A stretch of 32,722 nucleotides of DNA from the NCBI GenBank assembly GCA_017437285.1, contig JAFSBM010000024.1, positions 1 to 32,722 of the forward strand, written 5' to 3'. The DNA comes from Ruminococcus sp. (lineage in GTDB: Bacteria > Bacillota > Clostridia > Oscillospirales > Ruminococcaceae). The position numbers were made by a program, and so were the translations under genes. Shown here in pieces: positions 1-32,722 of this stretch (the first letter of the stretch is position 1; each line of letters begins with the position of its first letter). Below the pieces are notes generated by a model that saw nothing but the letters and a program-made list of their open reading frames with translations, was not told where the DNA came from and did no database searches.

Positions 1-29
1 AAAAATATTTTTACAGGAGGTAATTACTT

Positions 30-329
30 ATGTTAATTACAGAAATTAAGATTCGTAAAACTTTTCCAGACGGTGCACTCAGAGGTATTGTGTCCGTCAC
101 AATCGACGATTGCCTTGCAATCCACGACATCAAGGTCGTTCAGGGCAGCGAGAGATTGTCCATCGCCATGCCAAGCCGCAAAGACGAAAACGGGATTTAC
201 CGTGATGTAGTACATCCGATTTATCCTGAAGCAAGGAAGTATTTCGAGGACACTATTCTTGAAGCGTACAAGAATTATGTTGAACTTGAAAGCGTGCTTG
301 ACTCGGAAGATGACAAAATGTCATTCTAA
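30..329 (+). CDS. spoVG: SpoVG family regulator, copy 1
   Basis: The 99-residue product is a full-length SpoVG-family protein. It opens ITEIKIRKTFPDG, continues with VTIDDCLAIHDIKVVQG and the family signature IAMPSRKDENG, and ends in an acidic tail. SpoVG proteins are small site-specific nucleic-acid-binding regulators, named from septation and sporulation in Bacillus; in other bacteria they bind DNA and RNA. The ATG at 30 has an AGGAGG ribosome site at 16-21 with good spacing. A second copy follows 95 bp downstream, so this is a tandem pair, and such copies are common on clostridial integrative elements. What this copy regulates cannot be read from the sequence. Family assignment is firm, function is inferred. 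Confidence 0.93.
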   Translation: MLITEIKIRKTFPDGALRGIVSVTIDDCLAIHDIKVVQGSERLSIAMPSRKDENGIYRDVVHPIYPEARKYFEDTILEAYKNYVELESVLDSEDDKMSF

Positions 330-335
330 AAGAAT

Positions 336-372
336 GGCTTGTGCAAAGGTCTGCTTGACTTTTGCACAAGCC
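336..372 (+). other. hairpin between the two spoVG genes
   Basis: GGCTTGTGCAAA (336-347) pairs perfectly with TTTGCACAAGCC (361-372) around a 13-nt loop. No T-tract follows, so it is unlikely to be a full terminator. It may be a processing or stabilising hairpin that sets the ratio of the two SpoVG products, or a weak attenuator. Confidence 0.6.
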
Positions 373-424
373 ACATTTACAAACATACAAACAAAAATTA
401 CAATCACAAAGGAGTACAAATTTT

Positions 425-694
425 ATGACTATTACAAACGTAAATATCCATAACATTTTCACAGAGGGCAAGCTTAAGGCTATTGCTTCAATCGTCATTG
501 ACAACTTTATTGAGGTTCACGATATAAAGGTTGTTCAGGGTACTGACAGGCTCTTTGTCGGAATGCCAAGCAGGAAAACTGCTGATGGTGGTTTTGCTGA
601 TATGGTACACGCTATACATAATAGAGCAAGAGCAAGCATTGAAAAGCCTGTGCTTGAGGCTTATGAGAATTATGTTGCACAGATGACGGAGTAA
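425..694 (+). CDS. spoVG: SpoVG family regulator, copy 2
   Basis: This 89-residue SpoVG paralogue starts MTITNVNIHN and carries the conserved VIDNFIEVHDIKVVQG and VGMPSRKTADGG segments. I chose the ATG at 425 because AAAGGAG lies at 408-414 with ten bases of spacing. A longer reading frame opens at 362, but that start lies inside the preceding hairpin and has no ribosome site. Compared with copy 1 the acidic tail is missing, and many positions differ, so this is an old duplication or a separate acquisition. A strong terminator follows directly. Family assignment is firm; target unknown. Confidence 0.92.
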   Translation: MTITNVNIHNIFTEGKLKAIASIVIDNFIEVHDIKVVQGTDRLFVGMPSRKTADGGFADMVHAIHNRARASIEKPVLEAYENYVAQMTE

Positions 695-700
695 ACAAAA

Positions 701-740
701 AGCGTTGGGACTTGATGTTCCAACGCTTAAAAAATATTTT
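701..740 (+). terminator. terminator after spoVG copy 2
   Basis: AGCGTTGGGA (701-710) pairs with TTCCAACGCT (718-727), including one wobble pair, around a seven-base loop. A mixed A/T tail ending in TTTT follows. It closes the spoVG transcription unit. Confidence 0.75.
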
Positions 741-757
741 GAAAGATAAATTAATTT

Positions 758-1027
758 ATGAGTATAATTAAAGACATGTACTACGGAAATATTCCGTAGT
801 TTATTGAGTTGAATCCACGCTCGGAAAACTATGATGAAATAATGAAGAAGATTCTTATGTTTCAAGATGAGATTATTAAAGAATTCCCTGATGCAAAGGA
901 GATTTTTGAAAAATACTTTGCAACATATCAAGAATCCGCCCATGAATTTGAATTTCTACAGTTTCAGATTGGTGTCAGGGTCGGGGCACAGTTGATGCTG
1001 GAGATGATGAAGGAGATTGAGAAATAG
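758..1027 (+). pseudogene. DUF6809-like small protein with in-frame amber codon
   Basis: From the ATG at 758 the frame reads MSIIKDMYYGNIP, a TAG codon at 797-799, then FIELNPRSENYDEIMKK and on to a normal stop at 1027. The YYGNI opening and the closing QIGVRVGAQLMLEMM match what I recall of DUF6809-type proteins, about 90 residues and common in clostridial mobile DNA. The match continues without a gap across the TAG, so one ancestral gene is interrupted. An annotator could instead start at TTG 809 (72 residues), but neither start has a good ribosome site. It may be a nonsense-mutated gene, or less likely an amber read-through case. The family name is from memory; its function is unknown. Confidence 0.6.
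780..800. promoter_or_regulatory. palindrome spanning the amber codon
   Basis: ACTACGGAA (780-788) and TTCCGTAGT (792-800) form a perfect 9-bp inverted repeat around three bases. A TATAAT box lies at 763-768, so the palindrome would sit just after a transcription start. It could be an operator or a 5' hairpin. It overlaps the YYGNIP-amber segment of the DUF6809-like frame, so coding and regulatory readings compete. Confidence 0.4.
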
Positions 1028-1036
1028 ATTTATGAA

Positions 1037-1072
1037 CTGACTTTAAATTTCTGAAGTCGGCTTTTCTTTTTA
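1037..1072 (+). terminator. terminator after the DUF6809-like gene
   Basis: CTGACTT (1037-1043) pairs with AAGTCGG (1054-1060), with one wobble, and is followed by CTTTTCTTTTT. Confidence 0.65.
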
Positions 1073-1096
1073 TTCCGATTGCTAAAAACCATTCCC

Positions 1097-1116
1097 TATG
1101 TTATACTTATAACATA
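1097..1116. promoter_or_regulatory. palindrome upstream of the RecQ-like gene
   Basis: TATGTTAT (1097-1104) and ATAACATA (1109-1116) are a perfect inverted repeat with a four-base spacer, 24 bp before the helicase start. The size and place fit a repressor operator. No cognate repressor is identified. Confidence 0.4.
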
Positions 1117-1139
1117 CTATTGACAAGGGAGTGTTGCAA

Positions 1140-3472
1140 ATGAAGGAAGACAAACTAAAAGCACTGGCACTTGATAAACTTCACAACCAATTCGGCATAA
1201 AAGGCAACCTGTTCGGCTTTCAGGAGGAGTGCATAATGCGTATTGTCAAAGACCGGCTTGACACCTTCTGCATAAGAAAAACTGGTGCGGGCAAATCGCT
1301 GTGCTATCAGATTCCTGCTCTTATGTTCAAGCATTACACTGTTGTAATATCTCCCATAACTGCGTTGATTGACGACCAGGTTGAGTCGCTGAGAAAAAAA
1401 GGCATAGACGCACAAGCGTTTTACTTTGGAAATCCTGCTGATGAGGACAGAGAAAGCGTTGAGTCCTCTTTTATCAAAGGCGAAAACCAGACAAAGTTCA
1501 TTTACACCACTCCCGAAACCTTTCGCAGCAGGGCTGATTCGTTTTTCAGCAAGCTGAAAATCTCACTGCTTGTCATTGACGAGGCACATTGCGTTTCCGC
1601 ATGGGGCAACGATTTCCGTCCCTCGTACAGATGTATAAAAAGCGTTATTGATATGTTTGACCCTCGTAGGTATCATTTAGTAAAGCCATCAGATTGCTCG
1701 CTGCGCTACAAATTAAAACGCAAAGCAAAATTGGAGCGGAAGGCACGCCGTCCTGTAATTGCGGCATTTACTGCAACTGCTGACAAGCATATTTTCAATG
1801 ACACGGTAAAAATTCTTGGTATGAAAACTACCGAAAAAAATGTATCGGTGCTGTAAACCGAAAAAATGCTTTCGGCAAAAAATCAAATCCACGCAGGGTT
1901 GTTCTGTATAACGATGATGAGACGCGCTTCATAAGTGTATGCAAATTTCTTAAAGAACATGCAGGTGAAAAGTGTCTGGTTTTCTGTCGTAACAAGGATT
2001 TGATGAACCAGATATTTAACACGCTTAATAAAAGCAACACTGATGGCTTAAAGCTTGGCAGGTATTACGGCGGTACAAACAGCAATGAGAGGGCTGACAA
2101 AGAAACACTGAAAAAGTCAAACCAAAAAAGAATTGCTGCAAAAAAGAATATGCTCACAAGCTTTAAAGACGGCGATGTGAATTGCCTGATAGCAACAACC
2201 GCATTCGGAATGGGCGTTGACATCAGTGATATTCGGTACGTTATTAACGTCGGCTTTCCGCTTACGATGATGGATTATGTTCAGCAATGTGGCAGAGGCG
2301 GACGTGATAAAAAAGGCTGTGAATGCTTGATGTTTGCTTCTGCACTTGACATAGCAAAAACCAAAAGTATGATTTCACACAAATATCTGAAAATGTATCC
2401 TATGCAGCAGATTGTCAAGATAAGAAAGAAGGACTGTCAGAAATATGCTGAGGTCGTAGAATACTGCCTTGATAGCGCTGAATGTACTGACGAAAAGCTT
2501 CTTGCACAATTTCATAATGCACTTAATAACGTTAGAAATATGGAAATTGCTGAAGAACACTACCTTGAAAACAAGAAATTCCAGATGCTGATAAACGCTT
2601 CCGCTGAACTCAGGCGAAGGATACGCAGAAAGGAACTTAGCTATTATGAAGCTATTCTTGCAGATGGTGCATACTCGCTGTGGTATAACGGCGAAACAAG
2701 CTTTACTCCGAGAAGACTGATTTCCTGCGTTACGGGCAATGACGACCTTAACTTTCATGAGGATAAACGCAATCATGTTGTGGAGATAATTGACAAGCTT
2801 ATCAGCAAGGGTTATATCCCTGCTACACGCTGCACTGAAGGTGTCAGAACAAAATATTGCTTCAACGACTCGGCTATGAACTATCTTCCCGATGCTTTTC
2901 CTCTGCACGAACCTGCTTTGCAGAAAGGACATATCTGCAATATTCCTAACGGTGTACTTGGAATAATGAGCGATTTCTCCGACAACGTGCAGAACAAGAA
3001 AAAGCTTGACGAGGACGCTGAAGTTACAACTGTGAAATACTACCTGCTGAGGGAGCTCAACAGGATTTTTCTTTACTATCTTTTTCACGATATACGCAAT
3101 ATGGAACAAGGACTGTATTATTATGATGAGTATAGTGTTTACAAAAAAATAAGAGAAGAAAACTTTTTTAACATCACCTTAAGCAAAATAGTGTACATAC
3201 GATATGACCATAACGCAAAGGCAAACGAAAATACCGAAAAACGTGCGGGTATGTATGCTGAAACAGGCTTTTCACGCAGTATGGATCAGCTTCATAAGAT
3301 TGTGTGCCGTATGCTTGATAATCTCAAGAAAAACAACTATTTGTGGGATTACAAAATTATTTATTACACTGATAAAGAAGTTAAGGAATTACAGAAAAGA
3401 GGCTGGGAATTAGGCATGGAAACTGAGAATGGATATATTAAAGGCATTGGTTTTTTAAAATATTCAACTTAA
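1140..3472 (+). CDS. divergent RecQ-like DNA helicase, split by a -1 frameshift
   Basis: Superfamily 2 DNA helicase of RecQ type. The first frame (ATG 1140, GGGAG ribosome site at 1127-1131) has the Walker A TGAGKS at residues 48-53, DEAHC at 147-151 and motif III AAFTATA at about 208. It hits TAA at 1854. The second frame resumes the same protein with LVFCRNKD, TTAFGMGVDISDIRYVIN and motif VI QCGRGGRD. Joining at the A7 run 1834-1840 as if it had eight A's gives one protein of 777 residues. The C-terminal half (about 370 residues) has no RQC or HRDC domain that I recognise and lacks the usual four-cysteine zinc knuckle. A basic insertion of about 30 residues precedes motif III. It is either a pseudogene, a recoded gene or a sequencing artefact. 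RecQ-type assignment is firm; biological role is unknown, and phage, defence or mobile-element functions are all possible. Confidence 0.82.
1834..1841 (+). other. A7T run at the RecQ frameshift
   Basis: The upstream frame reads GAA AAA AAT GTA here and stops four codons later. The downstream frame reads TGT ATC GGT GCT GTA AAC CGA. One extra A, or a -1 slip on A-AAA-AAT, joins them exactly. Confidence 0.7.
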
Positions 3473-3507
3473 GAATGAGTTCAATAAGGTTTTGAACTCA
3501 CAGAAGA

Positions 3508-3550
3508 CAACAGGCGTATGCTTTATCTGCATACGCCTGTTGTTTTTTAT
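3508..3550. terminator. bidirectional terminator between convergent genes
   Basis: ACAACAGGCGTATGC (3508-3522) pairs perfectly with GCATACGCCTGTTGT (3530-3544), loop of seven bases, followed by TTTTTT. It lies between the plus-strand helicase and the minus-strand ATPase and can serve both. Confidence 0.85.
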
Positions 3551-3559
3551 GTCAGATTT

Positions 3560-4783
3560 TCAAATCATCCATATCGGAACAATAAAATTCTCCGAATTCA
3601 CAGCGGAAAGTTCTGGGCGCATACATATCACTGCACCCTTGCCTCTCGGAACAGAGCCTTTATCGAGTACCGCAAAAGCACTTATAAGCTCGCTCGGAGG
3701 ATTTACAGAACGCTTTATCTCAAATGGATGAAGCTCGCCGTCACTTTCGATAACCATATCGATTTCATTCGAATCCTTGTCACGATAGTACCACATAAGG
3801 CAATCCTTTGCATTGTTGTGGTAAGTCTTTCTTATTTCCGAAACAACATAATTTTCAAGGATAGCACCGTTTATAGCACCGTTTGCAAGGATTTCGGGTG
3901 AACTGTATCTTGTGAGATACGCAACAAGCCCCGTATCAAAAAAGTACAGCTTCGGTGTCTTTATAGTACGTTTAAGCAGATTGTTTGAATATGGTCGCAG
4001 ATAGAAAATAATGTCCGACTTTTCAAGGACAGAAAGCCAGCGCTTTGCTGTTTCATCAGACACTCCTACGTCCATTGCAATGTCGTGAACATTGAGAAGC
4101 TGACCTATTCGGCAGGCAGCTGCACGGATAAAATCAGAGAACATAATCTTATCAACCTTTTCAATCAGCTCGCTTACATCACGTTCAATATATGTCTGTA
4201 AATAACTGTTGTAAAACACATCACGGTCTGTAAATTTACCGCTTGCAAGACCCGGCATAGAGCCTTTCCAGATACGCTCGTAAATCTCTTTCATATCCGC
4301 AGGAGAGTGCGTAGACTTACGGCTTTTCAGCTGGTCAATATCAATGGTAAACTCCTTGTTTTCCCCATTGCCGTGGATTTCGTGCTGTGACAGTGATGGC
4401 ATATGAAGTATAGCAATTCGTCCCGCAAGAGATTCCTGTGCAAGCTCCATAAGCTTAAACGCCTGTGAGCCTGACAGCCAGAATGCACCGGGTTCAGCAC
4501 CGTTATCAACAGCTATTTTGATATATGAAAACAGTTCGGGAGCATATTGTACCTCATCAATAAAAATAGGCAGGCTGTGCATCTGCATAAACATTGCAGG
4601 GTCAGTCTTTGCAAGCTTTCTTTCTTCAAGATCGTCAAGGGTAACATACTCACGGTCATTGCCCATAAGCTGTTTTAAAGCAGTTGTTTTGCCTACCTGG
4701 CGAGGTCCTGTTATAAGGAGACAGGAGTATTCTTTTGACAAGGCTATTATTTTATCTTCCAGATCACGTTTGATATAACTCAT
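3560..4783 (-). CDS. AAA ATPase with DUF4143 / PD-(D/E)XK-like C-terminus
   Basis: The 407-residue protein has a Walker A GPRQVGKTT at residues 26-34, Walker B FIDEVQ around 74-79 and a sensor-like WLSGSQAF around 103-109. Its C-terminal third holds E-N-Y-V-V-S-E, then RDKDSNEID and FEIK, the spacing of the PD-(D/E)XK-like fold in DUF4143 proteins. Members of this family are widespread orphan ATPases, often stand-alone and close to mobile DNA; their biochemical role is unsettled. I chose ATG 4783 over GTG 4792 because GAGG lies eight bases upstream of it. A consensus promoter and a pair of direct repeats precede it, suggesting tight or self-regulated expression. Confidence 0.9.
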   Translation of the reverse strand: MSYIKRDLEDKIIALSKEYSCLLITGPRQVGKTTALKQLMGNDREYVTLDDLEERKLAKTDPAMFMQMHSLPIFIDEVQYAPELFSYIKIAVDNGAEPGAFWLSGSQAFKLMELAQESLAGRIAILHMPSLSQHEIHGNGENKEFTIDIDQLKSRKSTHSPADMKEIYERIWKGSMPGLASGKFTDRDVFYNSYLQTYIERDVSELIEKVDKIMFSDFIRAAACRIGQLLNVHDIAMDVGVSDETAKRWLSVLEKSDIIFYLRPYSNNLLKRTIKTPKLYFFDTGLVAYLTRYSSPEILANGAINGAILENYVVSEIRKTYHNNAKDCLMWYYRDKDSNEIDMVIESDGELHPFEIKRSVNPPSELISAFAVLDKGSVPRGKGAVICMRPELSAVNSENFIVPIWMI

Positions 4784-4799
4784 AAACCACACCTCTTTC

Positions 4800-4865
4800 G
4801 GCTGAAATTCGATTTAATCTTATTATAGACGAAAATATTATAGTTGTCAAGGCTGAAATTCGATT
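4800..4865 (-). repeat. direct repeats framing the ATPase promoter
   Basis: AATCGAATTTCAGCC occurs twice on the minus strand, at 4865-4851, abutting the -35 box, and at 4814-4800, right where transcription should begin. The copies are identical over 15 bp and 51 bp apart, close to five helical turns. The arrangement fits a pair of operator sites for one repressor. Confidence 0.6.
4822..4850 (-). promoter_or_regulatory. consensus sigma-A promoter of the DUF4143 ATPase
   Basis: On the minus strand TTGACA (4850-4845) and TATAAT (4827-4822) are separated by exactly 17 bp. Transcription would start near 4815, about 32 nt before the ATG. Confidence 0.8.
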
Positions 4866-5120
4866 CGATCTAATTGTAGCCAAACTTTTCATACCTAAGT
4901 CAGTTGAATTTACTTTTTAATAAAATTTCCTATCTTATGCAAAATATGTAATCAGCGTCCTGATGTATATACAAGCGTTTAAACTATAAAACAACTACTT
5001 TTCTTGTAACAATTCGTGTAACAAGAAAATTTTGCATAAAAATGTCTAAATATATGCAACTACTAAATATAAACCAACGTAATATAGCTGTTTGAAGCAT
5101 TATTTTATCCCAATATTGAT

Positions 5121-5270
5121 TTGTCTTAAAGTAGTTCATGCGTTTTGTATGAACTACTGCTGTGTTTATTTCCTTTTACTTGCACAGCCATTGTAAAGTA
5201 TTACTTATAGCTGTGAAGTATATCTATATACTGAACTATGCCTGGCGGTTATCGTCAGGCTTTCTTTTTT
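5121..5270 (+). ncRNA. possible structured non-coding RNA ending in a terminator
   Basis: Successive stems occur: AGTAGTTCAT (5130-5139) with ATGAACTACT (5149-5158), CACAGC (5183-5188) with GCTGTG (5210-5215), AGTATA (5217-5222) with TATACT (5227-5232), and a terminator at 5240-5260 followed by T-rich 5261-5270. CACAGC could instead pair with GCTGTG at 5159-5164, so two folds compete, as in a leader switch. No reading frame explains the terminator. The 5' end and function are unknown, and I do not recognise the RNA family. Confidence 0.4.
5240..5270 (+). terminator. orphan intrinsic terminator
   Basis: GCCTG-CG arms (5240-5247) pair with CG-CAGGC (5253-5260) with one internal mismatch, then TTTCTTTTTT. 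No protein gene precedes it on this strand. Confidence 0.7.
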
Positions 5271-5594
5271 GTACTCACGAGAAATCTGTATGTGAAAAAC
5301 TTAATTTCCAATTACTAATTATTTTTATAGACGTTGGAAACGTCTCGGATTATTTTTAAATAATTTATATTGTTAAACAATTTGTATTGTTTTTTGCATA
5401 CGCTTAAATCTGCGCTTTTCAGCGGATTTAATATGAGCACGATTTCTGATTTGCTGCTCATTCTGATTTTGAGTGTCTGCTGAACGATGTGAATTATGTT
5501 CTGAATATTCCATATGCCTTTCACAAGGCATCGGGGTGTTCAAAAAAGTTAGGTAATGATTTACTTAATAAATTTTAAGAAAGGAGGTATACTC

Positions 5595-5777
5595 ATGAGA
5601 AATGAGTTCCTCACACTTAGTCAGTGTGTCCATGAAATTCCTGAAATTTCATATTACTCGCTTCGCAAGCTCATTATGCAGGGGAAGCTCCCTGTTGAAA
5701 GAGCTTGCGGAAAGCCGAACGGCAAAATTCTTGTCAGAAAGTCTGACCTGCTTGCTTACTTTGAGATTGATGAGTAA
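5595..5777 (+). CDS. excisionase-like small HTH protein 1
   Basis: A 60-residue protein starting MRNEFLTLSQ at ATG 5595, with a strong AAGGAGG site just upstream. The body SYYSLRKLIMQGKLPVERACGKPNGKILVRKSDLLAYF fits the winged MerR-like fold of Xis/HTH_17 proteins: a recognition helix, a wing with G-K-P-N-G-K, then a final helix. It lies ahead of a second paralogue and a tyrosine integrase, the usual order of a directionality factor and its recombinase. The role in excision is inferred from this context. Confidence 0.75.
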   Translation: MRNEFLTLSQCVHEIPEISYYSLRKLIMQGKLPVERACGKPNGKILVRKSDLLAYFEIDE

Positions 5778-5839
5778 GCTACTCATCAATCTTTACTAAT
5801 TATAATTATTAAATTACATTATGAAAGGACATATTGTTT

Positions 5840-6166
5840 ATGTACGAATTTACAAGCAAAAATGATATCATTAATGAATCCACTTACTACCCGATCTATG
5901 TTCCACGTGAACTATTTGAAAGCATTATTGCAGGAGGTATGGTTAAGCCTGTTCCTGCATCCGATTCTGCACATAACGCAGATGAACCTATTGAACTGCT
6001 GACTATTAAAGAATGTCAGAAAGTTGTAAAAGGTCCCTCATACTATAAAATCCGTTCTATGATTTTAAATGGGGAACTCAAGGCTGAACGTGCAGGAAAC
6101 AAGCCTCGCGGCAAGTTCCTTGTATACAAAAGTTCACTGTTGGAATGTTTCAATGATGCGGCATAA
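5840..6166 (+). CDS. excisionase-like HTH protein 2 with N-terminal extension
   Basis: This 108-residue protein has an N-terminal extension of about 50 residues (YYPIYVPRELFESIIAGG) and then the same fold as its upstream neighbour: LLTIKECQKVVKGPSYYKIRSMILNGELKAERAGNKPRGKFLVYKSSLL. I start it at ATG 5840, ten bases after AAAGGA; an upstream TTG at 5834 is less likely. The two genes are paralogues in tandem. One could be the excisionase and the other a repressor or DNA-bending accessory for the integrase downstream. That division of labour is inference. Confidence 0.7.
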   Translation: MYEFTSKNDIINESTYYPIYVPRELFESIIAGGMVKPVPASDSAHNADEPIELLTIKECQKVVKGPSYYKIRSMILNGELKAERAGNKPRGKFLVYKSSLLECFNDAA

Positions 6167-6184
6167 TCCATAATTAACTGAAAG

Positions 6185-6257
6185 AAGTACGGTACAGACA
6201 CACCCCTTGGGGAAACGCTGAAAATCAGCGTTTCCCTTGTGCCGTACTTTTCTTTTT
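6185..6257 (+). terminator. two-part hairpin terminator between excisionase-like genes and integrase
   Basis: An outer stem AAGTACGG (6185-6192) with CCGTACTT (6242-6249) encloses an inner stem GGGAAACGCTGA (6210-6221) with TCAGCGTTTCCC (6225-6236). TTTTCTTTTT follows. It should separate or attenuate transcription into the integrase gene. Confidence 0.75.
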
Positions 6258-6290
6258 ATTCAAAATAATTACGAAACGGAGTTGAAGCTA

Positions 6291-7664
6291 ATGGCTAACA
6301 TTACTAAACGAGGCAATAGTTACAGGATTATTGTAAGTGACGGCTACACGTCTGATGGTAAGAAGATTACCCATACAATGACCTGGACTCCTGACCCCGG
6401 AATGACTGAACGTCAGATTGAAAAGGCGCTTAATATTGCGGCTGTTGAATTTGAAAGCAAAGTCAAGAAAGGTCAGCTTCTTGATGAAAGAACGAGGTTT
6501 GCTGACTATATTGAAAATTACTGGCTGCCCCACAAGGAAAAAGAGGTTGAGCCTACAACCTATACCCGTTACAAGGGTATGCTCAAGCGTCTGCTGCCTG
6601 CTTTCGGGCATTATAAAATCAGTGCCATAAGACAGAGTCACATTAAAATGTTTTATGACAATCTTTTTGAGGAAAAGCGTTTTGACACAAAATACACGCC
6701 TACCGCTTTATGTCTGAATATGTGCAAAGGACGGAAGCGTGCTGATTTTGCACGTCTTGCTAAAATCAGTACATCTACATTTGACTCGCTTCGCAATGGG
6801 AATAACATTTCCGAGCAGAATGCGATTGCTGTTTCGGAATATCTGGGACTGCCTGTGAGAAAACTGTTTACCTCGCAGGAAAAGTCGCTTTCTTCGAGGA
6901 CTGTTCTTCATCATCACCGTGTACTTTCTGACATTATGCAGCAGGCTGTTTATGATGGAATGATTACTGTTAATCCTGTATCATTGGTGCGTGCCCCTAA
7001 GGTTGAACAGTCGGAAGCACGTTATCTTGATGAAAAAGAGGCTATGCATCTGCTGGAAGTTGTTGCTGACAAGGCACCTAAGCCTTATGACCTGTTTATT
7101 CCTTTGCTGATTTTCACGGGTATGCGCCGTGGTGAAGCCTGCGGACTTGAATGGCGTGATATTGATTTTGACAACAATCTCATTCACATTGTACGCAGCA
7201 GCTTGTATCTTCCTGAAAAGGGTGTTTTCGACAGCACGCCGAAAACCGCTTCATCAAGACGTGTAATTCACATTGATGATGACATTGCCGAGCTTCTGCG
7301 GAGTCATAAGCAGTGGCAGGACGCTGAAGTTGCACGTCTTGGGACATACTGGCAGAACAGCGGCAAAGTTTTTACAACAGATAATGGACGTCCGATAAAT
7401 CCCGGTACAGTTACAAGATGGTTTTACGATTTTGTAGCGGAAAATAATCTGCCTGATGTGTGCCTGCACAGCCTTCGCCACACCTGTGCAAGTCTGCTGC
7501 TTATTTCACACACGCCTATCTCTGCTGTTGCCCAGAGACTCGGACATTCAAGCACCGCAACCACAAGCCGCATTTACATTCACGCAATTCAGAGTGCTGA
7601 CGCTGCGGCGGCTGACACATTACATAACATTCTTCCTCTTCCTAAAAAGAATGATGAGGAATAG
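6291..7664 (+). CDS. tyrosine integrase 1 with embedded XRE-like HTH
   Basis: The 457-residue site-specific recombinase starts at ATG 6291, nine bases after GGAG. It has an N-terminal arm-binding domain (1-60), a core-binding SAM-like domain (70-235) and a catalytic domain (245-445). The catalytic set is R279 (TGMRRGE), K318, H393-x-x-R396 (HSLRH), H419 (LGHSS) and nucleophile Y429 (RIYIH). Residues about 148-196 (ADFARLAKISTSTFDSLRNG and on to LPVRKLF) look like a Cro/XRE helix-turn-helix inserted in the core-binding domain. Order excisionase-integrase suggests that the attachment site lies just to the right and the element to the left. Integrase 2 in this window is a clear paralogue. Confidence 0.93.
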   Translation: MANITKRGNSYRIIVSDGYTSDGKKITHTMTWTPDPGMTERQIEKALNIAAVEFESKVKKGQLLDERTRFADYIENYWLPHKEKEVEPTTYTRYKGMLKRLLPAFGHYKISAIRQSHIKMFYDNLFEEKRFDTKYTPTALCLNMCKGRKRADFARLAKISTSTFDSLRNGNNISEQNAIAVSEYLGLPVRKLFTSQEKSLSSRTVLHHHRVLSDIMQQAVYDGMITVNPVSLVRAPKVEQSEARYLDEKEAMHLLEVVADKAPKPYDLFIPLLIFTGMRRGEACGLEWRDIDFDNNLIHIVRSSLYLPEKGVFDSTPKTASSRRVIHIDDDIAELLRSHKQWQDAEVARLGTYWQNSGKVFTTDNGRPINPGTVTRWFYDFVAENNLPDVCLHSLRHTCASLLLISHTPISAVAQRLGHSSTATTSRIYIHAIQSADAAAADTLHNILPLPKKNDEE

Positions 7665-7665
7665 C

Positions 7666-7710
7666 AACACCGCTATGCTGTTTAATCGCAGCATAGCGGT
7701 GTTTTTTACT
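7666..7710 (+). terminator. terminator of integrase 1
   Basis: AACACCGCTATGCTG (7666-7680) pairs perfectly with CAGCATAGCGGTGTT (7689-7703), followed by TTTT. It lies just past the integrase stop codon. Confidence 0.85.
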
Positions 7711-7820
7711 CTCTTATAAATCAGTCAATCATCTGAATGAAGCCGACAGCGAGGAATAAGAAAAGCCGTGCTCGGATTTTTCCGAATACGGCGGTACATA
7801 TTGGACTGTGCGACAAATTG
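7704..7820. repeat. 117-bp dispersed repeat, copy A
   Basis: This stretch recurs at 16626-16742 in the same orientation with about nine mismatches and no gaps. On the minus strand it contains an imperfect hairpin, CCGTATTCGG with CCGAGCACGG, followed by CTTTTCTTATT, so it can act as a terminator for the AraC-type gene to its right. I do not recognise it as a known insertion sequence end. Confidence 0.8.
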
Positions 7821-7851
7821 GAATACTTGCCGACAATCGTTTCAGTCAGAA

Positions 7852-8697
7852 CTATTTCTTAATTACAGGTATCCAAACTTCATACTGTGCGTTTTGAGGG
7901 TCAGGATTCAGGTAAACTTCAATGTCAGGAGCATTAGCGTATTCATATCCTGAAGTAGGAAGCCATTCGGTTACAATACGCTGTTCCAATTCTTGAATAG
8001 ACTGATTTGTACCTGATCCCGTGAAAATTGCCCAAGTAGCAGCAGGAACAATATATTCTTCAAAATCCGTATCTTGCTTTGTGCTTGAAACTGCAATAAA
8101 ATATTTCCACTGTTCAACATCATTACACACACTAACACCTAGAAGTCCCATAGGTGCAGTATCCATCAATCCTGCTAATTTCTGTATTGTTCCATCAACG
8201 GCGGCATTCTGCCACATTTTCGGAACAACAGCAAAATTGTTCTCGATTTCTTTATCAAGAGGCTGAGATATGCCTATGATACGAAATGAGTCTTTCTTTT
8301 CAATACGATAATTCATTTCTTCTACTCCTTTAACCGTAATTCTGAATGAGATAGGGGGAAAGGATTTTATAGATACACCCTCATTTTTTACAGCGGAAGG
8401 TGCAATGCCATGAACGCTTTGAAATGCTCTGTTAAACGCAGTAGGTGACTGATATCCATACTCGCCCGCAACTTCTATTATCTTTTTATCACCAAACTGT
8501 AAGTCTACCGCAGCTAATGACATTTTTCTTCTTCGGATATATTCCGACAAAGGAATACCTGCCATATAGCTAAACATTCTCTGAAAATGATAGGATGAAC
8601 AACAAGCAATTTTAGCAAGCTGTCCGTAGTCAATATCATCTTTCAAATGTTCTTCTATATAAATAATTGCTTGATTCAATCTTTCAATCCATTCCAT
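7852..8697 (-). CDS. AraC-family regulator with GyrI-like effector domain
   Basis: The 281-residue protein starts MEWIERLNQAI at ATG 8697, just after GGGAGTAGG. Residues 1-105 form the AraC DNA-binding domain with both helix-turn-helix units (LAKIACCSSYHFQRMFSYMAG and VAGEYGYQSPTAFNRAF). Residues 125-281 match the GyrI-like/effector-binding fold found in Rob-type regulators, which bind small hydrophobic ligands or drugs (YRIEKKDSFRIIGIS, then WLPTSGYEYANAPDIEVY). A longer frame to 8850 has no ribosome site and overlaps the next gene fragment. The regulon is unknown; the nearest neighbours do not suggest a target. Confidence 0.88.
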   Translation of the reverse strand: MEWIERLNQAIIYIEEHLKDDIDYGQLAKIACCSSYHFQRMFSYMAGIPLSEYIRRRKMSLAAVDLQFGDKKIIEVAGEYGYQSPTAFNRAFQSVHGIAPSAVKNEGVSIKSFPPISFRITVKGVEEMNYRIEKKDSFRIIGISQPLDKEIENNFAVVPKMWQNAAVDGTIQKLAGLMDTAPMGLLGVSVCNDVEQWKYFIAVSSTKQDTDFEEYIVPAATWAIFTGSGTNQSIQELEQRIVTEWLPTSGYEYANAPDIEVYLNPDPQNAQYEVWIPVIKK

Positions 8698-8797
8698 ATT
8701 ACCTACTCCCATCTTCGTTATTAGTATATCATAAAATCTCATTATTTTCCTCTCATTATATGCACGAAAAAGAGAGGTATTCAATTGCTTTAGGATT

Positions 8798-8941
8798 CTA
8801 TATAGCCATAGTATCAAATGAAGCAAGAACCATATATCCAAGCTCTGCAAGAGTGTAATTTGATGAAACAGCCGCTATCCGCCATATTTTGTTGTCACAG
8901 TCAGCATATGTGATTTTGAATGTGTAAATTTGCACTGCCAT
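8798..8941 (-). pseudogene. truncated pRiA4b ORF-3-like protein
   Basis: The 47-residue frame starts MAVQIYTFKITY at ATG 8941 behind AGAGGTG. It shows the N-terminal signature of plasmid pRiA4b ORF-3-like proteins (K-I-W-R, SNYTLAELGYMVLASF), where full members are much longer. It stops right after that motif. No continuation is visible in other frames, and the AraC-type gene begins 100 bp further. This is most likely the remaining 5' end of a gene cut by a deletion. The family function is unknown. Confidence 0.6.
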
Positions 8942-9074
8942 AGATTTCACCTCTAGATATTTTTCATTTTCAATCTTGATAATAGAAAGCATAAAATTGA
9001 CTGACTATATCTCTTTATAAATTTGTATTTCGGGAAATGTTCTTCAATAAGTTGCTATCTTTCTTTTTCGTTCA

Positions 9075-11369
9075 TTACAGCACAGAGTTTTCAGCCTCGA
9101 TAGCCTGCTTTTTTCTCTTACGTTCAGATTTATTGTCATACAGCTTGCCGTCAGCTTTATTCACAGCTTCGGTAAAGTCATACAGATTTTCACAGTTACA
9201 CTCACAGAACCCCATAGACATATCAATTGTATATGGCTTGTTCGCGTTATGATTCAGATTTACTATATAGCTGTGCTTTCTATCAAGAATGCTTTCAACG
9301 CTTTCAGATTCCTTTTTGAGAATGCAAGCCGCAAATTCATCACCGCCCATTCGTCCGACGATGCCACTATCACCAAATATACTTTTCATGCAGAATGCAA
9401 GATTCTTTATTGAGAAGTCACCTTCTGAATGACCATATTGATCATTTACATATTTTAGATTATCCATATCAGCATAGCAGACAATAAATCTTTTATGTTT
9501 GTTTTTTTCAATGAATGATTCTGCTGCTTTGTAAAAGCCTCGCCTGTTGTAAACCCCTGTCATTTCATCTGTTTCCGAAAGATTTGAAAGTGCTTTATTG
9601 GATATATGAAGTTTTTCATTTATCTTATCCTTTTCAGAAATAAGTCTTATCAGTTTAACTGCTGCACTAACCTGATATATAATAAGTTCCAGATCAGCAA
9701 AGAATTTATCATTATATGGTTCACAAATCAGCATACCGTATTGATATTCGCGTGAATATAGATCAGCAACAATGAAAGTGTGACGCTCATCAGAGGATAT
9801 ATATTTATTTTTAAACATATATTCCGACGAGACATTTCGTTCAGAATAAGGAATCATATTAAATTCCATATTTTTTTGATATGACATAAAGCGCCAGTTC
9901 ACGTTAGACGGAAATTCCCCGTTGCTTCGATATTCTGAAGGTTCATCCAGAAGGAAAAGATAACTTGATTTAATATTAAGGCAGAAGAATTTGTTCATCA
10001 TCTGAGCATAGTTCATTTCCATATTTTCATTGAACATCAAAGTATCTCTTGTAAAAAGATTTGATAGATGTGTGTGATCTTTATGTTCGTCTTCAAGCTT
10101 ATTGAAATCAGATATCATTCTGTTAGCAAATTTTGTAATTGTATATTTAAAAATCTTATTGATAATCTCATTGTTTTCACAAGGTGCATTTTTGATTAAC
10201 CACTCGCGACATCCATCTGCTGTTTCAATTATTCTGGGAACAATACCTGCTTCATATTTGTCATATGCAAGAAATTCTTCTATTTGATTTGTAATATATT
10301 TGAGATCATCAGCTGACGCACTGCTGTCAATGATTCTTTTACGTAATTCGGATATCATTTTCAGGCAAAAGCATTTAAGACTGTATTCTTTTTCTGCAGG
10401 AACATTGCTCATATAAACATATTTCACCAATTTTTCAGCTATGGAAACATCATTTCCGCTGAACACATTCTCTATTTTGTTAAGATATAGTCTTTCTGAC
10501 GAACAGGACGCACGCGGGATAAACTCTGTTCTGCATAAATTATCCGCATCGTTCTGACCGTTCAGTTTGTTTATTACTTTTTCCACAGACCTATAACCTA
10601 ATGCAAATGCATCAGCTTTTACAGAAGCAAGAGGGGGATCCAGCTTTGCGGCAAAAGGGCTGTCATCAAAACCAACAAGCATAATATCTCTGCCTATAAT
10701 TTTATTTCTTTTGCGCAAAATGTCATAGAACACCACAGCCATATCATCATTGGCACATATAACTGCATCACATTCGGGATTTCTGTCAAGCAGCAATTCG
10801 GCTTCATCAACACAAAATTCCGATATATCGCTTTCTATGACCATATTATCATTGAATTCATAACCGTTTGCAGCAAGAGCAGCTTTATATGCTTCATAGC
10901 GTTCTCTGCACTCAAAATTGATAAGATTTCCAATCATCATACAGATGTGTTTTCTGTTTTGCTTATTTATTAAATAATCCACAGCTTGTGTAATTCCTGA
11001 TGCGTTATCGTAAATCAGATAATCGTATCCTTTGATTTTTGATGCAACATTAAGCAGCGGAGTGACACTAAGATAATCCAGTACCTCTTTTTTTCGCATA
11101 TCATCACTTATGTAAGCAATAGTGCCTGTGCAAACAATCAGATAATCAAGCTTTGCCTTGGCTGCATAGTCCATAAGGATATTGTACTGATATTCAAACT
11201 TCATATCAAGAGAAGTGTTATCATAATCGACATCAAGATATTTCATAGGAAAAATAAATAAATTTGCATCAAGTGCCTCAGCTGCCGCAATAGCACCTTT
11301 GGAAACTCTGTTGCTGAATGAATCTATTATATTTGCTACTAAAATACCAATATTATAGCGTTTTGTCAT
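9075..11369 (-). CDS. diguanylate cyclase with LacI-type ligand-binding domain
   Basis: The 764-residue protein begins MTKRYNIGILV with an AGGTGAT ribosome site. Residues about 1-300 form a periplasmic-binding-protein-like fold of LacI/GalR type (IGILVANIIDSFSNRV, CDAVICANDDMAV, IMLVGFDDSPFA), but no DNA-binding helix-turn-helix and no signal peptide precede it, so it should sense a ligand in the cytoplasm. Residues 320-590 are mostly helical with a possible GAF-like part. A GGDEF domain follows (MTGVYNRRGFY; YADMDNLKYVND; GGDEF at 675-679), expected to make cyclic di-GMP. The inhibitory RxxD site is absent. It lies downstream of a LacI regulator and a sugar importer, so a sugar-to-c-di-GMP link is likely but inferred. 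Confidence 0.9.
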   Translation of the reverse strand: MTKRYNIGILVANIIDSFSNRVSKGAIAAAEALDANLFIFPMKYLDVDYDNTSLDMKFEYQYNILMDYAAKAKLDYLIVCTGTIAYISDDMRKKEVLDYLSVTPLLNVASKIKGYDYLIYDNASGITQAVDYLINKQNRKHICMMIGNLINFECRERYEAYKAALAANGYEFNDNMVIESDISEFCVDEAELLLDRNPECDAVICANDDMAVVFYDILRKRNKIIGRDIMLVGFDDSPFAAKLDPPLASVKADAFALGYRSVEKVINKLNGQNDADNLCRTEFIPRASCSSERLYLNKIENVFSGNDVSIAEKLVKYVYMSNVPAEKEYSLKCFCLKMISELRKRIIDSSASADDLKYITNQIEEFLAYDKYEAGIVPRIIETADGCREWLIKNAPCENNEIINKIFKYTITKFANRMISDFNKLEDEHKDHTHLSNLFTRDTLMFNENMEMNYAQMMNKFFCLNIKSSYLFLLDEPSEYRSNGEFPSNVNWRFMSYQKNMEFNMIPYSERNVSSEYMFKNKYISSDERHTFIVADLYSREYQYGMLICEPYNDKFFADLELIIYQVSAAVKLIRLISEKDKINEKLHISNKALSNLSETDEMTGVYNRRGFYKAAESFIEKNKHKRFIVCYADMDNLKYVNDQYGHSEGDFSIKNLAFCMKSIFGDSGIVGRMGGDEFAACILKKESESVESILDRKHSYIVNLNHNANKPYTIDMSMGFCECNCENLYDFTEAVNKADGKLYDNKSERKRKKQAIEAENSVL

Positions 11370-11452
11370 ATTATCACCTGATTACTATTTTCTGGGCTAT
11401 TGTATGATGTTGCCTTTAATTTGCTTTTTTGTTTGATAATAATTTCAGTTAA

Positions 11453-11458
11453 ATTATA
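11453..11458 (-). promoter_or_regulatory. probable -10 box of the GGDEF gene
   Basis: TATAAT (11458-11453, minus strand) lies about 85 bp before the GGDEF start and 31 bp after the LacI stop. No good -35 box is visible, so recognition may need an activator. Confidence 0.4.
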
Positions 11459-11488
11459 CTATACCACGGTTATTTTTTTAACTGCTTT

Positions 11489-12499
11489 TTATTTATAGTT
11501 AAGCGAAGCCACAGAATCCTTGAAAACTATCCTGCCTTTTACCTGTATCATTCCTATATGTTCGGAAGGAGTTTTGATTTTTGAAAGTAATGCGTCAACA
11601 GCTATGGTGGACATTTTTTCCGTATTTATCTCAAATGTAGTGATGTTGGGAAGTGTTATGCTGCTGTAAACTGAATTATCAAAGCCTGTTACGGAAATAT
11701 CATCGGGAACACGATATCCGTTTTGGGTGAGCTGGTTTATCAGCTTTCCGGCAACCTCATCACAGTTACAAACAAATGCAGTAGGCATAACAACAGGCAT
11801 TTCAAGAGGAATAAACTCCCCTGTTTCGGTATCTCTGTCGCTTATCAGATAATAGTCCGAAAGACGTATATTATGCTCGATAAGAGATTTGGCATATCCT
11901 AAATATCTATCCTGAATACTGCTTGTAGCGTGAATATTTCCTACAAAAGCAATGCTGCGATGCCCGTTATCTATGAGATAATTTGTAAGCTCATAGACAG
12001 CATAGAAACTGTCACCGACCACACAGCTCTCTGATGTAAGCTGATTGTAGAAATCCAGAAAAACTACGGGTATCTTTGTACTTAAAACGGCATTTATATA
12101 TTTATCCGATATCTGACCGAGAATAATTATCCCATCTACACGCTGATGAAAAAATATATCGGGAAGCTGAGCCTTTTCCTCATTGCCTGAGGTTAATGTA
12201 TGAAAAAAGGCATAGTGCTTGCTCTGCTGGAGTGCTGTAGATATTCCCCTCATAAATTTGAAGTAAAAGGAATTTTCCGACATATAGCGTTCAGCAACGA
12301 TAATACCTATATTACCGCTGAGAGTTTTTTTCTTTTTTGCTTCTGAACCGTATTTATAGCCCATAGTTTCAGCCGTTTTTAATATTCTGTTCCTTAGCTC
12401 GTCGCTGACTCCGCTTTGACCTGTAAAAGCCTTTGAAACAGATACAACACTTATTCCGAGCTTTGCAGCTATATCACGCATAGTAACATTTTTCGCCAA
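11489..12499 (-). CDS. LacI-family transcriptional regulator
   Basis: The 336-residue repressor starts at TTG 12499 (MAKNVTMRDIAAKLGIS), seven bases after GGAGG. The ATG at 12553 cannot be used because it lies upstream of the promoter -10 box. Residues 1-55 are the LacI helix-turn-helix and hinge (TMRDIAAKLGISVVSVSKAF); 65-330 are the sugar-binding domain (GNIGIIVAER, VDGIIILGQ, FVCNCDEVAGKL, VTGFDNS). It is divergent from a carbohydrate ABC importer, its most likely target. The GGDEF gene downstream shares the same ligand-binding fold, so both may respond to one sugar. Confidence 0.92.
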   Translation of the reverse strand: MAKNVTMRDIAAKLGISVVSVSKAFTGQSGVSDELRNRILKTAETMGYKYGSEAKKKKTLSGNIGIIVAERYMSENSFYFKFMRGISTALQQSKHYAFFHTLTSGNEEKAQLPDIFFHQRVDGIIILGQISDKYINAVLSTKIPVVFLDFYNQLTSESCVVGDSFYAVYELTNYLIDNGHRSIAFVGNIHATSSIQDRYLGYAKSLIEHNIRLSDYYLISDRDTETGEFIPLEMPVVMPTAFVCNCDEVAGKLINQLTQNGYRVPDDISVTGFDNSVYSSITLPNITTFEINTEKMSTIAVDALLSKIKTPSEHIGMIQVKGRIVFKDSVASLNYK

Positions 12500-12543
12500 A
12501 TTCTGCGCCTCCAAATCAAAAATTAATTTTATATCACAGCTTA

Positions 12544-12572
12544 ATTCTATCATATAAATCGCAACTAATCAA
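12544..12572 (-). promoter_or_regulatory. promoter of the LacI gene
   Basis: TTGATT (12572-12567) and TAGAAT (12549-12544) are 17 bp apart on the minus strand. Transcription would start near 12537, giving a leader of about 38 nt to the TTG start. Confidence 0.65.
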
Positions 12573-13012
12573 GCAAATAATTAAGCTAAATTTAATACAG
12601 ATTTTTTGAGTAAATTTACAAATAATTATCAGCTTGTTAGTCACCACATTAACTAAATTAACTTATATTTTTAAAATTTATTTACACAAATTATTTCTAT
12701 TGCGTTAACATAAATATGAAAACGTTTTTACATAACAATATTTTTTATGATTTTACAGTTGTAGATCCACTATTTATTGTCAATATGCACATATCACATT
12801 ATAAAAATCTCACAGATGTTCCAAACAAAACGAAACAAAACAATTTCTTTGTTAAATTTCTACAAAGCTAACAAAACCACGCTGTCTGAAACGCTGCAAT
12901 TTAGCTTTTTGCTTGACTTGAACCTCAATTAATTTATAATGAGAATATCGCATAAACCAAACAATGAATAACACGCAATACTAAATTCTCATTCGTAATG
13001 GAGGTAATTCAA
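12573..13012. promoter_or_regulatory. regulatory region between LacI gene and sugar importer
   Basis: The A/T-rich divergent intergenic region holds ATGAAAACGTTTTTAC at 12716-12731, built on a perfect palindrome AAAACGTTTT. That resembles a LacI/CcpA-type operator (cre-like), a candidate site for the adjacent repressor or for catabolite control. AATGAGAAT (12938-12946) and ATTCTCATT (12985-12993) form a further inverted repeat around the importer's 5' leader. Confidence 0.6.
12913..12940 (+). promoter_or_regulatory. promoter of the sugar importer operon
   Basis: TTGACT (12913-12918) and TATAAT (12935-12940) with 16-bp spacing; the start would be near 12947, some 66 nt before the lipoprotein ATG. 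Confidence 0.7.
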
Positions 13013-14431
13013 ATGAACACAAAACTTAAAAGAACTGCGGCTATGTGTGCAGTACTGGTAATGACAGGATCGCTTCTTACTGCTTGCGGCGGCACTACCG
13101 AAAACAACCCCACGGCTGACACAACAGCTGCAGCAGGAGCAGGAGAAACTTCCGCAGCAGCAAACGGCGGAGAAACAACAGCTGCCGCAGCTGACAGCAC
13201 AAGCGGACTCAGCGGAACGATCAAGGTGCTCCACCACCGTACCGACAGAGATCAGGATGGCACAATGGCTGAGCTTACCAAGGGCTTCAATGAGCTTTAT
13301 CCAAACGTTAAGATAGAATATCAGTCATTTACAAACTATGCCGATGATATTGCAACAATGATGCAGTCAGATAATTACGGTGATGTAGTTATGACCCCTC
13401 AGGCTCTCAAGCAGGCTGACCTTCCCAATTTCTTCGCTCCATTCGGTTCTTATGATGAGCTTTCTCAGAAGTATTACTGGCTTGAAAACTACAGCGTTGA
13501 CGGTCAGGTTTACGCACTTCCCACAGGCGGTACAGCTTCGGGTGTTCTTTACAACAAAAAGGTATGGGCTGACGCAGGTATTACTTCTCTCCCTACCACT
13601 ACAGAAGAATTCATCGCTTGCCTCAAGCAGATAGAGGAAAACACTGACGCTATTCCTTATTACACCAACTATAACGCAGGCTGGTGCATTACTCAGTGGC
13701 AGTCTCTCGTAGTCGGTGCTTCGGGTGATCCTGATTATAACACCAAGCTTCTTACCGAAAGAACAGACCTCTTCTCCGCAGGAAGCCCCTATGACGCTGT
13801 TTACGGCACACTTTTTGACATCTATGCAGACCCCACACTTCACGAGGAAGATCCTATGACAACTGACTGGGAGGGCTGCAAGCCTGCATTCGCACAGGGT
13901 AAGATCGCAACTATGGTTCTTGGTTCCTGGGCAATAAGCCAGTTCCAGGAAGCCGCTGTTCAGGTTGGCACTGACCCTGCCGATGTAGGATATATGCCTT
14001 TCCCCAACAGCATTGACGGCAAAATCTACTCTGTTTCCTCCAATGACTATATGATGAGCGTCAACAAGAATTCCTCCAATCTTGATGCTGCCATGGCTTA
14101 TGCAAGATGGTTCTGCACAGATTCCGGCTTTGCTCAGAACGAAGGCGAGATTTCAGGTCTTAAGGGAGCTGCAATGCCCGAGACACTCTCTTCCTTTGAT
14201 GAGCTTGGCGTTCAGCTCTTTGTTGAAAATCCTGCTCCTGCTGAGCTTATCGGCAAGTTTGACGAGATCGCAAAAGCATCTGAGGTTGATCCTTGGGGCG
14301 ACGCTTCCACAAACTACAAGTTCAGAATGGCTGAAGCTGCATTCAACGGTCAGGGCAGAGAAGCATACGACAAAATCGCTGCTGACGTTAACACTGCATG
14401 GGCTGCTTCCAGAGATGAAATTCTCGGCTGA
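13013..14431 (+). CDS. sugar ABC transporter substrate-binding lipoprotein
   Basis: The 472-residue extracellular solute-binding protein starts at ATG 13013, eight bases after GGAGG. It has a lipoprotein signal peptide with lipobox LTAC and anchor Cys25, then a low-complexity Ala/Thr/Gly linker (about 28-68). The body is a family 1 solute-binding fold (IKVLHHRTDRDQDG, FNELYPNVKIEYQSF, ALPTGGTASGVLYNKKVWADAG, GKIATMVLGSWAI). Such proteins deliver oligosaccharides to a two-permease importer, encoded immediately downstream. The sugar cannot be told from the sequence. Control by the divergent LacI protein is likely. Confidence 0.94.
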   Translation: MNTKLKRTAAMCAVLVMTGSLLTACGGTTENNPTADTTAAAGAGETSAAANGGETTAAAADSTSGLSGTIKVLHHRTDRDQDGTMAELTKGFNELYPNVKIEYQSFTNYADDIATMMQSDNYGDVVMTPQALKQADLPNFFAPFGSYDELSQKYYWLENYSVDGQVYALPTGGTASGVLYNKKVWADAGITSLPTTTEEFIACLKQIEENTDAIPYYTNYNAGWCITQWQSLVVGASGDPDYNTKLLTERTDLFSAGSPYDAVYGTLFDIYADPTLHEEDPMTTDWEGCKPAFAQGKIATMVLGSWAISQFQEAAVQVGTDPADVGYMPFPNSIDGKIYSVSSNDYMMSVNKNSSNLDAAMAYARWFCTDSGFAQNEGEISGLKGAAMPETLSSFDELGVQLFVENPAPAELIGKFDEIAKASEVDPWGDASTNYKFRMAEAAFNGQGREAYDKIAADVNTAWAASRDEILG

Positions 14432-14480
14432 TTTTAATTAACTCTTCCTTCTTAATTTTTTCCTATCTACAGCTGTATTT

Positions 14481-14508
14481 TTCTGCGGTGCATCTTCACA
14501 CCGCAGAA
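14481..14508 (+). other. intercistronic hairpin after the binding-protein gene
   Basis: TTCTGCGGTG (14481-14490) pairs with CACCGCAGAA (14499-14508). No T-tract follows, so it probably protects the upstream message and lets the binding protein be made in excess over the permeases. Confidence 0.6.
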
Positions 14509-14598
14509 TGATACAGTATTTTACTAAAAACCTTTTTGCATCTGTATGTTTTATTATCACATTATACACGAAAATAATCCGAAAACGAGGGATTTGCT

Positions 14599-15528
14599 TT
14601 GACTAAAAAAAATATTAGAGCCGAACGGCTTGCTCCGAAGAACAAGCTGTCAAAGGCATATATCGAAAAGATGACAACCGTTTGCCTTTTCCTGCTTATT
14701 CCCACATTACTGCTTGTGATATTTACCTACATTCCCGCTGCTGAAATGGTAAAATTCAGCTTTGAGGAAAGAGACCAGTTCGGTCAGAATGTAAAATTTG
14801 TGGGACTTGAAAATTATAAAACGGTTTTTTCCACCCCCGAGTATTTTGCGGCTTTCAAAAACAGTATCTATTATCTTTGCGGTTCATTTATACAGCTTGG
14901 ACTTGCATTGTTTATAGCGACTATTCTTTGCTCAAAGATAAGATTTGCCAATTTCTTCAAGGGCGTAGTATTTTTTCCCTATATGATAAATACGGTTGCG
15001 GTTGCTTTAATTTTCCGCAGATTTTTCCAGAAGGGTGACGGCATAACCAATACAGACGGTACTCTCAATTCAATAATAGACCTGTTGGGCGGTGACCCTG
15101 TTAAATTTCTATCTACAGAAGGGCTTGTCAACATTTGTCTCGTATTCGTTTCCATATGGAGATATATCGGCTTTGATATCGTAATGTTCATAGGTGCGAT
15201 ACAGTCAATTTCTCCCGATATTTACGAAGCTGCTGATCTTGACGGTGCAAACCGATTCCAGATATTCAGATACATAATCGCTCCCGGTATCAGACCAATT
15301 ATCCTTCTTCAAATGATACTTGCAGTCAAGGGTGCTATCAGCGTTTACGAGATCCCTTTTATTATCACCGGAGGACGCTTCGGTTCAAGTACATTTGTTA
15401 TACAAACTACGGAAACAGCATTTAAGTTTCAAAAAGTCGGGCTTGCCTCGGCAATGGCTGTAGTCCTGTTCCTTATAATAGTTGCGGTGACGATAATACA
15501 AAAGCTGGTTCTCAAGGAGGATAAGTAA
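14599..15528 (+). CDS. sugar ABC transporter permease 1 (MalF-like)
   Basis: The 309-residue membrane protein starts at TTG 14599, six bases after GAGGGA. It has about six transmembrane segments and the inner-membrane permease EAA loop (EAADLDGANRFQIFRYIIAPGIRP, beginning at residue 210), which docks with the ATPase. It pairs with the next gene, whose ATG follows two bases after this stop. No ATPase gene is in the operon, so a shared MsmX/UgpC-type ATPase encoded elsewhere is expected. Confidence 0.92.
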   Translation: MTKKNIRAERLAPKNKLSKAYIEKMTTVCLFLLIPTLLLVIFTYIPAAEMVKFSFEERDQFGQNVKFVGLENYKTVFSTPEYFAAFKNSIYYLCGSFIQLGLALFIATILCSKIRFANFFKGVVFFPYMINTVAVALIFRRFFQKGDGITNTDGTLNSIIDLLGGDPVKFLSTEGLVNICLVFVSIWRYIGFDIVMFIGAIQSISPDIYEAADLDGANRFQIFRYIIAPGIRPIILLQMILAVKGAISVYEIPFIITGGRFGSSTFVIQTTETAFKFQKVGLASAMAVVLFLIIVAVTIIQKLVLKEDK

Positions 15529-15529
15529 A

Positions 15530-16390
15530 ATGGCTGATACGGCAATCAAAAACAAAAGCTCAGATTTTGTACCCAAGCTTTTTACATTCCTGAAATATGC
15601 TATAATGGTCATAGCCTGCCTTGTGGTATTTATTCCTCTCGTCGTAGTTTTCTTAGGCTCATTCAAAAATAATACGGAGTTTCTTTCGTCAAATGTATTT
15701 GCGCTTCCGACAGAATTTGAATGGTCAAACTATAAGACTGCATTTATTGACGGCAAGGTTCTGCTGGGTCTGAGAAACACAGCAATAATTATTGTAATCT
15801 CCTGTACGGGAACAATAATCGTTGGTACAATGACAGCGTATGTACTCCAGCGTTTTAATACTGTTATGGGAAAGGTACTTAAAGCGGCATTTCTTCTTGC
15901 AACGCTTTTTCCTGCAATTTCAATGCAGGTAACGGTTTATAGGATTATGAACAGCTTTGGTCTTGTAGGAAGTATGGCTGCCCCCATCATTCTTTACATT
16001 GGTACTGATATTGTTTCCATATACATATTTATGCAGTTTCTGGATAACATCTCATACTCTCTTGACGAAAGTGCCATTATTGACGGAGCAAATTATTTTA
16101 CGGTTTTCTTTAAAATAATCCTTCCTCTGCTTCGTCCTGCAATAGCAACCGTACTCATAATCAAGGTAATAAGCATCTACAACGATTTCTACACACCCCA
16201 GCTTTATATGCCAAGTGAGGAGCTTTCTGTAGTTTCCACATCACTTTATCGTTTTATGGGGCCTTACGGAGCAAAGTGGGAAATCATCTTTGCAGGTATC
16301 GTTATCTGTATTATTCCTGCACTTGTAATCTTCCTTTCACTTCAAAAGCAGATATATGCAGGTCTTGTAAATGGTTCGGTAAAGGAATGA
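15530..16390 (+). CDS. sugar ABC transporter permease 2 (MalG-like)
   Basis: The 286-residue permease starts at ATG 15530 with AAGGAGG inside the end of the preceding gene, indicating translational coupling. It has about six membrane segments (first VIACLVVFIPLVVVFLGSF) and a degenerate EAA loop, ESAIIDGANYFTVFFKIILP, from residue 180. It forms the channel with permease 1. A strong hairpin closes the operon. No glycoside hydrolase accompanies the importer here. Confidence 0.92.
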   Translation: MADTAIKNKSSDFVPKLFTFLKYAIMVIACLVVFIPLVVVFLGSFKNNTEFLSSNVFALPTEFEWSNYKTAFIDGKVLLGLRNTAIIIVISCTGTIIVGTMTAYVLQRFNTVMGKVLKAAFLLATLFPAISMQVTVYRIMNSFGLVGSMAAPIILYIGTDIVSIYIFMQFLDNISYSLDESAIIDGANYFTVFFKIILPLLRPAIATVLIIKVISIYNDFYTPQLYMPSEELSVVSTSLYRFMGPYGAKWEIIFAGIVICIIPALVIFLSLQKQIYAGLVNGSVKE

Positions 16391-16413
16391 TGATATTCAA
16401 CAGCATATATCAT

Positions 16414-16463
16414 ATAACACACAGCACCAAGGCATTACATTTTACCTTGGTGCTGTGTGTTAT
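16414..16463 (+). terminator. strong hairpin ending the sugar importer operon
   Basis: ATAACACACAGCACCAAGG (16414-16432) pairs perfectly with CCTTGGTGCTGTGTGTTAT (16445-16463), a 19-bp stem. The tail is A/T-rich rather than pure T. Confidence 0.75.
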
Positions 16464-16625
16464 ATTATAAATCAATGTATAAAAATGTTTAACCATTTTC
16501 TTTCTGTAGTCCGCTATTGTTAGATTTGAAGAATGTTTTTCCCATTCTTCATTGATTGATTTTCATTAAGCGGCGTACCATTTTTTCGAAATCAGGGTCA
16601 TTTTCAAATCGCACCATAGCGTTGG

Positions 16626-16742
16626 TTTTACTCTCTTATAAATCAGGCAATCAACTGAATGAAGCCGACAGTGAGGAATAAGAAAAGCCGTACTCGGATT
16701 TTTCTGAATAAGGCAGTATATATTGGACTGTTCGACAAATTG
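16626..16742. repeat. 117-bp dispersed repeat, copy B
   Basis: It matches 7704-7820 at an offset of exactly 8922 bp, about 92% identical without gaps. On the minus strand it ends the transcript of the hydrolase gene to its right and contains the same imperfect hairpin followed by CTTTTCTTATT. Confidence 0.8.
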
Positions 16743-16806
16743 TAATTTATCTGTTAAAGCGAATTCCAATTTTCTATTCCTTATAAATTGGATTGATCAT
16801 TACAAC

Positions 16807-17892
16807 TTATTCCTCTATTCTATCAAGAAAATCTCTGATAATATCTGCCACATCTTCCGGACGCTGGTCGTAAATGCAGTGGATTCCCGGCAGCAGCACC
16901 AGCTCGCAATTCCCCATCTTATCAAGATATGGCTGCAGCTCGGTATCACGGAGTTTTTGAAGATAGACCATATCATACCCTGATTCCGGAAACCTTGGTT
17001 GTTTCCTTCCCACGAATTCACATTCCTGCTTATCCCACGCTAGCATTTCATCTATTTCTTCTCTGGTCTGAAATCCCCAGCTTGAACAAATATAAACCTT
17101 TGGAACATCATTTGGCTTAATCTCATGATATGCAGTATTGCAGATTTCATTCATATGCTCATCTTCGTAGGAAAAAGCATAATTAAATGTATTGTGCAGA
17201 TTCAATGCTTCAGAATACTTTCGCTGTTCATCCGAATAATTCATACCGGGAATTACACTCTTTAACAGAAATGACTTACCAAGTCTTACCAGTCCTATCT
17301 GATTTGCAGCAATCGCAAACCGATTCTCAATGGCACTGCCATTTTCCAAAGCAATATCAGGATTATCGCCGAGTTGTGTTCCGGCAATAAAAACGACACC
17401 CTCAATCTCTTCCGGATACTGACTTACCCAATATGTCGCATAAGCACCCCCTAATGAATGCGGAAGCAGAATATACGGCCCTTCAATTCCGGCATTTTTC
17501 AGTGCTGTACGATAGTCATTTACAACGCGCTCTAATGTCCGCGGCTCCTTTGTATCATCGCTGAGTCCATAGCCTGCCCGATCGACAATTACGATTCGAT
17601 TCTCTTCAGTAAAATCGCCCATAAGGCGTTCCATTCTGACACTGAAATCAAATACGCCCAGACCTGATAATCCTACAAATGTATGCTTGCCTTTCTTGTT
17701 TCCGAAATCATATACATTCAGTGAATAGTCTCCAATTGAAACAGGATTATAATACCCTGCTTCGGTTAACATCTGCTTTTCTTTTGATAACAGAATTCTA
17801 TGTACTATAAATGTAATTGCCAGAAATAAAATAAAAATACAAGTTATTATCACAAGTGCTTTTTTTACTCTTTTTGACTTTTTAGATTTCAT
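16807..17892 (-). CDS. membrane-anchored alpha/beta hydrolase
   Basis: The 361-residue protein starts at ATG 17892, eight bases after GGAGG, in preference to the ORF's outer start at 17940. A basic N-terminus and a single membrane segment (about 11-31, ALVIITCIFILFLAITFIV) anchor it with the enzyme domain outside. The fold shows VDRAGYGLSD, the nucleophile elbow PHSLGGA with Ser146 and a C-terminal histidine in LLPGIHCIYDQRPEDV (His338). This is an esterase, lipase or acyltransferase-like serine hydrolase; the substrate is unknown. It is a single-gene unit. Confidence 0.88.
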   Translation of the reverse strand: MKSKKSKRVKKALVIITCIFILFLAITFIVHRILLSKEKQMLTEAGYYNPVSIGDYSLNVYDFGNKKGKHTFVGLSGLGVFDFSVRMERLMGDFTEENRIVIVDRAGYGLSDDTKEPRTLERVVNDYRTALKNAGIEGPYILLPHSLGGAYATYWVSQYPEEIEGVVFIAGTQLGDNPDIALENGSAIENRFAIAANQIGLVRLGKSFLLKSVIPGMNYSDEQRKYSEALNLHNTFNYAFSYEDEHMNEICNTAYHEIKPNDVPKVYICSSWGFQTREEIDEMLAWDKQECEFVGRKQPRFPESGYDMVYLQKLRDTELQPYLDKMGNCELVLLPGIHCIYDQRPEDVADIIRDFLDRIEE

Positions 17893-18007
17893 CGATTCAT
17901 CCTCCAAATTCACGCAAAGAATCTTCTTTATGTTTTTCAACTCATCATACTGTTCCCCTGCAAATTCTTATTTTGGGATCTGTCCGATTTTTTACATTAT
18001 ACCACAT

Positions 18008-18190
18008 TTAGTTCGAAAAGACAATGCATACCGTCTTGCAAGCAAATAAATCACAGAAATGAGGTATCGTCAGTGGCAATCCACTTTTTTGAAAAACGTA
18101 ATAATCCGTGTCCATTCCGCCCCAGCGGTAATCGCCGCTTTTCCATTCCATAATCAGATAATCTCTGCTGTGCAGACGTTGTATTTTCAA
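18008..18190 (-). pseudogene. possible gene remnant with a WKSGDY motif
   Basis: A 60-codon minus-strand frame contains RDYLIMEWKSGDYRWGG followed by DTDYYVFQK. That pattern resembles the C-terminal tail of a group of clostridial proteins I have seen but cannot name. No start with a ribosome site and no upstream continuation are visible. It is probably a relic, or chance. Confidence 0.25.
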
Positions 18191-18234
18191 AGTTTATTCA
18201 CTCTGTTGTAGAAAAACTCTCACTAAACGTGTTA

Positions 18235-18263
18235 TTGTAAATTCTTTCGGAGTAATATATAAT
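18235..18263 (+). promoter_or_regulatory. promoter of the XRE regulator
   Basis: TTGTAA (18235-18240) and TATAAT (18258-18263) are 17 bp apart, about 48 bp before the ATG. Confidence 0.65.
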
Positions 18264-18310
18264 AAAAGCAAGAAAGAGACGTCGCTTTCAAAAAAAATTG
18301 GAGGAAAATT

Positions 18311-19411
18311 ATGCAGCTTAATATAGGAGAAAATATAAAACGTTTCAGAAAAGAGCGTAACATAACGCAGGAAGAACTTTCCGAAATACTCGGAGTATCG
18401 TTTCAATCTGTATCACGCTGGGAGAATGGCACCTGTTATCCCGATCTTGAGCTTTTACCGACTATTGCGGAATTTTTCCGAATTACCGTTGACAGCCTTC
18501 TCGGAGTTAATGAGGTAATCGAGCAGAAAAATGTGAAGAAATATCTTGATGAATTTCAAAAAGCAATCAGCGTCGGAAATATTGATAAGTGCATTGAAAT
18601 TGCAAGACAGGGTGTGGCGGAATATCCGAACAATTACAAGCTTTTGAACGCCCTGATGTATGCTTTGTTTGCATCGACGGACGAGGATGGAAATATCCCT
18701 GATTGGAAAGAAAATATGCTGAAATATGACGCTGAAATTACAGCACTCGGAGAACGCATTGTAAAGTACTGTCCCGACCAGAACATACGCCTTGAAGCTA
18801 TGTCAAGACTCGCTTTTAATCACTGCGAAATGGGTAGAAAGAAAACAGGCAGAGCGATATACGAGCAACTGCCGCCGCAGGATTTCTGCAAGGAATCGCA
18901 GATGTGGTGGGGCCTTGAGGACGATGAGCGTCTGCCGTTTGTCAGAGATAAAATCAGAAAGGGTTATTTCGCTTTGGATAGCGGTATTTATTTGCTGTCA
19001 CGCTACCGGCTTCTGCCTGATAATGAGCTTGTCCGTGTTTTAGAAAAGGAGCTTGAACTTGCCGATCTTATGTATGACGGTAACATCCCGATGGCTTCAT
19101 GGGGAGGAGCAAATGCACGCTGTTTTTATGCAGGCTTGCTTGCAAAAACAGGAAACACCGATAAAGCATTTACCGAGCTTGAAAAGGCGGTAAATCATGC
19201 AATTGCCTTTGACAACCGACCTGAAGTCGTAGAAACAAGTTCGGTTTTATTCGGGGCAAATACTACCCACAGATATGAATTTGACACTGCGGATTCAAGA
19301 CCCTTGTGTGAAATACTTCGTGATAAGTGGCTGGCTTCGGAGGATTTTAATGTTATCAGGAATGATGATAGATTTATTGCGGTTCTTGACAAAATCAAGA
19401 GGTATTGTTAA
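18311..19411 (+). CDS. XRE-family regulator with helical C-terminal sensor
   Basis: The 366-residue protein starts at ATG 18311 behind TTGGAGG. Residues 6-65 are a Cro/C1-type DNA-binding domain (NIGENIKRFRKERNITQEELSEILGVSFQSVSRWENG), followed by a long alpha-helical region that looks TPR-like (CIEIARQGVAEYPNNYKLLNALMYALF; FTELEKAVNHAIAF). This layout is common in Bacillota stand-alone regulators that sense a peptide or protein partner. Nothing nearby identifies its ligand or target. It ends 132 bp before the tRNA terminator that precedes the attachment site. Confidence 0.88.
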   Translation: MQLNIGENIKRFRKERNITQEELSEILGVSFQSVSRWENGTCYPDLELLPTIAEFFRITVDSLLGVNEVIEQKNVKKYLDEFQKAISVGNIDKCIEIARQGVAEYPNNYKLLNALMYALFASTDEDGNIPDWKENMLKYDAEITALGERIVKYCPDQNIRLEAMSRLAFNHCEMGRKKTGRAIYEQLPPQDFCKESQMWWGLEDDERLPFVRDKIRKGYFALDSGIYLLSRYRLLPDNELVRVLEKELELADLMYDGNIPMASWGGANARCFYAGLLAKTGNTDKAFTELEKAVNHAIAFDNRPEVVETSSVLFGANTTHRYEFDTADSRPLCEILRDKWLASEDFNVIRNDDRFIAVLDKIKRYC

Positions 19412-19542
19412 CAAGAGATGCTGTCAAAACATTTATATTAGATGACATTATAAGTGGTATAATATCAGGCAATTTTATTTATGGTTACCGTAGTAACCAA
19501 ATAGTAACCAAAATGATATTTCGACAAATTTCGCACAAAAAG

Positions 19543-19577
19543 AAAAAGTCCGTAGATGACGTATCTACGGACTTTTT
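19543..19577 (-). terminator. terminator of the tRNA-Trp locus
   Basis: AAAAAGTCCGTAGAT (19543-19557) pairs perfectly with ATCTACGGACTTTTT (19563-19577). On the minus strand CTTTTTG follows, so it terminates transcripts arriving from the tRNA side. It lies 23 bp beyond the tRNA 3' end and can also stop the XRE transcript. Confidence 0.75.
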
Positions 19578-19600
19578 GGTTGACGACCTATCGTCAATTT

Positions 19601-19645
19601 TGGCAGGGGCAGTAAGATTCGAACTCACGACACGCGGTTTTGGAG
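19601..19645 (-). other. tRNA-Trp 3' half: attachment site (att) of the right-hand element
   Basis: Read on the minus strand, this 45-bp segment begins in the anticodon loop (CTCCAAA, anticodon CCA) and runs through the 3' anticodon arm, variable loop, T-arm with TTCGAAT and acceptor end TGCCCCTGCCA. The 5' half of the tRNA is missing: unrelated sequence replaces it at 19646. Tyrosine integrases often use tRNA 3' halves as attachment sites and leave such a fragment at one element end. An integrase gene lies 519 bp away, and the tRNA's own terminator remains on the far side. The complete tRNA should be at the other end, outside the window. Confidence 0.75.
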
Positions 19646-19795
19646 CTGTTATTGTTTTGAGTTGGAAGATTTTACATCGTAAAATATCGTTTCAAAAAGT
19701 GCTGAAAAATGGCTTAAATGCGTGGTTTGCTCGTTTGTATCTTTTTATATCGTTTCATATCTTTTGTATCAAAAAGTATCGTTTTTTGCTCAACT

Positions 19796-19817
19796 CGTAC
19801 TATTTTCGTACTATGAG
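19796..19817 (+). repeat. paired CGTACTAT repeats, pair 1 (candidate arm sites)
   Basis: CGTACTAT occurs at 19796-19803 and 19807-19814, 11 bp apart (one helical turn), followed by GAG. The same paired arrangement recurs 229 bp downstream. Confidence 0.6.
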
Positions 19818-20024
19818 TTTGCTATACCCCCAAAAATGTAAGGAAAAACCGCATTCAAAAAGCTGTCAACTCACGATATGCGGTTTATTGAACCGCACAC
19901 CGATAAAAGCAGGACTTTTCGTTGTTTATAATGTCAAAACAAGATTGTTATCATCACTATATTTTGACATTTCCTACATAAGATTTTGGCGGAAAGTGCA
20001 ATATTTTTTAATATCGTGGCATTT

Positions 20025-20046
20025 CGTACTATATCCGTACTATGAG
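20025..20046 (+). repeat. paired CGTACTAT repeats, pair 2 (candidate arm sites)
   Basis: CGTACTAT at 20025-20032 and 20036-20043, the same 11-bp period and the same trailing GAG as pair 1. Placement between the attachment core and the integrase gene fits arm-type binding sites for the integrase N-terminal domain. Confidence 0.6.
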
Positions 20047-20164
20047 AACTCTGATACAAATTCTATACCATTCCGTAAATAATCATCGTTAATAAACAGA
20101 TTTATCCGTGTGACAAAAAGCAACCCCAACAATATTTGTCGGGATCGCTTTGGATAGATATTAT

Positions 20165-21520
20165 TTAGTCCAGCGGAAGTATTGATTGTATAATCTCCGC
20201 TGATATTGCGTCTGCTGTTGCTATTGCGTGAGCATATACCTTGCTCGTTGTTGCCGAAGTGCTATGTCCCAGCCTTTTGGCTGTTGTGGTAATTGGAACA
20301 CCGTTTAAAATCATTATTGAAGCGTTTGTATGCCTTAATCCGTGAATGGATATATACGGAAGGTTATTGTCTTGAACAAAATAATGAAACCACGATGTTA
20401 CTGTTCCGGGGTTTATAGGCTTACCGTTCCAAGCAGTAAATACTTTACCGCTGTTTATCCATTTGTCACCGAGTTTAACAGCTTCTCTGTCCTGCCATCT
20501 TCTATATTCCCCAAGCTTGTTTATCAAATCACTGCTGACTTTTATAACACGCTTTGATGAGTATGTTTTTGTACTTGACTCAAATACACCTCTATCAGAA
20601 AGATACAGCAAGGATTTGTTAATGTCAATGGTACAATTCTCAAAATCAATGTCATTCCAATCAAGTCCGCAGCACTCTCCCCTTCTCATTCCCGTATGCA
20701 ATAACAGCATTATTATCATATCAAAGGGATGTTCTGCCTTTTCTTTTACTGTCTTAATCAGAAGCTCTGCCTGCTCATCATCAAGATAATTCGCTTCTTT
20801 TGCTTCTACTTTTGGCGGCTTCATTCTCTGACAGGGGTTGCTCTGAATTACCTCGTCATATACCGCAGAGTGCATTATAGCTGAAATAAGCCTGAAATGG
20901 TGCAGGATTGTTCTTGACGAAAGCGTTATTTCCTCCGCAGTAAAAAGCTTGTTGACAGGCATATCAAAGTATTCAGCGAATTTTTCAGCAGTTTTCTTGC
21001 TTACGTTGTTCCCTGCTCTTATTACATCAATGGTAGTTGTAGATATGCCTGTGTGTTTCGCAATATCGGGGCGAGTTTCCGATTTGCTCAACCGTTCAGC
21101 TTCAGCATTTGGAGTATATTTCGTATCATCACGCTTTTCCTCACGCAAATCATCAAAGAATGTTCGCAGATGATAAGGTTGTATCTGCCCTATTTTCAAA
21201 TGTCCGAGTGCTGGCAATATCCTTCTTAACATCAATTCATACCTTTTGTATGTAGTAGGCTGAATTTCGTTTTTAGCCTTGACACGCCAAAATTCATCTA
21301 CATATTCAACGAATTTCATATTCGGGTCATACTCAAGACCTCTGGAGCATTGCATTTCAAATTCACTGATTTTCTTTTTCAGCTCTTTTTCAATCTGCCT
21401 TTTCGTCATACCCTGTTCAGGTATCCAAGTCATATACTTGTTAATTCTCTTACCGTTAATGTCTGTGCCGCAGTAACAACGAATGTCATATCTGCCCTCA
21501 CGTTCTGTGTATGATGCCAT
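20165..21520 (-). CDS. tyrosine integrase 2 with embedded XRE-like HTH
   Basis: The 451-residue recombinase starts at ATG 21520 behind GAAAGGTGG. It aligns with integrase 1 without visible gaps up to the end: catalytic R279 (TGMRRGE), K318, H393-x-x-R396 (HGLRH), H419 (LGHST) and Y429 (KVYAH). The same XRE-like helix-turn-helix lies at residues 148-196 (RPDIAKHTGISTTTIDVIRAG then MPVNKLF). The tRNA-Trp fragment and paired repeats sit just beyond its 3' end, and an excisionase-like gene precedes it, the standard order excisionase-integrase-att. It should catalyse integration and excision of the element extending to the right. Confidence 0.93.
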   Translation of the reverse strand: MASYTEREGRYDIRCYCGTDINGKRINKYMTWIPEQGMTKRQIEKELKKKISEFEMQCSRGLEYDPNMKFVEYVDEFWRVKAKNEIQPTTYKRYELMLRRILPALGHLKIGQIQPYHLRTFFDDLREEKRDDTKYTPNAEAERLSKSETRPDIAKHTGISTTTIDVIRAGNNVSKKTAEKFAEYFDMPVNKLFTAEEITLSSRTILHHFRLISAIMHSAVYDEVIQSNPCQRMKPPKVEAKEANYLDDEQAELLIKTVKEKAEHPFDMIIMLLLHTGMRRGECCGLDWNDIDFENCTIDINKSLLYLSDRGVFESSTKTYSSKRVIKVSSDLINKLGEYRRWQDREAVKLGDKWINSGKVFTAWNGKPINPGTVTSWFHYFVQDNNLPYISIHGLRHTNASIMILNGVPITTTAKRLGHSTSATTSKVYAHAIATADAISAEIIQSILPLD

Positions 21521-21552
21521 AGTACCACCTTTCTCCGATAACTTATTGACTT

Positions 21553-21613
21553 TCAGACAGAAACGTGATACAATAAAGTTGGTTAGGTTTTACATATCTT
21601 TTTCTGTCTGAAA
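21553..21613. repeat. inverted repeat upstream of integrase 2
   Basis: TTTCAGACAGAAA (21553-21565) and TTTCTGTCTGAAA (21601-21613) are perfect 13-bp inverted copies 35 bp apart, before the integrase start. They may bind a regulator or form a leader hairpin. Confidence 0.55.
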
Positions 21614-21634
21614 TTGATTTGTAAATCAAAGAAT

Positions 21635-21670
21635 GTCATCGTACCTTTGGTATGATGGCTTTTCTTTTTT
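21635..21670 (+). terminator. hairpin with T-tract in the excisionase-integrase spacer
   Basis: GTCATCGTACC (21635-21645) pairs with GGTATGATGGC (21649-21659) with two wobbles, then TTTTCTTTTTT on the plus strand. It would stop plus-strand transcription before it enters the excisionase region. Confidence 0.6.
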
Positions 21671-21714
21671 ATTACGTTTTGATTATACCACATATTTCTC
21701 AACTTGTCAACGCT

Positions 21715-21942
21715 TTAAAGTGCTAAATCGCAAATTTGGGGCGTATCCTTTTTTGTGGAAAAACTCTGCTCACCAAACACGGCTGACATCAGGTTTTCTT
21801 CGGTAATAAGAACTCTGTTTCCTGACTTGAAATGGGGTAATTCACCGTTTTTACACATACATCTTATTCTGTATTCCGATAAGCCATCTATCAAAGCTGC
21901 CGCCTCTCTTATAGTAAGCAGTTTCTTTTTCTTAATACTCAT
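21715..21942 (-). CDS. excisionase-like HTH protein of the right-hand element
   Basis: The 75-residue protein starts MSIKKKKLLTIREAAALIDGLSEYRIRCMCKNGELPHFKSGNRVLITEENL, a typical Xis/HTH_17 winged-helix fold, with GAAGGAG upstream. It precedes integrase 2 on the same strand by 194 bp. It is related in fold, but not closely in sequence, to the two small HTH proteins of the left-hand element. Role in excision inferred from family and order. Confidence 0.8.
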   Translation of the reverse strand: MSIKKKKLLTIREAAALIDGLSEYRIRCMCKNGELPHFKSGNRVLITEENLMSAVFGEQSFSTKKDTPQICDLAL

Positions 21943-21975
21943 ACTAAAACCACTCCTTCAGTTTTATTGCTACCT

Positions 21976-22041
21976 ATCCAAATTTGTCACTTGGATATTT
22001 TATTCTATTGTCAAGATACTGCCGAGGGGTAATATTTACCC
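21976..22041. promoter_or_regulatory. candidate operators upstream of the excisionase-like gene
   Basis: Two inverted repeats occur: ATCCAA (21976-21981) with TTGGAT (21991-21996), and GGGTAA (22027-22032) with TTACCC (22036-22041). A TTGACA box lies between them on the minus strand without a clear -10 at normal spacing, so this looks like a regulated promoter. Confidence 0.4.
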
Positions 22042-22156
22042 TTCTACTATATAACGTACAGCTTTTCTATTATTTTACGACACTTGAAATAAAGTTTGTA
22101 TCATTACACAAATTCTAATATTATTTTTATACATATTTTATATAAAAGGATTGGTT

Positions 22157-22560
22157 TTAAATCAAATTCATATATTCCAAATTCAGCTTTATTTTCACTA
22201 ACGCACGTTCAATATATGTACTTACGGTGGTCAGGTTTACACCCATTGCATCGGCTGCCTGTTTCAAAGTCATACCCTCATAGAATACATATATAACTGC
22301 TTCTCTCTGTCTTGCAGACAGCTTTGTTCTGATAATATTCCTGATAGCTTCTCTCATTTCCTTGTTTTCGTATTCTGTTTCATAGCTGGGGACAGAAACA
22401 TTAGCATATACACTCATCATCTCATCGCTATCAAAGAAAACCGTGTGAGCTTCATCACGCTTTCTTCTGCGATACGCATTTACGTTCATTCTGTTGATTG
22501 CTCTTGCAAGCTCACCTTTAACCTCTACTCGATTTTTTTAAAGTAATAGTATCTTTTCAT
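22157..22560 (-). CDS. small sigma-70-like factor, frameshifted at an A7 run
   Basis: From ATG 22560, eight bases after AGGAG, the frame reads MKRYYYFKK and soon stops. The shifted frame continues RVEVKGELARAINRMNVNAYRRRKRDEAH and ends with a sigma region 4 helix-turn-helix (KLSARQREAVIYVFYEGMTLKQAADAMGVNLTTVSTYIERALVKI). One extra A in the T7/A7 run at 22533-22539 gives a single 134-residue protein matching the MKxYYYI...VEV opening of small sigma factors of clostridial integrative elements. An annotation limited to 22157-22489 would miss its N-terminus. It probably controls element transcription; that is inference. Confidence 0.7.
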
Positions 22561-22684
22561 AAAAATTCTCCTATCTGGCATTGTGCCGTAAATTATTATA
22601 AAAAATATAAAACCGCAACTTGTCTTTCAAGCTACGGTAATGCACATAATCTTCATTTCACTTTTATCACAACCCTTTCTGTTA

Positions 22685-22736
22685 CAAAAAGAAAACCCCA
22701 CTATACTTCCCCGTTTCAAAGGAATGTATAGTGGGG
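22685..22736 (-). terminator. terminator of the giant flagellin gene
   Basis: On the minus strand CCCCACTATAC (22736-22726) pairs with GTATAGTGGGG (22706-22696), followed by TTTTCTTTTT. It lies 22 bp past the stop codon. Confidence 0.8.
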
Positions 22737-22758
22737 ATTTTCAAATTACCCTCTTATT

Positions 22759-25700
22759 TTACTGTATCAAGCTCAACACGCTCTGCGGGAGAGAATTTGC
22801 CTGTGCGAGCATAGCCTGTGCGGCGTTATTGAGTATCTGATTTTTCGTGAACTCCATCATATATACCGCCATATCGGTATCCCTGATTTTGGACTCTGCC
22901 GAAATCAGATTTTCACGGGTCACGTTAAGGTTGTCAATCTTGTGCTCCAATCTGTTCTGATATGCGCCGATATCCGCACGCTGGCGTGACAGCTTGTTTA
23001 CCGCCTCGCCGATTTTGTCGATTGCGGCATTGGCGCTCGCCTGTGTTGAAATGTTCACGCTGTCCTTGTCAACGCCGAGAATTTTGGTGTTCATTCTGCC
23101 GATGTCCATTGCGAAGGTGTCCTTTGAGCGTCCGCCTACCTGCATAATCCAGATATTTTCGCCGTCCTCAAAGTCACCGTCCTTGTCATCGTCATCATCA
23201 GCCTTTGCAGGTGCGTCAACAGGCTGATTTGCACCGCCGACAGTACCGTCGATATTGCTGTCGGGACGGCTCTTGATTTCGCCGTTGTTTGTAAGCGTAC
23301 CGCCCGTGCTGTCGATATCGCCGCTGTTGTCAATCGTGCCGCCGTCTGCGTTGGTGATTTCACCGCTGTTGGTAATCGTGCCGCTGTTGTCGATAGTACC
23401 GCCGTTGTTGTTTGTCACGCTACCTGCGTTTTCAACTGTACCGCCGCTCTTGTTGGTAATATCACCGCTGTTGCTGATTGAGCCGCTGTCGGTGTTGGTA
23501 AGCGTACCGCTGTTTGTTACTGTGCCGCCGTTGTTGTTTGTCACGTTACCTGCGTTTTCAACTGTGCCGCCGCTGTTGTTGGTAATATCACCGCTGTTGC
23601 TGATTGAGCCAGTGCCATTGTTGGTAATCGTACCGCCGTTATTGTTGGTGATATCGCCGCTGTTGTCAATCGTACCGCCGTTTGCGTTGATGATTTCACC
23701 GTCATTGTTGACAGCACCACTGTTGTTGATTGTGCCGCCGTTATAAATTTCACCGTCATTGTTGACAGCACCACTACTATTATTGTTTATATCACCCGCA
23801 CTATCGATTGCACCGCCGCTGTTATTGGTAATATCACCACTGTTGCTGATTGTACCGCTACTGGAAATTAAACCGTCATTATTGATTGAACCGCTGTTGT
23901 TGTTGGTAATGTCACTGCCAATTATATTCACGATTGTGCCGCCGCTGTTATTGGTAATATCACCGCTGTTGTCAATCGTACCGCCGTTTGCGTTGGTGAT
24001 TTTACCGCCGCTGTTGTTGGTAATATCACCATCATTATCAATTTCACCGCTGTTGTTGAGTACGCCGCTGTTTTCAACAGTACCGTCATTGTCAAGCTTA
24101 TTCGTAACATTCAGCGTGCCGCTGACAATATTGAGCTTACTGCCGTTTTCAACGGTAACATTATCCACAGTGCTTGTATTTGTGACAGTCAGATTAACAG
24201 TTGAATTGCCCTTTACGGTAAAATTCTCACCTGTTACGCCGTCAAATGTGATATTTGTCGTGCCGCCGCTTGAAACGGTAATATCCTCATCGGTTGTACC
24301 CGTAAAGGTGTAATCGCCTGTATACACATAGGTCTTATCGCCGATTGTGTAGCCGTTGTCTGTGATTGTTACGGGACCGTCAACGTCGTTGAGGTTGATT
24401 TGTCCGTTGCCCTGCAATTGAATCGGATACTGAGTGCCGTTGATAGTTGCTTTCCAAGTGTCAATTCCGCTTGTGTCGGAGATAAGCTGTTCAATAGTGA
24501 GGTCGCTGATAATATCGTCGTTTATGTCCTTGACATTGGCAGTAATTACGGCTACTCCGTTTGTTCCTGTGGAGAATGTTCCGCCTGAGCCGTTCTTACC
24601 GTCACCGATAGCTACCGCATCTTCACCGCCTGTTGCATTTACAGTACCGCCGCTGATTTCGATTTTACCACCGTCACCCGTATTACCGCCGCCGATACCT
24701 GCCGCCCAATCACCGCCTGTTGCCGTTACATTACCACCGCCGATTACGATATTACCGCCGTCGCCACCAACACCGCCGCCGATTCCTGAGCCTTCAAATC
24801 CACCTGTTGCTGTTACTGTACCGCCTGATATATCAATATTTCCACCAGATGAGCCACTGTCACCACCGCCGATACCTGCAGCGTAAGCTCCGCCTGTTGC
24901 TGTTACTGTACCACCATTAATGTCAATATCTCCGCCTGAACCTTCATAGCCACCGCCGATACCTGCCGCATAGTTACCGGCTGTTGCTGTTACTTCACCG
25001 CTTTTAATCTCAATAGTTCCGCCTGAATCATGGTCACTACCGCCGATACCTGCACCGAACTCTCCGCCTGTTGCATCAAGTGAGCCACTTCCGTCAATAA
25101 CCAGCTTTTCACCCTCACCGACCTGCAAGCCTGCACAATCATAACCACTCTTTAAAGTATTTTCGCCCTCAAGAGTAAGATTAACGGTTGAGTTTTCGCC
25201 AACTTCAAATGCACACGCATAGTCTGTATCGCTCACATCAATATTAACATTTTTAATAGTAACATTCGCAGTTATACCGTCGTCGATTTTGATTTTGTCG
25301 GTTGTGGCTGAGCCTGTGCCCTCGATTTTGATTGCTTCGTTTGTGAGAACGGTTAAAGTGCCTGTGTCTTCGTCATAGGTGTAGTCAGTTCCGTATGTGC
25401 CGCCTGTTACGGTGAAATCACCTGTTGAGGGTGCTGGGGCGGCAATCGGATACTGAACGCCGTTAATTGTTGCACTCCATACGTCAATACCGCTTGTGTC
25501 GGAGATAAGCTGTTCAATAGTTGGGTCGCTGATAATATTGTCGTCTGCGTCCTTGACATTGGCAGTAATTACGGCTGTTCCGTTTTCGGTAGTGGAGAAT
25601 GTTCCGCCTGAGCCGTTTTCACCGCCTGCGCCGATAGCCTCGGGGGAATTTCCGCTTGTTGCCGTACCGCCTGTTGCTGTAACATTACCACCCGATATTG

Positions 25701-28700
25701 TAACGTCACCGCCAGCCGCATTGTTACCGCCACCGATTCCTGCACCGCCTTGACCGCCAGTAGCCGAAACTGTACCACCATCAATATTTATCGTACCGCC
25801 AGTGTTTCCACCAGCGCCGCCACCGCCGCCGATACCTGCCGCCCATTCGCCGCCTGTTGCAGTTACTGTACCGCCATTAATGTCAACAGTTCCGCCGCCA
25901 CCGTCGTTACCACCGCCGATACCCGCACCGTCAGTTCCACCTGTTGCAGTTACTGTACCGCCGTTAATTTCAATAGTTCCGCCTGACCCATTAGGACCAC
26001 CGCCGATACCTGCACCACTGCTGCCGCCTGTTGCTGTTACTTCACCGCCATTAATTTCAATAGTTCCGCCTGAATCGTATATACTGCCGCCGATACCTGC
26101 ACCTGCTTCACCGCCTGTTGCATCAAGTGAACCATTTCCGTCTATAACAAGAGTTTCGCCCTCGCCGACCTGCAAGCCTGCACGGTGGGCACCACTCTTT
26201 AAAATATTTGTACCTTCAAGTGTGAGATTTACGGTTGAACCTTCACCTACTTCAAATGCGGCCGTACCGCCTGCACTGCTCACATCAATATTAACATTCT
26301 TAATAGTAACGTTAGCATTAGTTCCGTCATTTATTTTGATTTTGTCGGTTGTGGCTGAGCCTGTGCCTTCGATTGTGATTGCTCTGTCTGTGAGAACGGT
26401 TAAAGTGCCTATGTCTGCGTCATAGGTGTAGTCAGTTCCGTATGTGCCGCCTGTTACTGTGAATGAGCCTGTTGAGGGGGCTGGGGCGGCAATCGGATAC
26501 TGAACGCCGTTGATTGTTGCACTCCATACGTCAATACCGCTTGTGTCGGAGATAAGGTCAGCAATTTCGGTGTCATTGTCTGCGTTGCTTACAGTAATTT
26601 CGGCATTTCCGTTTTCGGTAGTGGAGAATGTACTGCCTGAGCCGTTCACACCGTCACCGATAGCTACCGCATTTTCACCGCCTGTTGCGGTTACCTTACC
26701 GCCGCTGATTTCGATATTTCCGCCTGAGCCGCCAGAAGTGCTAGTACCGCAACCGCCACCGATACCTGCACCGCCTCGACTGCCAGTAGCCGAAACTTTA
26801 CCGCCTGTGATTGTAGTATTACCGCCAGAACCGCCATAACCGCCACCGATACCTGCCGCTCTGACACCTGTTGCAGTTATAATACCTCCATCAATAATTA
26901 TAGTACCACTTGTTGCATTGGAACCATAGTCAGCTTCATATAAACGGAAGTTATTTCCGCCGATACCTGCCGCAGCAGTACCACCTGTTACATCAAGTGA
27001 GCCATCTCCGTTAATAATAAGAGTTTCACCCTCGCCGACCTGCAAGCCTGCACGATGGGCACCACTCTTTAAAATATTTGTACCTTCAAGTGTGAGATTT
27101 ACGGTCGAATTCTCGCCTACTTCAAATGCACACACACTACTTGTACCGCTTAAATCAATATTAACATTTTTAATAGTAACGTTCGCAGTTATACCGTCAT
27201 TGATTTTGATTTTGTCGGTTGTGGCATTGCCTGTGCCTTCGATTGTGATTGCTTCGTCTGTGAGAACAGTTAAAGTGCCTGTGTCTTCGTCATAGGTGTA
27301 GTCAGTTCCGTATGTGCCGCCTGTTACTGTGAATGAGCCTGTTGAGGGGGCAGACGGGGTAGGTAAACCATATATGGTTCCGTTGATAGTTGCACTCCAT
27401 ATACCAGCATCTTTTCCGCTTGTATCGGAGATAAGGTCAGCAATTTCGGTGTCACCGTCTGTGTTGCTTACATTAATTACCGCTGTTCCGTTTGTGCCTG
27501 TGGAGAATGTTCCGCCTGAGCCGTTCGCACCGTCACCGATAGCCACCGCATTTGAACCGCCTGTTGCAGTTACTTCACCGCCGCTAATATCAATAATTCC
27601 GCCTGAACCATTATAACCGCCGCCGATACCTGCAGCATAGCTACCGCCTGTTGCCGTTACAATGCCGCCATTGATATAGATGTTTTCACTTGAACCATTT
27701 CTGCCTCCACCGATTCCTGCAGCGGAACTTCCGCCTTTTGCTGTCACTGTACCGCCGTTAATCTCAATAGTTCCGCCTGAATCGTATATACTGCCGCCGA
27801 TTCCTGCTGCACCCCTGCCGCCTGTTGCATCAAGAGAGCCTGTGCTGTTTGCGGTAATAACAAGAGTTTCACCGTCTTGAACCTGCAAGCCTGCATATTC
27901 GCTCTTTAAAGTGTTTTTACCTTCAAGAGTGAGATTAACGGTTGAGTTTTCACCTACCTCAAATGCCACACCGCCTGTACTTCTCACATCAATATTAACA
28001 TTTTTAATAGTAACATTCGCAGTTATATTGTCAGCAATTTTGATTTTGTCGGTTGTGGCTGTGCCTGTGCCCTCGATTGTGATTGCTTTGTCTGTGAGAA
28101 CGGTTAAAGTGCCTGTGCTTTCGTCATAGGTGTAGTCAGTTCCGTATGTGCCGCCTGTTACGGTGAATGAGCCTGTTGAGGGGGCAATCGGATACTGAGT
28201 GCCATTAATTTTTGCACTCCACACGTCAATACCGCTTGTGTCGGAAATAAGGTCGGCAATTTCGGTATCACCGTCTGCGTTGCTTACATTGATTACCGCT
28301 GTTCCGTTTTCACCTGTGGAGAATGTACCGCCTGAACCGTTATAACCGTCACCGATAGCTACTGCATCTTCACCGCCTATCGCCTTTACTGTGCCACCGC
28401 TGATTACGATATTTCCACCTGAACCGCAGTAACCGCCGCCGATACCTGCCGCCATTTCGCCGCCTGTTGCTGTTACTTCACCGCCGTTAATCTCAATAGT
28501 TCCACTTGCCTTGCAGTCAACGCCGCCGATACCTGCCGCTAATCCACCGCCTGTTGCATCAAGAGAGCCGCTTCCGTCAATAACCAGCTTTTCACCCTCG
28601 CCGACCTGCAAGCCTGCACGGTAGGCACCACTCTTTAAGGTATTTTCACCTTCAAGAGTAAGGTTAACAGTTGAGTTTTCACCAACTTCAAATGCACACG

Positions 28701-30600
28701 CATCACTTGTACCGCTCACATCAATATTGACATTCTTGATAGTTACGTTTGCGGTTGTTCCGTCAGCGATTTTGATTTTGTCGGTTGTGGCATTGCCTGT
28801 GCCTTCGATTGTGAGGGCTGTTCCTGTCAATACGGTGAGAGTGCCTGTGTCTTCGTCATAGGTGTAGTCAGTTCCGTATGTGCCGCCTGTTACTGTGAAA
28901 TCGCCTGTTGAGGTGACAGATGGGGTCATATCTTCCGTAGGTGCAACGCCGTCGGCTGAAACTACACCGCCCGAGAGTACCGTTATATCGCTGGGATATT
29001 CGTTTTTAACAGCGGTATTGGTGCTGTCGAGAGCGAACAAATTCAGCGAAAGCGAAGCGTTGGAGTATGGGTCGCCGTTAAGCAGGTCGCCGCTGATAAG
29101 ACCGCCGCTGACAACGTTGGAAGTATATCCGTCATTGGGTGTGCTGTCGGTTGAGAAGTAACCCTGCAGTGCCATTATTTGAATAAAGCTTACAACATCG
29201 CCATCGTTTGCAAAGCCGTTTTCAAAATCGCTTGTGCTTGAATATTTTCCGCCTGAAATTTCGTTGATTACAGAGTCAAGGGAGCTACCGCTGATAATTT
29301 TACTCAACATAGTATTAAGACCGCTTAAAATGTCCGAAGCTGCCGCTGTTGAACTGCTGAGATTTGCGTCTGCTCCCGAGGCAAGGTAGCCCAGATACAT
29401 ACAAGCGAGGTAGCCTGTGCCGTACTGTGCTGTGGTATTGCTTTCCGAAGAAGTAAGCGGGTCGTTTGCCAAAGCGGTGCTTATTTCGGAAGTATCACTG
29501 TCGGGCGTAATACCCATACCGTGATGAACCCAGTTGCCGGGACCCGAAGCTGTCTGAGCCATACCCTCAGCAAACCACGCAGGGAACGAGTCGGTCTGTC
29601 CCGACGAGGAAAGTCCGAACATACCTGCGGTTGTTGCCTCAAACATAAATGCGTGAATCATTTCGTGGGCAATTGTGGATTCAAGGGCACTTCTGCCCTC
29701 CTCGGTTGAAAGGTCAACCGAATTCATATTTACGGAAAGGGTATATGTCATTGCTGTAGCATATACCTCGCCCGTTGTGTTGTTCTGATACGCTGTCGGG
29801 CTTGCACTGACATAGGCAAGGGTTGTGGAGCTGTCCGAATACAGATTAAGACCGATACCAATGCTTGAACCTGTCAGATAGTTGAAGGCTGTGTATTTGC
29901 TCATAATTGCCTGTACAGCCTGAGGAACAATCTGCGTTTCCAGCGTTTCAGCGGCTTCTGCCCAGCCTGTACCGCTTGTACTTGTGGCAGAGCCTGTCTG
30001 CGTCTGTGTTGTTTCAAAATTAAAGGTAGTTTCGGTGTAGATAATATTTTGCAGCTTTTCGGACTTCTGCGAAAGCACACTTTCAAGGGTAACGTTATTC
30101 TGCTGTGCAGAAGCATCAACAGCAGTGTATTTTTGCTGTTTTGTAACAGTGTTTCCGCTTGGAAGCTTGTATGTACCGCCTGTGCCGTCGAAAAGGTTCA
30201 TACCGTTGAAGTCGGTATGTTCGGCAATATGGTCTATTTCGTCCTGTATCTGCGTAAATTCAAGCTGTAAAGAAGCACGGTCAACGCCGTCATCATAGCT
30301 GCCGTTTGCCGCCTGATTAGCAAGCTCGTTCATACGCTGAAGCATAGAGTGTACTTCGTTCAAAGCTCCCTCTGCTGTCTGGACGAGGGACACAGCGTCG
30401 TGGCAGTTCTTCTCCGCCTGTGTAATACCGTTTATCATAGAACGCATTTTTTCGGACACAGCAAGACCTGCAGCATCGTCTGCGGAACGGTTTATGCGAT
30501 AACCCGAAGCCAGCTTTTCAAGGGTTTTCGCCGTCTTGGATTTGTTCACACCGAGTATTCTGTTTGCGTTCATAGCAGTTATGTTGTTCTGAATTTTCAC
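22759..30600 (-). CDS. giant flagellin with flagellinolysin protease and five beta-helix modules
   Basis: This 2613-residue protein starts at GTG 30600, eight bases after GGAGG. Residues 1-138 are a canonical flagellin N-terminal domain (MKIQNNITAMNANR, ADDAAGLAVSEKM, LQRMNELANQAANG). Residues about 140-545 match the flagellinolysin metalloprotease: HEMIH at 312-316 and WFAEGMA with Glu345, the zinc ligands and catalytic Glu of a gluzincin. Five modules follow from about 563, 808, 1085, 1376 and 1724 to 2061, each beginning TGxFTVTGGTYGTDYTYD and holding several GGTIEINGGTVTATGG/GIGGG units, likely right-handed beta-helix. An Asn/Ser/Gly repeat tract (about 2167-2446) and an Asp-rich linker lead to an intact flagellin C-terminal domain (about 2479-2613, ending LPQSVLSLIQ). 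It should be exported and built into filaments, with protease and adhesive modules facing outward. That is inference; no other flagellar gene is near. Confidence 0.95.
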   Translation of the reverse strand: MKIQNNITAMNANRILGVNKSKTAKTLEKLASGYRINRSADDAAGLAVSEKMRSMINGITQAEKNCHDAVSLVQTAEGALNEVHSMLQRMNELANQAANGSYDDGVDRASLQLEFTQIQDEIDHIAEHTDFNGMNLFDGTGGTYKLPSGNTVTKQQKYTAVDASAQQNNVTLESVLSQKSEKLQNIIYTETTFNFETTQTQTGSATSTSGTGWAEAAETLETQIVPQAVQAIMSKYTAFNYLTGSSIGIGLNLYSDSSTTLAYVSASPTAYQNNTTGEVYATAMTYTLSVNMNSVDLSTEEGRSALESTIAHEMIHAFMFEATTAGMFGLSSSGQTDSFPAWFAEGMAQTASGPGNWVHHGMGITPDSDTSEISTALANDPLTSSESNTTAQYGTGYLACMYLGYLASGADANLSSSTAAASDILSGLNTMLSKIISGSSLDSVINEISGGKYSSTSDFENGFANDGDVVSFIQIMALQGYFSTDSTPNDGYTSNVVSGGLISGDLLNGDPYSNASLSLNLFALDSTNTAVKNEYPSDITVLSGGVVSADGVAPTEDMTPSVTSTGDFTVTGGTYGTDYTYDEDTGTLTVLTGTALTIEGTGNATTDKIKIADGTTANVTIKNVNIDVSGTSDACAFEVGENSTVNLTLEGENTLKSGAYRAGLQVGEGEKLVIDGSGSLDATGGGLAAGIGGVDCKASGTIEINGGEVTATGGEMAAGIGGGYCGSGGNIVISGGTVKAIGGEDAVAIGDGYNGSGGTFSTGENGTAVINVSNADGDTEIADLISDTSGIDVWSAKINGTQYPIAPSTGSFTVTGGTYGTDYTYDESTGTLTVLTDKAITIEGTGTATTDKIKIADNITANVTIKNVNIDVRSTGGVAFEVGENSTVNLTLEGKNTLKSEYAGLQVQDGETLVITANSTGSLDATGGRGAAGIGGSIYDSGGTIEINGGTVTAKGGSSAAGIGGGRNGSSENIYINGGIVTATGGSYAAGIGGGYNGSGGIIDISGGEVTATGGSNAVAIGDGANGSGGTFSTGTNGTAVINVSNTDGDTEIADLISDTSGKDAGIWSATINGTIYGLPTPSAPSTGSFTVTGGTYGTDYTYDEDTGTLTVLTDEAITIEGTGNATTDKIKINDGITANVTIKNVNIDLSGTSSVCAFEVGENSTVNLTLEGTNILKSGAHRAGLQVGEGETLIINGDGSLDVTGGTAAAGIGGNNFRLYEADYGSNATSGTIIIDGGIITATGVRAAGIGGGYGGSGGNTTITGGKVSATGSRGGAGIGGGCGTSTSGGSGGNIEISGGKVTATGGENAVAIGDGVNGSGSTFSTTENGNAEITVSNADNDTEIADLISDTSGIDVWSATINGVQYPIAAPAPSTGSFTVTGGTYGTDYTYDADIGTLTVLTDRAITIEGTGSATTDKIKINDGTNANVTIKNVNIDVSSAGGTAAFEVGEGSTVNLTLEGTNILKSGAHRAGLQVGEGETLVIDGNGSLDATGGEAGAGIGGSIYDSGGTIEINGGEVTATGGSSGAGIGGGPNGSGGTIEINGGTVTATGGTDGAGIGGGNDGGGGTVDINGGTVTATGGEWAAGIGGGGGAGGNTGGTINIDGGTVSATGGQGGAGIGGGNNAAGGDVTISGGNVTATGGTATSGNSPEAIGAGGENGSGGTFSTTENGTAVITANVKDADDNIISDPTIEQLISDTSGIDVWSATINGVQYPIAAPAPSTGDFTVTGGTYGTDYTYDEDTGTLTVLTNEAIKIEGTGSATTDKIKIDDGITANVTIKNVNIDVSDTDYACAFEVGENSTVNLTLEGENTLKSGYDCAGLQVGEGEKLVIDGSGSLDATGGEFGAGIGGSDHDSGGTIEIKSGEVTATAGNYAAGIGGGYEGSGGDIDINGGTVTATGGAYAAGIGGGDSGSSGGNIDISGGTVTATGGFEGSGIGGGVGGDGGNIVIGGGNVTATGGDWAAGIGGGNTGDGGKIEISGGTVNATGGEDAVAIGDGKNGSGGTFSTGTNGVAVITANVKDINDDIISDLTIEQLISDTSGIDTWKATINGTQYPIQLQGNGQINLNDVDGPVTITDNGYTIGDKTYVYTGDYTFTGTTDEDITVSSGGTTNITFDGVTGENFTVKGNSTVNLTVTNTSTVDNVTVENGSKLNIVSGTLNVTNKLDNDGTVENSGVLNNSGEIDNDGDITNNSGGKITNANGGTIDNSGDITNNSGGTIVNIIGSDITNNNSGSINNDGLISSSGTISNSGDITNNSGGAIDSAGDINNNSSGAVNNDGEIYNGGTINNSGAVNNDGEIINANGGTIDNSGDITNNNGGTITNNGTGSISNSGDITNNSGGTVENAGNVTNNNGGTVTNSGTLTNTDSGSISNSGDITNKSGGTVENAGSVTNNNGGTIDNSGTITNSGEITNADGGTIDNSGDIDSTGGTLTNNGEIKSRPDSNIDGTVGGANQPVDAPAKADDDDDKDGDFEDGENIWIMQVGGRSKDTFAMDIGRMNTKILGVDKDSVNISTQASANAAIDKIGEAVNKLSRQRADIGAYQNRLEHKIDNLNVTRENLISAESKIRDTDMAVYMMEFTKNQILNNAAQAMLAQANSLPQSVLSLIQ
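23265..24102 (-). repeat. Asn/Ser/Gly repeat tract in the giant flagellin
   Basis: Roughly 280 residues of short irregular units such as NSGDITNNSGGTI and NNGGTVTNSGTL. NSGDITN recurs at least five times, and DNA words such as GGTAATATCACCGC repeat accordingly. Spacing of about 10-14 residues suits coils of a beta-helix stalk. Confidence 0.85.
24420..28914 (-). repeat. five tandem beta-helix modules in the giant flagellin
   Basis: Each module has TGxFTVTGGTYGTDYTYD, then TLTVLT, IEGTG-ATTDKIKI, VTIKNVNIDV, STVNLTLEG-N-LKSG, AGLQVGEGE, then several ATGG...GIGGG units, and closes with AVAIGDG, GTFST, DLISDTSGIDVW and INGTQYPI. Starts are near 28914, 28179, 27346, 26476 and 25430. The inner glycine-rich units number about three, four, four, six and six, so modules grew and shrank by unequal recombination. 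Confidence 0.9.
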
Positions 30601-30615
30601 TTACCGTTCCTCCTT

Positions 30616-30990
30616 TCAATCCCACAGACCGTCCTGCGTGAGAGTAATTTCAGCTTTGCAAATCGGACAGGGCACGTTATTTTCCACAGCCTCGGCATTC
30701 TCCGACGAGCATTTCGGACAATCGCCGATTATTTCGTGCTTTTCACCGTCAAGGGTGTAGCTTACAATCGGCAGGGCATAGATTTCCCCACAGTCCTTGC
30801 AGGCACAGATAATTCGGTTGATTATAACTCGCTTTGCACCGTTGGAAATCATTTCTTTCAGCAAAGCTTGTTTTTCCTCGGAAAGCTCCCTGCCAATTTT
30901 TTGGGGCATACAATCGTTTCGACCGCCGCCTGCAAAAAGTCTTTTACTGTAGCCGCAATTTTTACATTCTGCCCTATATACAACGCCCAT
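30616..30990 (-). CDS. zinc-ribbon protein co-transcribed with the giant flagellin
   Basis: The 124-residue protein starts at ATG 30990 behind AGAGGTG. It has four CxxC pairs: C9-C12, C64-C67, C91-C94 and C108-C111, able to bind two zinc ions as rubredoxin-like ribbons. A basic central helix (ELSEEKQALLKEMISNGAKRVI) separates them. The giant flagellin start codon is 15 bp after its stop, so the two are one operon. It may help the flagellin or its protease fold or stay inactive before export, or it may be regulatory; the sequence does not decide. I know no named family for it. Confidence 0.8.
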   Translation of the reverse strand: MGVVYRAECKNCGYSKRLFAGGGRNDCMPQKIGRELSEEKQALLKEMISNGAKRVIINRIICACKDCGEIYALPIVSYTLDGEKHEIIGDCPKCSSENAEAVENNVPCPICKAEITLTQDGLWD

Positions 30991-31005
30991 TTATTTTCAC
31001 CTCTG

Positions 31006-31095
31006 TCATATCAAAAACGCCTTCAAAGCCTGTTTGGAGTAAACAGACTTTAAAGGCATAAAATATTTATTTACATTCAAGCCGAAAAAGAGCAT
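31006..31095 (-). CDS. putative 29-residue leader peptide
   Basis: An ATG at 31095, five bases after AGGA, opens MLFFGLNVNKYFMPLK and reads SVYSKQALKAFLI to TGA at 31006. The frame runs through the leader terminator and ends right before the ribosome site of the zinc-ribbon gene, 15 nt upstream of its ATG. A translating ribosome would melt the terminator and could couple to the next start. The frame may also be chance, because translation of the repeat-like hairpin can recur in genomes. Confidence 0.4.
   Translation of the reverse strand: MLFFGLNVNKYFMPLKSVYSKQALKAFLI
31012..31057 (-). terminator. leader terminator upstream of the zinc-ribbon/giant flagellin operon
   Basis: On the minus strand GCCTTTAAAGTCTGTTT (31057-31041) pairs along all 17 bases, two as wobbles, with AAACAGGCTTTGAAGGC (31035-31019) around a five-base loop; GTTTTTGA follows. 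It lies between the promoter and the first gene, the position of a transcription attenuator. Confidence 0.8.
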
Positions 31096-31102
31096 AACTA
31101 TC

Positions 31103-31121
31103 CTGTCTGTCTGTCTGTCTG
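31103..31121 (-). repeat. (CAGA)4 CAG tetranucleotide repeat at the transcription start
   Basis: CAGACAGACAGACAGACAG begins one base after the TATAAT box, so the start point near 31116 lies inside it. Short tandem repeats at such places can vary by slippage and switch expression. Confidence 0.8.
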
Positions 31122-31122
31122 A

Positions 31123-31151
31123 ATTATAGGACGGTTTCATCGGCTTGTCAA
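31123..31151 (-). promoter_or_regulatory. consensus sigma-A promoter of the giant flagellin operon
   Basis: TTGACA (31151-31146) and TATAAT (31128-31123), 17 bp apart, a perfect match. GCCGATGA at 31143-31136, inside the spacer, resembles the -10 of flagellar sigma-28 promoters (GCCGATAA), but no matching TAAA box is found 15 bp upstream. Confidence 0.8.
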
Positions 31152-31341
31152 CTCCTTTTTGTGAATTTTTGGATAATACCAGAGTGGCATTACTATACAT
31201 CATATATATCGGCAGTTTTGTTTAAAACTTTAGCTTTTTGAGGGGATTTGTAAATATTTTTTGAATTATTCAGACAGATAACAGCATCATTTATCATATA
31301 TGAAAACAACAGAAACTCATTGTTTTATGATAATTTAAAAG

Positions 31342-31842
31342 TCAGATTAAATAACTATTATCAGAAATTGTGTTATCTTCATAATTTAGATAGTACACTC
31401 TTTTGTTTTGCTTTTTTGCATATTCCACTGTTGAATATGCACCGCCATTTTTATGTCTGATAAAGCACACAACCAAATTAGAACGGTCTACCATTGCTCT
31501 GTTGCGTATCTGAAAAGCAGAACGAAAATGTGCGGCTGCCGATTGCCCGCATATTTCAATTTCAGTGTAGTATTCCTTCAAATTTTCGGCATTGTCACGA
31601 TATTCCGCTGTCTGATACGGCAGAACAAGGATGTGAGATGCATTACCATAATCGTTCTCTTTCATAATCCGACGTATTACCGATGAAACAAGAGTGTCGA
31701 ATTCACCGTTGCATCCGACAAGAAAATCTATATATTCTTTTTTTCTGATAAGCTCCCTAACAAGCTTTTCAAGTTCTTTTTCTATTTCAAAGCCGTCAGA
31801 CAGTTCTCTGTGCCCGAAAAAGCTTACAGTATATATTTCCAT
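31342..31842 (-). CDS. SLOG-like (DUF1273-type) nucleotide-binding protein
   Basis: The 166-residue protein starts MEIYTVSFFGHRELSDG and later has VDRSNLVVCFIRHKNGGAYSTVEYAKKQNKRVYYL. This is the Rossmann-like SLOG pattern with a GHR motif early and a GG-A-x-x-x-x-x-x-A segment late, as in DUF1273/YpsA-type proteins, which may bind nucleotides and are frequent on clostridial conjugative elements. The ATG at 31854 coincides with the expected transcription start, so I prefer ATG 31842 with GGGTGA just upstream. Substrate unknown. Confidence 0.75.
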   Translation of the reverse strand: MEIYTVSFFGHRELSDGFEIEKELEKLVRELIRKKEYIDFLVGCNGEFDTLVSSVIRRIMKENDYGNASHILVLPYQTAEYRDNAENLKEYYTEIEICGQSAAAHFRSAFQIRNRAMVDRSNLVVCFIRHKNGGAYSTVEYAKKQNKRVYYLNYEDNTISDNSYLI

Positions 31843-31858
31843 ATAATCACCCATAATA

Positions 31859-31887
31859 ATTATAACGCTCTATCTTTGTACTGTCAA
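31859..31887 (-). promoter_or_regulatory. consensus promoter of the SLOG-like gene
   Basis: TTGACA (31887-31882) and TATAAT (31864-31859) with 17-bp spacing; start near 31852, giving a leader of only about ten bases. Confidence 0.8.
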
Positions 31888-31960
31888 CGCTTTGTCTATC
31901 TTAATTTTTGCGTTGATTTGTACTATAATAAAATTGTGACAGTGAAGGGAGATGAGCTGT

Positions 31961-32266
31961 GTGGATATTTCAAAACGATTAAAGCAAATACGCAAGGCAA
32001 AGGAAATAAGCGTTTATAAACTTTCGCAGCTTTCGGGAGTATCTGAAACTCATATCCGAGATTTGGAACGTGGGGACAGGAATCCTTCTATTGATACTCT
32101 TGCCAAAATATCAGCTCCGCTTGGTCTGTCACTTTCCGAACTCCTTAATGAAACAGACGGCGTTTCCTATCTTAATGAAAACGAAAAAACGCTTGTTGAG
32201 TGTTTCCGTCACCTGTCCGATGATAAAGCGGATACATTGTTGGCTTTCCTAAAAACGCTTGCGTAA
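31961..32266 (+). CDS. small XRE-family regulator
   Basis: A 101-residue Cro/C1-type repressor starting at GTG 31961 (MDISKRLKQIRKAKEISVYKLSQLSGVSETHIRDLERGDRNPSIDTLAKI), with AGGGAG nine bases upstream. The ATG at 31952 is too close to that site. The C-terminal part ends in an acidic helix (DDKADTLLAFLKTLA). It is divergent from the SLOG-like gene with 118 bp between their starts, so it may control both promoters. Small XRE proteins of this type are common on integrative elements. Confidence 0.88.
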   Translation: MDISKRLKQIRKAKEISVYKLSQLSGVSETHIRDLERGDRNPSIDTLAKISAPLGLSLSELLNETDGVSYLNENEKTLVECFRHLSDDKADTLLAFLKTLA

Positions 32267-32279
32267 AAGGTAAAAAAAG

Positions 32280-32325
32280 GCTGTAACCTCCCTATGTTAA
32301 GGGGTGTTACAGCTTTCTTTATTCT
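32280..32325 (+). terminator. terminator of the XRE gene
   Basis: GCTGTAAC (32280-32287) pairs with GTTACAGC (32306-32313), with a further CCTCC/GGGG pairing inside, followed by TTTCTTTATT. Confidence 0.75.
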
Positions 32326-32394
32326 AACACTGAATATTTTGTTGTCATTAAGAACGCTTATTCGTTTTGCACAATAATTTTGTTTTTTATTACT

Positions 32395-32427
32395 GAAAAA
32401 CCGTCCGTGCCAAATTAGCACGAACGG
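32395..32427 (-). terminator. terminator of the right-edge gene
   Basis: On the minus strand CCGTTCGTGC (32427-32418) pairs with GCACGGACGG (32410-32401) with one mismatch; TTTTTC follows. It lies 22 bp past the stop of the partial gene. Confidence 0.7.
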
Positions 32428-32448
32428 CTTTATCAGTTATATAGGATT

Positions 32449-32722
32449 TTAAAGAGCAACGTCATTAGTCCCTCTGTTTTTGTCCCCATCAGGCACAACC
32501 GGCTCATATCCCTGCTGCTCGATGTTATCAAGCCAAGTATCCATAAATTCAAGGACACCGTTTATGTTCTGTACCAACTGCGGAGTAGGCTCTGCGTTTG
32601 GGTCATAGCTTTCATAAATGCCCATACCGCTGTTTTCATAGCTTATTGGAATAACCTTTTCATTCTCATAGTCCACAATGAAGCTAATCATCGGGTCATA
32701 CATCAAATCACCGTTCTGTACA
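32449..32722 (-). CDS. unidentified protein, 5' end outside the window
   Basis: The frame is open to the window edge (VQNGDLMYDPMISFIVDY at the truncated end), so the ATG codons near 32703 need not be the start. It continues through NSGMGIYESYDPN and VLEFMDTWLDNIEQQGYEPV to the stop at 32449. The NGDLMYDP then D-x-W-L-x-N-I-x-x-Q-G arrangement is reminiscent of small uncharacterised proteins on clostridial conjugative elements (DUF6908-like), from memory only. Function unknown. Confidence 0.55.
   Translation of the reverse strand, partial: VQNGDLMYDPMISFIVDYENEKVIPISYENSGMGIYESYDPNAEPTPQLVQNINGVLEFMDTWLDNIEQQGYEPVVPDGDKNRGTNDVAL

Follow-up and report, generated by a model that had tools for sequence, protein, structure and literature searches.

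A giant flagellin gene with a flagellinolysin-type protease region and beta-helix repeats, linked to a zinc-ribbon gene in Clostridia

Proteolytic flagellins and giant flagellins are both already known. The locus described here raises the question of whether a single flagellin can unite a protease region with a large array of beta-helix repeats, and from which kind of organism such a gene comes. The gene is located at positions 22759..30600 on the minus strand of a stretch of 32,722 nucleotides (the window), which is the whole of contig C195 of a Ruminococcus sp. assembly of 4.13 Mb in 235 contigs (G000). It starts with GTG and encodes 2613 aa, with a calculated mass of 259 kDa and a calculated pI of 4.05. 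Taken as a whole, the data are best explained by a sigma-D-controlled operon of two genes that places a giant enzymatic flagellin in the filament, on a contig that derives from a flagellated relative of the assembled organism. We consider this explanation probable, with considerable room for doubt.

Domain architecture of the giant flagellin

An intact frame with flagellin domains at its N- and C-terminus was proposed in the initial annotation of this DNA, and both claims held. The 22759-30600 frame contains no internal stop over its 2613 codons, and its translation begins in a flagellin-like manner (M/V-KIQNNITAMNANR...). Both terminal domains scored above the Pfam curated cut-offs: Flagellin_N (aa 3-140; 30181..30594, minus strand) with 136.4 bits against a cut-off of 26.6 (E 8.8e-40) and Flagellin_C (aa 2527-2612; 22765..23022, minus strand) with 90.8 bits against a cut-off of 23 (E 7e-26). 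The protein carries these two domains at opposite ends, as bacterial flagellins do, and its size exceeds the limit of 1000 residues for giant flagellins given in the accessible part of PMC6248924. From the N- to the C-terminus, the order is Flagellin_N, a flagellinolysin-type region, Beta_helix_3 repeats, a tract rich in Asn, Gly, Ser and Thr, and Flagellin_C. Since the four profile matches follow the order to be expected and a relative of 1933 codons from an independent assembly shows the same order, the architecture is beyond chance. An additional match to PH_SLA1 (28.9 bits, cut-off 27, aa 586-645) was taken as an artefact of the repeats; no single stretch passes the cut-off alone.

The region at aa 187-478 (29167..30042, minus strand) matches the NCBIfam flagellinolysin profile NF033876 with an E value of 1.2e-36 and 127 bits. 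Because the curated cut-off is 205 bits, it was filed as a divergent flagellinolysin-like branch and not as an NF033876 equivalog. Sequence alignment located a HEMIH zinc-binding motif at aa 312-316 (29653..29667, minus strand). A putative third zinc ligand, Glu345 (29566..29568, minus strand), lies in the stretch WFAEGMA and is followed by Ala348, to be compared with Glu262 and Ala265 of FliA(H) in the accessible part of PMC5595980. The features of FlaMP proteins, an HExxH motif, a downstream Glu and an Ala basement residue in the variable region of a flagellin, are all present, and all 16 aligned sequences (the window and 15 named loci) share HEMIH, the Glu and the subsequent Ala without variation. 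An AlphaFold model of the region, compared by VIA-align, was gluzincin-like but middling; Foldseek alone gave no significant result, and a sequence-profile search found no PDB relatives at E 1. The flagellinolysin-type metalloprotease claimed earlier is supported in this form, by a profile match below cut-off together with the zinc motif and the model. Judged from its sequence, the giant flagellin would be proteolytic. Alternatively, the protease could be inactive and the flagellar surface protein could serve merely as thickening or as an adhesive sheath. Thick filaments are made by giant flagellins in two marine gamma-proteobacteria (PMC6248924, accessible part), and the putative third-ligand Glu follows the first His at a spacing of 33 here, compared with 29 in FliA(H) (PMC5595980, accessible part). 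However, invariance across all 16 sequences is what would be expected of an active site under selection, and we hold an inactive sheath protein to be improbable.

Proteins of the flagellinolysin/FlaMP type (C. haemolyticum FliA(H), Hylemonella gracilis HgrFlaMP) are likewise flagellins at both ends and carry in their variable region a metallopeptidase of the gluzincin type with HExxH, including the downstream Glu with an Ala three residues later (PMC5595980, accessible part). HgrFlaMP comprises 565 aa according to the accessible part of PMC7643111. In contrast to this type, the protein described here reaches 2613 aa, carries beta-helix modules and the tract after the protease, scores below the NCBIfam cut-off and has a linked zinc-ribbon gene. 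Proteolysis has been reported for the filaments of C. haemolyticum (PMC5595980, accessible part), a report that concerns C. haemolyticum and not the branch of the window.

The stalk region matches Beta_helix_3 (PF18889) with an E value of 1.2e-40, above the Pfam curated cut-off. On the minus strand, module 1 (aa 563-807; 28180..28914) is followed by module 2 (aa 808-1085; 27346..28179), module 3 (aa 1086-1375; 26476..27345), module 4 (aa 1376-1724; 25429..26475) and module 5 with the following linker (aa 1725-2100; 24301..25428); the module starts at about aa 563, 808, 1086, 1376 and 1725 are approximate. The five modules comprise 245-376 aa each and share 72-82% protein identity with one another. 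All were assigned by Pfam, and modules 1 and 2 are additionally covered by structure modelling. The Beta_helix_3 profile and the solenoid modelled there identify the repeats as right-handed beta-helix. AGIGGG-type motifs are spaced mostly 28-33 residues apart, matching an 87-base period detected by TRF. Behind the modules, composition defines the Asn/Gly/Ser/Thr-rich tract (aa 2200-2460; 23221..24003, minus strand), whose 261 residues include 56 Asn, 51 Gly, 33 Ser and 33 Thr. Five repeat modules of the beta-helix type and an Asn/Ser/Gly tract in one open frame are present, as had been described. Beta_helix_3 is named as a stalk domain in the accessible part of a survey of fibrillar adhesins (PMC8286594). 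The Pfam scan at E 0.001 found no known adhesive domain beside the stalk, such as would mark a fibrillar adhesin. The stalk itself may mediate adhesion.

The same repeat family occurs in surface proteins that are not flagellins. One of these (L064:1003-5430) is a separate, secreted-looking protein of 1475 aa with AGIGGG repeats, similar motifs that were read by eye. It is encoded next but one to a relative of the giant flagellin in genome G348, which suggests that such a protein was the source of the modules.

A gene of this composition could also be an assembly artefact, in which repeats were expanded or a flagellin was chimerically joined to a beta-helix surface protein. The division of the host assembly into 235 contigs with 4% contamination would allow for this, as would the separate existence of secreted-looking beta-helix proteins, for example near the G348 flagellin. 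Exact direct DNA repeats detected within the gene reach about 64 bp at most, so that a unique assembly is feasible from short reads, and since the modules are also 18-28% divergent, misassembly is unlikely. In addition, the frame is unbroken across the gene and the same domain order is found in independent assemblies. Misassembly of the repeats was ruled out by the short maximal repeat and the independent relatives, and we regard an artefact of either kind as very improbable.

The linked zinc-ribbon gene and signals of the operon

A gene for a zinc-ribbon protein of 124 aa with four CxxC pairs (30616..30990, minus strand) ends 15 bp upstream of the flagellin start. Searches of Pfam and NCBIfam assigned the protein to no family at E 0.001; laxer limits gave generic zinc-ribbon matches only. 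Of the 16 named loci of relatives, 14 have such a gene linked to the flagellin; at L071 and L078 it was not found. In 12 of the 14 linked loci it is located directly upstream on the same strand; at L067 and L080 it lies beyond the other end of the flagellin on the opposite strand. Alignment of 15 sequences showed an invariant MG start, four invariant CxxC pairs and an invariant GxWD end. At E 0.001, the zinc-ribbon profile matched 15 of 396 family genomes. Scores above 38 bits were obtained only for G000 (153 bits) and G348 (141 bits), which are the two family genomes where this type of flagellin was found; ten candidates were scored per genome, and absences are correspondingly soft. The zinc-ribbon protein is probably dedicated to the giant flagellin. 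As to its role, chaperone, protease guard or regulator would be guesses.

Pattern matching placed a sigma-D-like promoter, TAAA-N15-GCCGATA(T), upstream of the operon at 31207..31232 on the minus strand. With one further base the site reads TAAA-N15-GCCGATAT, which we take to fit the sigma-D consensus. With 0.08 occurrences expected, the window contains this pattern twice, and 1 of 100 shuffles reached two copies; the second copy lies within the gene, on the opposite strand. The pattern was also observed upstream of the operon or the flagellin in L066, L067 and L080, which makes 4 of 17 loci including the window. The leader additionally contains a perfect match to the sigma-70-type consensus, TTGACA-17-TATAAT (31123..31151, minus strand). 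Between the promoters and the zinc-ribbon gene, a strong terminator-like hairpin of 19 pairs with a T-run (31017..31059, minus strand) is a possible attenuator, and another terminator-like site is found about 120 bp past the flagellin stop (22612..22638, minus strand). No Rfam family reached its gathering threshold in the window, and the leader gave one match at chance level. Immediately past the sigma-70-type -10 box, four tandem CTGT units are located at 31103-31118; their number might vary and thereby switch expression.

Relatives in other Clostridia

The architecture was initially thought to stand alone, and a search for homologues with the same domain order was proposed. This search found relatives, L066 and G348 among them, and shorter versions with the same order occur in other Clostridia; uniqueness was thus ruled out by the family genomes and by a scan across species. 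At E 0.001, the flagellinolysin profile matched 111 of the 396 family genomes, most of the listed matches being flagellin ends, and one of the 396 passed the NF033876 cut-off; up to 4 candidates were scored per genome, which leaves absences soft. Besides G000, proteins were read in five genomes (G433, G348, G233, G154 and G312). The G348 protein, with 1239 aa, has the same architecture as the window flagellin. G433 and G233 encode short flagellinolysin-like flagellins, and the G154 protein (L012) is, by eye, no flagellin. It looks secreted, has 546 codons, matches the flagellinolysin profile and contains HELVH, so the protease domain exists outside flagellins too.

Scanning one genome per species gave 17 loci, of which 16 were kept (L066-L081); L082 was dropped as a 502-codon protein without an evident flagellin start. 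The kept loci belong to 16 named Clostridia genomes, and the titles of 7 mention gut samples of deer or goat. The 14 complete relatives comprise 1094-1933 codons from stop to stop, and the window copy (2613) is the longest; contig ends truncate L071 and L075. The nearest relative, L066 from a water-deer caecum assembly, has 1933 codons and shows Flagellin_N, protease, three modules, Asn/Ser/Gly tract and Flagellin_C in the order of the window protein. At least three AGIGGG-type motifs were counted in 13 of the 16 relatives, two in L078 (cultured [Clostridium] polysaccharolyticum DSM 1801) and none in the truncated L071 and L075. With 1094 codons, L078 retains the protease, while its stalk is poorly recognised. 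A Pfam scan of seven relatives detected Flagellin_N in all seven and Flagellin_C in six, the seventh being cut. In the same scan, Beta_helix_3 reached its cut-off in two, stayed below it in two and gave no match in L078, L079 and the cut L075. Together with the motif counts, this indicates that close relatives have a clear beta-helix and distant ones a less clear one. L080 and G348:C117 are one contig, equal in length and protein. A tree of 19 rows groups the window with L066 (100/99), next to further rows from Oscillospiraceae. A long branch divides the 17 rows of this group, two of which are truncated at contig ends, from two distant short flagellinolysins.

Among 17 genomes scanned for Flagellin_N, 14 gave at least three matches and G000, G519 and G523 gave one each; some of these matches are fragments, score below the cut-off or may represent hook-associated proteins. 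In genomes with proteolytic flagellins, additional flagellin frames with 1068-1288 codons were observed (G528:C46, G520:C49 and G515:C124). A second type of giant flagellin was seen in G312 (L065:3806-7738, 1310 aa). It shares flagellin ends, read by eye, a protease-like region with HEVMH and AGIGGG motifs with the type described here, but differs in its protease sequence and has 58% GC; a zinc-ribbon neighbour was not found within the 9.7 kb examined. This type is possibly an independent or a very divergent case.

The giant flagellins of marine gamma-proteobacteria (Bermanella, Oleibacter) also exceed 1000 aa and carry a very large surface insert, whereas a protease or a beta-helix is not mentioned for them in the accessible part of PMC6248924. 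The giant flagellins listed there include one from a Firmicute, Eubacterium plexicaudatum, which may belong to the class of the window protein. In titles and opening lines of abstracts among the literature matches listed, a search that left most subscription papers and preprints outside, no flagellin with both protease and beta-helix was found; a size of 2613 aa and a linked zinc-ribbon gene were likewise absent.

Origin of the contig and proposed function

The initial annotation named the absence of a flagellar export system from the host genome as evidence against its reading. For G000 as assembled, which is rated 99.91% complete and 4% contaminated, a search for three families found no FlhA, no Flg_bbr_C (rod/hook domain) and no second flagellin. 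The genomes of the closest and other relatives do have FlhA: all 8 other family genomes checked, which were picked for Flagellin_N or flagellinolysin-profile matches and include G154, have it, as do all 16 genomes of named relatives, the closest included; with one genome shared between the sets, this gives 23 of 23. The lack of these families in G000 is first a reason to doubt the organism to which the contig was assigned. It probably comes from a flagellated Oscillospiraceae relative and was misbinned with G000.

If the contig were instead native to a non-flagellated host, the operon would have been acquired on an integrative element and would be an orphan that either stays silent or is put to use in the absence of a flagellum. 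The flagellin adjoins a tyrosine integrase (20165-21520) and a sigma-like gene (22157-22489), and contig C11 of the same assembly holds a like integrase module with an identical 45-bp core. Moreover, several members of the genus match a flanking gene (16807-17973) with 86% identity, and among 100 sampled genomes of the genus 96 have no flagellin, the 4 with a Flagellin_N match including G000. However, the 86% gene is equally similar in another genus, and C11 could itself be foreign. A block of sugar-ABC and LacI-GGDEF genes at 9.1-16.4 kb is closest to a genome of another genus with flagellin-end matches (G209; 77-86% DNA identity, same order), while within the genus (125 genomes) only G047 matches several hundred bases of it, at 65-66%; two candidate places were scored per genome in these DNA comparisons, so that absences are soft. 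An intact frame, zinc motif and sigma-D-like promoter would also be unexpected in an unused gene, and FlhA was present in all 23 other genomes checked. We consider a native orphan copy unlikely, and misbinning is favoured over it by about two to one.

Composition does not decide the origin of the contig: in tetranucleotide signature, a contig stretch of another genus scored 0.82 against the native core and the window 0.78, and the signature was discarded as a test. For 22008-22641, the best among the matches listed was C11 (80%), which speaks against misbinning. A plasmid collection gave no near match for window positions 1-22700, and a phage origin was rejected after a viral-contig scan that gave merely two weak, short protease matches.

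Several other features of the window were recorded. At 19596-19646, beside the tyrosine integrase, a run of 45-50 bases recurs with 96-100% identity in a number of family genomes (45/45 in C11), and this is probably an attachment site of a widespread integrative element. A search of the relatives' loci at E 0.01 found no homologues of the integrase, the sigma-like gene or a 170-aa gene, and these were ruled out as members of the system. Direct repeats of about 141 bp with 90% identity (7684-7824 and 16607-16746) bracket the AraC-like/LacI-GGDEF/sugar-ABC block; a further copy was not found in the assembly, and related stretches occur in G043 and G083. Within this block, which is conserved in other genera, 9075-11369 (minus strand) encodes a 764-aa protein with a LacI-type sugar-binding domain and a GGDEF domain. 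A helicase is present in two pieces in different frames, a DEAD part (1131-1856) and a Helicase_C part (2000-3472; both plus strand), and looks broken or frameshifted. No tRNA was found in the window.

In our best reading, the giant flagellin is a surface subunit under sigma-D control, probably in the minority, and the filament to which it belongs is proteolytic and perhaps also adhesive. Sigma-D would transcribe the operon, with the zinc-ribbon partner made first. In a flagellated host, the flagellin would be exported unfolded via the flagellar type III apparatus, and its conserved ends would polymerise into the filament core, leaving the insert at the surface. The putative zinc metalloprotease (gluzincin) would be positioned immediately after the N-terminal core, the five right-handed beta-helix modules could form a stalk or a glycan-binding array, and the flexible Asn/Ser/Gly tract would lead the chain back to the C-terminal core. 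Most likely as a minority subunit built in beside ordinary flagellins, the protein would display protease and stalk along the filament. Export, filament assembly and mixing with ordinary flagellin are what we infer from the gene and its relatives.

The gene shows how much folded cargo a flagellin can acquire, and a subunit of 259 kDa would need to pass through the flagellar export channel. It belongs to a branch of enzymatic flagellins tied to a linked partner gene, within which one named cultured strain falls ([Clostridium] polysaccharolyticum DSM 1801). A more far-reaching idea, which we put forward tentatively and hold to be possible though somewhat doubtful, is that enzymatic flagellins with protease and beta-helix stalk form a lineage apart in gut and related Clostridia and need their own cytoplasmic zinc-ribbon guard, which keeps the flagellin unfolded and inactive until export, so that flagella act as motile protease-and-adhesin organelles. 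Such flagella would digest mucus, feed or the proteins of competitors. If the best reading is true, the propellers of some gut bacteria bear many protease sites and repeat stalks.
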